Shown: positions 1-64,000 of the stretch, piece after piece
Numbering within the stretch: the first letter of the stretch is position 1
Layout of the letters: each line of letters starts with the position of its first letter
Source of the DNA: an uncultured bacterium
Lineage (GTDB): Bacteria > Cyanobacteriota > Vampirovibrionia > Gastranaerophilales > Gastranaerophilaceae
NCBI GenBank assembly: GCA_902801985.1
Contig: CADCKD010000003.1
Coordinates: 62,001 to 126,000 of the forward strand
Direction of reading: 5' to 3'
Length of the DNA stretch: 64,000 nucleotides
Program-made: the position numbers and the translations under genes
Notes under the pieces: generated by a model
Databases searched by the model: none
What the model saw: only the letters and a program-made list of their open reading frames with translations
Told to the model about the DNA's origin: nothing

Positions 1-322
1 TAGCAACAGCTCCGCCAAAACCTTTTCCGGGGTTAAATATATTACCCATTGTCAAACCGATTATCAGCGCAAGTGTCGTTACTATTTCAAAATAGATGAT
101 TGTTTTTAAACCGATTTTGCCAAGTTTTTTTACATCACTATGGCCTGCAATGCCGCTAACTAATGTTGCAAATAACAACGGCGCTATAATCATTTTTACC
201 ATTCGTAGAAATATTACGGCAAAAGTTTTCATCTTAACCGCACTGTGGGGGCAAAAATGACCAAAAACAACGCCCAGCACTAACGCTGCAAATATAAAAA
301 ATGTCAGTTTCGATTGTTTCAA
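1..322 (-). CDS. DAACS/SDF-family dicarboxylate (or glutamate) symporter, C-terminal part outside window
   Basis: The first 107 residues of an inner-membrane secondary transporter of the sodium:dicarboxylate symporter family (DctA/GltP/GltT), which imports C4-dicarboxylates or acidic amino acids with Na+ or H+. The visible part shows a first hydrophobic helix, then the family-typical run around MIIAPLLFATLVSGIAG and GLKTIIYFEIVTTLALIIGL. I chose a TTG start at 320-322 because a GAGAGG ribosome site lies 6 bases upstream and the in-frame ATG at 325-327 meets a stop at once. The gene runs off the window before the substrate-binding hairpins, so substrate and coupling ion cannot be read. Confidence 0.85.
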   Translation of the reverse strand, partial: MKQSKLTFFIFAALVLGVVFGHFCPHSAVKMKTFAVIFLRMVKMIIAPLLFATLVSGIAGHSDVKKLGKIGLKTIIYFEIVTTLALIIGLTMGNIFNPGKGFGGAVA

Positions 323-386
323 GGCATACCTCTCAAAACAAATTATAAATCAAACATAGGGTAAAAACACAAAGTTTTTCTATATT

Positions 387-1574
387 TTACAAAATATTAA
401 TGTCTAATTTCTGTGCTAATTCACTCAACATATAAAAAGATCCGCAGATTATATTCAATTTCCCGTCATTAAAAGGAATCTGAATATCCGAAGTCAGCTC
501 TTTACCTTGAACAGGAGAAGCTTTTTGTAATTCCTCAAATGTGGCGGAATTTGGATTACAAAAGTGATAAAAATATACTTCATCATTATTTTTTAGCAGT
601 TGATTAAGCATTTTAGGGTAATCTTTATTTCTCAAACAACCAAAAATAAATCTTCTTTTTTCAAACGGGTAATACAACTCTAAATTTTTTATAAGTGAAC
701 TTATTCCATTAGGGTTGTGGGCTCCGTCTATTATTAGATTTTTGTCTTTTATATACTGAAATCTGCAAGGATGATGAACGTTTGCCAATCCGTTATCAAT
801 CACATCCTGAGTTATGTTTGGGAAGCAAGTATCAATAGCGGCAAGCGCAAGTGAGAGATTTTCCTGTTGGTTAATTCCTTTTAATGAAAGTTTATCTGTA
901 TTTGAATAAGGTATAATGACCTCTAACGGTGCGTCAACTTCCATTGCTTTATCATAAAATGCTTCTTTGCCTTCGCATACTATACAAGGACAGTGTGGTT
1001 TTATTATTCCTGCTTTTTCTGCGGCGATTTTATCTGTTGTATTTCCGAGTTTTTCTGTATGATCCATATCTATATGAGTTATTATTGAACACAAGTTCTT
1101 TTTTATAACATTTGTAGCATCTAATCTGCCGCCAAGTCCTGTTTCTAATACGACAACTTCAACATTGTTATCTGCAAAATATTTGAACATAACTGATGTC
1201 AAAATTTCAAATTCCGTTAAATCAATATTGTTTTCATTCGCGAGGTCTGTTATTTCAAGTACATACCCTGCAAAGTCGGTATCTGATATTTGTAGACCAT
1301 TTATTTGAATTCTTTCTGTGTATCTGAAAATGTGCGGACTTGTGTACATTCCGACTTTTTTGCCTGCTTCTTTTAGGATGGATGCGAGTATTGCGCAAAC
1401 AGAACCTTTTCCGTTTGTGCCTGCAACATGAATGCAATTTAGTTTGTCTTGAGGATTTCCTAAAAGCTCCAAAATTGACGAAATTCTTTCTAAGCCCAGA
1501 GAAACTCTAAATTTCCCCGCAGAAGTCAAAATATCTGTTGCTTGTGTATAATTATAGTTCTCTTTCCTATCCAT
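387..1574 (-). CDS. folC: Folylpolyglutamate synthase / dihydrofolate synthase
   Basis: Cytosolic Mur-ligase-family enzyme of 395 residues that adds glutamate to dihydropteroate and/or to reduced folates using ATP. The nucleotide-binding loop HVAGTNGKGSV sits at about residues 49-59, the metal-site region HIDMDHTEKLG is in the middle, and IDGAHNPNG marks the C-terminal domain. Length is a little short of the usual 420-430. It is the only folC seen here, so it may be bifunctional. There is no Shine-Dalgarno before the ATG. A TAAAAT hexamer ends exactly 6 bases upstream, so the mRNA may be leaderless. It is divergent from the lytic transglycosylase. Confidence 0.93.
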   Translation of the reverse strand: MDRKENYNYTQATDILTSAGKFRVSLGLERISSILELLGNPQDKLNCIHVAGTNGKGSVCAILASILKEAGKKVGMYTSPHIFRYTERIQINGLQISDTDFAGYVLEITDLANENNIDLTEFEILTSVMFKYFADNNVEVVVLETGLGGRLDATNVIKKNLCSIITHIDMDHTEKLGNTTDKIAAEKAGIIKPHCPCIVCEGKEAFYDKAMEVDAPLEVIIPYSNTDKLSLKGINQQENLSLALAAIDTCFPNITQDVIDNGLANVHHPCRFQYIKDKNLIIDGAHNPNGISSLIKNLELYYPFEKRRFIFGCLRNKDYPKMLNQLLKNNDEVYFYHFCNPNSATFEELQKASPVQGKELTSDIQIPFNDGKLNIICGSFYMLSELAQKLDINIL

Positions 1575-1580
1575 AAGACT

Positions 1581-1586
1581 ATTTTA
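1581..1586 (-). promoter_or_regulatory. Candidate -10 box of a leaderless folC transcript
   Basis: TAAAAT on the minus strand, separated from the folC ATG by 6 bases, with a -35-like TTAATA 17 bases further up (1604-1609). Transcription from it would begin at or next to the start codon. The same geometry recurs at several genes in this window. Confidence 0.45.
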
Positions 1587-1657
1587 CAACAAATATTAAA
1601 GAGTATTAATGTTTGTGGTATTATAGTAATATGCATTAGAGCAAAGGTGTTTATATT

Positions 1658-2113
1658 TTGAATAAATTTATAAAGTATTTATCTGTATTTATGATTTTAG
1701 TTTTTTCTTGTTCGGCCTTTTGTGCCACAACACAAGAAGTTAAACAAAATATAATTCGTCAGTCAAAGGCTATGGGTGTTGATCCGGCCATAATGCTTAG
1801 TATCGCAAAAGCTGAGTCGGGATTCAGACAAGAAGCGAAAGCAGGCAATAATATCGGTGTATTCCAGTTATCAACTCATATTGCAAAAACTATGGGGATA
1901 AATCCTTATGATCTTGATGATAATATAAAGGGCGGAATTGTTTATTATAAAAATATGTATAACAAATTTGGTTCAATGGAGCTTGCTGTTGCGGCATATA
2001 ATACCGGAGCAGGAGCAATAACAAGAAACGGTAATACTGTTCCTTCTTATGCAAGACCTTTTGTTAATCGAATAATGAATAATTATAAATCTTTCAAACA
2101 AACAGGTTTATAA
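1658..2113 (+). CDS. Secreted lytic transglycosylase, SLT domain
   Basis: A 151-residue peptidoglycan-cleaving enzyme. Residues 1-22 form a signal peptide. The SLT domain follows at once: the catalytic glutamate is E53 in AKAESGFRQEA, then GVFQLS, and the closing AAYNTGAGAITR with VPSYARPFVNRIM. This is close to the minimal catalytic domain with no wall-binding module. The start is TTG at 1658, preceded by CAAAGG at 1642-1647. No ATG is available without losing the signal peptide. It probably acts in the periplasm in wall remodelling or cell separation. Confidence 0.85.
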   Translation: MNKFIKYLSVFMILVFSCSAFCATTQEVKQNIIRQSKAMGVDPAIMLSIAKAESGFRQEAKAGNNIGVFQLSTHIAKTMGINPYDLDDNIKGGIVYYKNMYNKFGSMELAVAAYNTGAGAITRNGNTVPSYARPFVNRIMNNYKSFKQTGL

Positions 2114-2121
2114 TAAAATTA

Positions 2122-3474
2122 TTAATTTAGCCCTTTGCGTTTGTAGAAATCTTCGATAAATCCGGTGTTAAAGTTACCGCTCATAAAGATTTCGTCTTCA
2201 ATAATATCTTGATGGAACGGAATTGTTGTTTCAACTCCTGTTATTACGTATTCTTTTAGTGCACGGTACATTCTTCTGCGTGCTTCGTTACGGTTTCTGC
2301 CCCAGCAGATAAGTTTTCCTATCATTGAATCGTAATACGGCGGAATAGAATAATCTTGATATACGTGAGAATCCACTCTTACCCCGTATCCTCCCGGAGC
2401 TAAATAACCTGATATAGTCCCAGGATTTGGCATAAAATCTTTTGTCGGGTCTTCTGCATTAATTCTACACTCGATGGCGTGACCTTTTAATTTGATATCA
2501 TCTTGTGTGTAGCTCAATTTTTCACCTGAAGCTATCATTATTTGTTCTCTAACAATATCAACGCCTGAAATCATTTCTGTTACGCAGTGTTCAACCTGAA
2601 TCCTGGTATTCATTTCCATAAAGTACCAGCTTCCGTCGTGGTCAAGTAAAAATTCACAAGTACCAGCGCCTTCATAATTTATTGCCTTTGCTGCTCTAAC
2701 AGCTGCTGCACCCATTTCTTGACGTGTTTGTTCATCTATTGCTGGGGAAGGTGCTTCTTCTAACAGTTTTTGATGACGTCTTTGGATAGAGCAGTCTCTT
2801 TCTCCCAAATGAATAACGTTTCCAAAACTGTCACCCAAAATTTGAACTTCTATGTGACGTGGATTTTCTAAGAATTTTTCTGCATAAACATCGGGATTCC
2901 CGAAGAAATTTTTTGCTTCTGCTTGGCAAAGTTCCATATTGATTTCAACTTCTTCGTCGTTACGGCATACTCGCATTCCTTTTCCACCGCCACCGGCTGT
3001 CGCTTTTAGAATAATCGGATACCCTACTCTGTTTCCAAATTCTTGAACTTCTTCTACTGTTTTAACAATTCCTGTTCCCGGTGTTACAGGAACGTCATTA
3101 TCTATCATTGTTTGACGAGCTGTTGCTTTGTCACCCATTTTTTTCATTGCGTCAGATGATGGACCTATAAATTTTATCCCTTGTTTTTCACAAATTTCCG
3201 CAAAATCAGCGCGCTCTGACATAAAACCATACCCAGGGTGAATTGCGTCTGCACCTGAAACCATTGCAGCAGACATTATTGATGGGATATTTAAATAGCT
3301 GTCTACACTTTTTGCCGGACCGACACAGTATGCTTCTGTGGCTAATCTTACGTGGAGTGAATTTGCATCTGCTTGAGAATATATTGCTACTGTCGGAATT
3401 CCGATTTCTCTGCAGGCTCTTATTATTCTTACGGCGATTTCACCTCTGTTTGCTATTAATACTTTTCTAAACAT
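2122..3474 (-). CDS. accC: Biotin carboxylase subunit of acetyl-CoA carboxylase
   Basis: ATP-grasp enzyme of 450 residues that carboxylates the biotin on AccB using bicarbonate and ATP, the first half of malonyl-CoA formation. The N-terminus MFRKVLIANRGEIAVR, the glycine loop AGGGGKGMR and the active-site run FMEMNTRIQVEHCVTE are intact. The open frame extends 22 codons upstream, but the ATG at 3474 has an AAAGAGGG ribosome site and matches the family N-terminus, so I place the start there. It follows accB by 105 bases in the order efp-accB-accC. The carboxyltransferase genes accA and accD are not in the window. Confidence 0.96.
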   Translation of the reverse strand: MFRKVLIANRGEIAVRIIRACREIGIPTVAIYSQADANSLHVRLATEAYCVGPAKSVDSYLNIPSIMSAAMVSGADAIHPGYGFMSERADFAEICEKQGIKFIGPSSDAMKKMGDKATARQTMIDNDVPVTPGTGIVKTVEEVQEFGNRVGYPIILKATAGGGGKGMRVCRNDEEVEINMELCQAEAKNFFGNPDVYAEKFLENPRHIEVQILGDSFGNVIHLGERDCSIQRRHQKLLEEAPSPAIDEQTRQEMGAAAVRAAKAINYEGAGTCEFLLDHDGSWYFMEMNTRIQVEHCVTEMISGVDIVREQIMIASGEKLSYTQDDIKLKGHAIECRINAEDPTKDFMPNPGTISGYLAPGGYGVRVDSHVYQDYSIPPYYDSMIGKLICWGRNRNEARRRMYRALKEYVITGVETTIPFHQDIIEDEIFMSGNFNTGFIEDFYKRKGLN

Positions 3475-3579
3475 AATATCCCTCTTTAAGTCGGACGTGT
3501 CTGTAAAGTCTTTATGGGTAGATAAGTTTATATAATACAAACTTATCGGACTTACAGCTTTATTTGATTTACCCGACTA

Positions 3580-4038
3580 CTATTCTACGTACATAAGGAC
3601 TTGACCGAATTCAACAGGCTGCCCGTCTTCTACACAAACTTCAACAACCTTTCCGGTAACTTCCGCCTTTATTTCATTCATCATTTTCATTGCTTCGATT
3701 ATGCATACAACATCCCCTTGATGAACCGGTTGACCTGCTTTTACAAATGGTTCGGCATCAGGTGACGGAGCCATATAAAAAGTTCCAACCATAGGTGATG
3801 TTATTGGGGTTCCTGTGCTTTTTGGTTCAGAAACACTTGTTTGATTTTCTTTAGTCGATGCTGCTTCTTCAATCGGTGAAGATACAACATTTGCTGCAGC
3901 AACAGTATGAGCTGAAGTTACGATAACTTCTTTTCTTATTGTAATTGCTTGTTCCCCATCTTCTAAAGAAATTTCGCTTAATCCGTTGTCGGTAATTATT
4001 TTTGCTAATTTATCAATGTATTCTGTTTCAAATTTCAT
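3580..4038 (-). CDS. accB: Biotin carboxyl carrier protein of acetyl-CoA carboxylase
   Basis: 152-residue carrier that shuttles CO2 between AccC and the carboxyltransferase. The C-terminal biotinyl domain (about 78-152) has the motif EAMKM with K118 as the biotin attachment site. The N-terminal 35 residues are the helical AccC-binding segment, joined by an Ala/Thr/Ser-rich linker (about 40-75). It would be modified by the BirA encoded at 55015-55740. Its position between efp and accC repeats the efp-accB neighbourhood common in Cyanobacteria. Confidence 0.95.
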
Positions 4039-4104
4039 AATATGTCCCTTTTTTTATAAATATTCTTGGCGATGTATTTACACCGCCAAGAATGTAAAAG
4101 CTAT

Positions 4105-4662
4105 TTATACTCTGTCTAAATATTCATTAGAGCGAGTATCTACACGAATGATATCTCCGTTTGCTACAAAGAACGGAACGTTAACAACCGCACCTGTTTC
4201 TAATGTTGCAGGTTTTGTTCCGCCTTGAGAAGTGTTTCCTTTTTCTGAAGGTGGAGTGTCAACTACTGCTAATTCTACGTGTGGTGGAATGTCAACCCCG
4301 ATTACTTTGCCTTCGTGCAATAGTATCATTACGTTCATGTTTTCTTTTAAGTATTTTTTGCCTTCTCCGACTTGAGCTTCAGCTACGTGTAATTGATCGT
4401 ATGTTTCGTTATCCATCATAACGTAGTCTGAACCTTCTTTATATAAATATTGCATTTCACGTCTGTCCAGAGTTGCTTTTGCAACTTTTTCGCCGGCTCT
4501 AAATGTTTTTTCAACAACTTGGCCTGTCATAACGTTTTTTAATTTTGATCTGACAAAAGCGGAACCTTTACCCGGTTTTACGTGCAAAAATTCAACAACT
4601 GACCATAGGCCGTTATCTAATTCAATTGTCAAACCTGTTTTAAAATCGTTTACTGAAATCAT
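4105..4662 (-). CDS. efp: Translation elongation factor P
   Basis: 185-residue tRNA-shaped factor that relieves ribosome stalling at polyproline stretches. The tip loop reads [10 protein letters not shown], so the residue that is modified in many bacteria is a lysine, K32. The three beta-barrel domains are complete and the C-terminus has the family [10 protein letters not shown]. The loop resembles the Bacillus type more than the arginine-rhamnose type; no modification enzyme is seen in the window. A strong AAGGGG ribosome site precedes the ATG. It is probably co-transcribed with accB and accC. Confidence 0.96.
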
Positions 4663-4763
4663 ATTTTTCCCCTTATATATCTCTTTTTCTTATTTTGTAT
4701 TCGGATAATAACATAAATATGAAAATTTTACAAAAAATGTTCTATCTTGTTACAATTTTTCTA

Positions 4764-4796
4764 TAAATAAAAAAACTTCCATAAAAGGAAGCTTTA
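4764..4796 (-). terminator. Intrinsic terminator of the purine nucleoside phosphorylase gene
   Basis: Minus-strand stem AAAGCTTCC/GGAAGTTTT (9 pairs, one G-U) with a 6-base loop followed by a T-run. The stem overlaps the stop codon of the gene, so termination is placed immediately at its end. Confidence 0.75.
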
Positions 4797-5600
4797 TTTG
4801 ATATTTTGAAGTAGTAGCAATATAAGCTTTATAAAGTTTTCTTTCACTTTTTCTGCTGTTTCAATTACTTCTTCGTGTGTTAATTTTCTTGTAGAAATGC
4901 CGCTGGCAAAGTTTGTTATACAGCTTATACCTATGACATTCATGCCGCAGTAATTCGCAACAATTGCTTCCGGTACTGTTGACATACCTGCTGCATCTGC
5001 CCCCATTGTTCTTGCCATTTTTATTTCTGCCGGAGTTTCATAGGATGGCCCTGTTGTTGCAATATATACACCATGTTTTATATCTATTCTTAGGTGTCTT
5101 GCTGCTGCATCTACTATTTTGATTAAATTTTTGTTATAAACTTCTGACATATCAGGAAATCTTGGGCCGATTCTAAAATCGTTAGGTCCTATCAGAGGAT
5201 TATTCCCCATAAAGTTTATGTGATCGGTTATGACCATTAAATCTCCTGGTTGGAATGATTTATTGATTGCTCCGGCTGCGTTGGTTAGTATAATTGTTTT
5301 GACTCCAAGAGCGCGCATAACTTTGATAGGATAAGTGATTTCTTCCATGGAATATCCTTCATAGTAATGGTTTCTCCCCTGCATCATAACTACCGGACGG
5401 CCCTCAATATTTGCAAAGACCAACTGCCCTTTATGTCCGCTTATTGTTGAAGATACAAAATGCGGAATGTCTGAATACGGAATTGCGTATTCACAATAAT
5501 TGTCAGCTATTTCGCCCAGACCTGAGCCTAAAATGATGCCAATTTCAGGTGAAAAGCCTTCAGTGTACGTATTGATATAATCTATTGAATCATTTATCAT
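4794..5600 (-). CDS. punA: Purine nucleoside phosphorylase, trimeric type (class II)
   Basis: 268 residues. Splits purine nucleosides with phosphate to free base plus ribose-1-phosphate in nucleoside salvage. Family signatures in order: GSGLGEIAD (phosphate loop, about residue 25), the run around GHKGQLVFANIEGRPVVMMQ, TNAAGAIN, and GPSYETPAEIKMARTMGADA followed by GMSTVPEAI. The asparagine in the late motif (CITNFASGIS) suggests 6-oxopurine preference, which is family knowledge rather than something measured. A ribosome site AGGGG precedes the ATG. apt at 39204-39740 handles free adenine in the same salvage network. Confidence 0.93.
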   Translation of the reverse strand: MINDSIDYINTYTEGFSPEIGIILGSGLGEIADNYCEYAIPYSDIPHFVSSTISGHKGQLVFANIEGRPVVMMQGRNHYYEGYSMEEITYPIKVMRALGVKTIILTNAAGAINKSFQPGDLMVITDHINFMGNNPLIGPNDFRIGPRFPDMSEVYNKNLIKIVDAAARHLRIDIKHGVYIATTGPSYETPAEIKMARTMGADAAGMSTVPEAIVANYCGMNVIGISCITNFASGISTRKLTHEEVIETAEKVKENFIKLILLLLQNIK

Positions 5601-5664
5601 AACTAACCCCTAATCACAAAAATACACAATAATCCTTTTGAGATATTGTGTATTCTTTATTTTA

Positions 5665-5904
5665 CTAACCTACTAATCTGTTATCGTCAGCTTCAGAAGC
5701 TTTTACCATAAGTGCGTGTTCTACCGGATTTTCTCTTGTGTAGTTTGATTCGTGCGTATCTTCAAATCCGTATTCTTCGCGTGCTTTCTTAGCCTGACTT
5801 TCTTCTACTAATTTTTTTGCAAGTTCTGCAATTTCATATACTAATTTGTATCTGTTATCTGAATTTTCGTTTAATTCCCAAGCTATCTTTACGATTTGGT
5901 TCAT
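5665..5904 (-). CDS. rpoZ: Probable RNA polymerase omega subunit (RpoZ-like)
   Basis: 79 residues. The segment NRYKLVYEIAELAKKLVEE and the later NPVEHALMVKASE follow the omega pattern (NRY...A..AR.L, then a P-V-x-x-A-L helix). Omega helps RpoB and RpoC assemble. The similarity is short and the linker between the two parts is unusual (a Glu/Asn-rich stretch), so a different small protein is possible. GAGGA precedes the ATG. It stands alone between punA and the palindromic element. Confidence 0.6.
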   Translation of the reverse strand: MNQIVKIAWELNENSDNRYKLVYEIAELAKKLVEESQAKKAREEYGFEDTHESNYTRENPVEHALMVKASEADDNRLVG

Positions 5905-5980
5905 TTAATAATCCTCACTATTTACCTTTATATTTATCATATAATACAAATAATTTTTTCGCAAGTGTTATCAAATTAAA

Positions 5981-6212
5981 AGTTTGATAAGTCGGAAGTT
6001 TGATAAGTTTGATAAGTTCGTAACGGGTTATTTGGTTTATTATAATCTGTATTGTTATTTACTTACCCTTTCCTTATGAGGGGAAGGGTAGGGATAGGTG
6101 ATAATTTGTCAAAACAAAGTGGGGAACACCTCTTTCATCTCCCCTCACAAGGGGATAATACTGATAATACCCCGTAAAGAACTTCCTACTTATCCTACTT
6201 ATCGAACTTATT
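5981..6212. repeat. Palindromic, MITE-like non-coding element
   Basis: The 329-base gap between rpoZ-like and glgA holds no gene. It starts with tandem copies of AGTTTGATAAG (5981-6019) followed by TAACGGGTTATT. It ends with the inverted counterpart (6165-6212: AATACCCCGTAAAG, then CTACTTATC units). Inside, an inner pair around 6065-6102 and 6122-6155 (CCCTTTCC/GGAAGGG and CCCCTC/GAGGGG) continues the dyad. The whole block therefore reads as one imperfect large palindrome without an open frame. Confidence 0.6.
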
Positions 6213-6233
6213 AAATTATATAAATGTAATAGA

Positions 6234-7682
6234 CTATGTGTATGCTCTAATTTCTTTATACATATTCATATATTCTTTAGCGCTTTTCTTCCAAGAAAAG
6301 TCTTTTTCCATCGCTGATTTTCTCATTGCGTTGAGTACATATTTATCTTGGTATACCCAAAGAGCACATTTTATTGCGTTTAGCATATCCCAACCGTTGT
6401 ATGCCCAGAACTTAAAACCAGTAGAATCATCTAAAGGATAACCTGTAACGGTGTCTTCCAGCCCTCCGGTTGCTCGTACAATCGGTAAGGAGCCAAATCT
6501 CATTGCAATTAGCTGGCTAAGCCCGCAAGGTTCAAATTTCGACGGCATTAAGAAAAAGTCACTCCCTGCGTATATTTGGTTTGCTAATTTGCCGTCATAT
6601 CCAACGAATGTTCTTATATTTTTCGTGTTATTTGAAAGCCATATAAATAAGTTCTCATAATCCTTGTTTCCGCTTCCTAAAAATACAAAATCAGCATCAA
6701 GATTTTGCAATTCATATTGCATATCCCTTATTAAATCTATACCTTTTTGATCGACAAGTCTTGATACAAGTGCAATAAGCGGTCTTTCAGGTCTATATTC
6801 TAAACCAAAGTACTTGCATACTGCTTTTTTATTTTCTTCTTTGTTTTCAAGCGACTTAACATTATAATTCTTTGCTATATTTTTATCTGTTTCAGGGTCA
6901 AATGCATTATAATCTATCCCGTTTAGGATTCCTAATAATTTTTCTTGATTCATTCTTAGTGTATAATCAAGTCCTTCGCCATATTCGCCGCCAAGAATTT
7001 CTCTTGAATAATTCGGAGAAACCGCAACAATCTTATCTGCATAGTTTATTGCACCTTTCATCCAATTAACTCTGCCGTAGTGCTCACAGCCCCATTGGTT
7101 ATAGACAATGTCTTTACGCATATTGGCAAAATCAATTACATCTTCAAACCATACTCCTTGGTATGCAAGGTTATGAATTTGAAATACACTTTTTGTGTTT
7201 TTCCAGAAATCATCAAATTTGTAATTAGAATGCAAATATAATGGTAGCATAGCTGTATGCCAGTCATTTGCGTGTATTATATCCGCTCTGAAGTTTAATG
7301 CTTTAGCATATTCCATTACTGCCAGTGAAAAAGAAATATACCTTTCGTGTTCGTATCTCGGATCAAGTCCTTGGGGATAGACTTCCTTAAATGGGGTAAA
7401 ATACCAATCATTTTTTACAAAGAAAACATTAATATCTGTTCCCGGAAGTTTTGTCATATATAAATTAAATTTGTGCTGTTGATATCCGAATGTTAGCCAC
7501 ATTTCAGAATTCTCAAGTTCCTTAATGCCATATTTTTCTTGATTAATACATCCGTGTAGCGGAGTAAATATTGCAATTTGGGCATCTTTTTCAATTTCTT
7601 TCGGGAGGCTTCCAATCACATCAGCAAGACCGCCAGCCTTTGAAAAAGGAGCAACTTCTGCAGCAGCAAATAAAATCTTCAT
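6234..7682 (-). CDS. glgA: Glycogen synthase, ADP-glucose type (GT5)
   Basis: 482-residue GT-B glycosyltransferase that elongates alpha-1,4-glucan from ADP-glucose (the family can also use UDP-glucose). N-terminal motif EVAPFSKAGGLADVIG contains the substrate lysine. The C-terminal domain has PSKFEPCGLSQLIAMRFG and RATGGLEDTV. Length matches the family (about 480). AGAGG precedes the ATG at 7682. No glgC or glgB lies beside it; the GH13-like enzyme at 30288 is the only other glucan gene in the window. Confidence 0.95.
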   Translation of the reverse strand: MKILFAAAEVAPFSKAGGLADVIGSLPKEIEKDAQIAIFTPLHGCINQEKYGIKELENSEMWLTFGYQQHKFNLYMTKLPGTDINVFFVKNDWYFTPFKEVYPQGLDPRYEHERYISFSLAVMEYAKALNFRADIIHANDWHTAMLPLYLHSNYKFDDFWKNTKSVFQIHNLAYQGVWFEDVIDFANMRKDIVYNQWGCEHYGRVNWMKGAINYADKIVAVSPNYSREILGGEYGEGLDYTLRMNQEKLLGILNGIDYNAFDPETDKNIAKNYNVKSLENKEENKKAVCKYFGLEYRPERPLIALVSRLVDQKGIDLIRDMQYELQNLDADFVFLGSGNKDYENLFIWLSNNTKNIRTFVGYDGKLANQIYAGSDFFLMPSKFEPCGLSQLIAMRFGSLPIVRATGGLEDTVTGYPLDDSTGFKFWAYNGWDMLNAIKCALWVYQDKYVLNAMRKSAMEKDFSWKKSAKEYMNMYKEIRAYT

Positions 7683-7754
7683 TTTTCCTCTCTTTCTGAA
7701 AAAAAATATTTAAACGGAAGGGTAAAATGATTTTCCACCATAATTGATTTTATG

Positions 7755-10700
7755 TCAAGCCCCAAAATTTAAATTAATTTTGTATTTATACATTATCTGC
7801 TGAATCTGCCCTTGACAAATATTAGCTTTTTCTTCTTGATTACGTGCTTTGAGAACTGTGTACATATTAATTTTATTTAATAGTAGCAAATATTCGTTGC
7901 CGGAGCCCATTCTTTCTATTTTTGAATTTAGATTATTAATCATATTGTAGGCGATATCATATTTAAATTGTTTTATTAGTGTGCATTCTTGGATAATATT
8001 AGCAATTTGAGTAATTTGAGTCATACCTTTTTCTTTAGAGCTTTTTATGATTTCTTTAATTATTGCTTCAGCTTTAATATAAGATTCTTTTTGCGCATAA
8101 GAATAGCCGATAAGCAAATCTGCAAAGACTTCAAATGTAGGCATATAACTGTCTTTTGCTAATATTTTTGCTTTGTAGATTTCCTTTGCAAATGCATCAG
8201 GCTCTTGTTTGTATTGCGTGAATGCACTGATTATGTAATAAAGCAGGTTTGAGAACAAGTTCTCTCCTTTTACAACCTCTGACATAAGTATGTCTTGGCC
8301 GTGTATAAGTTTTTCTAATTCAAAGAATATTGAATACTCCTGCGGTACAAAGTCAAATAATTTATTTGTTATGTCTAAAAGTTCTTGGACATTGTTTAGT
8401 GTGAATACACAAGCCATTGCCATGTATGCAATAAACTCTATAATGATATTTACAAAGTCCTCTTTTGTAAGAATATCATCATTAAATTGGATGCTGTTTA
8501 TTCTTGATGTATCAAGAACATTAAGAACATTGTAGCCTATATCTATACAATCTTTGTACGCTCCGATATTAAATAGAGCTTTAATATGTATAAGAGTCAT
8601 TAACAATAGGTTTAAACTAAAGTTGTACTCTAATGGATTGATAGATTGGTCTTCCGATTGTCTTAAAACTTTGTGTATAAGATTTATTGCATAAGAATAT
8701 TCGCCACTTAGCATTGCCCCTTGTATCATTTTTAGGCTAAATTCTTCGAAAGTTTTCTTATTCTCTGTCTTTATCAAGTTTTCTAACGTTTTGTCTGCAA
8801 TTTCTCTGGTTTCATCCGGTCGAAAATCAGGCATATTATTTGCAATGTTATCATATATTGAATTTCTAAATTCGTTTAAATTTTCTTCCGGCCAGTCAGA
8901 GGAGTGTTCTTCGAGTGTTTTAATTATATTTGAAGAACAGTTTGCGTATGCAGCAAAATCTCCCATAGAAAGGCTGGCATTTGCAATCTTTTCCCATTCA
9001 TATATTGCGTCTTGGTGGAAGTTTTCAATATGTTCGTATAAAATTGCTTTTCTTGGGCTTGTCATTCCTTCTACAAACGCTTTTTGCAACAGAGATGTTG
9101 CTATTTCCGAAAATTCTTCCGGTGTAAGAATTTCCATCAGCGCTTTTAAAAGTATGTCGTAATTTGAGAAATAAATACAATCATTGTAGAAATATAAATA
9201 TCCTCGTTGCGCAAGTTGTTCGGCCAGCTGATTCCAATTTTCAAAACCAAGAAGATCTGCGGTATTTATATCTATTCTGGATGATAGCAACAGGCACATT
9301 GCCAGAAAATGAAGTAGTTCTGTTTCATCTTTCAATAAATTCAATTTACGTTGAATTAGTTGGGTAAAGTCACCAGGGATAATGGTTGTTTTCGGATTTA
9401 ATACTTCTATGGAATCTTCTGTATATTCATAAATGCCAAGTTCTACAAGATATTGAAGCGCATGGTCAAGATAGAGGGTACTACCTTTTGAATATTTTAA
9501 AATTCTTTTAAAATAAAAATCGGATGCTAAATTTTTATAGAATTCAAGATTTGAAGTTATAATATTGTTTATTGAGGATGGTATTAGCGCAATTTCGGTG
9601 TATTCCCTTCTTGAGAGAAGAAAATGCATTCTTTTGTGTAATGAGTAATTTTTGTTATAAGAAATCATGTAGCTAACATTCAAAGCTTCAAAATTTGCAA
9701 AAAGCCTTTCCATTATATCTAAAGATGCAGAGTCTATTTTATCAAAATTTTCTATGTATATAAGGGTATCAGGAATGGCTTGAAGCATTGATAAGAATGT
9801 TTCAAAATATCTGTTTTTCAATGTTTCTAAATCTTCGTATACAGCTCTTTTTGTTAAAGTGAGAAGATCTTTGACCATATCCTCTGCGCCAATAGAACTA
9901 AAAATTGAGTAGTCATTCTTATCATACAGCTTTTGAGATGTTGCGAATGAAAATACTGACATTATTAAATCTCTGAAAAAGCCGTATGGTGTGTATTTCA
10001 TCTCATCATAACAAGTTACGGGAATTATATATTGGTATACCCCTGTCTGGTCAACAGTTGCCAAAAGTTTTAATGTATTCGGTTGGTATATTTCTTCTCC
10101 TTTTAGGGCAATAATTCCTTTTGGAACTTCTTGTAGTATTTCTGTAATGTTGTCAAATACTAAATTGTTTTCGGTTTTAAAGAATGCGCAATTAATTTCA
10201 TCAAAATCTATAAGATCCATACTGTACAAGTCATTGCCGTATTGTTCAATTTCTGACATAGAGTTTTGTAAGGTGAGTGCTTCTTGAACTGACATTGCAT
10301 TTTTTACAAATGTAGGAACTTCGATTTTTTCGTCTTCATTTTCAATTTTATCCTCTTTCATATAATCATCAATTTTTATTTGAGGAGTAATATCTACTTG
10401 ATAAAATCTTTTCATTTCACCGTCTACAAGGACAGAGTTCAGTGATTCCATTTTGTATTTTTCACTGTAATATTCCAAAAATGTTTCATCTGTTATTATT
10501 TGGCAAGAATCAAGTGCTCTTTTTGATTTAGCGTCTTCTTGGCTTACCATATTTGCTAAAAATCCGTAATCTATGTCGTACGGATCCTTATCTGCATCTC
10601 TTTTGAATATACTAAAATTGGCTTTTAGTGCTATGTCTTTTCTTGAGATCAATTTTACATTTAATCTTGTTATCGCATTTGCCATTTCAATTATGGCATT

Positions 10701-11168
10701 CATTGCGTACTGAGCAGAGGATGAGAATGTGTATGCAGAGTTAAATCTCAAAATGTAAATATTATTTTTTACAATTTGTCTCCTCACTCCCAGTCCTTGA
10801 ATTGAAGTTAGGACTAAATTATCAAGATTTTTTTTGAATTTTGAGTATAGCTCTGAACCAAATACTCCTCTAATAATGTCTATATTTGGAAAATCTATTC
10901 TTACTACTGCGAAACTTTCAACGTTGGATTCGTTTTCCAGAGCACTTTGTTCTAAAGAATATCCGCATTTTAAGCATTTCTTATTTTTCATAAGATTAAT
11001 CTTGCCGCATTTTGAACATTTTGTAACAAGAATTTCTCCGCATCTTTTGCAGATATTTTTCTCGTTGATGGTTTTGCAAACAGGGCAAATTATCTTGAGC
11101 ACCTTTTTGCAATTCGGGCACACAAGAGTGTTTTTATCTATTTCCATTCCGCATTTTGGACATTCCAT
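7755..11168 (-). CDS. Triple zinc-ribbon protein with decayed cyclase domain, decayed STAND ATPase and long helical C-terminus
   Basis: 1137 residues. Residues 1-71 hold three zinc ribbons as six CxxC knuckles (CPKC/CPNC, CPVC/CKRC, CSKC/CLKC). About 78-265 follow the class III adenylyl/guanylyl cyclase fold pattern: VVRIDFPNI where an active enzyme has the metal-binding FADISGFT, then KNNIYILRF in place of GDAVMAVFG, then a later SxxxALDSCQIITDETF segment. The second catalytic Asp is lost. About 320-560 resemble a STAND/AAA ATPase: TPYGFFRDLI and a Walker-B-like TLIYIENFDKID, but the P-loop region reads GIIALKGEEIYQPN with no GKT. The remainder is an alpha-helical, TPR-like solenoid. It is probably a scaffold or signalling protein rather than an active cyclase. 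There is no Shine-Dalgarno; a TATAAT ends 6 bases before the ATG. Confidence 0.6.
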   Translation of the reverse strand: MECPKCGMEIDKNTLVCPNCKKVLKIICPVCKTINEKNICKRCGEILVTKCSKCGKINLMKNKKCLKCGYSLEQSALENESNVESFAVVRIDFPNIDIIRGVFGSELYSKFKKNLDNLVLTSIQGLGVRRQIVKNNIYILRFNSAYTFSSSAQYAMNAIIEMANAITRLNVKLISRKDIALKANFSIFKRDADKDPYDIDYGFLANMVSQEDAKSKRALDSCQIITDETFLEYYSEKYKMESLNSVLVDGEMKRFYQVDITPQIKIDDYMKEDKIENEDEKIEVPTFVKNAMSVQEALTLQNSMSEIEQYGNDLYSMDLIDFDEINCAFFKTENNLVFDNITEILQEVPKGIIALKGEEIYQPNTLKLLATVDQTGVYQYIIPVTCYDEMKYTPYGFFRDLIMSVFSFATSQKLYDKNDYSIFSSIGAEDMVKDLLTLTKRAVYEDLETLKNRYFETFLSMLQAIPDTLIYIENFDKIDSASLDIMERLFANFEALNVSYMISYNKNYSLHKRMHFLLSRREYTEIALIPSSINNIITSNLEFYKNLASDFYFKRILKYSKGSTLYLDHALQYLVELGIYEYTEDSIEVLNPKTTIIPGDFTQLIQRKLNLLKDETELLHFLAMCLLLSSRIDINTADLLGFENWNQLAEQLAQRGYLYFYNDCIYFSNYDILLKALMEILTPEEFSEIATSLLQKAFVEGMTSPRKAILYEHIENFHQDAIYEWEKIANASLSMGDFAAYANCSSNIIKTLEEHSSDWPEENLNEFRNSIYDNIANNMPDFRPDETREIADKTLENLIKTENKKTFEEFSLKMIQGAMLSGEYSYAINLIHKVLRQSEDQSINPLEYNFSLNLLLMTLIHIKALFNIGAYKDCIDIGYNVLNVLDTSRINSIQFNDDILTKEDFVNIIIEFIAYMAMACVFTLNNVQELLDITNKLFDFVPQEYSIFFELEKLIHGQDILMSEVVKGENLFSNLLYYIISAFTQYKQEPDAFAKEIYKAKILAKDSYMPTFEVFADLLIGYSYAQKESYIKAEAIIKEIIKSSKEKGMTQITQIANIIQECTLIKQFKYDIAYNMINNLNSKIERMGSGNEYLLLLNKINMYTVLKARNQEEKANICQGQIQQIMYKYKINLNFGA

Positions 11169-11174
11169 TCTGAA

Positions 11175-11180
11175 ATTATA
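11175..11180 (-). promoter_or_regulatory. Candidate -10 box of a leaderless transcript (1137-residue protein)
   Basis: Perfect TATAAT on the minus strand, 6 bases from the ATG at 11168, with no ribosome site between. The -35 region is weak (TTAGTA at 19 bases). Confidence 0.45.
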
Positions 11181-11290
11181 ACATATTATTTTTTTTTGTT
11201 ACTAATACGAATAGAGGAAATGTCAGGTTATGTTGCAGAGTTTTCAAGTACAATGTTTTGTGATATTATGTTGTAAAAGGGGAAATTAAC

Positions 11291-12361
11291 TTGAGTATAA
11301 TCGCAGATGATGAACATATAGAAAATCCGAATACTTCTGTGGGAAAAAATCCTGTCGTAAAACCTGAAATTGATGATAACGACAAGAGTTTTGAGCTTAA
11401 TATTCGCCCTAAAAATTTCGATTCTTATATAGGTCAATCAGCGTTAAAGAGTACATTAAAAATAACTATTGAAGCTGCAAAAAAACGTGAAAAAACTCTT
11501 GACCACTTACTGTTTTACGGCCCTCCGGGACTTGGTAAAACTACTCTTGCCGGTGTTATTGCAAATGAAATGGGTGTACCTATAAAAATTACATCTGCGC
11601 CTGCATTAGAAAGACCTAGAGATATAATCGGGATTTTGATGTCACTTGAAGAAGGTCAGATATTATTTATAGATGAAATACACAGGCTAAATAAAGTCGC
11701 GGAAGAAATTCTATATCCTGCTATGGAAGATTTTTATCTTGATATGACGACAGGTAAGAGTCAGACAGTAAAAACTTTGCGTGTGCCTTTGCCTAAATTT
11801 ACATTGATTGGTGCAACAACAAAAGCGGGGGAACTATCAGGTCCTCTCAGAGACAGGTTTGGTATTATTCATCGTTTGGAATTCTATACAAATGATGAAC
11901 TCTCTCAAATAATAAAACGGACAGCTGATATTCTTGATATAAAAATTGATTCAAAAGGTGCTGCAGCGATTGCAAGACGTTCTCGCGGGACTCCGCGTAT
12001 TGCAAATAGGCTCATAAAACGAGTTAGTGATTATGCAATTGTTAAATATGACGGTGTTATAAATGAAACTGTTGCAAATGAGTCCTTGGACATATTAAAA
12101 ATTGACGAATTCGGACTTGATACAACTGATAGAAATTTATTGAAACTCATTATCGAAAAGTATGACGGCGGGCCTGTCGGCATAGAAACTATTGCCGCTG
12201 CAATAGGTGAAGATTCAAGAACAATAGAAGATGTATGTGAACCGTTCTTACTTCAATGCGGTTTACTCCAAAGAACTCCGCGCGGTCGTAAGGTTTCGCC
12301 GGAGACGTACAGACATCTTGGGTATAAAATCCAGTCCTCTTCTCAGCAGAGTCTGTTCTAA
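11291..12361 (+). CDS. ruvB: Holliday junction branch migration ATPase RuvB
   Basis: 356-residue AAA+ motor that drives branch migration with RuvA in recombinational repair. Walker A GPPGLGKT at residues 77-84, Walker [10 protein letters not shown], sensor [18 protein letters not shown], and a C-terminal winged helix with [17 protein letters not shown]. The start is TTG at 11291 behind an AAAGGGG ribosome site. The N-terminal 35 residues are a variable, acidic lead-in. The gene is convergent with the metallo-hydrolase and shares 4 bases with it at the stops. ruvA and ruvC are not in the window. Confidence 0.96.
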
Positions 12362-13146
12362 AATTCTAAAACTTGGCCGTCTTTTGGAATGATTAAGGAC
12401 TTATCAAATTTGTTTGATTTTGCAAATTTTTGTAAGTCTTTTCTTGATAATGCCGCGTGACCTACGCAATCCATGTGGCTTGCGATGATGGTGACATTTG
12501 GGGCATATTCATGAATGGATTTAACGCCTTCTGCGCCCATAATTATTGAACCGCAACCATCAGTTTGAGCATCGGCACAATTTGCTATGATGTAATCAGG
12601 CTCGTATTTGTCTATTGTTTTCATTACCTCATCACACCATATAGTGTCACCGGTTAAGTATAACGTTTTTTCGTCAGGGAATTTGAATACAACGCCCATT
12701 GCTTCATATCGCATTCCTAAATTGTTGAATGTTCTTGAGGCTTTATCTTTATCCCCGTGCCTGCAAGGTGTTTTATATAACCGAATACCGGCAAAAGGTG
12801 AACCTACATCTGATGACATTACAGACATATTTGTAAATCCCCATTTTACAAGCATTTCTTTATCTATTTCATCTTGTGCAAATACTTTTACCCCTTTTCT
12901 TACGTTATCAATTGCATATTGGTCAAAGTGATCAGGATGAAGGTGAGTTACTATTATTACATCTATATCATCATAAATCTGGTTTGCAGGTCTGGGAAGA
13001 TCGCATGTAGGCCAGCGCAAATCAGGATTAGGCCCTATCGCTATTGGTGCATATGCATCTTTTGGTGCAAACATTGGATCTATTAAAAATCTTTTACCCC
13101 CATATGTAACAATAATTGTGGCATTTCTTATTTGTTCAATTTTCAT
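12358..13146 (-). CDS. MBL-fold metal-dependent hydrolase (UlaG-like)
   Basis: 262 residues. The metal-binding motif HLHPDH is at residues 68-73, followed by further ligands TGDTIW (about 165) and ASHMDCVGH (about 223). This is the compact UlaG/YtnP-like branch of the metallo-beta-lactamase fold, which cleaves phosphoester or lactone bonds. UlaG itself opens L-ascorbate-6-phosphate, but no ascorbate genes are nearby, so the substrate is open. AAGGAG precedes the ATG. Its stop overlaps that of ruvB. Confidence 0.75.
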
Positions 13147-13203
13147 CTAAAAGCTCCTTAATCACAAAAATTATAACATATATCTCAGCAGGATGTCATT
13201 ATG

Positions 13204-13899
13204 TTAACGTCTAATAAGTGGTTTTAAGACTTTGTATGAGCTCTTTATTAGTTCAAGTGACCATTTGATTATTATAATACCGCCTACATATCCGATTATT
13301 GGATCAAGGAATTGTAATCCAAGATATTTTGCGAGTAATAGCCCTATAATAGCCATAACCGAAGTCAAAATATCCGCTAAAATATGCATATATGCAGCTT
13401 TAAAATTAAGATTTTCTTCAACCTTCTCCATAACTTCATCGTTGTGGTGATGGCAATGTTCATGATTTATGTCGCCATCAATATGAATGTGGTAATCTCC
13501 GCCCATAATAAATATACATACAAGATTAACTATTAATCCTATTACCGCAACTAAAATTGCTTCTTGAAATGATATTTCTATCGGGGTAATGAACCTGTCT
13601 AATGATTCCCAAATTATACCCAGAGCTGTTATTCCCAGTAAAATTGCGCTGATAAGTCCGCCAAAAGCATTAACCTGTTCTGCTTTATTCGCATTCCTAA
13701 TAGCTATTGTGCACACAATCAAGGTTATCATAAATGCGGCAGTATGTGTCCCCATATGAAAACCGTCTGCTGTCAGTGCCATAGAATTAGTAATAAAACC
13801 AAAATATATTTCTGCCACCATCATTAAAACGGTGATTATTATTACAAGAATTGTTCTCTTTTTTAAAACATTATCTTCCATATTTAATTCCTTTGCCAC
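13204..13899 (-). CDS. CDF-family divalent metal exporter, DmeF-like, lacking the C-terminal domain
   Basis: 231-residue inner-membrane protein that would exchange cytosolic Co2+/Ni2+/Zn2+ for protons. Six hydrophobic helices are visible. The metal-site motifs are DGFHMGTH in helix 2 and HILAD in helix 5, the helix-2 form typical of DmeF. A histidine-rich cytosolic loop lies between helices 4 and 5 (HIHIDGDINHEHCHHH). The protein ends with helix 6 (SSYKVLKPLIRR), so the usual cytosolic dimerisation domain of about 80 residues is missing. The 57 bases downstream hold no remnant of it. AAAGGA precedes the ATG. Confidence 0.8.
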   Translation of the reverse strand: MAKELNMEDNVLKKRTILVIIITVLMMVAEIYFGFITNSMALTADGFHMGTHTAAFMITLIVCTIAIRNANKAEQVNAFGGLISAILLGITALGIIWESLDRFITPIEISFQEAILVAVIGLIVNLVCIFIMGGDYHIHIDGDINHEHCHHHNDEVMEKVEENLNFKAAYMHILADILTSVMAIIGLLLAKYLGLQFLDPIIGYVGGIIIIKWSLELIKSSYKVLKPLIRR

Positions 13900-13947
13900 T
13901 ATGCTATATCATTTTCCATGATTTTGCAACACATTATTTGTTATATG

Positions 13948-13956
13948 TGATATAAT
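13948..13956 (+). promoter_or_regulatory. Extended -10 promoter of the Lrp-type regulator operon
   Basis: TGATATAAT, a perfect -10 with the upstream TG of extended promoters, 22 bases before the ATG and upstream of a clear AGGAG ribosome site. No good -35 is present at 17 bases, which is usual for extended -10 promoters. Confidence 0.5.
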
Positions 13957-13978
13957 AAATTCAAAATAGGAGAAAAGT

Positions 13979-14461
13979 ATGAGAGAAGAATTACTTTCAA
14001 TTATTGAAAAAAATAGCAGAATAGGATTAAATGAGTTGGCCGTTCGTCTTGGCACAAGCGAAATAGAAGTTGCAAATGAAATTGCAGATATGGAAAAAGA
14101 AGGTATAATCTGTGGTTATCAAACAATTATTGATTGGGAAAAAACTTCAATTGATAAAGTTACTGCGATGATTGAAGTTCGTGTCACACCTCAAAGAGGA
14201 CAAGGTTTTGATTCTATTGCGCGCAGAATATATAACTATCCTGAGGTAAAGTCAGTGTATTTAATTTCAGGCGGTTTTGATTTAATGGTTACCTTAGAAG
14301 AGAAAACTCTTAAAGATATTGCAATTTTTGTAGCGGAAAAACTTTCTACTCTGGACAGTGTTTTGAGTGCATCTACTCATTTTATTTTGAAAAGATATAA
14401 AGTTAACGGTACAATATTGGATAAACACGAGGAAGATTCAAGAGAGGTAATTACTCCATGA
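13979..14461 (+). CDS. Lrp/AsnC-family transcriptional regulator
   Basis: 160 residues: an N-terminal helix-turn-helix (about 1-60, with LNELAVRLGTSEIEVANEIADME) and a C-terminal RAM ligand-binding domain (VEVRVTPQRGQGF... and the glycine-bearing VKSVYLISGGFDLMVTLE). These proteins form ring-shaped oligomers that sense amino acids. Its stop overlaps the start of the aminotransferase gene by 4 bases (ATGA), so the two are co-translated. The pairing resembles AlaR-AlaT of Bacillus subtilis and suggests it controls the enzyme it is fused to in expression. Confidence 0.88.
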   Translation: MREELLSIIEKNSRIGLNELAVRLGTSEIEVANEIADMEKEGIICGYQTIIDWEKTSIDKVTAMIEVRVTPQRGQGFDSIARRIYNYPEVKSVYLISGGFDLMVTLEEKTLKDIAIFVAEKLSTLDSVLSASTHFILKRYKVNGTILDKHEEDSREVITP

Positions 14462-15624
14462 GGAATTTTTTATCAAGTAAAGTCCAAGATATTAAACCTT
14501 CAGGAATTAGAAAATTTTTCGATATAGTCAGCGAAATGAAAGATGCAATTTCTTTAGGTGTAGGTGAACCTGACTTTGAAACCCCTTGGCACATAAGAGA
14601 TGAGGGTATTTATGCATTTGAAAAAGGCAGGACTTTTTATACTTCAAATTCGGGGCTGTTACCGTTAAGAAAAGAAATTAGTAATTATATCCAACGAAGT
14701 CAAGGTGTTTGTTATTCTCCGGAGGAAGAAATTCTTGTTACTGTTGGAGGGTCAGAAGCTATTGATATTGCGATGAGAGCTTTGCTTGATGAGGGGGATG
14801 AAGTTATCATTCCTCAGCCGTCCTATGTTTCTTATGCTCCGTGTTCATATTTGGCAGGGGGAAAAAATGTAATTATTAATTTAAAAGCAGAGAATAATTT
14901 TAAATTAACTCCTCAGGAATTGGAAGCTGCAATAACTGATAAAACAAAAATTTTAGTTTTACCTTTCCCAAATAACCCGACCGGTGCAATTATGGAAAAG
15001 GAAGACTTGGAAAAAATTGCTAAGATTGTGAAGGAAAAAGATATTCTGGTGTTGTCTGATGAGATATACTCAGAGTTAACATATAGCGGCAGGCATGTTT
15101 CAATTGTGTCACTTGAGGGAATGAAGGAGAGAACTATACTTATTAATGGGTTATCAAAATCTCATGCGATGACCGGATGGCGTATAGGATATGCTTGCGG
15201 CCCAAGTGAAATTATTAAACAAATGACAAAGATACATCAGTATGCTATTATGTGTGCCCCTACTATCAGCCAGTATGCGGCCGTTGAAGCACTGAAAAAC
15301 GGTGATGATGATGTAAAAATGATGCGCAATTCATATAATCAAAGACGCAGATTTCTATTGGATGCTTTCAAAAAAATGGGGTTAGAGTGCTTTGAACCTT
15401 ATGGTGCATTCTATGTTTTTCCTTGTATAAAAGAATTTGGAATGACAAGTGAAGAATTTGCGACAAAATTTTTGTATGAAGAAAAAGTTGCAGCAGTTCC
15501 GGGGACAGCATTTGGAGATGCTGGTGAAGGTTTTTTGAGAATATCGTATGCTTATTCAATCGAAAAATTGAAAATAGCGATGGAACGTTTGAATAATTTT
15601 GTCACTCGCTTAAGACAAAAATAG
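14458..15624 (+). CDS. PLP-dependent class I aminotransferase (alanine/aromatic type)
   Basis: 388-residue fold-type I aminotransferase. The PLP lysine is in NGLSKSHAMTGWRIGY (about residue 235). Earlier motifs are PNNPTGA (about 173) and VLSDEIYSEL (cofactor Asp and Tyr), and a late Arg in FLRISYAYS binds the substrate carboxylate. The overlap with the Lrp-type gene upstream points to an amino acid whose level the regulator senses, with alanine or an aromatic amino acid as the likeliest substrate; this part is inference. Length and motifs are complete. Confidence 0.88.
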   Translation: MRNFLSSKVQDIKPSGIRKFFDIVSEMKDAISLGVGEPDFETPWHIRDEGIYAFEKGRTFYTSNSGLLPLRKEISNYIQRSQGVCYSPEEEILVTVGGSEAIDIAMRALLDEGDEVIIPQPSYVSYAPCSYLAGGKNVIINLKAENNFKLTPQELEAAITDKTKILVLPFPNNPTGAIMEKEDLEKIAKIVKEKDILVLSDEIYSELTYSGRHVSIVSLEGMKERTILINGLSKSHAMTGWRIGYACGPSEIIKQMTKIHQYAIMCAPTISQYAAVEALKNGDDDVKMMRNSYNQRRRFLLDAFKKMGLECFEPYGAFYVFPCIKEFGMTSEEFATKFLYEEKVAAVPGTAFGDAGEGFLRISYAYSIEKLKIAMERLNNFVTRLRQK

Positions 15625-15714
15625 ACCTTTACATAAGTTAATATTTTACTCAAAATAATTAAACTTTTTTGGAATTTTTGCCGAATACATGTATATAAAT
15701 ATAGGAAAAATATT

Positions 15715-16005
15715 ATGGCAGAAAATTCACAATTTAGTTTTAACAGACCCTACAAGCCTTTTGGATTGAATGTTCAGGTTCCTGAGCGTACGATTAAACA
15801 GGCAGGTGAAACACTGGGAAATATTGTAAAGGCTCCGGCAGATCCACTATTTACATTCTTAGAAGAAAACGAAGGTGTTTTTAACGGAGATGTTGCCTTT
15901 GAGATTAACAAAGTTGTTGCTCAAAACTTTACAATAGGTTCTGCTATGCGAATGGAAAACGAAAAAATTAATGGAAAAACCCCGAATTTTGATATGCATT
16001 TTTAA
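15715..16005 (+). CDS. Small protein of unknown function
   Basis: 96 residues, not recognised. It has no signal peptide or membrane segment. It begins MAENSQFSFNRPYKPFGLN and has a predicted amphipathic middle (PERTIKQAGETLGNIVK). An AGGAAAAA ribosome site lies before the ATG and a strong bidirectional terminator follows immediately, so it looks like a single-gene transcript. The aromatic, Asn/Phe-rich N-terminus is reminiscent of the NFQ- and FTG-type leaders of other proteins in this window. Confidence 0.6.
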   Translation: MAENSQFSFNRPYKPFGLNVQVPERTIKQAGETLGNIVKAPADPLFTFLEENEGVFNGDVAFEINKVVAQNFTIGSAMRMENEKINGKTPNFDMHF

Positions 16006-16041
16006 AAAAAAGACCGCTTTTTGAAAAGCGGTCTTTTTTTT
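16003..16041. terminator. Bidirectional terminator
   Basis: Perfect 11-pair stem AGACCGCTTTT/AAAAGCGGTCT with a 2-base loop, an A-run before it and a T-run after it. It serves the 96-residue protein gene on the plus strand and lysS on the minus strand. Confidence 0.92.
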
Positions 16042-16043
16042 AC

Positions 16044-17552
16044 TTATTTATTCAATTTTTTCAATGTCGGGAATGCGATTACGTCGCGGATTGACGGAGA
16101 ATCTGTCAGTAACATTACGAGTCTGTCAATACCCATTCCTAAACCGCCCATTGGAGGAACGCCATGTTCTAATGCGCAGATATAATCTTCATCAATCGGC
16201 ATTGCTTCATCGTCGCCCTCTGCTTTTGCCTTCATCTGAGCTTCAAATCTTGCTCTTTGGTCGATTGGGTCTGTAAGTTCGGAAAATGCATTGTCTATTT
16301 CCCAGCCGTTTATTCTTGTTTCAAATCTTTCGGTTAGTCGAGGATTATCTCTATGGACTTTAGCTAAAGGCGAAATTTCACGAGGGTAATCATAGATGTG
16401 GATTGGTTGAATTAAGTTTGGCTCAACTTTTTCTTCAAATACTTTTTCTACAACCTGACCCCAATTAGAACATTCTTCTGTATCAATATGTAAGTTTTGT
16501 GCTGCTTTTACCGCTTCTTCGTAAGTTTCAATCTTGTTAAAGTCTATTCCTGTTGCTTCTTCAACAGCACCAAGCATTGTTTTTCTGTCCCATGGCGGAG
16601 TTAAATCGATTTCGTTTTCTCCGTATTTGATTTTTGTAGTTCCAAGAACTTCTTGTGCAACGTATGCAACGAGTTCTTCAATCAAATCCATCATATCAAA
16701 GTAATCTACATACGCTTGATAAAGTTCAATCATTGTAAATTCAGGGTTGTGACGTGTATCAATACCTTCGTTTCTGAATGAACGGTTAATTTCAAAGATT
16801 GCTTCGCTAACACCACCTACCATTAATCGTTTTAGGTATAATTCCGGTGCAATTCTCAAATACATATCCATATCTAAAGTATTATGGTGTGTAATAAACG
16901 GTTTAGCGTTTGCTCCGCCTGCTTGAGGATGAAGCATAGGCGTTTCAACTTCCATAAAACCTTTATTTATCAAGAATTCTCTTATCTTTTGAATGATTAA
17001 ACTTCTTTTTTGGAAAGTTTTTCTAACATCTTCATTTGTAATCATATCAACATATCTTTGGCGATATTTAGTTTCAACATCAGTCAAACCGTGGAATTTT
17101 TCCGGTAGTGGCAATAGTGATTTTGATAAAACTTCTAAAGAGGTTGATTTGATAGTAAGTTCACCGCGAGGGGTTCTGCGTACAGTCCCTTCAAATCCTA
17201 CAATATCACCAATATCTACTGTTTTTAGTGTTTTTAAATCTTCTTCATTAAGGTTTTCTTTATGTGAAAAAACTTGTATTTTCCCAGATGCATCTACAAG
17301 GTCAATAAACATACCGCTGTTACGAACAGCCATAACACGGCCCGCAACTTTGTAACTATCGGTTGTTTCTTCTCCGACAGGGAGATCTGCATATTTATTT
17401 TGCAAATCTTGTGCCATTATTGTTTTTTCATATTTATAAGGATATGGATTTAATCCTCTTTCTCTTAAACTGTTTGCCTTTTCAATTCTGATTTGACGAA
17501 TTCTGTCTTGAGATGAACCCGTTTCATTTGCTAATTCTTTAATTTCTGCCAT
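16044..17552 (-). CDS. lysS: Lysyl-tRNA synthetase, class II
   Basis: 502 residues. Charges tRNA-Lys. The N-terminal OB-fold anticodon-binding domain (about 60-160, VAGRVMAVRNSGMFIDL) is followed by the class II catalytic core with motif 2 FRNEGIDTRHNPEFTMIE and motif 3 GLGMGIDRLVMLL close to the C-terminus. Full length compared with bacterial LysRS. GAGGA precedes the ATG. Confidence 0.97.
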   Translation of the reverse strand: MAEIKELANETGSSQDRIRQIRIEKANSLRERGLNPYPYKYEKTIMAQDLQNKYADLPVGEETTDSYKVAGRVMAVRNSGMFIDLVDASGKIQVFSHKENLNEEDLKTLKTVDIGDIVGFEGTVRRTPRGELTIKSTSLEVLSKSLLPLPEKFHGLTDVETKYRQRYVDMITNEDVRKTFQKRSLIIQKIREFLINKGFMEVETPMLHPQAGGANAKPFITHHNTLDMDMYLRIAPELYLKRLMVGGVSEAIFEINRSFRNEGIDTRHNPEFTMIELYQAYVDYFDMMDLIEELVAYVAQEVLGTTKIKYGENEIDLTPPWDRKTMLGAVEEATGIDFNKIETYEEAVKAAQNLHIDTEECSNWGQVVEKVFEEKVEPNLIQPIHIYDYPREISPLAKVHRDNPRLTERFETRINGWEIDNAFSELTDPIDQRARFEAQMKAKAEGDDEAMPIDEDYICALEHGVPPMGGLGMGIDRLVMLLTDSPSIRDVIAFPTLKKLNK

Positions 17553-17579
17553 TTATTTTTCCTCTTTTCAATTCTGTTG

Positions 17580-17616
17580 TTCCCTCTCCAAGGGAGAGGG
17601 TTAGGGTGAGGGTTGT
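17580..17616. repeat. Interspersed CCTC/GAGG palindromic repeat, copy 1
   Basis: CCCTCTCC/GGAGAGGG hairpin followed by TTAGGGTGAGGG. It belongs to the same family as the copies at 27501, 27551, 28696, 29152, 29201 and 41467. It sits upstream of lysS and of the FAD protein, between divergent genes. Confidence 0.7.
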
Positions 17617-17736
17617 ATTATCCCTTGCCTATATTTTATGTTAACACAAAAATGAAATATCAAAATTTAAGATTTGTAATTATTTTTTGTTTGGGCTAAG
17701 CTAAGGATGATTGAAAAGATATTAGGGAGACTGAAA

Positions 17737-19110
17737 ATGTATAATGTAGCTATAATCGGAGCAGGGCCTGCGGGTATTTTCGCCGCTTTAGAAATAATGA
17801 AATTAAAACCTGATTGGAAAGTCGTTTTAATTGAGAAAGGTCAAAGAATAGAAACTCGTAAATGCCCTTTGCGTCAAGGCTCACCAAAGTGCGTAAATTG
17901 CAAAAAATGCGGTTTGCTGTGCGGATGGGGTGGTGCCGGTGCATTTTCAGACGGGAAATTAACTTTAACACCTGATGTTGGAGGGCATTTAGCTGAATAT
18001 GTTTCCAGAAAGCAAGCTGAAGATTTAATAAGTTATGCAGATGATATTTATTTGAAATATGGTGCAACTGATGAAGTTTTCGGCACAGACAGAAAAGTGT
18101 TTGAAGAACTTGAACATCAGGCAGTGCTTGCAGAGTTAAAGTTAGTGCATTCTCCTGTAAGGCATTTGGGTACTGAAAGAAGCTTGGATGTACTTAAGAA
18201 TATGCAGGATTACTTGGATGATAGAATTACTATTCTAAATAATGTTGCGGCTAAATCCTTGATAGTTCAATGTGAACAGGTTAAAGGTATTGAACTTGAT
18301 AATGGTGAAGTTATTTCTGCAGAATACACAATCATTGCTCCGGGCAGAGAAGGGGCTGATTGGCTGACACAAGAATTCGCTAAGCATAAAATAGGTATGG
18401 TAAACAATGCTGTTGATGTTGGAGTTCGTGTTGAGCTTCCTGCTCCTGTATTTGAGCCTTTGACTTCTAAATTATATGAATCAAAACTTATATACCATTC
18501 TCCGACTTTCGGAGATGAAGTTCGTACTTTCTGTATGAATCCGAACGGAGAAGTTGTTCAGGAAAATTATTCAGGAATCGCAACTGTAAACGGCCATAGC
18601 TATGCAAATTATAAAACTCCGAATACTAATTTCGCGCTTTTGGTTAGTGAAAAGTTTACAGAGCCGTTCAAAGAGCCTATTCAATACGGTCAACACATTG
18701 CAAGACTTGCAAATATGCTTGGCGGAGGAATTTTGGTTCAAAGGTTTGGGGATTTACTGGAAGGGCGCCGTTCAACTCCGGAAAGGATCAAATCAAGCGT
18801 AATTACACCGACTCTTGCGTGTGCAACACCGGGAGATTTGAGTCTTGTTATTCCGTACAGACAAATGACAAGTATTATTGAAATGCTGAAAGCCCTTGAT
18901 AAATTATGCCCCGGAACGGCTTCGAGGTACACGTTGCTTTACGGTATAGAAGTTAAATTCTACTCAGCGCGTGTAAAATTGACAAATGAACTCGAAACAG
19001 AAGGGGTAAGGAACTTGTTTACAATAGGTGACGGTGCCGGTGTTACAAGAGGGCTTTTACAAGCTTCTGCTTCAGGCGTGTATGTTGCAAGGACTATTTG
19101 TGCAAGATAA
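17737..19110 (+). CDS. FAD-dependent dehydrogenase-like protein (COG2509 type)
   Basis: 457 residues. The Rossmann motif GAGPAGIFAAL is within the first 20 residues. A cysteine-rich patch CPLRQGSPKCVNCKKCGLL and CGWGGAGAFSDGKL follow (about 42-78). The closing FAD motif GDGAGVTRGLLQASASG is near the C-terminus. This family is widespread and its reaction is not established; the cysteines suggest a redox or iron-sulfur role. I place the start at 17737, where AGGGAG lies 7 bases upstream, rather than at the ATG ten codons earlier. Confidence 0.82.
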   Translation: MYNVAIIGAGPAGIFAALEIMKLKPDWKVVLIEKGQRIETRKCPLRQGSPKCVNCKKCGLLCGWGGAGAFSDGKLTLTPDVGGHLAEYVSRKQAEDLISYADDIYLKYGATDEVFGTDRKVFEELEHQAVLAELKLVHSPVRHLGTERSLDVLKNMQDYLDDRITILNNVAAKSLIVQCEQVKGIELDNGEVISAEYTIIAPGREGADWLTQEFAKHKIGMVNNAVDVGVRVELPAPVFEPLTSKLYESKLIYHSPTFGDEVRTFCMNPNGEVVQENYSGIATVNGHSYANYKTPNTNFALLVSEKFTEPFKEPIQYGQHIARLANMLGGGILVQRFGDLLEGRRSTPERIKSSVITPTLACATPGDLSLVIPYRQMTSIIEMLKALDKLCPGTASRYTLLYGIEVKFYSARVKLTNELETEGVRNLFTIGDGAGVTRGLLQASASGVYVARTICAR

Positions 19111-19297
19111 TTTATAAAAAGAAGCCGTGAAAGTTCTTCCACGGCTAACAAATTAATTATATATTAAATAATAGTATTTAAAATAATAGTATTTAAGTTA
19201 TTGCTATTTATATTTAAATTATCTCTCTTTGCGTTGCTTGCTTAATATATTAGTTATATTACCAAAATATAAGGTAGAATGTCAACAGGATTATAAA

Positions 19298-19303
19298 TAA
19301 AAT
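19298..19303 (+). promoter_or_regulatory. Candidate -10 box of a leaderless transcript (XRE regulator)
   Basis: TAAAAT with 7 bases to the ATG at 19311, and no ribosome site close to any of the three possible starts (TTG 19305, TTG 19308, ATG 19311). The rest of the 200-base gap before this gene holds only AATAGTATTTAA-type direct repeats. Confidence 0.35.
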
Positions 19304-19310
19304 ATTGTTG

Positions 19311-19532
19311 ATGAAGAATAGTGGTACTATTAAAAAATTAGGAGAGAAAATCCGCATAGAACGAATGAGACGAAAGCTTTCTCAGGAACAACTTGCGGAG
19401 ATGGCTGATTTAAATCGTAATTTTATCGGTATGATAGAACGTTCTGAGACAAATGTTACGGTTAAAAATCTGGAATCAATTGCAAATGCACTTGAAATGA
19501 CTATTCAGGAAATGTTTGATTTTAGTTTTTAA
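19311..19532 (+). CDS. XRE-family helix-turn-helix regulator
   Basis: 73 residues that are essentially one Cro/C1-type DNA-binding domain: LSQEQLAEMADLNRNFIGMIE carries helices 2 and 3, and NLESIANALEMTIQEMFDF closes the fold. It has no ligand or peptidase domain, so it works as a small dimeric repressor or activator like restriction-modification C proteins. No toxin or methylase gene is adjacent. Two TTG codons directly upstream are alternative starts; I prefer the ATG. Confidence 0.85.
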   Translation: MKNSGTIKKLGEKIRIERMRRKLSQEQLAEMADLNRNFIGMIERSETNVTVKNLESIANALEMTIQEMFDFSF

Positions 19533-19533
19533 A

Positions 19534-19821
19534 CTATCTTGGTGTACAAACACCAAACATGCAGTTTACTGACGGGTTTAAAATAGGAAAGCCATTGTTC
19601 AGAGGTGAAGGCAGTGCCATTGTAGGAATTTGGTACATTCTTTGCAGTTCTTCTTTATCGCTTTGTTGTTTTTTATATTCTTCGTCTTGTTCTATATTGT
19701 TTATATTTACAGCTGCGCCGGTGCAAGATCTGTTCTTTTCAAGATTCTCTATGAGGCACGCACTGTGTGAACAAAGGGATGTCGCGAGTAATACAATAAC
19801 TAAAACAGAAATCTTTTTCAT
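19534..19821 (-). CDS. Small secreted cysteine-containing protein of unknown function
   Basis: 95 residues with a signal peptide (MKKISVLVIVLLATSLCSHSA, cleavage likely after SHSA). The mature part contains five cysteines (CLIENL, RSC, NCMFGVC) that could form disulfides outside the membrane, and a Glu/Lys/Gln-rich middle. It is not a clear lipoprotein because no [LVI]xxC lipobox fits well. A strong TAGGAGGT ribosome site supports this strand over the antisense open frame. It ends 1 base after the XRE gene in a convergent arrangement. Confidence 0.6.
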   Translation of the reverse strand: MKKISVLVIVLLATSLCSHSACLIENLEKNRSCTGAAVNINNIEQDEEYKKQQSDKEELQRMYQIPTMALPSPLNNGFPILNPSVNCMFGVCTPR

Positions 19822-19896
19822 AACAAACCTCCTAATTTATTATGCATAAGATTATTTGTATTTTTATCGCAAATTGTATTAGGCTCAGACTTAGCC

Positions 19897-20322
19897 CTAA
19901 CGGACAATTTTTTTATTTTGCTTTTTCTCAATTTTATTTAAAACTTCTTTAAACGAAATGATAGGTTCCATTTTGTAGCCGCATTTATCAGAGAGTGTTC
20001 CTCCCATTGCAAAGAGTTCTTCTTGAGGGTATCTTCTGCAAATTCCCGGTCGGCGAAAATGAATTTTACATCTTTTTGTCTTCGGGTCTAAATGTGTGCA
20101 TTCAAAGATCAATCCAAGTTCGTCCTTGCCTATTATTTTTAATCCTGAATAAAAACTGAACAAGCATTGAAGCTTTTCAAACTCTTTTTCATCTTGCAAC
20201 ACGTGTTTGAAGTGTTTTACGTATATATGAGTACAACACTCCCCGCATCCTTTGCATTTACCTGTCCTGATGTAGTGTTTTTTGAAGATTTTTGATAGTA
20301 TAAATCTTTTAAATTTATCCAT
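19897..20322 (-). CDS. YkgJ-family cysteine-cluster protein
   Basis: 141 residues with the metal-binding pattern CKGCGECC at 23-30 and further cysteines in FECTHLDPKTKRCKIH and GICRRYP. These proteins bind zinc or an iron-sulfur cluster; their role is unknown. The N-terminus is basic and the C-terminus is lysine-rich. No Shine-Dalgarno is seen. A TATTAT hexamer ends 6 bases before the ATG. Confidence 0.8.
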   Translation of the reverse strand: MDKFKRFILSKIFKKHYIRTGKCKGCGECCTHIYVKHFKHVLQDEKEFEKLQCLFSFYSGLKIIGKDELGLIFECTHLDPKTKRCKIHFRRPGICRRYPQEELFAMGGTLSDKCGYKMEPIISFKEVLNKIEKKQNKKIVR

Positions 20323-20328
20323 AACTAC

Positions 20329-20334
20329 ATAATA
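20329..20334 (-). promoter_or_regulatory. Candidate -10 box of a leaderless transcript (YkgJ-like gene)
   Basis: TATTAT on the minus strand, 6 bases before the ATG at 20322, with TTGTAG 15 bases further up. Confidence 0.4.
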
Positions 20335-20498
20335 GTATTAATATTCTGGCTACAATGTTAAGTTTTGTAAATTATTAAAACATTTTAGGCAAATAAAAAT
20401 CTTGAGGAGTATTAAATCAGTATAACAAAGACATAATAACCTATATACAGTAAGTTTTACTGACATAATACTATAACATAACCAAAAATAACCAACCT

Positions 20499-20523
20499 AG
20501 ACCTCAACTGAGGTCTTTTTTTT
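20499..20523 (+). terminator. Intrinsic terminator with no gene upstream
   Basis: AGACCTCA/TGAGGTCT stem followed by eight T residues on the plus strand. The only sequence it could terminate is the 165-base stretch from about 20335, which holds no open frame but does contain a small perfect hairpin CAGTAA/TTACTG near 20449-20463. This is a possible small RNA. The minus strand has no T-run here. Confidence 0.75.
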
Positions 20524-20582
20524 ATGTAATTTATTTGATAAACGGTACTTGATTTATAATTTTGTTTATTGTAGTATCTTCT

Positions 20583-20674
20583 TAACCGCAGACAACCGGT
20601 GCCGAATATAGTGGCAGACTTAGTGATAGGTTTTAAACTAAAAGGCATAATTGAAGTATCAGCCGGTCGAGGTT
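20583..20674 (+). promoter_or_regulatory. L10 leader: ribosomal protein L10(L12)4 binding site
   Basis: RNA element before rplJ matching the L10-leader design. Outer helix TAACC (20583-20587)/GGTTA (20670-20674), then an asymmetric internal loop GCAGACA/CGA of kink-turn type, then ACCGG (20595-20599)/CCGGT (20662-20666), with an inner TGCC/GGCA hairpin. In other bacteria the L10-L12 complex binds such a kink-turn to shut down its own operon. Promoter candidates are TTGATA-14-TATAAT (20535-20560) or TTGATT-17-TAGTAT (20549-20577); I cannot choose between them. Confidence 0.82.
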
Positions 20675-20724
20675 ATGCAGAAAGTAAATAGCGAATTCAT
20701 TTTTGAATATAAGACTTTATGTGT

Positions 20725-20769
20725 AAGATTTTGCGGTTAAAACTAGAAAGCAAAATCTTTTTAGTTTTT
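20725..20769 (+). terminator. Attenuator terminator in the rplJ leader
   Basis: Perfect 10-pair stem AAGATTTTGC (20725-20734)/GCAAAATCTT (20750-20759) with a 15-base loop and a T-rich tail, located 52 bases before the rplJ ATG and downstream of the L10 leader. Binding of L10-L12 upstream would be expected to favour this terminator and so set rplJ-rplL output. Confidence 0.78.
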
Positions 20770-20820
20770 ACATAGGTCGATAAAAATCGGATAACGTCCG
20801 AAATGTAAAAGGAGCAAAAA

Positions 20821-21342
20821 ATGTCAACAAAAGCATTTAAATCAGAGAAAATTGACGAAATTAAATCAAAAATTGAAAAAGCTCAAGTTGCTGTTATTAC
20901 AGACTACAAAGGTTTATCTGTTGAAGAAATCACAAAATTAAGACGTGCAATTCAACAAGATGGCGGTGATTATATGGTTACCAAAAATACTCTTGCAAAA
21001 ATTGCAATTAAGGGTACTGATTATGAACCATTAGCAGAAAAATTAACAGGACCTGTAGCTTTGGCTTTTGGTTTTAAAGATCCTGTATCTCCTGCTAAAG
21101 CTCTTAAGAAATTCATTGATGATGTTAAAAAGGGTGAAATTCTTGGTGCTGTTTTAGACGGAAAGCTATTGTCAGTTGAAGAAACTAAGGCTCTTGCAAA
21201 TCTTCCTTCAAAAGAAGAACTTTTTGCAAAAATGCTTGGTTCTATCAATTCACCGGCTTCAGGTATCGTTGGATCTGTTAACGCAGTTATGGCTCAACTT
21301 ACAAGAGCAATGGCAGCTGTTAGAGATCAAAAAACTGCTTAG
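20821..21342 (+). CDS. rplJ: 50S ribosomal protein L10
   Basis: 173 residues. L10 forms the base of the ribosomal stalk and carries the L7/L12 dimers. The N-terminal rRNA-binding domain (VAVITDYKGLSVEEITKLRR, VTKNTLAKIAI) and the C-terminal L12-binding helix (residues about 135-173) are present. AAAAGGAG precedes the ATG. Expression is likely controlled by the leader and attenuator upstream. nusG, rplK and rplA are not in the window, so the operon begins here. Confidence 0.97.
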   Translation: MSTKAFKSEKIDEIKSKIEKAQVAVITDYKGLSVEEITKLRRAIQQDGGDYMVTKNTLAKIAIKGTDYEPLAEKLTGPVALAFGFKDPVSPAKALKKFIDDVKKGEILGAVLDGKLLSVEETKALANLPSKEELFAKMLGSINSPASGIVGSVNAVMAQLTRAMAAVRDQKTA

Positions 21343-21351
21343 CAGTTTGTA

Positions 21352-21395
21352 TTCATTCTGAGCATTTGTTCTTCGGGTTTGGCCCTCAGGATGAA
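21352..21395 (+). repeat. Dyad repeat between rplJ and rplL
   Basis: TTCATTCTGAG (21352-21362) pairs with CTCAGGATGAA (21385-21395) over 11 positions with one G-U, enclosing GTTCTTCGGGTTTGGCC. This is a relative of the repeat at 26299-26421. It occupies the 116-base gap between two genes whose products are needed at different amounts. Confidence 0.6.
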
Positions 21396-21458
21396 ATTAT
21401 GAAAGCGAAGAACTAAATAAAAAGTACAACTCGAAAAAAATTAAAAGGAGAAATAACA

Positions 21459-21839
21459 ATGAGTAACGTAGAAACTATTTTAGAATCAATTGAAAAATTA
21501 ACTTTGTTAGAAGCAGCTGAATTAGTAAAAGCTATGGAAGAAAAATTTGGCGTTTCTGCAGCAGCTCCTGTAGCTGTAGCAGCAGCTCCTGCAGCTGGCG
21601 CAGCAGCTCCTGCTGATGATCCTGATGCTGAAGTATCTGTTATCTTAGCTTCAGTTCCTGCTGATAAGAAAATCGCTGTATTAAAAGAAGTTAGAAACAT
21701 CACCGGTTTAGGACTTAAAGAAGCTAAAGATTTAGTTGAAGCAGCTCCTAAAGCAGTTAAAGAAAACATTAAAAAAGCTGAAGCTGAAGAAATCAAGAAA
21801 ACTCTTGAAGCAGCTGGTGCTGGTGTTGAAATCAAGTAG
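21459..21839 (+). CDS. rplL: 50S ribosomal protein L7/L12
   Basis: 126 residues. N-terminal dimerisation helices (1-35), an Ala/Pro hinge (about 37-55) and the C-terminal factor-binding domain (about 58-126) with [20 protein letters not shown]. It recruits EF-Tu, EF-G and other GTPases to the ribosome. AAAAGGAG precedes the ATG. The gene directly downstream encodes a second, membrane-anchored copy of the C-terminal domain. Confidence 0.98.
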
Positions 21840-21949
21840 TTGCAAGTATAGAATTTTTTCTAAAAAACGAAATTTGATTTTAGACATTATATATGTTAAT
21901 ATGAACGGGCAGCCTTATGGTTGTCCGTTTATTTTGTGAGGGCCGGTTT

Positions 21950-22372
21950 ATGTTTATTTACGATAATTCATTATTATTATTTGCAGCGATTGCTCTTTTG
22001 GCTGTATGGGGATTGCGTGAATATCTTTTAAGATATAAGAATGTAAATATGGATGATGTCAATGTAACGCCTTATTTGAGGTGGTTTAGATTGAAAGTAA
22101 GGCATACATATTTGTATTTTCTTTCGTTATTTAAGAAAAATTTGATGATTGATAAACAGACAGGAAATCATTCTTTATTGATGATTTCGTCCGGTGAGAA
22201 TAAGGCTACTGTTATGGCTACTTTAAGACAAATTACCGGTATCGATTATGATGTTGCTAAAAACATTGTAGAATCTGTCCCTTCAAAATTTATGATAAAT
22301 GTTTCGGCGCAAGAAGCTGAAATGACTAAAAAAGCGCTAGAGTTTGTAGGTGCAGAAATTCTTATAGAGTAA
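21950..22372 (+). CDS. Membrane-anchored protein with an L7/L12 C-terminal-like domain
   Basis: 140 residues. Residues about 6-25 (NSLLLFAAIALLAVWGLREY) form one membrane helix. Then comes a basic linker, and residues about 83-140 align without gaps to the L7/L12 C-terminal domain: ATVMATLRQITGIDYDVAKN against the rplL run [20 protein letters not shown], ending EFVGAEILIE against [10 protein letters not shown]. The Arg of the factor-binding helix and the Lys of the next helix are kept; the first Lys is replaced by Ala. There is no L10-binding N-terminus, so it cannot join the stalk. GAGGG lies 8 bases before the chosen ATG (an upstream in-frame ATG at 21917 is less likely). It lies 110 bases after rplL on the same strand and a terminator follows, so it is probably in the same operon. 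Confidence 0.75.
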   Translation: MFIYDNSLLLFAAIALLAVWGLREYLLRYKNVNMDDVNVTPYLRWFRLKVRHTYLYFLSLFKKNLMIDKQTGNHSLLMISSGENKATVMATLRQITGIDYDVAKNIVESVPSKFMINVSAQEAEMTKKALEFVGAEILIE

Positions 22373-22388
22373 TTTTATATAATAAAAC

Positions 22389-22421
22389 AAAAAGTCCGAA
22401 CAGTTTGTTCGGACTTTTTTT
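22389..22421. terminator. Bidirectional terminator ending the rplJ-rplL operon
   Basis: Perfect 12-pair stem AAAGTCCGAACA/TGTTCGGACTTT with a 3-base loop and a run of T on the plus strand. The A-run on the left also gives a T-run for the convergent winged-helix gene. Confidence 0.92.
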
Positions 22422-22438
22422 GAGTGTGTATAAACCTT

Positions 22439-23104
22439 TTATTTCAACGAGAGAACAAAGCCGCCTTTGTCTGCGTTTCTGAGTTTTTCTCCGTCGATTT
22501 TTGCACGTAAATTTTTGATATATTTATATACATAATCTCTAGGCAAATCAAGTAATGTTGCCAAATCTTTAGCATATACTATTTCGTTTTGGTGAGAAGC
22601 AAAATAATCAAATACTTTTTGTTCTCTGTCTGTTAGAGCTTTTTTAAACACAACTCTTACATTGTCCTTTACACTGTCGCCTGTATGTGTATTTTCAATG
22701 ATTTCTTTTGCTTTAGCAAGGGTTTTCTTTGCTTTTTCTACCTTTTTATCTGTTGTCGGTTTTGCTTTTTTCTCTACAGATTTTACTGGTTTTTCAACTT
22801 TCTTAGCCGGTTCAGCTGCAGTTGCTCCGGATTTTAAATTCTTGACAGAAAATGGTGAAATATAAAGTTCTTTCTCTTTTTCAAAAGCTCTGTCTGCAAT
22901 TGAACTAAGCCTTTCGGCTTTATTGTTCCATTCCGGCATATTTGAAACTACGGGTTTGCCGTGAAGCACTATATCAACAATATCATTTGTTTCTTTTTTC
23001 TCTTCTATTTTTTTGCCTAATCTTGCGGCAAATTCTTCCAGTGTAATCTTTTCTAATGAGCTTCTCCATTGTTTAATTTCTTCTTTGCTCAAGTATTCTG
23101 ACAT
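22439..23104 (-). CDS. Winged-helix protein with a lysine/alanine-rich linker
   Basis: 221 residues, not assigned to a named family. The C-terminal 65 residues (from LTDREQKVFDYFASHQNEIV) look like an OmpR/PhoB-type winged helix: DLATLLDLPRDYVYKYIKNLR is the recognition unit and GGFVLSL the wing. The middle (about 95-150) is dominated by Lys, Ala, Val and Pro, histone-H1-like. The N-terminal 50 residues are a charged helix. There is no receiver domain. It may be a nucleoid-associated or regulatory DNA-binding protein. AAGGAG precedes the ATG. Confidence 0.6.
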   Translation of the reverse strand: MSEYLSKEEIKQWRSSLEKITLEEFAARLGKKIEEKKETNDIVDIVLHGKPVVSNMPEWNNKAERLSSIADRAFEKEKELYISPFSVKNLKSGATAAEPAKKVEKPVKSVEKKAKPTTDKKVEKAKKTLAKAKEIIENTHTGDSVKDNVRVVFKKALTDREQKVFDYFASHQNEIVYAKDLATLLDLPRDYVYKYIKNLRAKIDGEKLRNADKGGFVLSLK

Positions 23105-23332
23105 TCATATCTCCTTACAAAAAACTATTCATTAAATATAACCACTATCATAATGTATCATAAACCATGCCCCATGACTCAAAATGTTTCACAGTGTAAA
23201 TTTTTATTTATTTTGTTTACAATTTCCTAAGAACTCTTGATTTTGAGCTTTGTGCCGTATATTTTAAATTCCCTTAATAAAAAGGCTTATTTCTGACTAT
23301 TTTAATATAATAAAAGTATATTCGGAGGGATT

Positions 23333-25414
23333 ATGTTAGCTTTTATTTGTATATTATGTATTGTGATTTGGATTTTGAATTTACAGAGCAAATTAAATAA
23401 TATTTCGAACCGTTTGGATTTTATCAAGCATAAACTTGAACGTTTGGAGGATGGTACTCATCCTGTAAAAGAGATAAAACCTGAACTTGCGTCAGCGGAA
23501 AATAATGCAGGAATACCTGAAGTTAGTGAGTCTGTAATAGTAAAAAATTATGATTATTGTGAATTTAATGAAAGTGCTATTGATAAACAACCTAAGAAAG
23601 CAGAAAATCCTGATTTCGGATTACAGGGGGCTTTGCTTGGGAATGTATTTAACAAAATCGGTGCAGTTGCCATTATTATTGCTTTAATAATATTTATTAA
23701 ACTTGTTTCTCCGTTTTTCGTTTTAACAAATACAATTAAAGTTGTTTTAGGTTTTGTGCTTGGTATAGGTTTGAGTGTTGGTTCAATATATATGCACAGA
23801 TCCGAAAAATTGAAAAGCTATTCGGAAGTATTATTGGGAACAGGATTTGGGGTTTTATTTATTAACACTTTTTGTTCTTATTCGTATTTCCATGTTTTAA
23901 ATGGAGTGGCAGTTCTTTGTATTGCATCTGTGCTGCTTTTGGCTACGTTTTTAATCGCTGATAGGATGAAAACGTTGTCTATGCTTGTAATAGGTTTAAT
24001 TGGCGGTTATTTAACTCCTTTTTTAGCAAAATCAGGTAATGATATTCTTTTTACTTATTTGATATTTTTGAATATTTTGTCTTTAATTTTTTCTTTGCGG
24101 AATTCAAAGGCAAAGTATGTTAATATTGTTAATTTACTGTTAAGTATGTTTATATTCACGGGCTACAACATTTTTAGTAAGATTTCGTATATTTATCCTT
24201 TAATTTTGTGGGCGGTTTATATAATCTATGATTTTCTAAAGGATAAAGATAATTTAGCAGATGATGTTTTATGCTATATAAATTATGCGCTGTTAACATT
24301 GTTCACTGTAACAACTACCGGCAGAAGTCAGCTTCAATTGGGGTGTTTACTTGGGGGTGTTGCTTTTGCTTATTTGTTGTTGGGGCAAATCTCTCGCAGA
24401 AACAATACTGAGTTGTTCAAATTCTATGATAATTCTGTATTAATAAATTTGTGGTTATTTGTGTTCTTTATTGCAAATGATTTGTGTAGTGTTGTTTTTT
24501 GGTCTGTAATTTTAATGGTTATAGCTTTTTGTATTAAGAATTGCAATTGTAGACATCTTGGCGGAATATTGATTGGATATGGTGTTTCTTTGTTTGCAGG
24601 TGTTTTAATGGCAAAAGTAGGAGGAAAGTGTATTTTTCTTGAGGTTTATAATCCTATTATAAATATGAGGGGTTTAATTTTTGGTGTTCCGATATTATCT
24701 ATGATTGTTACATCTTCAATGTTGGATAAAGAGCATCAAAAACTCTCAGATATTATAAAATTTTCGTGGTTGTCCCTTGCGTATTTATATGTGGTAGGAG
24801 AGTTGAATTCTATTCTTGTAAAATTTTCTCAATTTAATACAAGTGATAACAGATTAATGATATATCTGATTTTGGGTTTTGTTTATGCTTTAAATACAAG
24901 AAAATTATATAATACTTCAAAATGTATAATCTTTAATGTTGCTTCTTATGTAATCGGCGGCGTTTCATTATTAACGTTGTTAATTTCATCGTATTTTGTG
25001 AATGGTTTTTTACCTGTAATTAATTTAAGACTTGCAGCATATTTATCATCGGTTGCGTTGTGTGTTTATTATGCAAGAAGTACCAAACTTTCGGTATTTA
25101 AATACTTGGCAGTATTTGTTGGCTTTTTGGCATTTCATTTTGAGGGCGTAGGAATATATAAATTCAACCATAATATGTTATATGCAATTTCGCTATTGTG
25201 GGTTTTGTATTCCGGAGCGACGACAATATGGGGTATATGTTCAAATAAAAGATACTTAATTAACTCAGGTATCGCTCTAATAATTTTATCTATAATAAGA
25301 ATTTTTATTTACGATTTGGCAAATGTTGAACCGATATACAAATTGATTGCGTTTTTAGCTTTAGGCGTAATTCTTATGCTTGTTTCATACATCTATAATG
25401 TAAAACGTAAATAG
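23333..25414 (+). CDS. DUF2339-family polytopic membrane protein
   Basis: 693 residues with about 20 hydrophobic helices. The N-terminal helix is followed by a short coiled coil (LNNISNRLDFIKHKLERLED) and a charged linker to residue 85; then NKIGAVAIIIALIIF opens the membrane domain. GTGFGVLFINTFCSYSYFH and GLIGGYLTPFLAKSG fit the DUF2339 pattern. Function is unknown; the family is often described as cell-envelope associated. GGAGGG precedes the ATG. It ends 2 bases before the convergent YhaM-like gene. Confidence 0.75.
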   Translation: MLAFICILCIVIWILNLQSKLNNISNRLDFIKHKLERLEDGTHPVKEIKPELASAENNAGIPEVSESVIVKNYDYCEFNESAIDKQPKKAENPDFGLQGALLGNVFNKIGAVAIIIALIIFIKLVSPFFVLTNTIKVVLGFVLGIGLSVGSIYMHRSEKLKSYSEVLLGTGFGVLFINTFCSYSYFHVLNGVAVLCIASVLLLATFLIADRMKTLSMLVIGLIGGYLTPFLAKSGNDILFTYLIFLNILSLIFSLRNSKAKYVNIVNLLLSMFIFTGYNIFSKISYIYPLILWAVYIIYDFLKDKDNLADDVLCYINYALLTLFTVTTTGRSQLQLGCLLGGVAFAYLLLGQISRRNNTELFKFYDNSVLINLWLFVFFIANDLCSVVFWSVILMVIAFCIKNCNCRHLGGILIGYGVSLFAGVLMAKVGGKCIFLEVYNPIINMRGLIFGVPILSMIVTSSMLDKEHQKLSDIIKFSWLSLAYLYVVGELNSILVKFSQFNTSDNRLMIYLILGFVYALNTRKLYNTSKCIIFNVASYVIGGVSLLTLLISSYFVNGFLPVINLRLAAYLSSVALCVYYARSTKLSVFKYLAVFVGFLAFHFEGVGIYKFNHNMLYAISLLWVLYSGATTIWGICSNKRYLINSGIALIILSIIRIFIYDLANVEPIYKLIAFLALGVILMLVSYIYNVKRK

Positions 25415-25416
25415 GC

Positions 25417-26250
25417 TTATTTTGCTAAAAGATGGGTATTAATTTTGCCAAATTTAGCAGATAAATTATCTATAAAATGGATAAGATATAATTCCGGTTC
25501 AAGGTCTTTTTGATCAAGATCAATGATTGCGCCCCAATCGCTTCTGCCGTGGTGTGCTGCAATCATTTTGGCAACCATTTTGAAGCCTGCATTCATGCAG
25601 ATGCTAAAACCGTATTGTGAATGAGAAATCCATTCTTCTCTAAAGTTTGGAGCATAATCAATAAGTCCTGTTTCGGTGTCTATTGTGTACTCAAATATTT
25701 TACCAAAATCGTGCAATAGACACGCTGCATATATTTCATCTTGATTTGGTTTATATGTGAATTTATCCATATTGAGCTCTGCAAATTGGCAGCATTCAAC
25801 CGTGTGGACAAGTAATCCGCCGACATAGTTGTGGTGCATAAGTTTAGCTGCAGGCATGATTTTGAATTCTTGCTGATGAGCTGAAAATAATCCGGATACA
25901 AAGGCTTTCAGTTCTTCATCTTGAATTTTATTTATATATGATTGTAATTTGTTCCAATATTCATCAATTTCAGGTGCTTCTAAACCCAATTTGGCTTCTT
26001 TGACAAGTTCAAGCGCTGATACAAGACAATTATTATATTTTTCATTAAAAGTTGCAGAAACTATACGAACCAAATTCCCTGTTCTGAAGATTTTTGAGTC
26101 AAATCGGTTTAATGTTTCTTCCCAGAGTATACAATTTAACAGACTGTCGTCAACGGTGTCTCTGAGCTGAAGTTTGCCCATTTTTGTTCCGGCTTTTGTG
26201 TCCCCGATTGAAAAAATTACTACTTCGTATATGTCTTCTGTGCTGAACAT
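25417..26250 (-). CDS. YhaM-like 3'-5' exoribonuclease (OB-fold plus HD domain)
   Basis: 277 residues. The N-terminal OB-like domain (1-90) is followed by an HD domain: HNYVGGLLVHTVECC supplies the first His, CLLHDFGKIFEY the HD pair, and AAHHGRSDWGA later ligands. YhaM of Bacillus trims RNA and DNA 3' ends in a Mn2+-dependent way. The motif set is complete, though the protein is about 35 residues shorter than YhaM. AAGGAG precedes the ATG. Confidence 0.82.
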   Translation of the reverse strand: MFSTEDIYEVVIFSIGDTKAGTKMGKLQLRDTVDDSLLNCILWEETLNRFDSKIFRTGNLVRIVSATFNEKYNNCLVSALELVKEAKLGLEAPEIDEYWNKLQSYINKIQDEELKAFVSGLFSAHQQEFKIMPAAKLMHHNYVGGLLVHTVECCQFAELNMDKFTYKPNQDEIYAACLLHDFGKIFEYTIDTETGLIDYAPNFREEWISHSQYGFSICMNAGFKMVAKMIAAHHGRSDWGAIIDLDQKDLEPELYLIHFIDNLSAKFGKINTHLLAK

Positions 26251-26298
26251 AAATTTCTCCTTGTATTATTTTGTTTATGTGTATATTGTTTGATGGGA

Positions 26299-26421
26299 GA
26301 TCCTGAATCAAGTTCAGGATGACAAATAACTGATATGTAAAGTTTGTCATTCAGAGCGTAGCGATGAATCTATAAATTTATCAAAATAAGAAATTCTTTT
26401 GGTTTCACCCACAGAATGACG
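26299..26421. repeat. Interspersed dyad repeat pair (ATTCAGAGCGTAGCGATGAAT type)
   Basis: The first unit ATCCTGAA/TTCAGGAT is at 26300-26320. The second runs from GTCATTCAGAGCGTAGCGAT (26345) to the closing CACAGAATGAC (26410-26420), giving GTCATTC/GAATGAC ends. This type of repeat is scattered in many bacterial genomes. It lies in the gap between ilvC and the YhaM-like gene. Confidence 0.6.
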
Positions 26422-26429
26422 GTTTATGA

Positions 26430-27455
26430 TTAATTCCTTTCCCTGTCTATAATGTTTTCATTTCTTCCCCATTTGAATGATGAGCGAATTTCTTGTCCGA
26501 TAGCTTCAATTGGGTGATTAGCATTTTCTTCTCTTAATTTGTCAAAGTTTTTGTGCCCTGATTTCATTTCATCAGTAAATTCTTTTGCAAATTCGCCTGA
26601 TTGTATATCTTTTAAGATTTTGCGCATAGCTTCTTTTGAAGCTTCACCAATAACTTTTGGCCCTCTTGTCATGTCGCCGTATTCTGCGGTATTAGAGATT
26701 GAATATCTCATATCTGCCAACCCGCCTTGGTTTACGAGATCAATGATGAGTTTCATTTCATGCAGAACCTCAAAATATGCCATGTATGGAGAGTACCCTG
26801 CTTCTGTTAACACCTCAAATCCTGCCTTCATTAATGCTGAAACTCCCCCGCAAATAACTGCCTGTTCTCCAAAAAGATCTGTTTCTGTCTCTTCTCTGAA
26901 AGTTGTTTCAATTATTCCTGCTCTGCCGGCACCGATAGCACAAGCATAAGATAGGGCAACTTCTTTAGAATCTCCGCTTGGATCTTGCTCTACTGCAATA
27001 AGGCTCGGAACTCCTTTGCCCTCTGTGTATTGGCTTCTTACTGTGTGCCCCGGCCCTTTTGGTGCAACCATGATAACATTTACTTCGGCAGGTGCAACGA
27101 TTTTTTTGAAATGAATATTAAATCCGTGTGCAAACATCAAATATTGCCCTGCTCTCAAATGTGGTTTGATTTGGTTTTCGTATACATCTGCCTGTACTTC
27201 ATCAGGAATTAGTATTTGTATAATATCCGCCCATTTTACCGCATCTTCAATAGTCATAGTCTTGAAACCGTAATTTTGAGCTTTTTTATCTGATGCTCCG
27301 CCAAGTCTTAAACCCAAAACAACATTACAACCTGAGTCTTTAAGATTCATTGATTGTCCGTAACCTTGAGATCCAAAACCTATAATTGCGATTTTTTTTG
27401 TTTTTATAAGATTTTGATCAATATCCTTGTCCAAATATATTTTTAATTCGCTCAT
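26430..27455 (-). CDS. ilvC: Ketol-acid reductoisomerase
   Basis: 341-residue class I enzyme that converts acetolactate to dihydroxyisovalerate with NADPH, step two of valine, leucine and isoleucine synthesis. The dinucleotide motif GFGSQGYGQSMNLKDSG is near the N-terminus; the C-terminal knotted domain carries the metal site (FGEQAVICGGVSALMKAGFE, YFEVLHEMKLIIDL). AGGGGA precedes the ATG. The acetolactate synthase gene lies 19 kb away at 46281. Confidence 0.96.
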   Translation of the reverse strand: MSELKIYLDKDIDQNLIKTKKIAIIGFGSQGYGQSMNLKDSGCNVVLGLRLGGASDKKAQNYGFKTMTIEDAVKWADIIQILIPDEVQADVYENQIKPHLRAGQYLMFAHGFNIHFKKIVAPAEVNVIMVAPKGPGHTVRSQYTEGKGVPSLIAVEQDPSGDSKEVALSYACAIGAGRAGIIETTFREETETDLFGEQAVICGGVSALMKAGFEVLTEAGYSPYMAYFEVLHEMKLIIDLVNQGGLADMRYSISNTAEYGDMTRGPKVIGEASKEAMRKILKDIQSGEFAKEFTDEMKSGHKNFDKLREENANHPIEAIGQEIRSSFKWGRNENIIDRERN

Positions 27456-27500
27456 AAGATATCCCCTTCTGTGTGTATATTAACATAAATATAAAAAAAA

Positions 27501-27592
27501 TTAACCTCACCCAAAACACCTCTCCCAGAATTAAGCGAGAGAAAAGTATCTTAACCTCACCCCTACCCCTCTCCTAGAATTAGGCGAGGGGT
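27501..27592. repeat. Interspersed CCTC/GAGG repeat, two tandem copies
   Basis: Two head-to-tail units of TTAACCTCACCC...CTCTCC...GAATTA-GCGAG, at 27501-27550 and 27551-27592. They lie between the ilvC start and the terminator of the pseudopilin gene. The second copy is almost identical to the copies at 29152-29249. Confidence 0.8.
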
Positions 27593-27629
27593 ATATAAAA
27601 AACAAGAGAAGAACGAATGTTCTTCTCTT
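27593..27629 (-). terminator. Terminator of the pseudopilin gene
   Basis: Perfect 11-pair stem AAGAGAAGAAC/GTTCTTCTCTT with a GAAT loop. On the minus strand it is followed by GTTTTTTAT. Confidence 0.88.
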
Positions 27630-27661
27630 GCTATGATATATATTTATATCTTTGATTTTGA

Positions 27662-28405
27662 CTACTTAGCAGTTGCTAATACAGCTTTTGCAGCATCTGT
27701 AGCAGGTTCTACTGTTGCATCGTGGAATACAACAGGGAAGATATCTGTCATGTGAGCAGAATCGTTAGGTACTGTACAAGCTTGATCTGGGTTCAAAGTT
27801 GCTGTTGGAGAAGTTAATGCTTTTCCTGATGCATTTTTAGAACAAGTAACTTCTTTGTTAGGTAATGTTTTACCGTTAACATCAATAAATCCTAAGCAAG
27901 TTGGGTGACTTGTAATCCAAGCGTTGTTCATAACAGAACCAATTTCAAGAACACATTCTTGATTAGCAGCAGGTTTAGCTGCTGGCATTACAACAAGTGA
28001 ACCATCAGCTAATGTATAGTAAACGACATCAGTCAAAGTACCTGCTGTTGTACTACTTATAGAATTGAATGTTGGATTCTCAACATATGGTTTAGTTTTT
28101 GAAACTGTTTGACCTGTTAATGTACCGTTTAATACAGCACAAATTGATTTTGTACCATCATTTGCGTTATCAGTTGCAGGGTCTGTACCACATGCTTTGT
28201 TTACAGCACCATAGTTGAAATCATATTGTGCTTCAGCCATCAAGCCAGCTTGGTTTAATGTTGATAATGATTTTTTGTACTGTGATCTAAATTTTGCAGA
28301 GTTAGTGTTTGCAATCAATGTAGGAATAGTCATAGCAGCAACTACACCAATGATACCTAAAGTAATCAATACTTCTGCCAAAGTAAAACCGAATCTTTTT
28401 TTCAT
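27662..28405 (-). CDS. Type IV pilin-like / pseudopilin protein
   Basis: 247 residues. The prepilin leader MKKRFG is cut before FTLAEVLITLGIIGVVAAMT, the classic N-methylated hydrophobic helix, with the Glu at mature position 5. The globular part has six cysteines in pairs (NKACGTD, KSICAVL, QECVLE, THPTCLGF, VTCSKN, QACTVPN) and a terminal HDATVEPATD segment. It is secreted and assembled by a type II secretion or type IV pilus machine, whose genes are not here. I use the ATG at 28405 with an AAAGG ribosome site rather than the GTG four codons earlier. Confidence 0.85.
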   Translation of the reverse strand: MKKRFGFTLAEVLITLGIIGVVAAMTIPTLIANTNSAKFRSQYKKSLSTLNQAGLMAEAQYDFNYGAVNKACGTDPATDNANDGTKSICAVLNGTLTGQTVSKTKPYVENPTFNSISSTTAGTLTDVVYYTLADGSLVVMPAAKPAANQECVLEIGSVMNNAWITSHPTCLGFIDVNGKTLPNKEVTCSKNASGKALTSPTATLNPDQACTVPNDSAHMTDIFPVVFHDATVEPATDAAKAVLATAK

Positions 28406-28695
28406 AATTTTTTTCACCTTTCTTTTTGAATGTAAATTATAATTACTCTTTACTATATGCTTTACACAAAGATTATATTACAGTTTTTTTCAAAACGTGT
28501 CAACCGAATATATGATTTTGTGTATGAGTATTAATCCCAAATAATTAATTTTGATAACATTAATCTTTAAAAATTAATTCTTAAGGATTAGTAGAAGGTA
28601 CACTTAATGGCCCAAAAGCCTTATTTTATGGGAATTTTATTTTTTATAAGATTTTGTTAAGAAATATTAACATTTCTTTTAGATGAATTGTCTTT
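28406..28695. other. Intergenic region upstream of the pseudopilin gene, no gene seen
   Basis: About 290 bases of very AT-rich sequence upstream of the pseudopilin ATG. I see no open frame, RNA gene or strong promoter pair. The segment AATTAATTTTGATAACATTAA with the nearby AAAATTAATTCTTAAGGATT forms loose inverted repeats. Confidence 0.5.
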
Positions 28696-28783
28696 TTACC
28701 TCACCCCAACCCCTCTCCTAATATTAGGCGAGGGAAAAACTAAAAGCCTTCTCCTAAAGTGTAGGAGAAGGTTGGATGAGGTA
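28696..28783. repeat. Composite CCTC/GAGG repeat with perfect hairpin
   Basis: One forward unit (28696-28735) followed by an inverted unit with a perfect 10-pair hairpin CCTTCTCCTA/TAGGAGAAGG (28747-28771) and GTTGGATGAGGT. It abuts the 3' end of the DUF559 gene. Confidence 0.8.
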
Positions 28784-28787
28784 TGTA

Positions 28788-29132
28788 TTATAAATCTCTT
28801 ATAATATCCGAGAGTTTTAAATATACCCCTTCAATATTTTCATCAATTTCATTATTCCAAAATCTAATAATTCGGTAGCCTCGAGATGTAAGATATTCGC
28901 TTCTTTTATTATCATAAGCTATATTTTGGGGCTCATTATGCTGACCGCCATCCAATTCAATAATTAATTTTAATTTTCTGCATGCAAAATCGACAATATA
29001 GTCACCTATTGGGTACTGTCTTACAAATTTAATTCCGTTAAATTGCTTGTTTCGAAGTAAATTCCATAATTTTTGTTCTTGGGTAGTTGAATTATAACGT
29101 AATTCTCTAGCTTTTATATATTTATCTTCCAT
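28788..29132 (-). CDS. DUF559-family endonuclease-like protein
   Basis: 114 residues. Restriction-endonuclease-like fold related to Vsr nicking enzymes: EQKLWNLLRNKQFNGIKFVR, PIGDYIVDFACRKLKLIIEL and DGGQH (likely catalytic Asp/Glu/His), then RIIRFWNNEI. Function of the family is not established. I start at the ATG at 29132; the open frame reaches a GTG inside the repeat upstream, which is unlikely to be used. A TATAAT ends 6 bases before the ATG and no ribosome site is seen. The gene is bracketed on both sides by the CCTC/GAGG repeats. Confidence 0.82.
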   Translation of the reverse strand: MEDKYIKARELRYNSTTQEQKLWNLLRNKQFNGIKFVRQYPIGDYIVDFACRKLKLIIELDGGQHNEPQNIAYDNKRSEYLTSRGYRIIRFWNNEIDENIEGVYLKLSDIIRDL

Positions 29133-29138
29133 AAATTT

Positions 29139-29144
29139 ATTATA
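29139..29144 (-). promoter_or_regulatory. Candidate -10 box of a leaderless transcript (DUF559 gene)
   Basis: Perfect TATAAT on the minus strand, 6 bases before the ATG at 29132. It lies just inside the flanking repeat copies. Confidence 0.45.
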
Positions 29145-29151
29145 TAACAAT

Positions 29152-29249
29152 CTTAACCTCACCCCTACCCCTCTCCTAGAATTAGGCGAGGGAAAAGTAT
29201 CTTAACCGCACCCCAACCCCTCTCCTAATATTAGGCGAGGGAAAAGTAT
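29152..29249. repeat. Interspersed CCTC/GAGG repeat, two tandem copies
   Basis: Units at 29152-29200 and 29201-29249, each TTAACC(T/G)CACCCC...CCCCTCTCCTA...TTAGGCGAGGGAAAAGTAT. They lie between the DUF559 gene and the GNAT gene and form tail-to-head copies of the unit at 27551. Confidence 0.85.
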
Positions 29250-29263
29250 TTTGGCCTCTTTCA

Positions 29264-30238
29264 CTACCCCCTAACCTGGTTTTCTCCAAGGACAAAAATC
29301 TCCCAATTTTGTGAGGTTTCTGATACCGGCTTATAAAAATCTCGTACAAGTATTTGTTGTGTCTGTACGGGTGTATATCCTTTTTGTTTTAAATATTCTC
29401 CAAATCTTTCAGATTCTTTTGTGTATTTTTTTTGTTTAATAAATGGGTAAAAAGCATGCTTTTTTTTGCCTATTTCGCACAAAAGAGAGTTTAGTATATC
29501 GTCATAACTGTATTCATAGCCGCTATTTGTAGTTACATCTATTATATAATTTAAATTATCGCTTGTTGTTATTGAAAAATAACCAAGTAACTTTTTGCTT
29601 TCTTCTAATATATAGCGAGTTTTGTATTCTTTTGTAAACCCTTGAAATAGCGGCTGTGTAAATTCTTTCGGGTTTCTTTGCAAAGAATTCTTGTATATAG
29701 AAACCAATTCTGAATTATATAATTCGGAAATTCTTTTGGCATCAGAATTTTGTGCATATAAAAGCCCGTTTTTCTTTAGTTCAGGGGTTGGTCTTTCTAT
29801 TTTCCACAAAGTTTCTGATGCGCATTGTCTAAAGCCGCATCCATTAATGAATAAATCAAATAATTCTTCATGACATTCGTCTATTGTGACGGTAAATGTT
29901 GCTGCTCCTTTTCCACCAAGTTTTTGGACTACAAATTCTACAAGGCTCTTACCTATTTCGTATCTGTTTTCTTTAAATATAAGCCTTGTAATATTAATTT
30001 TTTCGCAGTTGCCCGGGGTGCATTGTATCGTAATCAAACCCAAAATCTCTTTATCTTGCACTACAATAAATGACTCAGATTTGAATTTGAATTGAAGCGG
30101 TAACATTGCATTAATAAATCCAACAGATTCTTGTGTTAGATTTTTTGCAAGTTTATCGTTCTCATCAGTACAAAGGTACGATATGAGCTTCTTGAGTTTT
30201 GGAATATCAAAGCAAGTTAATCTTCTTATCTTTATCAT
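29264..30238 (-). CDS. Probable double GNAT acetyltransferase-like protein
   Basis: 324 residues. The N-terminal half (1-150) follows a GNAT pattern: IRRLTCFDIPKLKKLI, VQDKEILGLITIQ, then a helix and NGCGFRQCASETLWK. The second half (155-310) looks like a second, more diverged copy (NSDAKRISELYNSE, LEESKKLLGYFSI, LKQKGYTPVQTQQILV). A clear acetyl-CoA loop (Q/R-x-x-G-x-G/A) is not seen in either half, so one or both may be inactive. No ribosome site; a good promoter places transcription at the ATG. Confidence 0.5.
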   Translation of the reverse strand: MIKIRRLTCFDIPKLKKLISYLCTDENDKLAKNLTQESVGFINAMLPLQFKFKSESFIVVQDKEILGLITIQCTPGNCEKINITRLIFKENRYEIGKSLVEFVVQKLGGKGAATFTVTIDECHEELFDLFINGCGFRQCASETLWKIERPTPELKKNGLLYAQNSDAKRISELYNSELVSIYKNSLQRNPKEFTQPLFQGFTKEYKTRYILEESKKLLGYFSITTSDNLNYIIDVTTNSGYEYSYDDILNSLLCEIGKKKHAFYPFIKQKKYTKESERFGEYLKQKGYTPVQTQQILVRDFYKPVSETSQNWEIFVLGENQVRG

Positions 30239-30244
30239 ATTAAT

Positions 30245-30272
30245 ATTATAGAAAGTTTTTGTATTAAATCAA
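30245..30272 (-). promoter_or_regulatory. Promoter of a probably leaderless GNAT-like gene
   Basis: TTGATT (30267-30272), a 16-base spacer and a perfect TATAAT (30245-30250) on the minus strand, then 6 bases to the ATG. This is the best-formed example of the leaderless arrangement in the window. Confidence 0.65.
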
Positions 30273-30287
30273 TACAGATATTTACCC

Positions 30288-32579
30288 CTAGCCGCGTTGC
30301 AACTCAAATATGCGGAATTGGGAAGGTTCTAATTTATCAAATTCCAAAATATCGGTATTTTCTATTGATTTTGTTTTATAATCTTTGTTTTCTATTATAT
30401 ATTCGCATTTTAGGTTGTAATCCCCGGGTATTGCAATTTTTCTGTCAAATACAGCATAACCTTCTACAATCTCTTTGTATGTTTCCCCTGTCGGTGCAGT
30501 TTTTACAACTTTTTCTGTCGGGTATTTGTAATTTGCGACTACAAGGTAAGCTTTGTTTAAAGGTTCTCTTGTGATAAGCCAAGCGCAGAAACCATCCTCA
30601 TCTTCAATTATGATTTGGGCTTCTCCCTCTGTTATTATGCTATTATTTTTTACAAATCTATCAAGAGCATCAAATTTCTTGAAGAAATCTTCGTTTTTGC
30701 TGCGTTTCATTGCGACTTCTTCGCCAATGGTAAATTCAAGTCCGCCTTTTGTAAAGCTTTCATCCCCATCTGCGTATAACATAGGACGCTGTGCATATTT
30801 ACCTCCCGGTAAAAGTTTATATTTCGCCCATTTAAACAATGCTCCACTTTCGCCAAGTTGTGCAGGATACTGATCTATTACATTGAATTCCCCGTCTTGA
30901 TTGTTATACGTTTTCAAGATAGAAAGCATATTGCCTTGTTTAAATTTAGTATTGTAATTGTATAGTTCCTGATTGTCATCTGTTATTTTTTCAGGTGTTT
31001 TTTCAAATTGGGATATTATATCATTTCCCCAAAGAGTATCGAATTTCATATCTTCATGATATTCCTTGTAATATCCGTCCCATAGCATATATTCTGCCAG
31101 AGTGCCAAAGTACGGATATTTTTTCTTCATAGTGGCATTAAGTTTATTTAGAACGTATTTAGGGGCTCTATAACTTATCGGGCGGCCGTTTTGTTCTGAA
31201 ACTTCGTCTACAACGTGGTCAATGTGATCTACTCTGAAGCCGTCAAAATTGTAATCACTTTGAAGATTTTCAAGGCTTTCAATAAATAAATTTATTACAT
31301 CTTCATTAAATTTGCCGTTTTCAAGATTTACAAAATAATATGGCGTTTGGCAATCTAGGTTTGCAAATGCGCTGACATCATCTCCTTTATAGTCAAAATG
31401 CTTAAATAACGGATAACCTCCGCATTCACTCATTCCGTCAAATACAGGAACCCCTGCAGAACACCATGCTCCTCCCGGTGCCGGCCAAAGACCTGCACTA
31501 ATTAGGGACTGAATGGCATCTATTTGCTTTGTAATATCTTCTTCTGTTAATTTTTTGCTATCGTTTTTAAATCCGTGGATTTGAGCAACGATTTCTCTTA
31601 CTCGTTTGTGGAGTTTTAATTGATTTTGTCTTGAAAGCATAAGATTTGAAAGTGTTTTCTTATGTTCAAGCATTATTCCGTCAAAATTGTCGTATAATTC
31701 TTGAAATGCAGGACTCAAATCCCCGCTATTTCCTTGAAGCCTTTGCAAATATACTTCTTTAGTTATTTTTATATCGTCTTCGTCGTGGTCTTTTGATAAA
31801 AATTCTGCTACTTCATCAACTTTTTCTTTGAGTTTGTCTTGTAATTCATTAACATCATACCAGCGTGCAACTTGAGGGTTTGCGAGTACAAATTTTGAAA
31901 ATCTTCCGGTTTGCGGCAATACATCATATATTACCGGGTGTCCCGCAAGCTGTGCAAGTTCTATAAAAATTTGTAATTGCTTTTTAACATCCATTCCTGT
32001 GATATTTGCAATTTCTTCATCATACAGTTTGTCGCTGACTTCGTTGCTTTTTGGAAGATAAGCACAACCAAATTCCCTTGGGTGAAACGGTATTAAGTAT
32101 ATTGTTGTATTATATATACCGCTATTTTTATTCCCTGTCGGTAATATCAGTAACTGCTTTAGCCAGTCGAAAAATTTTCCCGGTTCCTCATTTTTATTAC
32201 CGTTGCCAAGTGCAGCTAAATTTATGAGCTTGATATCGTGCCCTTCTTTTTTAAACCAATCAGAGTTTTTTTCATGATTTCTTGATAAAGGACTTATTTC
32301 ATTATTTTTAAATGTGAATTTGCCGTTTGAAAATACTTTATTTGCACGCCATTTTTTTTCTAATGCAAATAAGGTTTCTTCATAAGTAAGTTCATCAAGA
32401 GCTTTTTGGAACGGGTATGGCAAGTATCCGTATATATCTAATTGTTCAGAGAGAAATTCTTTTCTTTCTTCTTCAATATTGTCAAATGAATATACATTTT
32501 TTAAGTTCTCATATATTTCATTGAGCTCTTTATCTTTTGCTATTTCAGGCTTTTTTCGTGTAAATAAAAAATCTAACAT
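30288..32579 (-). CDS. GH13-like alpha-glucan enzyme with altered motifs
   Basis: 763 residues. A (beta/alpha)8 barrel of the alpha-amylase superfamily is indicated by FDGFRVDHIDHV (nucleophile Asp in region II), GTLAEYMLWDGYY (acid/base Glu in region III) and a C-terminal beta domain ending in a basic tail. Region I reads DVLPQTGRFS in place of DxxxNH, and region IV reads YNNQDGEF where NHD is expected. These two departures could mean changed specificity or loss of activity. A long helical insert (about 250-380) is unusual. AGGGAG precedes the ATG. It is perhaps a glucan transferase or debranching-type enzyme acting with GlgA. Confidence 0.65.
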   Translation of the reverse strand: MLDFLFTRKKPEIAKDKELNEIYENLKNVYSFDNIEEERKEFLSEQLDIYGYLPYPFQKALDELTYEETLFALEKKWRANKVFSNGKFTFKNNEISPLSRNHEKNSDWFKKEGHDIKLINLAALGNGNKNEEPGKFFDWLKQLLILPTGNKNSGIYNTTIYLIPFHPREFGCAYLPKSNEVSDKLYDEEIANITGMDVKKQLQIFIELAQLAGHPVIYDVLPQTGRFSKFVLANPQVARWYDVNELQDKLKEKVDEVAEFLSKDHDEDDIKITKEVYLQRLQGNSGDLSPAFQELYDNFDGIMLEHKKTLSNLMLSRQNQLKLHKRVREIVAQIHGFKNDSKKLTEEDITKQIDAIQSLISAGLWPAPGGAWCSAGVPVFDGMSECGGYPLFKHFDYKGDDVSAFANLDCQTPYYFVNLENGKFNEDVINLFIESLENLQSDYNFDGFRVDHIDHVVDEVSEQNGRPISYRAPKYVLNKLNATMKKKYPYFGTLAEYMLWDGYYKEYHEDMKFDTLWGNDIISQFEKTPEKITDDNQELYNYNTKFKQGNMLSILKTYNNQDGEFNVIDQYPAQLGESGALFKWAKYKLLPGGKYAQRPMLYADGDESFTKGGLEFTIGEEVAMKRSKNEDFFKKFDALDRFVKNNSIITEGEAQIIIEDEDGFCAWLITREPLNKAYLVVANYKYPTEKVVKTAPTGETYKEIVEGYAVFDRKIAIPGDYNLKCEYIIENKDYKTKSIENTDILEFDKLEPSQFRIFELQRG

Positions 32580-32732
32580 AAATTTCTCCCTATAATGTTA
32601 GAATTATACCACATACAAAAAAATAGTCTATTGTTAATATTCCCCACGTGTCTAATAGTATTACAACTTTTTGCAATTACATTAGTAAGTAAGAAAATAA
32701 AAAGTTTTTTGTGTAGTAAAGAGGATTTAAAA

Positions 32733-33407
32733 ATGCAAACCAAAGAAAAAAGTATTACAGTGATTATTGTGGAGGATTTTAAACTTACCCGTGTAGGATT
32801 GAGATGTGCCCTAAACTCAAATCCTGATATTGAAGTAGTAGCCGAGTCGGAGGATGCCATCAACGGATTAAAATACATAGATAAATTCCATCCGGATGTT
32901 GTTTTAATGGATTTGGGTCTTCCTCAGATGAACGGAATTGAAGCTATAATTAAATTAAGAGAAAAGTATAAAGATCTTAAAATAATTGCTTTGACTTCTC
33001 ATGACAGAGAAGAAGAGGTTATTGCGGCTCTAAGTTCAGGGGCAAATGCATATTGTTTAAAAGATATTGATCCTGAAAAATTGGCTGATGTCATAAGAGA
33101 TGTTAATAATGGCGTCTGTTGGTTAGATCCTATGGTTGCTCATTTAGCACTTAAATCTATTCCAAAAGTCGATGATGCAGCTTTGGTTGGTGAACATGCC
33201 GCATCAGGAGTGAAAATTCCTTTAACAGAACGAGAATATGAGGTTCTAAAACACTTAGTTGCCGGCAAAAGTAATACTGAGATTGCAAAAGAATTGATTG
33301 TCAGTGTTCATACTGCTAAGGCTCATGTTTGTTCTATTTTGCAAAAAATGTGCGTCAATGACCGTGTTCAAGCTGCAGTAAAAGCTGTTAAAGAAGGAAT
33401 GGTTTAA
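32733..33407 (+). CDS. NarL/FixJ-type response regulator, orphan
   Basis: 224 residues. The receiver domain (about 8-125) has acidic pair E14-D15, the phosphoryl Asp D60 in VVLMDLGLPQMNG, and the Thr and Lys of ALTSHDREE and AYCLKD. A LuxR-type helix-turn-helix follows (PLTEREYEVLKHLVAGKSNT, then VSVHTAKAHVCSILQKM). No sensor kinase is adjacent. The ATG at 32733 has GAGGA upstream; the open frame extends further but without a ribosome site. A terminator follows. Confidence 0.92.
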   Translation: MQTKEKSITVIIVEDFKLTRVGLRCALNSNPDIEVVAESEDAINGLKYIDKFHPDVVLMDLGLPQMNGIEAIIKLREKYKDLKIIALTSHDREEEVIAALSSGANAYCLKDIDPEKLADVIRDVNNGVCWLDPMVAHLALKSIPKVDDAALVGEHAASGVKIPLTEREYEVLKHLVAGKSNTEIAKELIVSVHTAKAHVCSILQKMCVNDRVQAAVKAVKEGMV

Positions 33408-33445
33408 ATAAAAATTACATATTTCTGTATCTATTTATATAGTTG

Positions 33446-33483
33446 CTTCTGAGTGAATTAGATTTCATTCAGAAGTTTTTTTA
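33446..33483 (+). terminator. Terminator of the response regulator, overlapping the maf stop codon
   Basis: 12-pair stem CTTCTGAGTGAA/TTCATTCAGAAG (one G-U) with a 6-base loop and seven T residues. The loop contains the maf stop codon and the right arm encodes its last codons on the other strand. Confidence 0.88.
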
Positions 33484-34030
33484 CAAGTTTTGACGGTAAG
33501 CCTATTACATTGTCTATGTCCCCTTTAACTTCTTTTACATAGCCCTGTGGTAATTCTTGTATTCCGTATGCTCCGGCTTTATCATACGGTTTATAGGTCT
33601 CAATATAATAGTTAATTTGTTCATCTGTTAAGTCTTCAAATGTTACATAAGTTGTATCAGATTCTACCTTATATTTCATTGTTTCAGAATTTATTACTGC
33701 AACTGATGTGACCACAAAGTGAGTTTTATTAGAGAGCTCTTTAAGCATTTTGTATGCATTTTGTTTGTCCGTTGGTTTACCTAATATCTTGTTATCAATT
33801 ACAACAATAGTGTCTGCACCGAGCACGAGAGAATTCTTTTTTTGACTTTGAAGTTCTTTTGCTACGTATAACGCTTTATTATATGCTAAATTTTCAACAA
33901 AATCATAAGAGAAATCCGTCTTGTCATGTTGTTCAACATAAGAAGACGGAAGAACTTCAAAATCAATTTTCATTTTTTTTAGAATATCTGCCCTTCTTGG
34001 TGAAGAAGAGCCCAGGATAATTTTTCCCAT
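33458..34030 (-). CDS. maf: Maf-family nucleotide pyrophosphatase
   Basis: 190 residues. Hydrolyses non-canonical or methylated dNTPs to monophosphates (housecleaning). Motifs: ILGSSSPRRADILKKM at the N-terminus, VLGADTIVV in the middle (catalytic Asp), and DKAGAYGIQ near the C-terminus. Length is standard. AGGAG precedes the ATG. It converges with the response regulator gene and shares its terminator region. Confidence 0.94.
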   Translation of the reverse strand: MGKIILGSSSPRRADILKKMKIDFEVLPSSYVEQHDKTDFSYDFVENLAYNKALYVAKELQSQKKNSLVLGADTIVVIDNKILGKPTDKQNAYKMLKELSNKTHFVVTSVAVINSETMKYKVESDTTYVTFEDLTDEQINYYIETYKPYDKAGAYGIQELPQGYVKEVKGDIDNVIGLPSKLVKKLLNEI

Positions 34031-34083
34031 TGTTGTCTCCTTTTTGATAAATCTATTTTATCAAAAACAAAGACTTCAAACTT

Positions 34084-34323
34084 TTAGTTTTGACCCAGGG
34101 ATCTTTGATATCTTGCTGTTCTTGCATTTATTGCATAACAAGCAATATTAAGTCTTTGACGTAAGCCGATCATATTTTTTAATGTATTGGCATAGTCATT
34201 CATTGCGCCCATCATTTTTTCCGGGTCTACCATGGATTCTGTATTCTCATGGTTATCTACTTTTTCTTCCTGATACTTTTGTACCAGCATTCTATCGATG
34301 TAATCATCCGCTCCGACGCTCAT
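34084..34323 (-). CDS. Small helical protein of unknown function
   Basis: 79 residues, not recognised. Acidic N-terminal half, then a helix rich in Asn, Ala, Arg and Met (MMGAMNDYANTLKNMIGLRQ) and a basic C-terminus (INARTARYQRSLGQN). A strong TAGGAGGA ribosome site supports it as a real gene. There is no signal peptide or membrane segment. Confidence 0.6.
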   Translation of the reverse strand: MSVGADDYIDRMLVQKYQEEKVDNHENTESMVDPEKMMGAMNDYANTLKNMIGLRQRLNIACYAINARTARYQRSLGQN

Positions 34324-34552
34324 AATGCATCCTCCTATTGATTTTGTTTTCCTGTTCCTGTAATAAAAATATAATCCTAGATATTCCTATACTTTAATAA
34401 AGTGTTTTATTTCTCGGGAATTGCTTATTTTATATAAAAACTTTACAAAAGTTTACATACTCGCTAAATTGGGGATATATTTTTTGTTACATAAATAGCA
34501 ACATAAAAATGTTTGTGTTATCATGTGTTTGTTAATAATTAGGGATGAAATC

Positions 34553-35629
34553 ATGACTCATACAGCAGCTAAAGAAAAAGTAATCGGTATACCCCGCGCG
34601 ATGTCGTTTTATAACAATTATCCGTTTTATTTCGGCTTTTTCAATGATTTGGGTATAAAAATTGTATTGTCAGATGTGACAACTAAGCAAACTATGTCTG
34701 AAGGTGCAGGGTTAGTTGTTACGGAAACATGTTTGCCAATTAAGGTGTATGTCGGTCATGTTCTGAATTTAATTGGCAAAGGCGTTGAAAATATTTTAGT
34801 CCCGTCTTTGCAATCTATTGATTATAAAATATATAATTGCTCTAAAATCAGAGGACTTCCTGATTTAATCAGAAATGTTGTAAAACAGCCGTTTAATATG
34901 ATTGAAGCAACTTTGGATAAATCTGAAAAGGGTAAAGGTTTATATGAATTCTTGGCGGAGTGTGTTGCTCCGTTTGGAATTACTGATAAAAGTATTATTA
35001 AAAAGGCTTCAAAGGCCGGTTGGAGATGTTACAACAATTTCCATGTAATGACAAAATCCGGAATTCCTTATTCTAAGGCGTTAAGTTATGCGTTGCAAGG
35101 GAAAGTTGTTATTTCTGAGTCAACAAGAGAGTATCCGATATCAATAGCTCTTGTTGGGCACGCTTATAATCTGTATGATGAGCGTGTTTGTATGAAGCTG
35201 ATTGATAAATTGGATAAGATGGATGTAAAAGTTTGTACCGCTCTGCAACTATCTGCTGAACAACTGAATGACGGCATTGCAACTTTAGGTAACGAAAAAT
35301 ATTGGGCGAATGAAGATGAGATGACAGGGTGTGCAGGTCATTATTTAAAAGATAATAAGGTTGACGGTCTTATTTCAATAACTGCGTTTGGTTGCGGCCC
35401 TGATTCTTTAATGATTGAACGTATTACTCGTAAAGCTAAACAGTTCGGAAAACCTCTTTTGAATTTAACGATTGATGAACAAACAGGGGAAGCCGGTTTT
35501 ATAACAAGAATTGAAGCTTTTGTTGATATGTTGTTCCGTAAAAAACGTGCAAATATTGTTAACAAAATTGATATTAAGGAAAAACAAAATACTTATAACT
35601 TAAAAACTGATTTTATCGAAGTAAACTAA
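34553..35629 (+). CDS. DUF2229-family protein (acyl-CoA dehydratase activase-related)
   Basis: 358 residues. The opening IGIPRAMSFYNNYPFYFGFF, then TETCLPIKVYVGHV and VPSLQSIDYKIYNCSKIRG, and the late FGCGPDSLMIERI fit the DUF2229 region usually found fused to or beside ATP-dependent activases of 2-hydroxyacyl-CoA dehydratases. The conserved cysteines may hold an iron-sulfur cluster. Here it stands alone with no ASKHA activase domain and no dehydratase gene. I use the ATG at 34553 because AGGGA lies just upstream. Confidence 0.75.
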   Translation: MTHTAAKEKVIGIPRAMSFYNNYPFYFGFFNDLGIKIVLSDVTTKQTMSEGAGLVVTETCLPIKVYVGHVLNLIGKGVENILVPSLQSIDYKIYNCSKIRGLPDLIRNVVKQPFNMIEATLDKSEKGKGLYEFLAECVAPFGITDKSIIKKASKAGWRCYNNFHVMTKSGIPYSKALSYALQGKVVISESTREYPISIALVGHAYNLYDERVCMKLIDKLDKMDVKVCTALQLSAEQLNDGIATLGNEKYWANEDEMTGCAGHYLKDNKVDGLISITAFGCGPDSLMIERITRKAKQFGKPLLNLTIDEQTGEAGFITRIEAFVDMLFRKKRANIVNKIDIKEKQNTYNLKTDFIEVN

Positions 35630-35652
35630 TTAAAAAATTACAATATAACGAT

Positions 35653-35690
35653 GCGGACGATTTTTATAAATCGTCCGCTAAATTTTTGTT
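35653..35690 (+). terminator. Terminator of the DUF2229 gene
   Basis: Perfect 11-pair stem GCGGACGATTT/AAATCGTCCGC with a TTAT loop, followed by a T-rich tail interrupted by single G and A bases. Confidence 0.8.
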
Positions 35691-36926
35691 TTATTTTACA
35701 ATTTGTGCAAGTGCATTAATTACGTCTGCATCCCATTTTTTGCCGCTCTCATCTCTCATAATTCCGAGAGCTTTGTCTTTTTCCATAGCTTTTCTGTATG
35801 GTCTGTCTGATGTCATTGCACAATATGCATCTGAAACAGCAATTATTCTTGAACCAAGAGGAATTGATTGCCCTTTCAATCCTTCAGGACCTCCGGAGCC
35901 ATCTACTCTTTCTGTTTGGTATGTTATGTATGGAACAACTTCTGATAAGAAATTTATGTTCATCAATAGGTTAACACCAACATTTGTGTGATTTTTAATC
36001 TTGTTTAGTTCTTCGGCAGACAATTTTCCGCTTGCCGCAAAGAGTTTTTCAGGCAATGTTATTTTGCCGATATTTTGAAGTAGTGCCGCATAATATATTA
36101 AATCTGTTGTTTTTTCGTTTAAACCAAGTTTAGAACAGATGCTTCTTGCAAGTTTTGCACTGTTTCTTGAATGAGAAACAGTGTATTGTCCTTTTCTATC
36201 AACTGCGTTTGCAAGTGCTTCAACAAAATTTTGTTGATAATCGCATAAATCTCCGATAAGGGCTGTTAATTCTCCTCTTATAGCTTTTAAATCAAACTCA
36301 GTTGTGTTTATATCTTCAATTGATTTGTTGCTTCGCTCTATTGTACTTTGCAATGTTATACTTGTACCAAGTAAATTTGCGATACTTATTACAAGCTCAA
36401 GGAAGTCTTCATCCAATTTTTTATCTGTAAATACTTCAATTGCTCCGACCGGAACGGTTGAACTCCTCATAGGTACACAAATGCAATTATTATTTTCAAT
36501 AACTTCGTTATGAGTTAAATCTTCTATTGTACAAGTAATAGCCTTTGTGTCTTTGTCACTGCTGCCGACAATTTTCAACTCTTTGTCTTTAATCAGAAAG
36601 ACAATACATTTTATGACTTCAACCATTTTAACTATGGATTTTGCAATTGATGTGTATATTGCCTGTTCTTCATTTTTGTTAAAATCAAGTACGCATAATG
36701 TATTATTTGAGGAATATATATCTATAAGCTCTTTTAACTGATTAACAAGTCGTTCTTTTTTATTTGATTTTATGCTGATTTTTTTTGCTAAGTCTTCTGA
36801 AATCAAACTTTCTGATATAAAATCGCCTAAATTAAGAGCAAACATTTCTTCTATTGGATCTGAATCCATTAAAAACTCTGATTGTCCGAATATAGAGACT
36901 CCGTTGTTTTTCTCTTCCTTACTCAT
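35691..36926 (-). CDS. GAF plus HD-GYP protein with lost metal ligands
   Basis: 411 residues. The N-terminal 70 residues are unassigned; about 85-205 form a GAF-like sensor domain (ICVPMRSSTVPVGAIEVF); about 245-411 form an HD-GYP domain. In active c-di-GMP phosphodiesterases the core reads LLHDIGKI, then HHERxDGxGYP. Here it is LLQNIGKI and YQTERVDGSGGP, and the later DxxDA reads DAYCA. So the HD pair, both His of HHE and one Asp are gone while the fold-forming residues remain (GLKGQSIPLGSRI). It is probably non-catalytic. I use the ATG at 36926 with AGAAGGA upstream, not the one seven codons earlier. Confidence 0.8.
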   Translation of the reverse strand: MSKEEKNNGVSIFGQSEFLMDSDPIEEMFALNLGDFISESLISEDLAKKISIKSNKKERLVNQLKELIDIYSSNNTLCVLDFNKNEEQAIYTSIAKSIVKMVEVIKCIVFLIKDKELKIVGSSDKDTKAITCTIEDLTHNEVIENNNCICVPMRSSTVPVGAIEVFTDKKLDEDFLELVISIANLLGTSITLQSTIERSNKSIEDINTTEFDLKAIRGELTALIGDLCDYQQNFVEALANAVDRKGQYTVSHSRNSAKLARSICSKLGLNEKTTDLIYYAALLQNIGKITLPEKLFAASGKLSAEELNKIKNHTNVGVNLLMNINFLSEVVPYITYQTERVDGSGGPEGLKGQSIPLGSRIIAVSDAYCAMTSDRPYRKAMEKDKALGIMRDESGKKWDADVINALAQIVK

Positions 36927-37037
36927 AATAAATCCTTCTGTATTCATGAACCTTCTATGTAATATGTCGGCATAAATAAGAAAAACTTTAATTTCTTGTT
37001 AAAAATCCTCCAGATGGAGGATAAAACGTTTAAAAAC

Positions 37038-37514
37038 TTAATATCCAATAGACCAATTATATTTTAAATGATTTGCCTTTTTAGGCTCTACAATTGTGTT
37101 TACAGAATTCATCGCGGTAACTTCAATTACTTTTTCTGCTTTTTGGAGCAAATTAAATTTTTCAACGTTGTTATCAACGTTATTAAAAGATTTATATCTG
37201 TCTAAGTCTGCTTGTAAATCTTGGTTTTCAGTATTTATTCTTACAATTTCGCGGTCTAAATTATTGAGTTTTGCTTCATAGTTCATTGCAATGTAGTAAC
37301 TTATAAAAGTAACAACTATGGTTATTAATAAAAAAATACATAGGGTTTTGTTGATTTTCCTTGTTACTGCATCTCTAAGGGTTAAAGGTTTTGCTTGGTA
37401 GAAAGATCCTTCTATAACTGTACCGTAAGTATTGTTTATAGGCTGGGTTGCTCTATAATCCTTGGTGTGATTATATATGGATGTATTTCTTTCATATATT
37501 GTATTTGTTGTCAT
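37038..37514 (-). CDS. FtsL-like single-pass division protein
   Basis: 158 residues: a cytosolic N-terminus of about 55 residues, one membrane helix (TLCIFLLITIVVTFISYYIA), then a coiled coil (YEAKLNNLDREIVRINTENQ) and a short tail. The size, topology and position 15 bases after rsmH match FtsL, which links the divisome proteins FtsQ and FtsB to FtsW and FtsI. The primary sequence alone would not prove it. No ftsI follows: the next gene downstream is the HD-GYP protein. Confidence 0.6.
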   Translation of the reverse strand: MTTNTIYERNTSIYNHTKDYRATQPINNTYGTVIEGSFYQAKPLTLRDAVTRKINKTLCIFLLITIVVTFISYYIAMNYEAKLNNLDREIVRINTENQDLQADLDRYKSFNNVDNNVEKFNLLQKAEKVIEVTAMNSVNTIVEPKKANHLKYNWSIGY

Positions 37515-37529
37515 TATTAACCCTTGAAG

Positions 37530-38465
37530 CTATTTCTTTATAAACCTTGCAATTCTAAGTTTTGCACTTCTTGACGGCGGATTTTCCCTAACTTCTTTTT
37601 CGGATGCTAATATTGGTTTTTTATTAACTATTTCTAATATTGGTGGCGGACAATTACATATCATTTGATTTTTGTCACAATGACAACGCTGAGAGTAATA
37701 TTTGAATGTCTGCTTTACAATCCTGTCTTCAAGAGAATGAAAACTTATAACGCTAATTATAGCACCAAACTCTAATAAATCAAATATGTCAACAAGGGCT
37801 TTTTTTACATTTTGTAATTCTTGGTTTACTTCTATTCTAATCGCTTGAAACACTCTTGTTGCCGGATGTATTTTAGATTTTACGTGGGGAGTTGAAGCTA
37901 TAATTAGGTCCGATAGTTCAGTAGTAGTCTTAATCGGTTTAATTTTTCTTTGTTCTGTTATAGCGTGAGCTATTCTTTTAGAAAATCTTTCTTCTCCGTA
38001 TTCAGAAAAAATTCTTACCAAATCTTCTTCTTTATATGTATTTACAACATCATATGCGCTGAAGTCAGAATCTTGATTAAATCTCATATCTAAAGGTGCT
38101 TCTTTTGTAAAAGAAAATCCTCTTTCTTGCTTTGTAAGCTGGTGGTATGAGGCGCCCAAATCAAATAATACCCCGCCCGTAATCTTTTTAATGCCCAGTT
38201 CTTCCATTACTTCTTTGATATTTGTATATGAATTTTTTACTATCGTAACATTATTATATTTTTTTAGTTTTTCAGAGGCTGCTTTTATTGCGTCTTCGTC
38301 TATATCAAAAGATATAAGTCTGCCATCAGGTGAAATTCGCTTAAGAATAAGTTCGCTATGCCCTCCCCCGCCTAAAGTGCAATCAACATAAATTTTGCCG
38401 TTTGTACACTCAAGAGCATCAACGGCTTCGTTTTTCATAACTGTATAGTGTTTAAATTCTTCCAT
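37530..38465 (-). CDS. rsmH: 16S rRNA (cytosine-1402-N4) methyltransferase
   Basis: 311 residues. SAM-dependent RNA methyltransferase (MraW). SAM loop DCTLGGGGHSELIL near residue 30, VLFDLGASYHQL (about 100), and the C-terminal SFHSLEDRIVKQTF and ENPPSRSAKLRIARF. Full length. In most bacteria it sits in the division and cell wall cluster after mraZ. Here mraZ is absent and only an FtsL-like gene follows. Both an AGGGA ribosome site and a TAGAAT hexamer 6 bases from the ATG are present. Confidence 0.96.
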   Translation of the reverse strand: MEEFKHYTVMKNEAVDALECTNGKIYVDCTLGGGGHSELILKRISPDGRLISFDIDEDAIKAASEKLKKYNNVTIVKNSYTNIKEVMEELGIKKITGGVLFDLGASYHQLTKQERGFSFTKEAPLDMRFNQDSDFSAYDVVNTYKEEDLVRIFSEYGEERFSKRIAHAITEQRKIKPIKTTTELSDLIIASTPHVKSKIHPATRVFQAIRIEVNQELQNVKKALVDIFDLLEFGAIISVISFHSLEDRIVKQTFKYYSQRCHCDKNQMICNCPPPILEIVNKKPILASEKEVRENPPSRSAKLRIARFIKK

Positions 38466-38480
38466 TTCCCTATTCTAACA

Positions 38481-38505
38481 CAAAAGAGATGCATTTCTGC
38501 ATCTC
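38481..38505 (-). terminator. Terminator after the 69-residue protein gene
   Basis: GAGATGCA/TGCATCTC stem (8 pairs) followed by TTTTG on the minus strand. Nearly the same stem recurs at 38831-38866. Confidence 0.65.
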
Positions 38506-38527
38506 GTAAATTTCTCTATATCTTTTC

Positions 38528-38737
38528 TTATATAATAAATCCGGATAGACCTTCTTTGTCGAATATTTCAACAAATTTATTTCTTGTGCATGATAGGCTT
38601 GCTCCTGATTCATCTATGATTTGAATTACATTTTCAAAGTCAGATTTGTTAATATGACTTCCTGTTGACAAAATCATATAAGAATTTTCTTCTTCCAGAC
38701 CCTCATTTAAATTTTTAAATAATTTTCTAAACTCCAT
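38528..38737 (-). CDS. Small protein of unknown function
   Basis: 69 residues, not recognised. Acidic, predicted alpha/beta: EENSYMILSTGSHINKSDFE then NVIQIIDESGASLSCTRNKF. A GAGGT ribosome site 5 bases before the ATG supports it. It lies alone between two terminators with near-identical stems. Confidence 0.55.
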   Translation of the reverse strand: MEFRKLFKNLNEGLEEENSYMILSTGSHINKSDFENVIQIIDESGASLSCTRNKFVEIFDKEGLSGFII

Positions 38738-38830
38738 ATAGACCTCAATCTGTTTCTTACATTATTGTTATCGGTGTAATAGTCTAAAAACTTTAATATT
38801 TTGAGCTTATTCTTAACAATTCTTTACAAA

Positions 38831-38866
38831 AAATTAGAGATGCAAATTTGCATCTCTAATTTTTAT
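38831..38866. terminator. Bidirectional terminator
   Basis: Perfect palindrome AAATTAGAGATGC.../...GCATCTCTAATTT, with T-runs on either side. It ends the transcript of the 96-residue secreted protein gene on the minus strand. Confidence 0.85.
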
Positions 38867-38885
38867 GAAAATTTTAATTGTTTAA

Positions 38886-39176
38886 TTATATTTTTCTTTT
38901 ACCACCGTTTAGCCAAGGAGCTGATTCCAAGTCATCTATAACGTATTTTAAAATATATTCGTTACCAGATGCAGGTTTGTAAACTTCTGATTTTTTTGGA
39001 GCGTAGTTTACTCTTCTTGGTTGTACAAGATTTGGTTGGTTGTAGTACGGTCTTTCATAATTCACTTGACCTGCTGTTGCAGCAGCTTGAGTTGTAGCAG
39101 ACGGTGCTGCTTCTTCTGCGCTAACAACTGCTTGAGAAATAAGTAATAAACCTAAAATAATTACAATTCTTTTCAT
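38886..39176 (-). CDS. Small secreted protein of unknown function
   Basis: 96 residues. Signal peptide (MKRIVIILGLLLISQAVVSA, cleaved about residue 20), an Ala/Thr-rich spacer, a Tyr/Pro/Asn/Arg-rich segment (RPYYNQPNLVQPRRVNYAPK), and a short conserved-looking end DDLESAPWLNGGKRKI. No cysteines. AGGAGA precedes the ATG. Confidence 0.6.
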   Translation of the reverse strand: MKRIVIILGLLLISQAVVSAEEAAPSATTQAAATAGQVNYERPYYNQPNLVQPRRVNYAPKKSEVYKPASGNEYILKYVIDDLESAPWLNGGKRKI

Positions 39177-39203
39177 ATTATATATCTCCTGATTTTTTCT
39201 GTA

Positions 39204-39740
39204 CTAGTATTGTAACATGGAAACAACTTTTCCGCAATCATCTAATTTTTCTCTGCCTTTTAAATCCCGTAATTCAATTAAAAATGCAATTCCCACAAGG
39301 TTTCCCCCTGCTCTTTTAACTAAGTTGCATGCAGCTTTTGCTGTTCCTCCTGTCGCAAGTAAATCATCTACGACCAAAACGTTTGCGCCTTTTTCTATGG
39401 CATCTTCGTGCATTTCTATTGTATCGTGTCCGTATTCAAGACCGTATGATTCAGAAATTGTCTTTGCCGGAAGTTTATTTGGTTTTCTTATTGGTATAAA
39501 GCCGCAATTAAGTTTATATGCCATTGGCATCCCAAAGATAAATCCGCGGCTTTCTATTCCGGCGATATAATCTATTTTAATATCTTTATATTGTTCACAA
39601 AGATAGTCAACCATAAATTTCATTGTTTGTGCATCTTTTATCCCTGTTGTTATATCTCTGAATATAATTCCTGCTTTTGGGAAATCTTTTACTGCTCTTA
39701 TTTTTGATTTTACGTCCTCTATTGATATAGTTGTTGTCAT
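39204..39740 (-). CDS. apt: Adenine phosphoribosyltransferase
   Basis: 178 residues. Makes AMP from adenine and PRPP. The PRPP-binding loop NVLVVDDLLATGGTAKA is complete, as are the N-terminal FPKAGIIFRDIT and AGIESRGFIFG motifs. Standard length. TAGGAGA precedes the ATG. Confidence 0.96.
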   Translation of the reverse strand: MTTTISIEDVKSKIRAVKDFPKAGIIFRDITTGIKDAQTMKFMVDYLCEQYKDIKIDYIAGIESRGFIFGMPMAYKLNCGFIPIRKPNKLPAKTISESYGLEYGHDTIEMHEDAIEKGANVLVVDDLLATGGTAKAACNLVKRAGGNLVGIAFLIELRDLKGREKLDDCGKVVSMLQY

Positions 39741-39763
39741 TTATATTTCTCCTATTTATATTT

Positions 39764-41131
39764 TTACATTTTTAGAAGTTTTTTAAGTTCTTCTTTGGCT
39801 TGTTTTATTTTTTCTTTTGCTCTTTGTATTGCGTGTTCGTGACGAACTAAGCCGTGAGCGGTTTTACCCCAATTCATGTCTTTTTTCATGAATAAAATTT
39901 TGGTACCAATGAATAATACAAGCGGGAACCATATTAAAAGCAAATATGCTGAAGTTACTATTGATTGAATAAGTGCTTCTATTCTGTTTAGTTTGTCATA
40001 TTTTCTGAGTGCATATCTGCCTGCCAGCATAAATCCTATACCTATTATACATCCCATTATAAGTGATGACATTAAAATATATGTAGGGGCATCTTTTAGA
40101 ATAATTTTTGCTAAAAGAATAAATATTTCTATAATAAACCACGCCGGCATTATAAACTCAGAGATATACGCAATCAAATCAAGCTTTACACGCAAAGACA
40201 TTTTTTTAGATGTGAATATGTCTCCAAAATATTCTAAATATCTGCGTATTGTGCCTTCAAGCCATCTTCTTCTTTGTCTGTATAGAGGGAATAGGTACAT
40301 AATTCCTTCTTCATAGACAATTGTATCTTTGCAAAATCTTACGTCCCAACCTTTTATGTGTAATCTTGTAGACATATCAAGATCATCTGTAATGGTGTAA
40401 TTATTCCAGCCGCCGATATCTTCAAGAGCTTCTCTTTTTATAAGTTCTCCGTTCCCTCGAAGTTCAACTGCTCCTTTTACGGCATCTCTTGAAACTTGAC
40501 AATATGTGTCCATTGTCATTTCGTTGTTTTGACAGCGAGTAAGTATATTTACATCTTTGTTTCGAACAACTTTTCGAGCTTGAACGGCTCCGACATCTTT
40601 TGGTTCAAGTTCATATACAAGGTTTGTTAAAAAATCCGGATCCATTGTTGCATCAGCATCAAATACGAGAATGGCTTCGCCTTTTGCAATTTTAAGTGCA
40701 TCATTTAATACTGCGGATTTTCCCGGAAAAGCATCTTTATTTCTTATTAATGCCACCAATCGACCTTGATATTTCTTTTCAAGGTCTTTAATTACGGATG
40801 CTGTGTTATCTGTACTTCTGTCGTCGATTACTATTACTTCATAATTTGGGTATGTCATATTGAAAACTGTTTCAACTGTTGAAGTTATGACGCTATCTTC
40901 ATTATGTGCAGGAATCAAAATGCTGACAAAAGGTTTATAATTTTCATTTTTTGGTTTAGGATTTTTTAATTCTTTTCTTGTTTTAACTTTTGTTGCGATT
41001 GAAGAAAATATTGAATATATAGCCATTAAGCATACAAAAAGTCCAAGCCCCCAGGTAGTATAACTCTGGAACACGTATATAAATACTGTTAAGCCAATAA
41101 CTATTAAAAATAATAAAATTCGTTCTTTCAT
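39764..41131 (-). CDS. Membrane-bound family 2 glycosyltransferase (cellulose-synthase/PgaC-like)
   Basis: 455 residues. Two N-terminal membrane helices, then a GT-A domain: SILIPAHNEDSVI, VIDDRSTDNT, VFDADATMDPDF (DxD), then GNGELIKREALEDIGG, TDDLDMSTRL and QRRRWLEGTIRR (the QxxRW signature), then four C-terminal helices. Processive enzymes of this type polymerise and export beta-glucans or poly-N-acetylglucosamine. No exopolysaccharide partners are next to it. The start at 41131 has GGGAAG upstream; the frame runs 23 codons further into sequence without a ribosome site. Confidence 0.85.
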   Translation of the reverse strand: MKERILLFLIVIGLTVFIYVFQSYTTWGLGLFVCLMAIYSIFSSIATKVKTRKELKNPKPKNENYKPFVSILIPAHNEDSVITSTVETVFNMTYPNYEVIVIDDRSTDNTASVIKDLEKKYQGRLVALIRNKDAFPGKSAVLNDALKIAKGEAILVFDADATMDPDFLTNLVYELEPKDVGAVQARKVVRNKDVNILTRCQNNEMTMDTYCQVSRDAVKGAVELRGNGELIKREALEDIGGWNNYTITDDLDMSTRLHIKGWDVRFCKDTIVYEEGIMYLFPLYRQRRRWLEGTIRRYLEYFGDIFTSKKMSLRVKLDLIAYISEFIMPAWFIIEIFILLAKIILKDAPTYILMSSLIMGCIIGIGFMLAGRYALRKYDKLNRIEALIQSIVTSAYLLLIWFPLVLFIGTKILFMKKDMNWGKTAHGLVRHEHAIQRAKEKIKQAKEELKKLLKM

Positions 41132-41204
41132 TCTTACTTCCCTATTAATAATAATAGCAAAAAAGATTTTTTTGTTTAGCATTCTCAAAAATTGTAACAA
41201 CTTC

Positions 41205-41725
41205 TTACATAATACATGGTATAAGCATGTATTGTGTAAATCGGGGGCTTATGCAGCCCCCGTATCCCCTGCAGTCTATTTTCTTGTGCCGACAAGAAAA
41301 TAGACAAAAAGAAGCTCCCGACCTGAACTCCGCTTGCTAATAAATTGTAATGCTCGAGTACAAGGCGGATAACTCGCTAAAAAATAATGCTCAAACAAAT
41401 CCGCCTTTGAAATTCTCTCGCATAACATTTATTGCCAGCTTCATAAAGGTCGGAGGGGTAATAATTCCCCCTCTCCTAAAGAATAGGAGAGGGGTAGGGG
41501 TGAGGTATGCAAACCGTTATTTAGGTTCGCCCTTAATTTTTGCCTGTAAGGCAAAAACGTAAGAACAAATTATACTGATATTTTGTGAGCGGAACGCTGC
41601 CGGAGGCAGTGTAGTATAGTGCGAGTTTTTCTTTTTTGGTTCGTTTTTTCTTTTTGCTTCAAGACAAAAAGAAAAAATGAACAAATAATAAGCATAATAC
41701 ATGCTTATACCATGTATTATGTAAA
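41205..41725. repeat. Hairpin-packed element with terminal inverted repeats
   Basis: The ends TTACATAATACATGGTATAA... (41205-41241) and its inverted copy (41692-41725) match over about 30 bases with one change. Inside, hairpins follow each other: CGGGGGCT/AGCCCCCG (41242-41262), TCTATTTTCTTGT/ACAAGAAAATAGA (41275-41304), CAAGGCGGAT/ATCCGCCTTTG (41361-41409), CCCCTCTCCTA/TAGGAGAGGGG (41468-41494), TTTTTGCCT/AGGCAAAAA (41537-41557), CTGCC/GGCAG (41597-41609), TTTTTTCTTTTTG/CAAAAAGAAAAAA (41644-41677). No convincing open frame. It fills most of the 700-base gap between the glycosyltransferase and hup. Confidence 0.7.
41467..41507. repeat. CCTC/GAGG repeat nested in the hairpin element
   Basis: A copy, in inverted orientation, of the interspersed repeat family: CCCCTCTCCTA hairpin followed by GGGGTAGGGGTGAGGTATG. 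It is nested within the larger element at 41205-41725. Confidence 0.75.
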
Positions 41726-41780
41726 TTTCATATAAAAAAAGGTTTTTATTGTTAAAAAGTGTTAAATTTATTAAAAATAC

Positions 41781-41808
41781 TTGCATGCCTGAAAATTTTT
41801 TATATAAT
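41781..41808 (+). promoter_or_regulatory. Promoter of hup
   Basis: TTGCAT (41781-41786), a 16-base spacer and a perfect TATAAT (41803-41808), 33 bases before the ATG with an AAAAGGAG ribosome site in between. One of the clearest promoters in the window. Confidence 0.75.
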
Positions 41809-41841
41809 GATTGAGTACACTTTAAGAAAAGGAGTTTTATT

Positions 41842-42120
41842 ATGAACAAAGAAGAATTAGTACAAGAAATTTCAAAAAAAGCTGGAGTTACTCAAAAAGA
41901 AGCATCTGAAGTTTTGGGTTCTTTAATTGAAACTATCCAAAAAACAGTTGCTAAAGGTAAAAAAGTAACTTTAGTTGGTTTCGGTACTTGGGAAGCTCGC
42001 AAAAGAGCTGCTAGAATCGGCAGAAACCCTCAAACTGGTAAGGAATTAAAAATCCCTGCTAAAACAGTTCCTGCTTTCTCAGCTGGTAAAAAATTCAAAA
42101 CTATTGTTAATGGCAAATAG
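41842..42120 (+). CDS. hup: HU-family DNA-binding protein
   Basis: 92-residue nucleoid protein that bends DNA as a dimer. N-terminal helices (NKEELVQEISKKAGVTQKEA), the family signature GFGTWEARKRAARIGRNPQT in the beta arm and the closing VPAFSAGKKFKTIVN are all present. It is transcribed alone from its own promoter with a terminator downstream. Confidence 0.96.
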   Translation: MNKEELVQEISKKAGVTQKEASEVLGSLIETIQKTVAKGKKVTLVGFGTWEARKRAARIGRNPQTGKELKIPAKTVPAFSAGKKFKTIVNGK

Positions 42121-42142
42121 TTAGTTGAATAAACTAAGATTG

Positions 42143-42183
42143 AAAGGTATTCATCTCTTATGAGCTGGATGCCTTTTTTTTTT
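42143..42183 (+). terminator. Terminator of hup
   Basis: AAAGGTATTCA/TGGATGCCTTT stem (11 pairs, two G-U) followed by a long T-run. Confidence 0.82.
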
Positions 42184-42198
42184 ATATAGGTAGTTTGC

Positions 42199-42816
42199 AT
42201 GTTTGATAGTATTATTGCCGGATTTATAGCATGGCTTGAAGATATTATATCCGCAGCAGGGGCATGGGGAATTATGGGACTTATGGTCTTAGAATCCTGT
42301 AATGTTCCTATCCCAAGTGAGGCAACTTTACCTTTTGCGGGTTATTTAGTAAGTCTGGGAAAATTAAATTTTCATGTAGCGGCATGGGCAAGTGCTATCG
42401 GGTGCTTAATCGGTTCTGCGATTTCATATTATATAGGCTATATTGGCGGTCGTAAATTTATTGAGAAATATGGAAAATATTTCTTTGTATCAAAGGAAGA
42501 ACTGGAAGATGCGGATAAATGGGTTGAAAAATACGGAGATTGGGCATTTTTTATATGCAGAATGCTTCCGATAATAAGGACTTTCATATCCTTGCCTGCA
42601 GGAATTTTAAAGGCTAAAAAAAGAACATTTTTCATTCTTACTTTTGTGGGTTCTCTAATTTGGAGCTATGCACTTGTAAAAGTCGGGGTTGAGCTTGGAG
42701 AACACATGGCCGCTATTATGCCTCTGTGGCATAAATTTGATGAAGTGATTATTATATTATGTTTTGTATTGTTTGGAGTTTATCTATACAAACATATTAA
42801 AAAATTAAAAAAATAG
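42199..42816 (+). CDS. DedA-family membrane protein
   Basis: 205 residues with the VTT/SNARE-associated fold: re-entrant N-terminal segment with VLESCNVPIPSEATLPFAGY, GSAISYYIGYIGGRKFIEKY, and FICRMLPIIRTFISLPAGILK, followed by helices to the C-terminus. DedA proteins flip polyprenyl phosphate or phospholipids and support membrane homeostasis. The charged residues important in the family (Glu in PSEA, Arg in RMLP and RTF) are present. Confidence 0.9.
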   Translation: MFDSIIAGFIAWLEDIISAAGAWGIMGLMVLESCNVPIPSEATLPFAGYLVSLGKLNFHVAAWASAIGCLIGSAISYYIGYIGGRKFIEKYGKYFFVSKEELEDADKWVEKYGDWAFFICRMLPIIRTFISLPAGILKAKKRTFFILTFVGSLIWSYALVKVGVELGEHMAAIMPLWHKFDEVIIILCFVLFGVYLYKHIKKLKK

Positions 42817-42821
42817 CAGGC

Positions 42822-43457
42822 TTATGAAAAATCCCTTCCGTGGAAATCAGTTCCGCCGGTTTTGATAAGATTATATTTCTCTGCGATTTTGTTTATTTCA
42901 TCTATAGGGGCAAATTTCAGATACTTTCTCCATCTTGGATATGGGTAGTATATTTCAATTCCGTCAAGTCCGAGCTCTTTTAAGTCTTGGACAAATTTTT
43001 CCATATTAATCGCCCAACAACATGCCGGATGTGCTAAAACAGCTATTCCGCCGGCTTGATGGATCGCATTAATTAGTTTTTTAATATTGCGTTTTGAAAA
43101 AAAACGGATAATGTCTTTTTCTGTGCCTTGCTTGTCTTTTGAATAAAATTCCTGCATGCATTCTGCATTTATGTCTATGCCGTATGCAAGAAGGTGCAGA
43201 AATATATATTTAAACCATACGTCAAATTCTACTGCGGGAATGACATAATCAAGCAGGTCGGTATTTTCTAAATGCCCTTGAACGGTATTGTGATCTGTAA
43301 TGGCAATTCTTTTATACCCGATTTCTTTAGCTTGTCGTACTATTTTTCTGTATTCTCCGTGACCGTCAGAGTATGTTGTGTGAATATGTAAATTTACTAA
43401 CCCATTTTTATAATCATCTGTGGTATAGTTTTTTATGAGTTCTTTATAATTTGTCAT
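42822..43457 (-). CDS. PHP-domain metal-dependent phosphoesterase
   Basis: 211 residues. HIHTTYSDG, AITDHNTVQG, VLAHPACCW and the terminal TDFHG supply the four PHP metal-binding motifs. This group includes YciV/TrpH-type 3',5'-nucleotide phosphatases and 5'-exonucleases; the short length and lack of extra domains do not settle the substrate. It converges with dedA, with 5 bases between the stops. No clear ribosome site before the ATG. Confidence 0.82.
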   Translation of the reverse strand: MTNYKELIKNYTTDDYKNGLVNLHIHTTYSDGHGEYRKIVRQAKEIGYKRIAITDHNTVQGHLENTDLLDYVIPAVEFDVWFKYIFLHLLAYGIDINAECMQEFYSKDKQGTEKDIIRFFSKRNIKKLINAIHQAGGIAVLAHPACCWAINMEKFVQDLKELGLDGIEIYYPYPRWRKYLKFAPIDEINKIAEKYNLIKTGGTDFHGRDFS

Positions 43458-43515
43458 TGTGACTTTTTATTTACCTCTATTTGTAATAATATAATAATAC
43501 AACTAAGGAGGCTTT

Positions 43516-44460
43516 ATGTCCAAGAGCAAGATTAAGAATGGTATGTGGTCGGTTTTATTTGAAGGTGTAAAGATATTTTTCTCTAATATAGATAAATTTA
43601 CGATTTATATGTTGTTTCCTGTTTTGGGGCAGCTGGTTGGTTTTATTTTAGCTTTAAGTCTGCCTTTAGCTTTGGCAGGTAAAATTGCGGAAAAATCAAC
43701 AAGTTTATCTTCTGCGTTTCTGATTATTTTATTGCTCGCTATTCCCGGGCTGTTGATATTTGTTAAGGCATTCTGGGATTATATGGTTGCGTATGTTGCG
43801 CTGAATTCGATGACCGAGGGGGCGCTTACAACCGGGCATGTTTATGATTTTCAATCCCACAGAGAAGTAGCAACTCGCAGGGCGGGTAAGTATATTTTGT
43901 TTTTGTTCTGTGTAGGGATATTATCACTTGTTGCTTTATTATTCAGTATTATTCCTATTTTAGGCCTTATTCCTCCTTTGATAGTTTGGGTATATTTAAT
44001 TTTGGTTTTTCAAATTTTTACGTTTGAGCCGGATTTGAGCGTAAAAGGTTATTTTAGGAGAAGTTATGAACTTGTAAAAGGGAATTGGGCAAAAACGTTT
44101 ATCATTATGCTGATTTTAGGCTTCTTCTCCATTTTTATAATAACCGAAGGAGTTAGTGTAATATTTGATTATTTGCATTTGACGGATAAAGTATGCTCAT
44201 TGTTTGATTTTGTCGGGGCTTCTATGCCGTTAGATTATATAAATAAGCCTTTGGCATATCTTGGAATGAGAACTTTGACGGTCAATTATATCTCTAAGTT
44301 AATTTTTTCATCTTGCTTAGGAATTATTATTGCAGAGTTTACATTGCCAATTCGCAGTGTCTGCTGGACTCTGTGGTATATGTCTTTATCTGAGGCAAAA
44401 AATAATCTTAAAAACGAACAAAAACCAAGAAAATCTAAAAAAACAAAAGAGGAAGAATAA
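43516..44460 (+). CDS. Integral membrane protein of unknown function
   Basis: 314 residues with about six membrane helices and a lysine-rich cytosolic tail (RKSKKTKEEE). The middle VFQIFTFEPDLSVKGYFRRS followed by a helix pair recalls the YciC/glycerophosphoryl-diester-type membrane domain families, but I do not assign it. AAGGAGG precedes the ATG. It is probably co-transcribed with the zinc-ribbon-like gene 6 bases downstream and with rph. Confidence 0.65.
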   Translation: MSKSKIKNGMWSVLFEGVKIFFSNIDKFTIYMLFPVLGQLVGFILALSLPLALAGKIAEKSTSLSSAFLIILLLAIPGLLIFVKAFWDYMVAYVALNSMTEGALTTGHVYDFQSHREVATRRAGKYILFLFCVGILSLVALLFSIIPILGLIPPLIVWVYLILVFQIFTFEPDLSVKGYFRRSYELVKGNWAKTFIIMLILGFFSIFIITEGVSVIFDYLHLTDKVCSLFDFVGASMPLDYINKPLAYLGMRTLTVNYISKLIFSSCLGIIIAEFTLPIRSVCWTLWYMSLSEAKNNLKNEQKPRKSKKTKEEE

Positions 44461-44466
44461 ATATTT

Positions 44467-44691
44467 ATGTTTATCTGTAAAAATTGTAAATCTATAGATA
44501 AGTTTGAACTTATGTTCTCTCCTGATTATCATGGGAATAGAGATTTTTCTCAAAGTTATAATGACAAGGGTGAAATTGAAATTTCTGTTGACGGATATGT
44601 TTTTGTTCCTGATTTACAATTTATGAATGAGCATGCCGTGTGCCGATATTGTGGTCAGATATATATGTGGGATTATGACGGCAAAGGGTAA
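44467..44691 (+). CDS. Small zinc-ribbon-like protein
   Basis: 74 residues with two CxxC knuckles (FICKNC at the start and VCRYCGQ near the end) separated by 50 residues, enough for one zinc site. Acidic overall, with an aromatic end IYMWDYDGKG. Function unknown. It lies between the membrane protein and rph in a probable operon. Confidence 0.6.
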   Translation: MFICKNCKSIDKFELMFSPDYHGNRDFSQSYNDKGEIEISVDGYVFVPDLQFMNEHAVCRYCGQIYMWDYDGKG

Positions 44692-44739
44692 ATATGAACA
44701 ATTTTTATTTAGTATCGTTATAAAGAATAGGAGTGAATA

Positions 44740-45447
44740 ATGAGAAAAGATAATAGAGCGTTAAATCAAACAAGGGAAATAAAATTTACAAGAAACTTTA
44801 CTAAGAACGCGTTGGGTTCTGTGTTGGTAGAATTCGGTGATACAAAGGTGATTACAACAGCATCAGTTGAAGTCGGGAAGCCAAAGTGGATGGATAAAGA
44901 TGACCCAAGAGGTTGGTTAACTGCGGAATACTCTCTTTTGCCTTCCTCTACATCTACGAGATGCCAAAGAGAAAGAACAAAAATTTCCGGCAGAACTCAA
45001 GAAATTCAACGTTTGATAGGCAGAAGTTTGAGGGCTTGTGTTGATTTAGAAAAAATGCCTGATTTAACTATAACTATTGATGCTGATGTAATTCAGGCTG
45101 ATGGGGGAACAAGAACTGCGTCTATTTGCGGAGCTTATGTTGCTCTGAATGATGCAGTAAAGAAACTTTTAAAAGATGGTACTATTAAACAAAATCCTAT
45201 AATAGAACCAATTGCAGCTATTTCTGCCGGCATTGTTGATGGTGAGGTCTGTCTTGATTTAAATTATGAAGAAGATTCGCATGCTCAAGTAGATTCTAAT
45301 GTTGTATTGACAAAAAGCGGAAAGATTATCGAGTTTCAAACTACTGCTGAAGGTGAAGCATATGAATTTGACAAGATGATAGAGATTTTTAATGTTGCAA
45401 AAAAAGGTATTAATGAAATTATTGAAAAATATTTCACTTTGGAGTAA
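44740..45447 (+). CDS. rph: Ribonuclease PH
   Basis: 235 residues. Phosphorolytic 3' trimming of tRNA precursors. Signatures: LGSVLVEFGDTKVITTASVE, SLLPSSTSTRCQRER, the DADVIQADGGTRTASICGAY loop and the closing DLNYEEDSHAQVD. Standard length. AGGAG precedes the ATG. Confidence 0.96.
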   Translation: MRKDNRALNQTREIKFTRNFTKNALGSVLVEFGDTKVITTASVEVGKPKWMDKDDPRGWLTAEYSLLPSSTSTRCQRERTKISGRTQEIQRLIGRSLRACVDLEKMPDLTITIDADVIQADGGTRTASICGAYVALNDAVKKLLKDGTIKQNPIIEPIAAISAGIVDGEVCLDLNYEEDSHAQVDSNVVLTKSGKIIEFQTTAEGEAYEFDKMIEIFNVAKKGINEIIEKYFTLE

Positions 45448-45456
45448 TTTTTTGTT

Positions 45457-45792
45457 ATGAACAAATTTTTTGTATATGTTATTATATTACTATGTTTTGG
45501 GATGTTGACAATGCCTTGCCAAGCAAGTGATAAACCTATTTCTACTCAGGGGTTAACACTTGAAGAAGGAATTGAAAAAAATGTGAAACCTGCCAAAGCT
45601 GAGCTTGCTGAAATGAAACAAATAAGAAAAATGAAAAGAAAATATTTCAGAAATGTAGCAAGATTAAAATCAAAAAAATACAAGAAGAATATGCAAGAAA
45701 AAAATTTAGAATTTTATAATAGTAGGTTAGAAATAAAAAAACAAAAATTGGAAGAATTAAATTCCGATGGTAGTAAGAAAGGAGAACACTAA
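45457..45792 (+). CDS. Small secreted lysine-rich protein of unknown function
   Basis: 111 residues. Signal peptide (MNKFFVYVIILLCFGMLTMP, cleavage near CQA-SDKP), then a highly charged helical region (KAELAEMKQIRKMKRKYFRN, LEIKKQKLEELNSD). Its stop codon overlaps the start of the next gene (TAATG), so the two are translationally coupled. It may act as a periplasmic partner of that protein. Confidence 0.6.
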   Translation: MNKFFVYVIILLCFGMLTMPCQASDKPISTQGLTLEEGIEKNVKPAKAELAEMKQIRKMKRKYFRNVARLKSKKYKKNMQEKNLEFYNSRLEIKKQKLEELNSDGSKKGEH

Positions 45793-46163
45793 TGAAAAAA
45801 TTATTAGTATCATTTATGGCATTATCTTTAGTTTCTATTGCAGCTCCTGCATATAGTGCTAATCCGATTACAAATGCATTGAACAAAACTTCAAATGCAA
45901 TTACAAATGCAGCTAACAAAGTTACAAAAGCTGAAAACGATGCATTAAAAGCACAAGAAGATGCGCAAAAAGCAGCCGAAAAAAGACAAAAAGAAATGCA
46001 AAAGGCAGCTGAAAAAAGACAAAAAGAATTAGAAAAACAACAAAAAGCAAGAGAAAAAGCTATTGCGGATCAAAAAGCTGCTTATGAAAAATCAGTTAAT
46101 GAACAAAAAACATTCTGGGCTAATCAAAAGAAATTCTGGAAAGGTTTGTTTACTTGGAACTAA
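45792..46163 (+). CDS. Secreted coiled-coil protein with a tryptophan-rich tail
   Basis: 123 residues. Signal peptide (MKKLLVSFMALSLVSIAAPA, cleavage after about residue 23), then one long predicted helix containing tandem 11-residue units AAEKRQKEMQK and AAEKRQKELEK. The end is aromatic and basic (FWANQKKFWKGLFTWN), which could insert in a membrane surface or bind the wall. A strong AAGGAG ribosome site and the TAATG overlap tie it to the preceding gene. Not recognised as a known family. Confidence 0.65.
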   Translation: MKKLLVSFMALSLVSIAAPAYSANPITNALNKTSNAITNAANKVTKAENDALKAQEDAQKAAEKRQKEMQKAAEKRQKELEKQQKAREKAIADQKAAYEKSVNEQKTFWANQKKFWKGLFTWN

Positions 46164-46181
46164 TTTTTCATTAAAAAATGT

Positions 46182-46222
46182 AAAAGACTGTATGTTTTCT
46201 GATAGACATACGGTCTTTTTCT
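46182..46222 (+). terminator. Terminator of the secreted protein pair
   Basis: AAAAGACTGTATGT/ACATACGGTCTTTT stem (14 pairs, one G-U) with a 10-base loop and a T-rich tail. Confidence 0.85.
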
Positions 46223-46280
46223 TGTTATATATCTATCTCTGTGGTAATATTTAAAAGTCGAATAAGGGATATAAATAGTC

Positions 46281-47915
46281 ATGTTAACAGATAACAATAC
46301 TAAAATACTAACAGGTTCAAGGGTTATTATTGAATCCTTGAAATCCCTTGGTGTGGATACTATATTCGGGTATCCTGGAGGTATTGTTTTGGGCTTGTAC
46401 GATGAATTATATAAGCAAAATGGCATAAAACATGTACTGGTAAGACATGAACAATCTGCAGTCCATGCTGCAGAAGGTTATGCAAGAACTACAGGCAAAT
46501 GCGGAGTCGTTCTTGTTACATCTGGCCCCGGTGCGACAAATACTGTAACAGGTATTGCTAATGCTTATATGGATGGCTCTCCTTTGATTGTTCTTACAGG
46601 GCAGGTATTCAAGAATTTAATAGGAAAAGATGCCTTTCAAGAAGCGAATATTTGTGATATTACACGCTCTTGTACCAAAGCTGTATATCAAATTGATGAC
46701 GCTAAAAATATTCAGAGTGTTTTACAAGAGGCATATACTTGTGCAATGTCCGGTAAGAAAGGACCTGTTGTTGTCGATCTTGTAAAAGATATTTTTGATG
46801 GTAAAGCTGAATTTAATCAAGTTATTACTGAAATTCAAGACAGTAGTATAATAAACTATTCTGAAGTAGAAAGAATTGCAGGTTTATTAAAACAATCTTC
46901 AAGACCTGTAATTGTTGCAGGTGGCGGGGTTAATCATTCTAAGTGTTATAAGGAATTATGGAATTTTGCTCAAAAATTCAGTCTCCCTGTTGTATCTACT
47001 ATGATGGGTTTAGGTTCCTATCCTCAGGAAGATAAAAATTATCTTGGAATGGTAGGGATTTTTGGTGATAATTGCGCAAATGAAGTTATAAGACAGTCGG
47101 ATTTAATTATCTCTTTGGGGGCAAGATTTAACGATCGTATTACCTGCATGTATAAAGATGTGGATTTGAGTTCTAAATTGGTACAAATAGATATAAACCA
47201 AAATGAAATAGGCCGTATGATTTCTCCGAGAGATTATATGGTATGTGATATAAAACAGTTTTTACGTGCTCTCGATTCTAAAACTGCAGGCATGAATAAA
47301 GATTGGAAATCTTGGCTGTTTGTTGCTCAGGATTATAGAAATTTAAATAAAAAAAGAGAAAAAACTTCTAATATGCTTCATTCATTTGAAGTTATGAAGA
47401 AAATTGATGAATATACAAAAGATAAAAATGTGATATTTACAAGTGAAGTCGGTCAACATCAATTATGGGCGGTTCAAAACCTTCATGTAAATCAGGATAG
47501 GAAATTGTTGCTATCTGGTGGTTCTGGGACTATGGGTTTTGGTTTGCCTGCAGCGATTGGGGCATGTGTTGGCAGTCCTGATTCTGAAGTTGTATGTATC
47601 TCCGGTGACGGTTCGTTCCAAATGAGTATAGGCGAGCTTGCAACTTGTAAAGATTACAATTTAAATCTTAAAATAATGATTTTAAATAACGGATATTTGG
47701 GAATGGTTCGACAACTCCAACAAAAGAATTGTGAGGGCAGATATTCTCAAACTAAAATATCTAACCCTGATTTTGTGGAGCTTGCTCATAGCTATGGAAT
47801 AAAAGCGGTAAAAGTAAATTCAATAAATGACATTGATAATGCTCTTGAGCGTGCTTTTTCACAACAAGGCCCGTATATAATCGATTTTTCAATCGAGCCG
47901 ATGGAGGTTTTATAG
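46281..47915 (+). CDS. ilvB: Acetolactate synthase, large subunit
   Basis: 544-residue ThDP enzyme that joins two pyruvates to acetolactate (or pyruvate plus 2-oxobutyrate), step one of branched-chain amino acid synthesis. Catalytic Glu in LVRHEQSAVHAAEGYAR, central FAD-type domain, and ThDP motif SGDGSFQMSIGELAT...LNN with NGYLGMVRQLQQ (anabolic type). The regulatory subunit gene ilvN is not adjacent. ilvC, the next enzyme, is at 26430. Confidence 0.94.
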   Translation: MLTDNNTKILTGSRVIIESLKSLGVDTIFGYPGGIVLGLYDELYKQNGIKHVLVRHEQSAVHAAEGYARTTGKCGVVLVTSGPGATNTVTGIANAYMDGSPLIVLTGQVFKNLIGKDAFQEANICDITRSCTKAVYQIDDAKNIQSVLQEAYTCAMSGKKGPVVVDLVKDIFDGKAEFNQVITEIQDSSIINYSEVERIAGLLKQSSRPVIVAGGGVNHSKCYKELWNFAQKFSLPVVSTMMGLGSYPQEDKNYLGMVGIFGDNCANEVIRQSDLIISLGARFNDRITCMYKDVDLSSKLVQIDINQNEIGRMISPRDYMVCDIKQFLRALDSKTAGMNKDWKSWLFVAQDYRNLNKKREKTSNMLHSFEVMKKIDEYTKDKNVIFTSEVGQHQLWAVQNLHVNQDRKLLLSGGSGTMGFGLPAAIGACVGSPDSEVVCISGDGSFQMSIGELATCKDYNLNLKIMILNNGYLGMVRQLQQKNCEGRYSQTKISNPDFVELAHSYGIKAVKVNSINDIDNALERAFSQQGPYIIDFSIEPMEVL

Positions 47916-47976
47916 TACACCCCCTCCCTCAAATTAAATAATAGTAATTACCCTGGGAATTAAGAAGACTTGGACA

Positions 47977-48123
47977 ATGGATAAAACAAAAATTAAGAAA
48001 ATAAAGGAAATTTACTCCTCAAAATTGAATAGAAATAATACTTTAACTAAGAAAAAGTTAAAGACACAGCCGTTTTTTACAAAGATATTGGCAAAGCTGG
48101 AAGACAATACTTATAAAAACTAA
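47977..48123 (+). CDS. Possible 48-residue lysine-rich peptide
   Basis: A short open frame from ATG 47977 to TAA 48121-48123 encodes MDKTKIKKIKEIYSSKLNRN and continues to ...TYKN, with net strong positive charge. It lies in the gap between ilvB and the convergent acyltransferase-like gene. The ribosome site is weak (AAGAAG, 9 bases upstream). It may be a real small basic protein or chance; codon composition resembles the neighbours. Confidence 0.35.
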   Translation: MDKTKIKKIKEIYSSKLNRNNTLTKKKLKTQPFFTKILAKLEDNTYKN

Positions 48124-48124
48124 T

Positions 48125-49231
48125 TTAGAATATCTCGATTTCGTTTTCGTCGATAGGCTTTATGACCTTTTTGTCCGCTTCTTTTGCACATATCCCAAGG
48201 TTTTCGCTTAAAATGTCTTTAATATAGTCAGTAACTTCTCTTTTACCTAGCGGTTGTCCATCTTTTGTAAGTACGACGTCTGTTTCATCTTTGTGCTTTT
48301 CAAAAAATTGAGCAAATCCTGAATCTGCAAATTCTGAATTCGGTATTGAGCCTGAAGTTGTTGTTGTAATGTCTTTATCTCTTTTGAAAATTATAGGTTT
48401 GCCGATGTGCATTCCTGTCAGCTTTTTATTCTCGCCTTTTCCGTATGCAAAGCCCACCGGAACAACAGTAACTTCTTTTTTTACTCCAAGTATTTTATTT
48501 ATAATTTCTGCTACTCCGCCTTGGAAACGCTGAAAAAGCTCTAAGTCTTTTCTTACGGCAAGTCTTCCTTCAGGAAATATAAAAATATTGCATTTGTCAG
48601 AGATAAAATCTCGCATCAAAGGAAACATCGCTCTTGCATTGGTTTTTATATCGCGTGAAGATATATTCGCGTCAACGCCGACGGCTCCAACTGCTTCAAA
48701 CGCTTTTCTTTTTATAGGATCCATTGTGGTTAAGATGTCTTGGTTTAGTATAATTTTTGGTACAGGAAAGCTTTCACCCCTGCCTGCATCTTGGTATGCT
48801 TGTGTCAGTATAGTATTCAATACCGCAAGCATTTGCGGGTCTTCACTTTGGTTTGAGTGATTCATAATGAATATTGTTGATTTGCCGTTTTGAGCAATTT
48901 GTTCAAGTATTTTGTCTTCTATATTAACATCAATAATCTTGTTGCTTGCATATATTCTGCTGACGCCTTCAAGTTGGGAGAGATATTTCGGTGAAGATTC
49001 AGGTGTGATTTCGGATATTGTTTTGGTTAATTCTTTTACTTTTTTACTTTGAAATAAATTGCCAATCTTATTTGCAATAATTCTCAGAGCATACTCGCCC
49101 TTTTGCATTGATTTTTCTGCTCTTACACCTGTAAAAGCCATTTGTGCGGGAGCTTGATTTAATGCAGCTTTTGAAGCATTTATATTTCTATATTGATATT
49201 GGTATTGATAATTTACTGGGGTAATGTTCAT
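48125..49231 (-). CDS. PlsC-like acyltransferase-domain protein
   Basis: 368 residues. The central part resembles glycerolipid acyltransferases: TIFIMNHSNQSEDPQML where NHxSxxD is expected, and IFIFPEGRLAVRKD (block III FPEGxR). The catalytic His-x4-Asp spacing reads His-x4-Glu followed by Asp, so the active site is altered or shifted by one. The N-terminal 40 residues (Tyr/Gln/Asn-rich, ending AQMAFTGVRAEKS) are an extension not found in PlsC. It is soluble-looking, without membrane helices. Confidence 0.6.
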   Translation of the reverse strand: MNITPVNYQYQYQYRNINASKAALNQAPAQMAFTGVRAEKSMQKGEYALRIIANKIGNLFQSKKVKELTKTISEITPESSPKYLSQLEGVSRIYASNKIIDVNIEDKILEQIAQNGKSTIFIMNHSNQSEDPQMLAVLNTILTQAYQDAGRGESFPVPKIILNQDILTTMDPIKRKAFEAVGAVGVDANISSRDIKTNARAMFPLMRDFISDKCNIFIFPEGRLAVRKDLELFQRFQGGVAEIINKILGVKKEVTVVPVGFAYGKGENKKLTGMHIGKPIIFKRDKDITTTTSGSIPNSEFADSGFAQFFEKHKDETDVVLTKDGQPLGKREVTDYIKDILSENLGICAKEADKKVIKPIDENEIEIF

Positions 49232-49365
49232 AAACGGTTCTTTCTTTTTGTGCTATGAAGGAATATTTTTATTTGTGTACTCTTATTAAAACTTCTAAAT
49301 ATATATTTTGTTATTTAGGATTTAAATGTTTACAATATTTAATGAGCATATGTATATTTATAACA

Positions 49366-49405
49366 AAGCCGACCATTGTATAAGCAGTGGCCGGCTATGT
49401 TATTT
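49366..49405 (-). terminator. Probable terminator of the paralogue cluster
   Basis: Stem AGCCGGCCACTG/CAATGGTCGGCT on the minus strand with some G-U or mismatched pairs and a short T-run, 14 bases after the last of the three paralogues. Confidence 0.55.
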
Positions 49406-49418
49406 TTATCGTTAATTG

Positions 49419-49979
49419 TTATGACGGGATATTTTTTTCTATTTTAATTATATTTTCCGCGGTCTCTTTTATAGTTGCACTACCTGCAGTTTGTGATAAT
49501 AATCCGGAGCCTGCATAGAATGTTGAAGCAAAACTTTCATTAAAACCATTTGGCTCAGGCATTTGATTTGTCATAAATTGTGAATGTGCCATCATCTGTG
49601 GGTCACTTCCCAGTAAATGTTCATTAATCGATTCCGGGGTGCTAACTCCTTCCATTATTTCAGGTACGGATTTTGAACAAACGCTATTGGGGTTATGCAC
49701 AGATTTCCCGTACAATGCTGCTCCCGTGGAATAATCTAAACCGGAGCCTGTAGTTGAAAGGCTCGAACCGCCACCAGTAAGCATTGATGAATTTGATATT
49801 TCCGTGCTATTTAGTTCTTCACTTTTAACTTTTTTTAAATCTGGTGCAGAAGTGCTTGTTTTTGAGGTCATTTTAGAAATGTCACTAGTATCTTTTAACA
49901 ATTTTTCAAATCCGTTTTTTCTTATTTTTAATCGTGCTTGAAAATTTACGTGATTTGTTGGACCTATTTTTGTAATCAT
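49419..49979 (-). CDS. Modular paralogue A (N plus C modules), unknown function
   Basis: 186 residues. Shares the N-module (MITKIGPTNHVNFQARLKIR, then LLKDTSDISK) with the two genes upstream, and the C-module (TGAALYGKSVHNPNSVCSKS, VSTPES..., ENIIKIEKNIPS) with paralogue B. It lacks the middle module found in B and C. Rich in Ser, Thr, Asn and Gly and probably largely disordered; no signal peptide. An AAAAAGGAG ribosome site is present. The 3' end is nearly identical in DNA to that of paralogue B. Confidence 0.65.
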   Translation of the reverse strand: MITKIGPTNHVNFQARLKIRKNGFEKLLKDTSDISKMTSKTSTSAPDLKKVKSEELNSTEISNSSMLTGGGSSLSTTGSGLDYSTGAALYGKSVHNPNSVCSKSVPEIMEGVSTPESINEHLLGSDPQMMAHSQFMTNQMPEPNGFNESFASTFYAGSGLLSQTAGSATIKETAENIIKIEKNIPS

Positions 49980-50026
49980 TTTAAACTCCTTTTTCTCTAA
50001 TATTCTAATATTATTTTTTTATTTAA

Positions 50027-50713
50027 TTATGACGGGATATTTTTTTCTATGTCTTTTAGTTCAACAATATTCTCGAAATTATTTTTGAGTACAGTGGAGC
50101 CGGCCCAATTTGATAGTGAGCCATAGGTTGCGTGGTATCCGGATAAAGATTCTATCTTGGTACTATTACTTTGCCCCTGCTGATATTCAAGGCCTTTTAC
50201 GGAATATTCTTGTGTAAAGTTCTCTATATTCCCCATTACCTCAGCTGATTTAGGGGTACTGATTGCTGCCAGTCCGTCGTGTATTGATCCTGCATATATA
50301 CTATGCGGGTTGTGTGCTGATTGTTCAAGAGCTGTTGCAGCTGTCGATGAATATAAGCCTACTCCTGAACTGATTGAGGATGAACCAATAGCGCTTTCTC
50401 TGAGGTCTTCTCCCATATTATTCGGCTTTTCGCTTTCAACTGTTTTTAAGTCTCTTGTAGAAATGTTATTAGCTTCTCTTTTGATTGCGTCAGCATTTGA
50501 ACGCATTGATGCTGATAACGCGTTCCCTTCACTTGCAATATCTGCAGGAAATGCTGTGGATTCAGCTATTCCGCTAGATGCTGAAGTGCTTGTTCTGGAG
50601 CCAATTTTTGAAATGTCTACACTATCTTTTAAAAGATTTGTTACTCCGCTTTTTCTGATTTTGATAAGTGCTTGAAAGTTTACTTGATTTGCCGGTCCGA
50701 TTTTTGAAATCAT
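50027..50713 (-). CDS. Modular paralogue B (N plus M plus C modules), unknown function
   Basis: 228 residues. N-module MISKIGPANQVNFQALIKIR; M-module from about 47 (SASSGIAESTAFPADIAS to NNISTRDLKTVES); C-module from about 115 (GLYSSTAATALEQSAHNPHS to IVELKDIEKNIPS). It is the only one of the three with all modules. Low-complexity Ser/Ala/Asn content. AAAAGGAG precedes the ATG. No membrane segment or known domain. Confidence 0.65.
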   Translation of the reverse strand: MISKIGPANQVNFQALIKIRKSGVTNLLKDSVDISKIGSRTSTSASSGIAESTAFPADIASEGNALSASMRSNADAIKREANNISTRDLKTVESEKPNNMGEDLRESAIGSSSISSGVGLYSSTAATALEQSAHNPHSIYAGSIHDGLAAISTPKSAEVMGNIENFTQEYSVKGLEYQQGQSNSTKIESLSGYHATYGSLSNWAGSTVLKNNFENIVELKDIEKNIPS

Positions 50714-50760
50714 ATAGTACTCCTTTTCTTTTTATTCCTCTTTATAATAAATTCAAAATT

Positions 50761-51096
50761 TTATGATGGAATGTCTTTTGTCTTTTTTGATTTTGCTGCT
50801 GAATTTTGGCTTGCAGTGCTTATTATTGTTCTTAAATCTCTTGTGGATATTGCATCAGATTCTTTATTTATTATATCCGCATTGTAGCGAATGGCAGAGA
50901 AATTGTGGTTATAACTGGATATATCAGTAGGGAATGAAGTTACTTCTGCTGTCCCGCTAGAAGCAGAGCCAACTGTTCGCGCTCCGATTTTTGCACTGCC
51001 TTTTACGTCTTCGATAATGTTTTTAAATCCCTCTTTTTGGATTTTAATGCGTGCTTGGAAGTTTATTTGATTAATAACTCCTATCTTAGAAATCAT
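50761..51096 (-). CDS. Modular paralogue C (N plus M modules), unknown function
   Basis: 111 residues. N-module MISKIGVINQINFQARIKIQ and M-module (SASSGTAEVTSFPTDISS to DAISTRDLRTI), then a short ending TKDIPS that echoes the KNIPS end of A and B. The C-module is absent. AAAAAGGGG precedes the ATG. First gene of the trio on the minus strand. Confidence 0.6.
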   Translation of the reverse strand: MISKIGVINQINFQARIKIQKEGFKNIIEDVKGSAKIGARTVGSASSGTAEVTSFPTDISSYNHNFSAIRYNADIINKESDAISTRDLRTIISTASQNSAAKSKKTKDIPS

Positions 51097-51178
51097 TTTA
51101 TACCCCTTTTTCTTTTTAACTCCTGTGAAAATATTTTTTGCTATATATGAATTATGTTATTTACAATGTTTAATATAA

Positions 51179-51637
51179 TCAATGGCAACCTCTGCATGAT
51201 GTGCAGCCATTATGTGAGCATTGATTTTTAAATAAATCTTGGAAATCAAAAACTCTATCCTCTAATATTGCTTCAATAACCGGAGGTACAAGTCGCTTTT
51301 TTACCTCCAGAATGTCTTTTTTAAATTCGTCTATATGAGTGTCAATCCCAATAAGAACCGGATATTGCGCGATGATTTTATTGTTTGAATGTATTGTGAT
51401 TCCGCTGACTTTAACCCCCGCTAAAAATGCTTTTTCTTCTGCATTTTCTTCATTAAACGAAGGTAATAGGGAAGGATGAATGTTGATAGATTTTTCGGGA
51501 AGGTCACCTGTATGATTATTATAAACAGCTAAATCGTAATCTTCCGTATTTTCGACTATTTCAACATTTTTGTCCGCAAAATAATTTTGGATTGTTCCAG
51601 AAATATCAGAATTTATTAATAATATTTTTTTCTTCAT
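51179..51637 (-). CDS. Half-size PurN-like formyltransferase with a cysteine-rich tail
   Basis: 152 residues. The region INIHPSLLPSF, FLAGVKVSGITIHS and IGIDTHIDEF carries the Asn, His and Asp of the GAR transformylase catalytic triad, and VKKRLVPPVIEAILEDR follows the family's C-terminal helix. The N-terminal Rossmann half is cut to about 50 residues (PurN has about 85 before this point). The end CSHNGCTSCRGCH adds five cysteines and two histidines, a likely metal site not found in PurN. No Shine-Dalgarno; TAAAAT ends 6 bases before the ATG. It may be a repurposed formyltransferase fold. Confidence 0.6.
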   Translation of the reverse strand: MKKKILLINSDISGTIQNYFADKNVEIVENTEDYDLAVYNNHTGDLPEKSINIHPSLLPSFNEENAEEKAFLAGVKVSGITIHSNNKIIAQYPVLIGIDTHIDEFKKDILEVKKRLVPPVIEAILEDRVFDFQDLFKNQCSHNGCTSCRGCH

Positions 51638-51643
51638 ATGATG

Positions 51644-51649
51644 ATTTTA
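51644..51649 (-). promoter_or_regulatory. Candidate -10 box of a leaderless transcript (PurN-like gene)
   Basis: TAAAAT on the minus strand with 6 bases to the ATG at 51637; the -35 region overlaps the terminator stem and is weak. Confidence 0.35.
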
Positions 51650-51660
51650 CTACAAATAAT

Positions 51661-51696
51661 AAAAAGCAGGAATTTTATTAAAATTCCCGCTTTTTA
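51661..51696. terminator. Bidirectional terminator after oadB
   Basis: AAAAAGC-A-GGAATTTT pairs with AAAATTCC-C-GCTTTTT (15 pairs, one A-C mismatch); on the minus strand it ends the birA-oadGAB transcript 31 bases after the oadB stop. Confidence 0.8.
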
Positions 51697-51726
51697 TTAT
51701 TTGTTTAATTCTAACTTTAATTTTAA

Positions 51727-52944
51727 TTATTTGCACAAAGCAAGCAAAATACCTGCGGCAACTGCAGAACCAATTACTCCGGATACGTTTGGTCCCATTG
51801 CATGCATCAAAAGGTAGTTTTGAGAATTATATTCCAAGCCTACTTTGTTTGATACACGTGCAGCCATAGGAACTGCTGATACACCGGCAGAACCGATTAA
51901 TGGGTTAATTAGTTTTGGCTCTCTTTTTTGAAGTTTTGCTGTGATAATTTCACAAACATTCATCAATTTTGCCATTAATACCCCTGCTGCAGTTGCAAAT
52001 GAGAATGCCAAAATACCTAACAATAATATGAATAAGGTTTGTACGGTTAAAAATTGTTCTGCTGAAAGTTTTGAACCTACTGTTAAACCTAAGAATATTG
52101 TAATGATATTTATTAAAGCATTTTGCATTGTATCAGATAATCTGTCTACAACACCGCATTCTTTGCACATATTACCAAAAGTAAATGCCCCTACTAAAGG
52201 ACAAGCACTCGGCAATAGAAGAATACACATAAATAATATGATTAGAGGGAAAACAATTTTTTCACGTTTAGAAACTGGTCTCAATTGTTCCATCTGTATC
52301 ATTCTTTCTTTTGCTGTTGTAAATAATTTCATAATAGGCGGTTGAATTACCGGTACAAGAGCCATATATGAATAAGCTGCAACTGCGATTGCTCCCAATA
52401 ATTCAGGTGCAAGTTTTGAAGTTACATAAATAGATGTCGGGCCGTCTGCTCCTCCGATAATGCCGATAGCACCTGCTTGTGGAAGAGTAAAACCAAAACA
52501 GCATAATGCTAAAAGTAAAGCTCCGAAGATACCAAATTGCGCTGCTCCACCAAGTAGTGCGGTTTTAGGGTTCGCAATCAACGGTCCAAAATCTGTCATT
52601 GCTCCAACGCCCATAAAGATAATCAAAGGAAATATTCCTTTATGAATACCTATTTCAAAAATTATTCCTAAAAATCCGGTTGGACCTGCAATTGCTTCTG
52701 ACGGATCCAAAAACGGAATATTTGATAAAATCCCGCCAAATGCAATTGGTACAAGTAACAACGGTTCGTATTGCTTTTTAATGCCTAACCATAGCAAGAA
52801 TAAACATATAACAAGCATTATCGGATGTCCAAACTGATGTAAGAACTGCTCTGCGGCACTTGTAATATTCGGATCCGGTTGAGAAATCATGTTATATAAT
52901 CCGGTATTCTGCCATAGATTTATTAAACCTTCTGTAATTTCCAT
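51727..52944 (-). CDS. oadB: Na+-translocating decarboxylase, beta subunit
   Basis: 405 residues, about ten membrane helices. This subunit decarboxylates carboxybiotin and pumps Na+ out. Signatures: [20 protein letters not shown] (region with the essential Asp), [20 protein letters not shown], and [20 protein letters not shown] with the late [20 protein letters not shown]. Full length. AGGAGG precedes the ATG. Last gene of the birA-oadG-oadA-oadB unit; the spacing to oadA is 10 bases. Confidence 0.95.
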
Positions 52945-52954
52945 CTAAAGCCTC

Positions 52955-54754
52955 CTAACCGATTGTTACCAATACTTGTCCGTTTTGGACTTTATTACCT
53001 ACTTCAATTTCAACAGATTTAACAGTGCCTGAAACAGGGGATTTAATTTCTGTTTCCATTTTCATTGCTTCGACAACTGCTATTACGTCACCTTCTGAAA
53101 TGTTGTCTCCTTCTGAAACTAAGACTTTAAGTACATTCCCAGGTAATGCTGCTTTGACAGGGGTTCCTTCGCCTGTTGAAGCTTTTGCTTCTATTCCGTT
53201 TTTAACGCTAAAGTCATATAATTTACCGTTAACAACAGCTTTAGCACCTTCCAATGCCACTGCATATTTTTTGCCGTTAACTGTTACAGTATAACCGTTT
53301 GTATCATTACCTTCAGCTTTTGGAGCTGCATCTGCTGATACTTTATTAACAGAAACTTTGCCTTTTCCAAGCAAGAAATCTATACCTTTATCAACGTTAC
53401 CGTCCTTGCATGCGCAGGCGATAAATAAGTTTTCATCAGTTACAGGCAAACCTGCAGCTTTCAGTCTTTCTTCTGCTGCTTTGATACCTTTTTCAGGATC
53501 TTTTTCATTCAAGTCTACAACTTTTTCTGTCGTAGGTTGTAAGCCTGTTTGTTCTTCTGCCCATTTTACAAGTTCAGGATCCGGCTGGCAAGGAGTCTTT
53601 CCGAAGTATCCTAATAACATTTTTGCATATCCTGGGTTAGCTTTGTCCCAAGGTTTTTCAGAAATTGCATTTAAGAAAGATTGTTGAGCGTAGAATTGAG
53701 AAACAGGAGTTACAGATGTTGCAAAGCCTCCCCTTTCAACAACCTCTTTCATATTGGCAATAAGCTTAGGAAACTTATCTAGCATACCCATATCTTTTAA
53801 TTGGTTAACAGTTGTTGCAGTTGCACCTCCAGGTAACGGCGCCTGAATCAAAATTGGATTTACTGCCAATGAAATAGGCGAAATCGGATAATCTTTCATA
53901 CAATCTTTGAAGATTTCTTCTGTTTCCATGATTTTCTTGATATCTAAACCTAAATCATATTCGGTTCCTTTAAGTGCGTGCCACATTGAAATAATATCAG
54001 GTTGACCTGTTCCGCCTGAAACCGGTTTCATCGCCAAATCTATACCATCAGCCCCGCCTTCAAGTGCCGCCAAGTATGCAGCCAAACCGGTACCGGCAGT
54101 TTCATGAGAGTGAAAGCGTATATGAGCATCTTGACCTAATATTTCTCTGGCCATTTTTACAGTTGCATATACCTTTCTTGGGTTGGATGTACCTGATGCA
54201 TCTTTAAATGCTAATGAATCAAACGGCAATCCTGAATCCAAAATATTTCTCAAAACTTTTTCATAAAATGCAACATCATGTGCACCTTCACATCCGTACG
54301 GAAGCTCCATCATTGTGATTGTAACTTCGTGCTGCATGCCGTATTTTTTAATTGAATTTGCGGAATCAATTAAGTTATTTACATCATTTAAAGCATCAAA
54401 GTTTCTAACAACGTTAACGCCGTGTTTTGCAAACATTTTAGCATGAAGGTCTATAACGTCTCTTGGTTGAGAATTCAAACCAACTACATTCACACCCCTT
54501 GCCAGAGATTGAAGTTTAATATCTGGGCCAACTGCTTCTCTGATTTTATCCATTGTTTCAAAGGCATTTTCATTACAGAAAAATATAGGAGCCTGAAATC
54601 TTGCACCGCCTGCAGTTTCAAAATGCTTGATACCTGCATCAACTGCAGCCTGCAATGCCGGAATAAAATCTTCAACAAGAACCTTAGCTCCGAAAATAGA
54701 TTGGAAACCGTCTCTAAAAGACGTATCCATTACTTTGATAAGTTTTTTACTCAT
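52955..54754 (-). CDS. oadA: Oxaloacetate decarboxylase alpha subunit (carboxyltransferase plus biotinyl domain)
   Basis: 599 residues. The N-terminal TIM-barrel carboxyltransferase starts MDTSFRDGFQSIFGAKVLVE, with metal-site HSHETAG and the lysine-bearing FDSLAFKDASG. A linker region (about 410-470) and a middle domain precede the C-terminal biotinyl domain with VEAMKMETEIKSPVSG. It transfers CO2 from oxaloacetate (by analogy; pyruvate carboxylase B-type activity is the alternative) to biotin for OadB. AAAGGA precedes the ATG. Presence of oadB and oadG beside it favours the Na+ pump. Confidence 0.92.
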   Translation of the reverse strand: MSKKLIKVMDTSFRDGFQSIFGAKVLVEDFIPALQAAVDAGIKHFETAGGARFQAPIFFCNENAFETMDKIREAVGPDIKLQSLARGVNVVGLNSQPRDVIDLHAKMFAKHGVNVVRNFDALNDVNNLIDSANSIKKYGMQHEVTITMMELPYGCEGAHDVAFYEKVLRNILDSGLPFDSLAFKDASGTSNPRKVYATVKMAREILGQDAHIRFHSHETAGTGLAAYLAALEGGADGIDLAMKPVSGGTGQPDIISMWHALKGTEYDLGLDIKKIMETEEIFKDCMKDYPISPISLAVNPILIQAPLPGGATATTVNQLKDMGMLDKFPKLIANMKEVVERGGFATSVTPVSQFYAQQSFLNAISEKPWDKANPGYAKMLLGYFGKTPCQPDPELVKWAEEQTGLQPTTEKVVDLNEKDPEKGIKAAEERLKAAGLPVTDENLFIACACKDGNVDKGIDFLLGKGKVSVNKVSADAAPKAEGNDTNGYTVTVNGKKYAVALEGAKAVVNGKLYDFSVKNGIEAKASTGEGTPVKAALPGNVLKVLVSEGDNISEGDVIAVVEAMKMETEIKSPVSGTVKSVEIEVGNKVQNGQVLVTIG

Positions 54755-54781
54755 ATATATGTCCTTTCGTTTAATACTAAA

Positions 54782-55018
54782 TTATTGCTTTCTTTGTGCC
54801 ATTATTGCAGCTATAGCGACTGCAATCGCTTCATCAACATTTGATGAAACTTTTTTTGCTGTTGATTTTACTTCCTCAACTGCTTCAGGGAATATTTTGT
54901 TCAAGTATTGTACGATTTTTGACATTATGCCCATTCCCATAATTAAAAGGCATAAGAACGACAATACAAAACCCATCCCTATGGCTAACAAAGCCAGACC
55001 GTTTTCTAAATTGTTCAT
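54782..55018 (-). CDS. oadG: Na+-pumping decarboxylase, gamma subunit
   Basis: 78 residues. One N-terminal membrane helix (GLALLAIGMGFVLSFLCLLI) and a cytosolic tail ending VAIAAIMAQRKQ, the pattern of OadG, which anchors the alpha to the beta subunit. The usual His-rich zinc end is not seen. Its start overlaps the birA stop by 4 bases (ATGA). Confidence 0.85.
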   Translation of the reverse strand: MNNLENGLALLAIGMGFVLSFLCLLIMGMGIMSKIVQYLNKIFPEAVEEVKSTAKKVSSNVDEAIAVAIAAIMAQRKQ

Positions 55019-55740
55019 AATATATCTCCTATTGAAAGTGTTAGTTCTTCATTATCTCTTGTGCGGAGAACAAGCTCTCCTCTGTCGTTTATATCTGTTG
55101 CATATCCTGATTTAATTTCATTCAATACTTGCACGGATAAATCTTTATTTAAAAAGCAATTTCTTTTTTTGTAATTTTCTTTAATATATGTGAAACCTTT
55201 GTTTAAAAGATTGTCGTAGTTTTTGAAAAATTCACTCAAAAACTCTTCTAAAAAGTAATCCATATTTACTGCTTTGCCAATTTCAATGTTGAGGCTTGTA
55301 GCTGTTCTGTCCTTTATATTTTCAATATCTTTAATATTGGCATTAAGATTTACTCCAATGCCGACAACAAGACCTTTTAATTTTCCTCCCTCAATTACAG
55401 ATTCTGATAATATTCCGGAGATTTTTCTTTCTCCGTCAATCATTACATCATTCGGCCACTTAATTTGAGGATTTATTCCGTATTTTTCAAGTATTTCACA
55501 TAATACAATGCAAGCATATTGCGTAATATTAGAAAGGATATCAATGTATTTTTCAGAAGGCTTCAAAACTATAGAAAAAAATAAATTCTCTTTTCCTAAG
55601 TCTACCCATTTTCTGTCAAATCTCCCTCTTCCGGAATACTGTTTTAGGGCATGTATGACTGTTTTATCTTCCAGGGTATCGATATTTAATTTGGCATAAG
55701 AGTTTGTTGAATCAACCTCTTCAAGTTTTATAACCTTCAT
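55015..55740 (-). CDS. birA: Biotin--protein ligase
   Basis: 241 residues, catalytic domain only (no N-terminal DNA-binding repressor domain). Motifs: VDSTNSYAKLN, QYSGRGRFDRKWVDLGKENL (biotinyl-AMP loop GRGRxxRxW), IKWPNDVMIDGERKISGIL. It biotinylates AccB and OadA, both encoded in this window. Co-transcribed with oadG through a 4-base overlap. AGAGGA precedes the ATG. Confidence 0.94.
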   Translation of the reverse strand: MKVIKLEEVDSTNSYAKLNIDTLEDKTVIHALKQYSGRGRFDRKWVDLGKENLFFSIVLKPSEKYIDILSNITQYACIVLCEILEKYGINPQIKWPNDVMIDGERKISGILSESVIEGGKLKGLVVGIGVNLNANIKDIENIKDRTATSLNIEIGKAVNMDYFLEEFLSEFFKNYDNLLNKGFTYIKENYKKRNCFLNKDLSVQVLNEIKSGYATDINDRGELVLRTRDNEELTLSIGDIL

Positions 55741-55826
55741 AATATCCTCTAATCAAATTCATTGATTACTTTCATTATACAACAAACATAGTGACTGCAA
55801 ACAGATATTAAAATTCTGAAAGATTG

Positions 55827-55856
55827 TTGATTTCACGGGTTAATAATTCTTAATAT
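55827..55856 (+). promoter_or_regulatory. Candidate promoter of the atp operon
   Basis: TTGATT (55827-55832), an 18-base spacer and TAATAT (55851-55856), 66 bases before atpB. The very AT-rich run between it and the gene (a stretch of T residues to 55870) makes other choices possible. Confidence 0.4.
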
Positions 55857-55921
55857 ATATTTTTTTTTTTAAGTTTGCGAAAATATTTTTTCTGTAATAT
55901 TATTAGTACGAAGGGAGAAAT

Positions 55922-56611
55922 ATGGAACATTGGGTTTGTACAACCTCAATTTTTGGGCATAGTGTGTCTTTTAATATGGACACGTTGATTACTATGTGGG
56001 CATCTATGTTGATGCTTATTGTTCTTGCATATTTTACAACCAGAAAACTCAATATGGTTCCTTCCAAACTTCAACTAATCGGTGAAGGAATTGTTAAGTA
56101 TTTCAATGATTTAGCCAAAAGCAGTATGGGTAATGATAATGCGCAAAAACATATTGCAATCGTGTTAACGTTGTTTATGTTTATATTAACGGCTAATTTA
56201 GTAGGACAGTTACCATTGAAACTTATACATCTGGCAAGCGGAGAATTTGCATCTCCAAATAATGATATAAATATGACAGCAGCTATGGCTATTGTTGTGT
56301 CCATATATTATATTTATTATGGTGTGCAAAAAAACGGGTTTAGGTTCTTTTTTAAAGGTTTTAGCGTAGACGGTATAATTATAACGCTGGTTGATACGTT
56401 AGAGTTATTTGTAAGACCTTTTTCTCTGGCTCTGCGACTTTTTGCAAATATCTTTGCAGGAGAAGTTTTAGTTGCTACGGTTGTCAGTTTAACAGGGATT
56501 TTGTGCCCGTTGCCGTTTATGTTATTTGAAATATTTGTTGCTTTAATTCAAGCACTTGTGTTTACAATATTATCAACGACATATATTTCATTGGCGATAC
56601 AGGAAGAATAA
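55922..56611 (+). CDS. atpB: ATP synthase F0 subunit a
   Basis: 229 residues, five to six membrane helices. Forms the ion half-channels next to the c-ring. The essential Arg lies in SLALRLFANIFAGEVLVAT, and ALVFTILSTTYISLAIQEE closes the protein. First gene of a cluster in cyanobacterial order. GGGAG precedes the ATG. No atpI-type assembly gene precedes it. Confidence 0.95.
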   Translation: MEHWVCTTSIFGHSVSFNMDTLITMWASMLMLIVLAYFTTRKLNMVPSKLQLIGEGIVKYFNDLAKSSMGNDNAQKHIAIVLTLFMFILTANLVGQLPLKLIHLASGEFASPNNDINMTAAMAIVVSIYYIYYGVQKNGFRFFFKGFSVDGIIITLVDTLELFVRPFSLALRLFANIFAGEVLVATVVSLTGILCPLPFMLFEIFVALIQALVFTILSTTYISLAIQEE

Positions 56612-56643
56612 ATTTAAGGATATAAAGATAAAAGGAGAAAGTT

Positions 56644-56880
56644 ATGATAGAACAAACATTAGATTTAGGAAGATTGGCGGCAGGTATTGCTGTTGGTTTA
56701 GGTACTTTAGGCGGCGGTCTGGGTTTAGGTATAGCAACAAAGGGTGTTTTAGAAGCTATTTCACGTCAACCTGAAATTAAAGATGAAGCATTTAAAAACT
56801 TTATTTTAGGTGCCGGTTTAGCTGAAGCTACTGCTATTTATGCTTTGTTAATCGCGTTATTATTGATATTTGTTAAATAG
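56644..56880 (+). CDS. atpE: ATP synthase F0 subunit c
   Basis: 78 residues, two membrane helices around the polar loop ISRQPEIKDEAF. The ion-binding carboxylate is E61 in GAGLAEATAIYALLIAL. Helix 1 reads GGGLGLGIATKG where Na+-type c subunits carry a glutamine (GxGQG), so the Na+ signature is absent and proton coupling is the simpler reading. AAAGGAG precedes the ATG. Confidence 0.96.
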   Translation: MIEQTLDLGRLAAGIAVGLGTLGGGLGLGIATKGVLEAISRQPEIKDEAFKNFILGAGLAEATAIYALLIALLLIFVK

Positions 56881-56888
56881 GATAAAAA

Positions 56889-57308
56889 ATGTTTGAGTTC
56901 AATGGTACATTAATTGTTGCGATGATTAGTTTTGTGGTGTTCATGTTCGTTATGAATGCTATATTCTATCGTCCTATTTTGGGAATTATCAGAAAACGTG
57001 ATGATTTGGTAAATCAAAATTATGAACAGGCAAAAGAATTAGCTGACAATGCTCAAAAAATTAATGCTGAATATCAAACTAAATTGACGGATGCAAAAAC
57101 TGAAAACCGCACAAATATGGCTTTAGAAATTGAAAATGCTCAAAAAAAGTCTTTTGATGTTATACAACAGGCAAAAGATAATGCTAAAATCCAAATACAA
57201 AACAATAAAGATATCATAGAAAAAGAGAAAGAAAATCTTTATGGAGAAGTAAATTCGGAGTTGATAAAGGATTTGTCTTCTCAGATAGTAAAAAAGGTAG
57301 TAGGTTAG
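56889..57308 (+). CDS. atpF2: ATP synthase F0 subunit b' (first b-type stator)
   Basis: 139 residues. An N-terminal membrane helix (LIVAMISFVVFMFVMNAIFY) followed by the short basic RPILGIIRKRDD and a long helix. It forms one strand of the peripheral stalk. Followed after 4 bases by a second, diverged b subunit, so the stalk is a heterodimer as in Cyanobacteria and chloroplasts. Confidence 0.88.
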   Translation: MFEFNGTLIVAMISFVVFMFVMNAIFYRPILGIIRKRDDLVNQNYEQAKELADNAQKINAEYQTKLTDAKTENRTNMALEIENAQKKSFDVIQQAKDNAKIQIQNNKDIIEKEKENLYGEVNSELIKDLSSQIVKKVVG

Positions 57309-57312
57309 GCTT

Positions 57313-57816
57313 ATGCAAAATATTATAGAAATATTTAAATATATTTTAGAATCAAATATTATCAATTTTTTGATAATGGTATGGTTGTTGTGTATTTTGT
57401 GTAAAAAGTTTGAACTCTCATCAATTCTGAATAAGTCTGTCGATGCTGTTGAGGATTATATTGAAAAGTCAAAATGCGAAAAACAAAATTCAGTTAAAAA
57501 GATTAAAGAAGCTCAGGATTTGATGGATAAATTGCCTTCTCAGGTTGAGGAAATAGAGAAATTTACAAAACAAAAAACTGATGTTTTCAAAAAACAGTTA
57601 GAAGAGAATACTTTAAAAACTATTCAAAAAGTTGAGAATAATATAGAAAAGATTAAAAATATTGATGAGAAAAAGACTTCTAATGCAATAATGGAACGTA
57701 GTTTTTATATGTCAATCGAAAAGGCTCAGTCCGACATTATTAATATGCTTAAATCTGATCCGAATTTACATAACAAATTTATCGATGAAAGTCTGAATGA
57801 GTTGGAGAAAATTTAA
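57313..57816 (+). CDS. atpF: ATP synthase F0 subunit b (second b-type stator)
   Basis: 167 residues. Membrane helix FLIMVWLLCILCKKFELSSI near the N-terminus, then an extended Lys/Glu-rich coiled coil to the end (SLNELEKI). Highly diverged, identified mainly by size, topology and its place between b' and delta. Its stop overlaps the atpH start (TAATG). Confidence 0.82.
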   Translation: MQNIIEIFKYILESNIINFLIMVWLLCILCKKFELSSILNKSVDAVEDYIEKSKCEKQNSVKKIKEAQDLMDKLPSQVEEIEKFTKQKTDVFKKQLEENTLKTIQKVENNIEKIKNIDEKKTSNAIMERSFYMSIEKAQSDIINMLKSDPNLHNKFIDESLNELEKI

Positions 57817-58343
57817 TGCAGGTTAGGAATCTTTCTACAATTTCAAAAATTTATGCACAGGCATTGTATGATACCGAAGTAGATAACAGTGTTTTAAAAT
57901 TTCAGTTGTCTGAAGTGCTGAAGACTGTAAATTCATCGGAAGATTTACAAATTGTTCTTGCAAATTCGTCTATATCGGGCGGTAAAAAAATTGATATAAT
58001 TGACGAAATTTTCAAAGATAAGATAGAGATTCATGTATTAAATTTGATAAAATTATTGATAGAAAAAAACAGAATATCTGAACTGGAAAGCATTTATTCT
58101 GCTTTTTGTGAATTAGATAACAAAAGTTCTAATAAAAAAAATGTAGAAATTATTTCTTCCGTAAATCTTGATGACGGGACAAAATCACGCATTATTGAAA
58201 AATTAAATAAAAAGTTGAATTGTGAGATTTTGCCGGAATGGAAGATAGATGAAGATATTATTGCAGGACTTGTGTTCAAATATGATGATTATGTTATTGA
58301 TACAAGTGTTCTTGCAAAATTAAAACAATTGAGTAAACAGTAA
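57816..58343 (+). CDS. atpH: ATP synthase F1 subunit delta
   Basis: 175 residues. N-terminal helical domain ([20 protein letters not shown], then [19 protein letters not shown]) and the C-terminal [20 protein letters not shown] with [20 protein letters not shown]. Joins the stator to alpha. Translationally coupled to atpF by overlap. Confidence 0.93.
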
Positions 58344-58356
58344 AAGGAAACGAAAA

Positions 58357-59868
58357 ATGGCACTAATACAACCTGATGAAATTAGTTCAATTATTAAAAG
58401 TAAAATAGAAAATTATGATATTCAGACTGAAGTTGCGAATACAGGTACCGTCTTGGAAGTAGGTGACGGTATTGCTCGTGTATATGGTTTAGGCAATGTT
58501 ATGGCAAATGAACTGGTCCAGTTTGAAGACGGAGATTCTACTTTGGGTATTGCGATGAACCTTGAAGAAAACAATGTCGGTGTTGTTATTCTTGGGGATT
58601 ATTTGAATATCAAAGAAGGAACAGTTGTAAAAACTACAGGAAGAATTGCTTCTGTACCTGTGGGCGATGGTTTAATCGGAAGAATTATTGACCCGACAGG
58701 AAAGCCTATTGATGGAAAAGGAGAGTATCCTTACGAAAAAACAAGACCGATTGAACGTGTTGCACCGGGTATTGTTACAAGACGTTCGGTTTACCAACCA
58801 CTTCAAACGGGTCTTACTGCAATTGATGCTCTGACTCCGATTGGCAGAGGGCAAAGAGAACTTATTATCGGTGACCGTCAAACAGGTAAAACTGCCATTG
58901 CTATTGATACTATAATCAACCAAAAGGGTAAAAATGTTATATGTATATACGTTGCAATTGGTCAAAAGGCTTCAACTGTTGCTCAGCTTGCAAAAACATT
59001 AGAAGAGCACGGGGCAATGGAATATACAATTATCGTTTCTTCTACTGCGGATGAATCTGCTCCTTTACAGTATATTGCACCTTTTGCAGGTGTTACTGTA
59101 GGGGAAGAATTTATGGAACAGGGTAAAGATGTTTTGATAGTATATGATGATTTGTCAAAGCACGCTCAGGCTTATCGTGCAATGAGTTTGCTTTTAAAAA
59201 GACCGCCGGGACGTGAAGCTTATCCTGGGGATGTATTCTATCTACACTCAAGACTTCTAGAACGTGCTGTTAAATTGAATGATGAACTCGGTGGCGGAAG
59301 TATTACAGCCTTGCCGATTATCGAAACTCAAGCAGGGGACGTGTCTGCATACATTCCGACAAACGTAATTTCAATTACTGACGGCCAGATATTCTTAGAA
59401 AGTGACGCGTTTAATTCAGGTATCAGACCTGCGATTAATGCCGGAATTTCTGTTTCCCGTGTTGGTGGTGCAGCGCAAACAAAAGGTATTAAACAAGTTG
59501 CAGGGACTCTAAGGCTTGCACTTGCGCAGTATAGAGAACTTGAAGCTTTTGCGCAGTTCGCATCAGATCTTGATGCTTCAACAAAAAAACAACTTTTAAG
59601 AGGAGAAAAATTAACCGAAGTATTGAAACAACTTCAGTACAATCCTCTTAGTGTTGCGGAACAAGTATCAATACTATATGCTGCGAATGAAGGTTTTTTG
59701 GACGATGTAGATAATACCAAAATTCAAAAATTCAAAAAAGACTGGTTCATCTATTTCAAAGCCAATATGGGAGATTTAGTTAATAGACTTGATGCCGGTG
59801 AAGCTCTGTCTGACGATGATAAAGCTGAATTGTCAAGAGCACTTGAAGTATTTAAGGCAACATTCTAA
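58357..59868 (+). CDS. atpA: ATP synthase F1 subunit alpha
   Basis: 503 residues. The P-loop [15 protein letters not shown] is near residue 170, with the later [18 protein letters not shown]. The alpha signature of non-catalytic sites is complete and the length standard. AAAGGAAA precedes the ATG. atpD (beta) and atpC (epsilon) do not follow gamma, as in cyanobacterial genomes where they form a separate operon. Confidence 0.98.
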
Positions 59869-59929
59869 GACTGCATATCAAGATTTTTACTACAAACCCT
59901 TTGTTCTTTGTATATAGGTATAATTTAAA

Positions 59930-60862
59930 ATGGCGAATTTAAAAGATATTAAAAACAGAATAAACAGTGTTCAAAGTACAAAAAAAATTACTCGTGCGAT
60001 GAAGATGGTTGCAGCTGCAAAAGTCAGAAACTCAGAGTATGCTGTTAAAGCTTCTCGACCATATTCAACCGAAGTTGTTAATATGTTCCAAAAACTTTTA
60101 AATTCTGTCGGGGAATTTAGTTCTGAGTCTTTAAAGATAAAACGTGCAATAGATAATTATCCTGCTTTGCTCAGAAGAAGTGAAATAAAAAATGTTGGTA
60201 TCTTTGTAATTTCATCTAATAAAGGACTTGCCGGAGCATACAGTTCCAATGTGGCAAGAGCGGCTTTAGCAAAAATCAAAGAATATACTAATTTAGGCGT
60301 TGGTGTAAAAGTTTTTATTGCAGGTCAAAAAGGGATTTCTATTATGCGTAAAAAACTTGCAGCAATGGGCTGTTCAATTGAACGAAAATATTTTTCCGCA
60401 ATAGAAGAACTTAATGCCATGGAAGCACGTGATATCGCTGAAGATTTAGCTGAATATTATGTTGATAAACGTATTGATAAAATCGAAATTATAACAACAA
60501 GATTTAAAAATATGGTTAGTTATAGTGTCGATAGCTGGACTGTTTTGCCGGTAGAAGGAGTTAAAGATTCTCACGAACGTATTACTGACAATGTTTTGGA
60601 ATCTTTAATGGAATTTACTCCGGATAAACATCATATTTTACAAAAAGTTGTTCCAATGTATATGACAAATATATTTTATCAAGCCCTATTAGAAGCTAGA
60701 GCGAGTGAACTTGCTTCCCGTATGACTGCTATGTCTGCTGCGACTACAAACGCTGAAAAGATTATGCATGATTTGTCTATTCAATATAATAAAATTCGTC
60801 AGGCTGCTATTACAAACGAAATTATTGAAGTTATTTCAGGCGCGAACTCCCAAATGGGATAG
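59930..60862 (+). CDS. atpG: ATP synthase F1 subunit gamma
   Basis: 310 residues, the central rotor shaft. MANLKDIKNRINSVQSTKKI and SSNKGLAGAYSSN mark the N-terminal half; the C-terminal ASELASRMTAMSAATTNAEK is typical. Compared with short gamma (about 286) the extra residues lie near 55-80. The photosynthetic redox insertion, which would lie near 195-235, is not present. A TATAAT ends 5 bases before the ATG and no strong ribosome site is seen, so this gene may also have its own start point. It ends 1 base before the convergent oxidase gene, without a terminator. Confidence 0.95.
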   Translation: MANLKDIKNRINSVQSTKKITRAMKMVAAAKVRNSEYAVKASRPYSTEVVNMFQKLLNSVGEFSSESLKIKRAIDNYPALLRRSEIKNVGIFVISSNKGLAGAYSSNVARAALAKIKEYTNLGVGVKVFIAGQKGISIMRKKLAAMGCSIERKYFSAIEELNAMEARDIAEDLAEYYVDKRIDKIEIITTRFKNMVSYSVDSWTVLPVEGVKDSHERITDNVLESLMEFTPDKHHILQKVVPMYMTNIFYQALLEARASELASRMTAMSAATTNAEKIMHDLSIQYNKIRQAAITNEIIEVISGANSQMG

Positions 60863-60863
60863 T

Positions 60864-62249
60864 TTAGAAAATTTTATAAGGGTTTAGGATATTTTTAGGG
60901 TCAAAGACTTTTTTAATTTTGCGCATATATTCTATTGATAACCCACCTGTAACATTTGGCAAATAATCCTTTTTTTCAAGACCAATGCCGTGCTCGCCAG
61001 AAATTGTTCCGTCAAGGTCTATTGTTAATTGGTAAATCTCTGATTTAGCTTTTTTATATCTTTGGTATTCGTCAGTGTCATTCAAATCAATAGGAATTTG
61101 CGGATGCACACTGCCATCTCCGACATGTCCAACTAGACAAACTGTTAAATCATATTTTTTACAAATATCTTGCACACCTTTTACAAGCGTTGCCAAGTTT
61201 TTTCTTGGAACAATAACATCATCAGTTGTGACATCGGGTTTTATTTTAGAACATGCCGTCATTGAAGATCTGCGCGCCGTCCAAATTTTATCATATTCTT
61301 CTTTGTTAGTTGAATATTGAATATTTGTGGCTCCTGTTTTATTTAATATTTCTAAAATTTGTATTTTCTGTTCTTCAATAGATGCTTTTGTCCCATCAAT
61401 TTCTATTAACAATGCAGCTTCTTTAATTTGAATAAGGCTTTGAGGGTAGAATTGATTTACTGTGGTCATTACGTTTTTATCCATAAAATCAATTGTAGAT
61501 GGAAATACCTTTTGATTTATAATTTCATTAACACATTCGATGCTTGTTTCAACACTGTCGAAATATGCCATAACAACTTGTGAGTCTTGCGGTTTTGGTA
61601 TTAGTTTTACGGTTGCTTCAACAACTATACCTAAAGTGCCTTCAGAACCAATAAATAGAGAACCTAAATTGTATCCTGCTGCATTTTTTATTGTGTTAGA
61701 GCCTGTTCTTAAAAGCTCTCCGTCCGCTGTTACAACCAGCATATCTATAATATAGTCTTTGGTGGCTCCGTATTTGAAGCATCTTGCACCTGCTGAATTT
61801 TGTGCGATACTTCCTCCGATAGTTGAAACTTTTAAATTTGAGGGATCAGGCGGATAAAATAATCCGACTTTTTCCACTTCCTGTTGTAAATCGCCAACGA
61901 TAACTCCCGGCTGAACTCTGGCTGTCATATTTTGAGGTGTAATATCAAGAATTTTGTTCATTTTCTCAAAATTCAAGACTATTCCTCCGTGAACGGGAAT
62001 GCATGAACCGACAGTATTTGTTCCGGCTCCTCGGCAAATAACCGGAATTTCGTATTTACTTGCCAGTTTTACAACATTTTGTACCTGTTCAATATTTTCT
62101 ACAAATATAACTGCATCTGCAACATTAGTTTTATCTTTTATATATGAGGCATCTTGTGAATACTCAAAACAACGGGGAATGTCTGTTATTACATTCTCTG
62201 CGGGTAATGTAGTATTCAATTCTGCCATGAATTTTTCTTTAGTCAACAT
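60864..62249 (-). CDS. GlcD/D-lactate dehydrogenase-type FAD oxidase
   Basis: 461 residues. FAD-binding 4 domain: VICRGAGTNTVGSCIPVHGG, then PDPSNLKVSTIGGSIAQNSA, and the C-terminal domain with HVGDGSVHPQIPIDL and SGEHGIGLEKKDYL. Oxidises D-2-hydroxyacids such as D-lactate or glycolate. No iron-sulfur (GlcF) partner is next to it. The ATG at 62249 overlaps the upstream gene by 11 bases; an ATG seven codons in (62228) is an alternative, and neither has a strong ribosome site. Confidence 0.9.
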   Translation of the reverse strand: MLTKEKFMAELNTTLPAENVITDIPRCFEYSQDASYIKDKTNVADAVIFVENIEQVQNVVKLASKYEIPVICRGAGTNTVGSCIPVHGGIVLNFEKMNKILDITPQNMTARVQPGVIVGDLQQEVEKVGLFYPPDPSNLKVSTIGGSIAQNSAGARCFKYGATKDYIIDMLVVTADGELLRTGSNTIKNAAGYNLGSLFIGSEGTLGIVVEATVKLIPKPQDSQVVMAYFDSVETSIECVNEIINQKVFPSTIDFMDKNVMTTVNQFYPQSLIQIKEAALLIEIDGTKASIEEQKIQILEILNKTGATNIQYSTNKEEYDKIWTARRSSMTACSKIKPDVTTDDVIVPRKNLATLVKGVQDICKKYDLTVCLVGHVGDGSVHPQIPIDLNDTDEYQRYKKAKSEIYQLTIDLDGTISGEHGIGLEKKDYLPNVTGGLSIEYMRKIKKVFDPKNILNPYKIF

Positions 62250-64000
62250 ATGCCGTTAGTTTTTCTATACTAGTACTTAATCTGGATATTTGTTTATCTA
62301 TCTTTTCAACTTTTCCTGTTAATCCAAAGTCATCAATATTTTCAATCGCAGATAGAATTTTGTCAATATTCATTTCTAAACGGTCAATACGCTCTTGTTG
62401 CGAAGTGATTTCGTTTTCAATGTTTTTCATTGTAGAAATTTCTGATTCCAAGTTTTGTACTTTATTTTCAAGAACGTTCAGAATTTGTGTTTGATTTGGT
62501 AATTCTGTTTTTAGATTGTCAATGATTGATTTTATGTCTTCGGAATTTCTATTGATATTGTTCATGTTTTCGCTTGCAGAATCAATCCATTCTCCCATAT
62601 ATATAAGAGCTTTTCTTACTACATTGTCAGAATTGTTTGATTTTTCAAGCATTTTGGTAATATTGTTTATTTTACCGCCAAAATCCTCTCCAACCATAGC
62701 GTTGTAGGATTTATCAGCGGAAACAATGAGAAATCTTGTCTGCTCTTTAATATTAGTAATTTCATCTTTAAGAGCTTTCATTTCTTCTTGGGTTAGAGAA
62801 TCAACAGAAGATGTTATTGAATGAAGTTTTTCGGTTATTTTGGCAAGTTCCCCTGTCGGAAGTCCTGTGCCGCTATTTTGAATTTCATTCAATGCTAATC
62901 TCAATTTTGACAAATCAGTCTCAATATCTTGCATTGAGTAGCTGTAATCATTTATTTCTCCTGAAGTTGTAAGTTGTTGCAGCTGTCTTGTGATTTGTGC
63001 GATATTTTCATTAATTTGGTCTGTTCTTTCTTCTACAAAATCTTTAATATCTTCTGATTCTTCAACAAATGATACTTGATCAAAGATATTAACAACTGCG
63101 CCCATCAAGGTATCTTTCATATCTTTGAGATCATTTTTAATATCGGTGTTATTTTCAGATGAGATTTTGTTAACATCTACTGTCAGTTTATCCAAGCAAG
63201 ATTTGAATGCATCCATTTTGTCATTCGGTTCTAAGCTTGAAATATACTCTTGCTGCTCGTGAATTAAATCTTTTACTTCTTCAATGTCAGAAATTGTTCC
63301 GCCTGTTTCTGATATCAAATCAATTTTTTGATTTAATGTATCCAGCATTGATGTGATTTTTTCATCGGATAGAGATAATTTATTTATAGAATTTTCTACC
63401 GGTGTTATGAGATTTTCTACGCTATTAATGCTTGTAGTTACGTTGTTGATGCTGCTTTCTACACTATTGATGCTTGTCGCTACGCTATTGATACTACTTT
63501 CAAAATCTCCTATACGATTTTTTACATCTTCAATATTATTTTCTACATTATGGATATTATTACCAAAATCGTCTATTTTTGATTCAACTTTAACAATTTT
63601 AGAATTTGTATTTCCAATATTATTTTGTAATTCATCTATATTTTGAGATACATCATTGATACTTTCTGAGATATCTTCTAAAATCAAATCGTTATTTGCT
63701 TGGGCTAGAATATCCATTTTTGAACTCATAACTTCAAGCATTGGCGCTATATTATTGCTTGAGATGTATTCCTTAATATCTGCAAGCCAATTTCTATCAA
63801 GCGCTTTTTCGAGTTTTGAATCAATATTTTCAAGACTTTCTTTGTCTACGAAATTATCATTTGAAAGTATACCGTCTATTCTGAATTTTAGTGTATCAAT
63901 ATCTTTTTTCAGTATGTCAAAAGCTTCGGTAAAGTCAAATTCTGACGTTTGAACCGTATCTGTAACTTTTACTCTTTTCTTAACCTTGTCTGAGATACTG
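62239..64000 (-). CDS. Long coiled-coil protein, N-terminus outside window
   Basis: At least 587 residues; the frame stays open to the window edge, so the first in-window ATG (63741) is not the start. Over about 63367-63639 the sequence is 13 unbroken heptads of the form I-x-x-V-x-x-S/N (units such as INSVATS, INSVESS, INNVTTS, INSVENL), with Ile at a and Val or Phe at d, and polar Asn/Ser/Thr elsewhere. The rest is also mostly helical and acidic. No membrane helix is visible. It may be a fibrous, trimeric or scaffold protein. It overlaps the GlcD-type gene by 11 bases. Confidence 0.7.
   Translation of the reverse strand, partial: SISDKVKKRVKVTDTVQTSEFDFTEAFDILKKDIDTLKFRIDGILSNDNFVDKESLENIDSKLEKALDRNWLADIKEYISSNNIAPMLEVMSSKMDILAQANNDLILEDISESINDVSQNIDELQNNIGNTNSKIVKVESKIDDFGNNIHNVENNIEDVKNRIGDFESSINSVATSINSVESSINNVTTSINSVENLITPVENSINKLSLSDEKITSMLDTLNQKIDLISETGGTISDIEEVKDLIHEQQEYISSLEPNDKMDAFKSCLDKLTVDVNKISSENNTDIKNDLKDMKDTLMGAVVNIFDQVSFVEESEDIKDFVEERTDQINENIAQITRQLQQLTTSGEINDYSYSMQDIETDLSKLRLALNEIQNSGTGLPTGELAKITEKLHSITSSVDSLTQEEMKALKDEITNIKEQTRFLIVSADKSYNAMVGEDFGGKINNITKMLEKSNNSDNVVRKALIYMGEWIDSASENMNNINRNSEDIKSIIDNLKTELPNQTQILNVLENKVQNLESEISTMKNIENEITSQQERIDRLEMNIDKILSAIENIDDFGLTGKVEKIDKQISRLSTSIEKLTAYVD

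Follow-up and report, generated by a model that had tools for sequence, protein, structure and literature searches.

In the 64,000-nucleotide stretch of DNA analysed here (the window), the gene that follows rplL encodes a 140-residue protein, hereafter X, in which the C-terminal domain (CTD) of ribosomal protein L7/L12 is carried on a membrane helix. The gene is a trait of this genus of non-photosynthetic gut cyanobacteria and is under purifying selection. As the best explanation, we tentatively propose that X docks a translation-related factor at the membrane, as a tethered, cytoplasm-facing and neofunctionalised copy of the L7/L12 CTD; our confidence in this reading falls somewhat short of even.

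The original prediction, made from the DNA letters alone, had placed the gene at 21950-22372, and these coordinates are correct (Table 1); the reading frame encodes 140 residues. A ribosome-binding site (GAGGG) lies 7 nt upstream of the start, and an alternative start at 21917, which would yield 151 residues, was rejected because it lies inside a hairpin and the orthologues begin at 21950. The gene order is rplJ, rplL, X, with a gap of 110 bp between rplL and X, and the genome from which the window comes has one copy of X. The gapless match of 58 residues to the L7/L12 domain of the upstream gene was reproduced: residues 82-139 of X align with the adjacent RplL at 38% identity (E 5e-10). The Pfam family of the L7/L12 CTD (PF00542, Ribosomal_L12) matches residues 78-139 at 9e-11, scoring 42.4 bits where the cut-off is 25.9. 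The identity of the domain as an L7/L12 CTD thus stands, but its proposed size of 58 residues does not, since the structural domain spans about 68 residues (73-140). The dimerisation and L10-binding domain (PF16320), which RplL matches at 1.3e-22 in Pfam, has no match in X, and X remains below the cut-off of the NCBIfam whole-protein L12 equivalog TIGR00855 (43.3 bits vs 84.4). This agrees with the earlier claim that X lacks the L10-binding N-terminus and hence a stalk function via L10.

Table 1. Features of the X locus (positions in the window unless a locus handle is given) and examples of gene M in related genomes.
Feature	Position	Strand	Basis
Probable L10 leader RNA of rplJL	20568..20772	+	RF00557, 42.5 bits, E 5.6e-5; gathering score 44
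rplJ (L10)	20821..21342	+	position and 75-91% identity in relatives
rplL, intact L7/L12, source paralogue of X	21459..21839	+	Pfam/NCBIfam matches, tree
Putative promoter of X, TTGATT-N17-TAATAT, extended -10 TGT	21874..21902	+	conserved in orthologues
Terminator-like hairpin rplL/X, 14 pairs, overlapping the -10 end	21901..21932	+	-23.6 kcal/mol (71-nt stretch), z -3.55
Gene X, 140-residue membrane-anchored L7/L12-CTD paralogue	21950..22372, stop included (ORF 21950-22369)	+	domain matches, fold, orthologues, dN/dS
Hydrophobic core of N-terminal membrane helix of X, residues 8-22, LLLFAAIALLAVWGL	21971..22015	+	hydropathy and charge count, 31 orthologues; model
Basic juxtamembrane segment and linker of X, residues 23-72	22016..22165	+	alignment of 31 orthologues
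L7/L12 C-terminal domain of X, residues 73-140	22166..22369	+	PF00542; 1CTF rmsd 0.9 Å
Helix 4 of X, residues 84-96, NKATVMATLRQIT	22199..22237	+	equivalent of E. coli L12 factor-binding helix 64-76
Terminator-like hairpin after X, common with opposite gene 22439-23104	22389..22419	.	scan lists - strand; T run on + too
Gene M, example	L010:1874-2278	-	
Gene M, example (also in L011, L013, L027)	L143:1277-1696		

The AlphaFold model of X, built with the alignment of 31 orthologues, comprises a helix at residues 3-30, a weakly defined stretch at 31-70 and a beta-alpha-alpha-beta-alpha-beta unit at 74-139 with pLDDT above 90, whose order of strands and helices is that of L7/L12. The predicted domain superposes on the L7/L12 CTD as had been anticipated: VIA-align places it on 1CTF with a Z of 13.5 and an rmsd of 0.9 Å over 68 residues, at 37% identity. 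That X has a single N-terminal membrane helix, as first read from the sequence, is borne out by hydropathy, by the model helix and by the charge pattern. Lysines and arginines are more numerous after the helix than before it in 31/31 orthologues (mean 3.8 vs 0.2), and because basic residues are concentrated behind the helix throughout, the positive-inside rule would place the domain in the cytoplasm. Behind the membrane helix, a juxtamembrane motif, L-K-K-x-Y-x-F-D-M-D, is preserved in relatives and reads LLRYKNVNMDDV in the X of the window; the remainder of the linker varies in both length and sequence. A search for the source of the membrane helix found no other protein in these genomes with that N-terminus at a convincing score.

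A profile search over the 46 genomes available for the genus finds X-like genes in 41, including all 34 good genomes, defined as at least 90% complete. Wherever the loci read have both genes on one contig, X lies on the same strand as rplL and 3' of it, at a spacing of 75-1181 bp if no gene M (see below) intervenes; the position after rplL, which the original prediction had singled out as informative, is thus conserved in the genus. The seeming absence of X from one genome (G001) corresponds to a contig end, and assembly gaps are likely in four further X-negative genomes, as the rplL match is missing there too. In the three close pairs of orthologues picked out, dN/dS is 0.03-0.19, with a dS of 0.29 in the closest. 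The occurrence of X across the genus, together with this low dN/dS, excludes that the reading frame arose by chance. X is absent from the rest of the genera sampled in the family: PF00542 finds only rplL there, the oddities being a split rplL (G132) and a weakly matching frame of 819 codons (G160), and rplL is followed there by unrelated genes. Closely related records derive from rumen and other animal-gut samples. A phage origin of X was rejected, the viral contigs being without any relative. On the other side of X, the gene at 22439-23104 (-) encodes a winged-helix-like protein with no Pfam match over cut-off and is mostly kept beside X in the genus.

The tree of L12 CTDs, which rests on few columns, recovers X as a single clade (100/99) nested with the rplL of the genus itself (98/72). 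Because the X clade sits inside this rplL group, a local duplication of rplL is the simplest origin. The RplL of the genus carries an insertion of one residue ahead of helix 4 (VPADKK vs AGANK in other genera). A minority of genomes also have another gene for a membrane-anchored L12 CTD, termed M (118-145 residues), which is located between rplL and X. The insertion is missing in X and in one type of M and present in the other type, a pattern that suggests at least two duplications. M resembles X in having a membrane helix, an L12 CTD and the same type of promoter; it differs in its restricted occurrence, in comprising at least two types and in a CTD that is nearer to RplL (42-55% identity). 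A soluble protein of 87 residues with little beyond the L12 CTD is found in G019 and G020 (L141:1178-1441 (-) and L142:292-555 (-)), on contigs away from rplL and among small uncharacterised neighbours, with an Hsp20-like gene in L141.

The genus is not alone in having L12 CTDs linked to the membrane, since photosynthetic cyanobacteria also have examples. A further PF00542 match occurs in about 15 of some 100 of their genomes; L094 combines a membrane helix with the CTD, L095 and L097 are larger membrane proteins, and L096 has two CTDs. L099, L100 and L101 are small membrane proteins ending in the L12 helix 4-5 hairpin alone (GKKIEAIKxxRxxTGxGLKxAKxxVE), of which L100 has two copies; in these three, which place the hairpin behind a membrane helix, the design recurs in miniature. 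Like X, the proteins L094, L095, L097, L099 and L100 have a hydrophobic segment followed by an L12 CTD or its helix 4-5 hairpin. Unlike X, the CTD proteins of photosynthetic cyanobacteria are encoded away from rplL, and helix 5 remains of the usual GLKEAK type in several of them; in the tree they fall away from X, indicating a separate origin, except for one row, L095, which is a long branch.

The original prediction had also suggested that X could be under the control of the L10 leader. A match to this leader does exist before rplJ, with a score slightly under the curated Rfam value, so that default annotation would overlook it. A terminator-like hairpin with a T-rich tail, however, separates rplL from X in 24/24 loci without M, and a promoter-like element, TTGATT-N17-TAnnAT with an extended -10 TGn, is found 48-84 bp before X in 22/31 loci, against 0.07 expected. 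The hairpin lies upstream of this promoter in 11 loci, and in 10 its start coincides with the -10 element or follows closely behind it; in loci with M, the conserved promoter stands ahead of M. Searched in its strict form in five whole genomes, the element gives eight matches, five of which are ahead of X or M, one per genome. We infer from these signals that X is transcribed from its own promoter. Since the hairpin and this conserved promoter separate X from rplJL, X would not simply be controlled by the L10 leader, and shared leader control was discarded as the principal route.

Within the X family, no 13-residue window has a lower entropy than helix 4 (0.26 bits), the sequence of which is nearly uniform in X (NKATVMATLRQ). 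Strand 1 and helix 5 are more variable (1.6-1.7 bits), and with strand 2 included the range is 1.5-1.7 bits. The factor-contact face of L12, the residue list of which is in part general knowledge, consists of K65, V66, I69, K70, R73, GLKE 79-82 and K84 (E. coli numbering), and X does not have it in full. K65 is retained in 28/31 orthologues, R73 in 31/31 and K84 in 26/31, so that the conserved arginine and the second lysine of the surface are indeed kept, as first noted. By contrast, alanine replaces V66 in 31/31 and K70 in 30/31; within GLKE, G79-L80 has mostly become D-Y, and K81 and E82 are gone. X has in their place its own characteristic residues, T71 and Q74 being uniform and T67 present in 30/31, none of which occurs in RplL. 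The bL12 CTD is a common dock for IF2, EF-G, EF-Tu, RF3 and LepA (review PMC10931766) and also contacts TACO1/YebC (PMC12724405). Changing K65 or K70 of L7/L12 to Gln, which mimics acetylation, or to Arg weakens EF-Tu binding (PMC10602876). Given the effect of these substitutions, the K70A and V66A replacements and the loss of GLKE make an unchanged EF-Tu-binding role of X unlikely. The helix-4 face of X thus appears to be in use, but probably not for EF-Tu in the customary manner.

We propose that a tandem duplication of rplL occurred in the ancestor of the genus, and that the duplicate would then have shed the L10-binding and dimerisation domain, taken a membrane anchor instead and retained a variable linker, in an order of events that is our reconstruction. 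The plan of the stalk, anchor, linker and catching domain, has thereby been shifted from the ribosome to the membrane, as the sequence and the predicted fold show. That helix 4 is the most constrained part of X and yet has a new, near-uniform sequence suggests that X uses the face of the stalk to bind a specific protein, with changed specificity. A translation factor appears to be the likeliest class of partner, in particular one for which the L12 face is already a docking surface (EF-G, IF2, LepA, RF3 or the stalk-binding YebC/TACO1), and which would be kept at, or brought to, ribosomes on the membrane; EF-Tu bound in the ordinary L12 manner is a less likely partner because K70 is gone. It may also be, although we consider this rather unlikely, that X is a second, non-ribosomal stalk docking a factor of altered preference by membrane-bound ribosomes, and that such arms have been made repeatedly in the genus (X and the two types of M).

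It is a real possibility, which we would still not favour, that X grips, by its rebuilt helix-4 face, a protein outside translation, for instance a regulator specific to the genus or some membrane protein, and that the L12 fold is only a re-used scaffold. The loss of K70 and V66 could mean that X no longer binds translation factors at all, and the uniform X-specific changes (A66, T67, A70, T71 and Q74 in helix 4, D79 and Y80 at the start of helix 5) are consistent with such a partner. So is the juxtamembrane motif, the conservation of which suggests further contacts close to the membrane. The genus has no extra translational GTPase either, with a copy number of 6-8 vs 6-7 in relatives, which amounts to no difference and suggests no genus-specific GTPase partner for X. 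Against this reading, the basic K65, R73 and K84 of the L12 factor surface persist in X, and the gene has remained beside rplL throughout the genus.

It is improbable that X is a membrane decoy titrating translation factors or L12-binding proteins off ribosomes and so slowing translation. Its own promoter would permit expression apart from rplJL, and the contact face is partly retained; however, titration of EF-Tu by a single membrane protein would require a very high abundance. A complete contact face would also be expected of a decoy, yet K70 is Ala in 30/31 X, and substitutions of K65 or K70 reduce EF-Tu binding (PMC10602876). More improbable still is a ClpS-like adaptor feeding substrates to a membrane protease. 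The L7/L12 CTD fold is common to ClpS (PF02617), and in Foldseek and VIA-align the ClpS structures come next after those of L7/L12 (Z 7.8-9.8, about 10-17% identity), but the L7/L12 chains fit X far better (Z up to 13.5 vs 9.8), and X has no PF02617 match at E up to 1. VIA-align also lists penicillin-binding protein 3 (Z 7.1-7.4), a match that we ascribe to a commonly occurring arrangement. Nine genomes of the family (G000, G004, G009, G015, G034 and four of other genera) yielded no separate ClpS in a search that was positive in Synechococcus elongatus; as ClpS is missing in X-less genera as well, X would be no replacement for it.

Recruitment of the SRP-type GTPases FtsY and Ffh, which had been suggested at the outset, is highly improbable: the membrane location and a GTPase-docking fold are the points in its favour, nothing found points to SRP GTPases, and the L7/L12 CTD is known instead as a dock of translational GTPases (PMC10931766). 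That X is a functionless, decaying duplicate of rplL is scarcely credible despite stop codons within X in one genome (G012), and is refuted for the genus as a whole by the retention in 34/34 good genomes, the dN/dS of 0.03-0.19 in close pairs and the nearly invariant helix 4. The locus in question, L026, belongs to an assembly that is 86% complete, and its stop codons may reflect assembly error or loss.

Among known systems, X resembles bL12 (L7/L12, RplL; TIGR00855, PF16320 with PF00542) in its CTD fold, in the equivalents of K65, R73 and K84, in the plan of anchor, linker and CTD and in its gene neighbourhood. X differs from bL12 in that a membrane helix replaces the N-terminal dimerisation and L10-binding domain, in the changes at V66, K70 and G79-E82, and in its putative own promoter. 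Full-text searches of open-access papers found no description of X. The L7/L12 CTD is usually known just as the GTPase-catching arm of the ribosome. A genus-wide copy that is fixed to the membrane, with a face that has been rebuilt and yet is strongly conserved, represents a natural re-specialisation of the L7/L12 surface, and X makes testable both whether translation factors can dock on the membrane at a distance from the stalk and which residues determine the specificity of the arm.

Follow-up and report, generated by a model that had tools for sequence, protein, structure and literature searches.

Genes A, B and C, three tandem open reading frames in a window of 64,000 nucleotides (the whole stretch of DNA that was analysed) from a gut-type relative of the cyanobacteria, are judged by their sequences to be members of an unnamed, lineage-restricted family of small proteins. 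In this family it is both ends, rather than modules, that are conserved, with the middle swapped or lost, and the small proteins are linked to an acyltransferase gene by gene order. We favour, at a probability of roughly 45%, a reading in which A, B and C are soluble accessory proteins (adaptors or scaffolds) of the adjacent acyltransferase, with two ends that would serve for docking and a dispensable linker. If this is true, the acyltransferase offers a functional handle on orphan genes of gut bacteria for which we know of no genetics, and the findings point to a short N-terminal peptide that is common across the proteome.

All three ORFs are encoded on the minus strand; C comes first, then B, A and the acyltransferase-like gene, with intergenic gaps of 47 nt (C to B), 47 nt (B to A) and 187 nt (A to the acyltransferase gene):

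48125..49231, minus strand: acyltransferase-like gene (PF01553, Pfam E 6.9e-6), downstream of A, with MAFTG in the N-terminus of its product
49419..49979, minus strand: gene A, 186 aa, N-module plus C-module (ORF, homology to B)
49419..49442, minus strand: last 24 nt of A, the same as those of B (50027-50050) (repeat D5)
49419..49844, minus strand: C-module of A, ending KNIPS (z 14.2 versus B)
49845..49979, minus strand: N-module of A, with NFQARLKI (repeat family D1, alignment A2)
50027..50713, minus strand: gene B, 228 aa, N, M and C (full-length relatives in G002, G015, G025 and G035)
50027..50422, minus strand: C-module of B, ending KNIPS (z 14.2 versus A)
50423..50578, minus strand: M-module of B (z 20.1 versus C)
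50579..50713, minus strand: N-module of B, with NFQALIKI (repeat, alignment A2, shuffle test)
50761..51096, minus strand: gene C, 111 aa, N, M and the C-terminal tip KDIPS (ORF, alignment)
50761..50778, minus strand: tip KDIPS of gene C and stop (alignment; tail pattern rare elsewhere)
50806..50961, minus strand: M-module of C (z 20.1 versus B)
50962..51096, minus strand: N-module of C, with NFQARIKI (repeat, alignment A2, shuffle test)
51179..51637, minus strand: formyltransferase-like gene (PF00551, Pfam E 2.1e-10), upstream of C

The earlier note had described the three genes as tandem paralogues sharing modules N, M and C, and the similarity is indeed far above composition. When each pair was compared with 1000 same-composition shuffles, z reached 30.5 (N, A/B), 21.0 (N, B/C), 20.1 (M, B/C) and 14.2 (C, A/B), with none of the 1000 shuffles attaining any of these scores; the negative control, M versus C of B, gave z -0.5. 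Purely compositional similarity of the modules is thereby ruled out. Alignment agrees with the shuffles that B consists of N, M and C and that A consists of N and C, as had been proposed: B and C share 54% identity over aa 1-101 (E 7.6e-24), and B matches A at 69% over 45 aa (E 7.7e-12) and at 36% in the C part (E 9.7e-11). Gene C had been taken as N plus M. Both modules are present, but its product ends in KTKDIPS, and because it retains the final residues KDIPS it is an internally shortened copy, not plain N+M. The tip match of gene C alone is weak, with 28 of 1000 shuffles reaching the same score. An AAGGAG- or AAGGGG-type ribosome site precedes each ATG, in keeping with the strong site ascribed to every copy.

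The proteins were also said to have no known domain, and searches of Pfam (matches below cut-offs only), NCBIfam (none), PHROGs (one weak match to B, 0.0088) and PDB sequences (none) returned no named family for A, B and C. Within the open-access literature, no paper apparently describes the findings on this family. Structure prediction for gene B gave no usable fold (mean pLDDT 40.3 from 8 sequences). A hydropathy scan detected no Sec signal peptide or transmembrane stretch; among 22 proteins none has a transmembrane-like segment, the highest 19-residue hydropathy being 1.54. The coding sequences of the family are under purifying selection, with dN/dS of 0.11-0.30 in four between-genome orthologue pairs. 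A phage origin was rejected, as there is no relative among viral contigs and the PHROGs match is weak only. A nucleotide-level or ribosome-site cause of the N-terminal peptide was likewise set aside, because silent sites vary where the residues are constant.

Members of the family follow a common plan, with F-x-A-R/K-I-K-I at the N-terminus, a middle rich in Gly, Ala, Ser and Thr, and K-x-P-S/T/D as the C-terminal tail. A profile of A, B and C together finds matches in 5 of 46 genus genomes, that of the window included, and syntenic copies number two in G002, one in G015, three in G025 and one in G035. The locus varies among relatives, from 1 to 3 copies, which is the comparison that the earlier note had called for. 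At E <= 0.001, the N-terminus profile (A2) matches 17 of 191 genomes of the bacterial family and 20 of 291 of the phylum; these matches include further members plus other proteins, and the phylum matches all fall in the same family, among the matches listed. Reading out the members reveals at least 4 subtypes with common ends, one of which (A10) is found in 11 of the 191 family genomes and 9 of the 291 phylum genomes. With the ends removed, hhalign finds marginal similarity between subtypes I and II in the remaining middle (E 6.6e-4, probability 27%), and the comparisons of I with III (E 0.037) and II with III (E 0.44) are not convincing.

The tail pattern is rare elsewhere, ending 1 of 802 other sampled ORFs. 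Exceptions within the family are DVLS in G035, KTPN in G154 and two members with an extra residue (DPSK), and the tail is absent from the 82-aa copy in G025 and from three upstream genes in G072 in which the N-peptide is present. Towards the other end, K18 and K21 are invariant across the 8 proteins of alignment A5.

The acyltransferase gene was found in 18 of the 46 genus genomes (E <= 1e-30). Gene order was examined in 17 of these, comprising the upstream DNA of 16 genomes plus the window, with G045 left out. In 14 of the 17, one to three family genes lie directly upstream of the enzyme gene; G016 and G024 have no upstream member, and in G021 the gene is at a contig end. A wider sample of 191 genomes of the bacterial family yielded 15 with the acyltransferase at E <= 1e-60, and 12 of these, from 8 genera, carry one or more small N-peptide genes directly upstream (the genome of the window, G022, G038, G071, G072, G084, G094, G113, G121, G154, G158 and G162). 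The exceptions are G098 and G124, without an upstream member, and again G021. Four genomes (that of the window, G021, G022 and G038) enter both counts. Of the 191 genomes, 12 match A3 or A10, and every one of these belongs to the 15 with the enzyme (p 1e-16, ignoring genome relatedness). Since the relatives adjoin the same enzyme gene in other genera, and further surroundings of the linked loci differ between genomes, the arrangement suggests that the small proteins work with the enzyme.

Other arrangements were also seen. In G072, which belongs to a different genus (L205:995-2232), the three tandem small N-peptide genes that lack the K-x-P-S tail are directly upstream of the acyltransferase gene. 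In G128 and G149 (L180 and L188), proteins of 75-83 aa, with TTFGNKSQ near the start, a stretch rich in Ala and Gly and a tail rich in Cys, are encoded directly upstream of distant acyltransferase homologues. Where such distant homologues have no small family neighbour, their own N-terminus is often FxARIKL-like (for example L189, L186 and L183).

The enzyme itself is best treated as acyltransferase-like, given a modest Pfam match, a poor model and an unusual catalytic spacing. Its PF01553 match is 26.3 bits against a cut-off of 23 (32.5 bits in G071 and 27.2 bits in G113), and a distant copy in G145 has no PF01553 match. The best Foldseek match is 1iuq, a plastid-type GPAT (E 7.6e-4, probability 1.00, TM 0.34), and 1k30 is also matched at probability 1.00; plastid glycerol-3-phosphate acyltransferases occupy ranks 1 and 4, and these fold matches rest on a poor four-sequence model with a mean pLDDT of 44.4. 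Against PDB sequences the best E was about 0.7. The enzyme resembles PF01553 proteins in profile match and, on the poor model, may resemble plastid-type GPAT in fold, but differs from them in two respects. PF01553-type enzymes have an H-x4-D catalytic motif, whereas the neighbour has H-x5-D, as NHS[NS]QxxDP (NHSNQ..DP in the window), in 14 of 14 orthologues read. It also bears an N-terminal FxG peptide, kept as [SATH]Fx[GA] in 13 of 14 orthologues read, of 20 loci, within an otherwise unalignable N-terminus.

The adjacency of the genes, together with the invariant K18 and K21, might also be read to mean that the small proteins are acyl acceptors, modified by the enzyme at conserved lysines of their ends. 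We consider this highly improbable, because the best fold match of the enzyme is a glycerol-3-phosphate acyltransferase and PF01553 enzymes acylate glycerol-phosphate or lysophospholipids.

The formyltransferase-like gene on the other side of the locus is adjacent in part of the genus only. Its product has a Cys-rich C-terminal tail (CxxCxxCH-like) that is kept in the relatives seen. In several genus members, a divergently oriented gene beside it encodes a protein of 111-122 aa with the N-peptide NFQAK (L005:232-570, L006:496-864), which is missing from the window.

In the accessory-protein reading, the N-terminal peptide, with its alternating, beta-like and amphipathic stretch, would form one docking site and the C-terminal tail a second, with the Gly/Ala/Ser/Thr-rich middle acting as a flexible spacer. 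The partner might be the acyltransferase itself or a membrane or lipid location at which the enzyme acts, and tandem copies with different spacers may tune the assembly. This reading draws on the kept ends with unlike middles, the separate origin of short copies with both ends in the genome of the window and in G071, the linkage to the enzyme, purifying selection and the lack of a transmembrane-like segment. It is weakened by members that lie away from the enzyme, namely those next to a dCMP deaminase gene (in the genome of the window, G021 and G022), a further one next to a Clp ATPase gene in the genome of the window, and those that follow a formyltransferase-like gene in G021 and G024 where the enzyme is not alongside. 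It is also weakened by enzyme genes without a member in G016, G098 and G124, by the missing tail in G072, the 82-aa G025 copy and G035, and by the 187-nt gap before the enzyme gene.

Silent divergence between A and B is 0.40 (pS) in the N-module against 0.72 outside the N-module and the last 8 codons (Fisher p 0.004), and it is zero across those 8 codons. This pattern indicates that A and B probably exchanged ends by recombination and that the duplications are old. No corresponding silent-site difference between the N-module and the rest was found for B and C (Fisher p 1.0), and recombination, which the earlier note had offered as one origin of the copies, is therefore upheld for A and B and not for B and C. 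The nearly identical DNA that had been noticed at the 3' ends of A and B amounts to the 24 identical nucleotides, the remainder outside the N-module having diverged heavily at silent sites. 'Recent' is apt for the A/B N-module and the 24-nt end, but not for the A/B middles, gene C or the duplications as a whole.

Duplication with module loss, the other origin put forward, is supported by separate short copies in two genomes. The nearest relative of the N+M part of gene C is gene B of the same genome (53%), and a short G071 copy, built like C, is nearest to the long copy of G071 (40%). Because each short copy is nearest the long copy of its own genome, the short form (N, M and tip) arose at least 2 times, in two genera. 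Such mutual nearness of copies, with A/B ends that look homogenised, would also be expected of an ordinary fast-evolving orphan family in which tandem duplication and internal deletions occur and the ends are kept by descent or gene conversion only. We regard that account as very improbable, since shared ends recur with unlike middles across genera and dN/dS is low.

A broader role for the N-terminal peptide must also be weighed. A looser motif, [VIPTSL][SNTAH]FxG within residues 4-60, is carried by 33 of 805 ORFs from the genome of the window and its bacterial family, compared to 12.1 expected from the internal rate (Poisson p 5e-7) and 13.1 from shuffles (Poisson p 3e-6). There is no enrichment in outgroups (4 of 320 ORFs versus 2.8 expected, p 0.31). 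By source, the observed and expected numbers of carriers, the latter from the internal rate, are 15 and 5.9 for the genome of the window plus the window (411 ORFs in 447 kb), 18 and 6.2 for 20 stretches from the family (394 ORFs), 1 and 1.4 for five outgroup stretches at class level (72 ORFs), and 3 and 1.4 for 15 other stretches from the phylum (248 ORFs). The stretches were picked by contig and coordinate and not by content; the window was added because of the finding on A, B and C. The form present in A, B and C, with [GA] in the last position, shows about two-fold enrichment (26 versus 12.3; 26 versus 9.8), and the extended FxARIKI is far rarer, with 8 matches at E <= 10 in the genome of the window. 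From an enrichment of 2.5-3 fold, or two-fold for [GA], a proteome-wide N-terminal signal is likely, though of modest size, and chance accounts for many of the single matches.

Among the carriers of the looser motif are an AAA+-like protein (L019, recognised by eye), a protein with HTH repeats (L029) and an ADP-ribosylglycohydrolase (L122). A 240-aa protein bearing FxG has a marginal PF03505 match (L032:18466-19188; E 1.3e-5, 25.4 bits, cut-off 25). In three others (L027:12232-13092, L106:7508-8515 and L109:18631-19314) the FxG peptide precedes, by eye, a lipobox or signal-like hydrophobic stretch, a position in which the peptide would either face the cytoplasm or be removed.

The N-peptide could accordingly serve this bacterial family generally, as a docking or targeting signal, with the acyltransferase a co-carrier and the gene linkage a result of shared destination. 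Enrichment that is confined to ORFs of the genome and family, the unrelated carriers and the peptide in 13 of the 14 acyltransferase orthologues would fit, but the enrichment leaves single carriers indistinguishable from chance, one destination agrees poorly with the three lipobox or hydrophobic carriers, and the extended form is much rarer. We hold this explanation to be possible but doubtful. It is similarly unlikely, if worth entertaining, that a family-wide docking or sorting signal of the form hydrophobic-[SNTA]-F-x-[GA], extended to F-x-A-R-I-K-I, sits on dozens of unrelated proteins, among which A, B and C would be the purest carriers with a second signal, K-x-P-S, and a disposable spacer. 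Short cargo peptides at the N- or C-terminus are known from encapsulin and microcompartment cargo, and the likeness to these lies in a short end peptide common to unrelated proteins; it is a likeness only, and no membership is claimed.

The family might alternatively comprise non-Sec export substrates, for example of flagellar type III export, with the N-terminus as the signal. The lack of a Sec-type signal or transmembrane stretch, the conserved N-terminus with a flexible Ser/Asn/Gly-rich body, and the presence of FlhA in the genome, with one member beside fliE/fliF-like genes there, are all compatible with export. F-x-x-x-hydrophobic, near a disordered start, approximates the motif by which subunits of the flagellar rod and hook are recognised at the export gate, and the FQARI-like letters fit it in most members, the pattern being very permissive. 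Export is nonetheless improbable, given that conservation extends to the C-terminal end, that no gene for a chaperone was seen next to the locus, and that most listed family genomes with FlhA have no match to the small-protein family. A fixed flagellar link was rejected, because the fliE neighbourhood differs in G021 and G022.

Flagellins are an example of a tandem family with conserved ends and a variable middle, and A, B and C are similar to such families in their conserved termini, variable middle and varying copy number. In contrast, they show no sequence relation to them in Pfam, NCBIfam, PHROGs or PDB sequences, and their ends measure about 8-20 residues.

A separate observation concerns FlhA. 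A soluble-looking protein of ~492 residues, encoded in the genome of the window (L157:5924-7402) and in G028 (L165:6228-7709), combines a weakly DUF4177-like N-terminus with the C-terminal (cytoplasmic) half of FlhA (PF00771, positions 321-653, E 1.3e-46). A second, short FHIPEP match of similar size accompanies full FlhA in most family genomes listed, and in G028 the best FHIPEP match is of the short type only.
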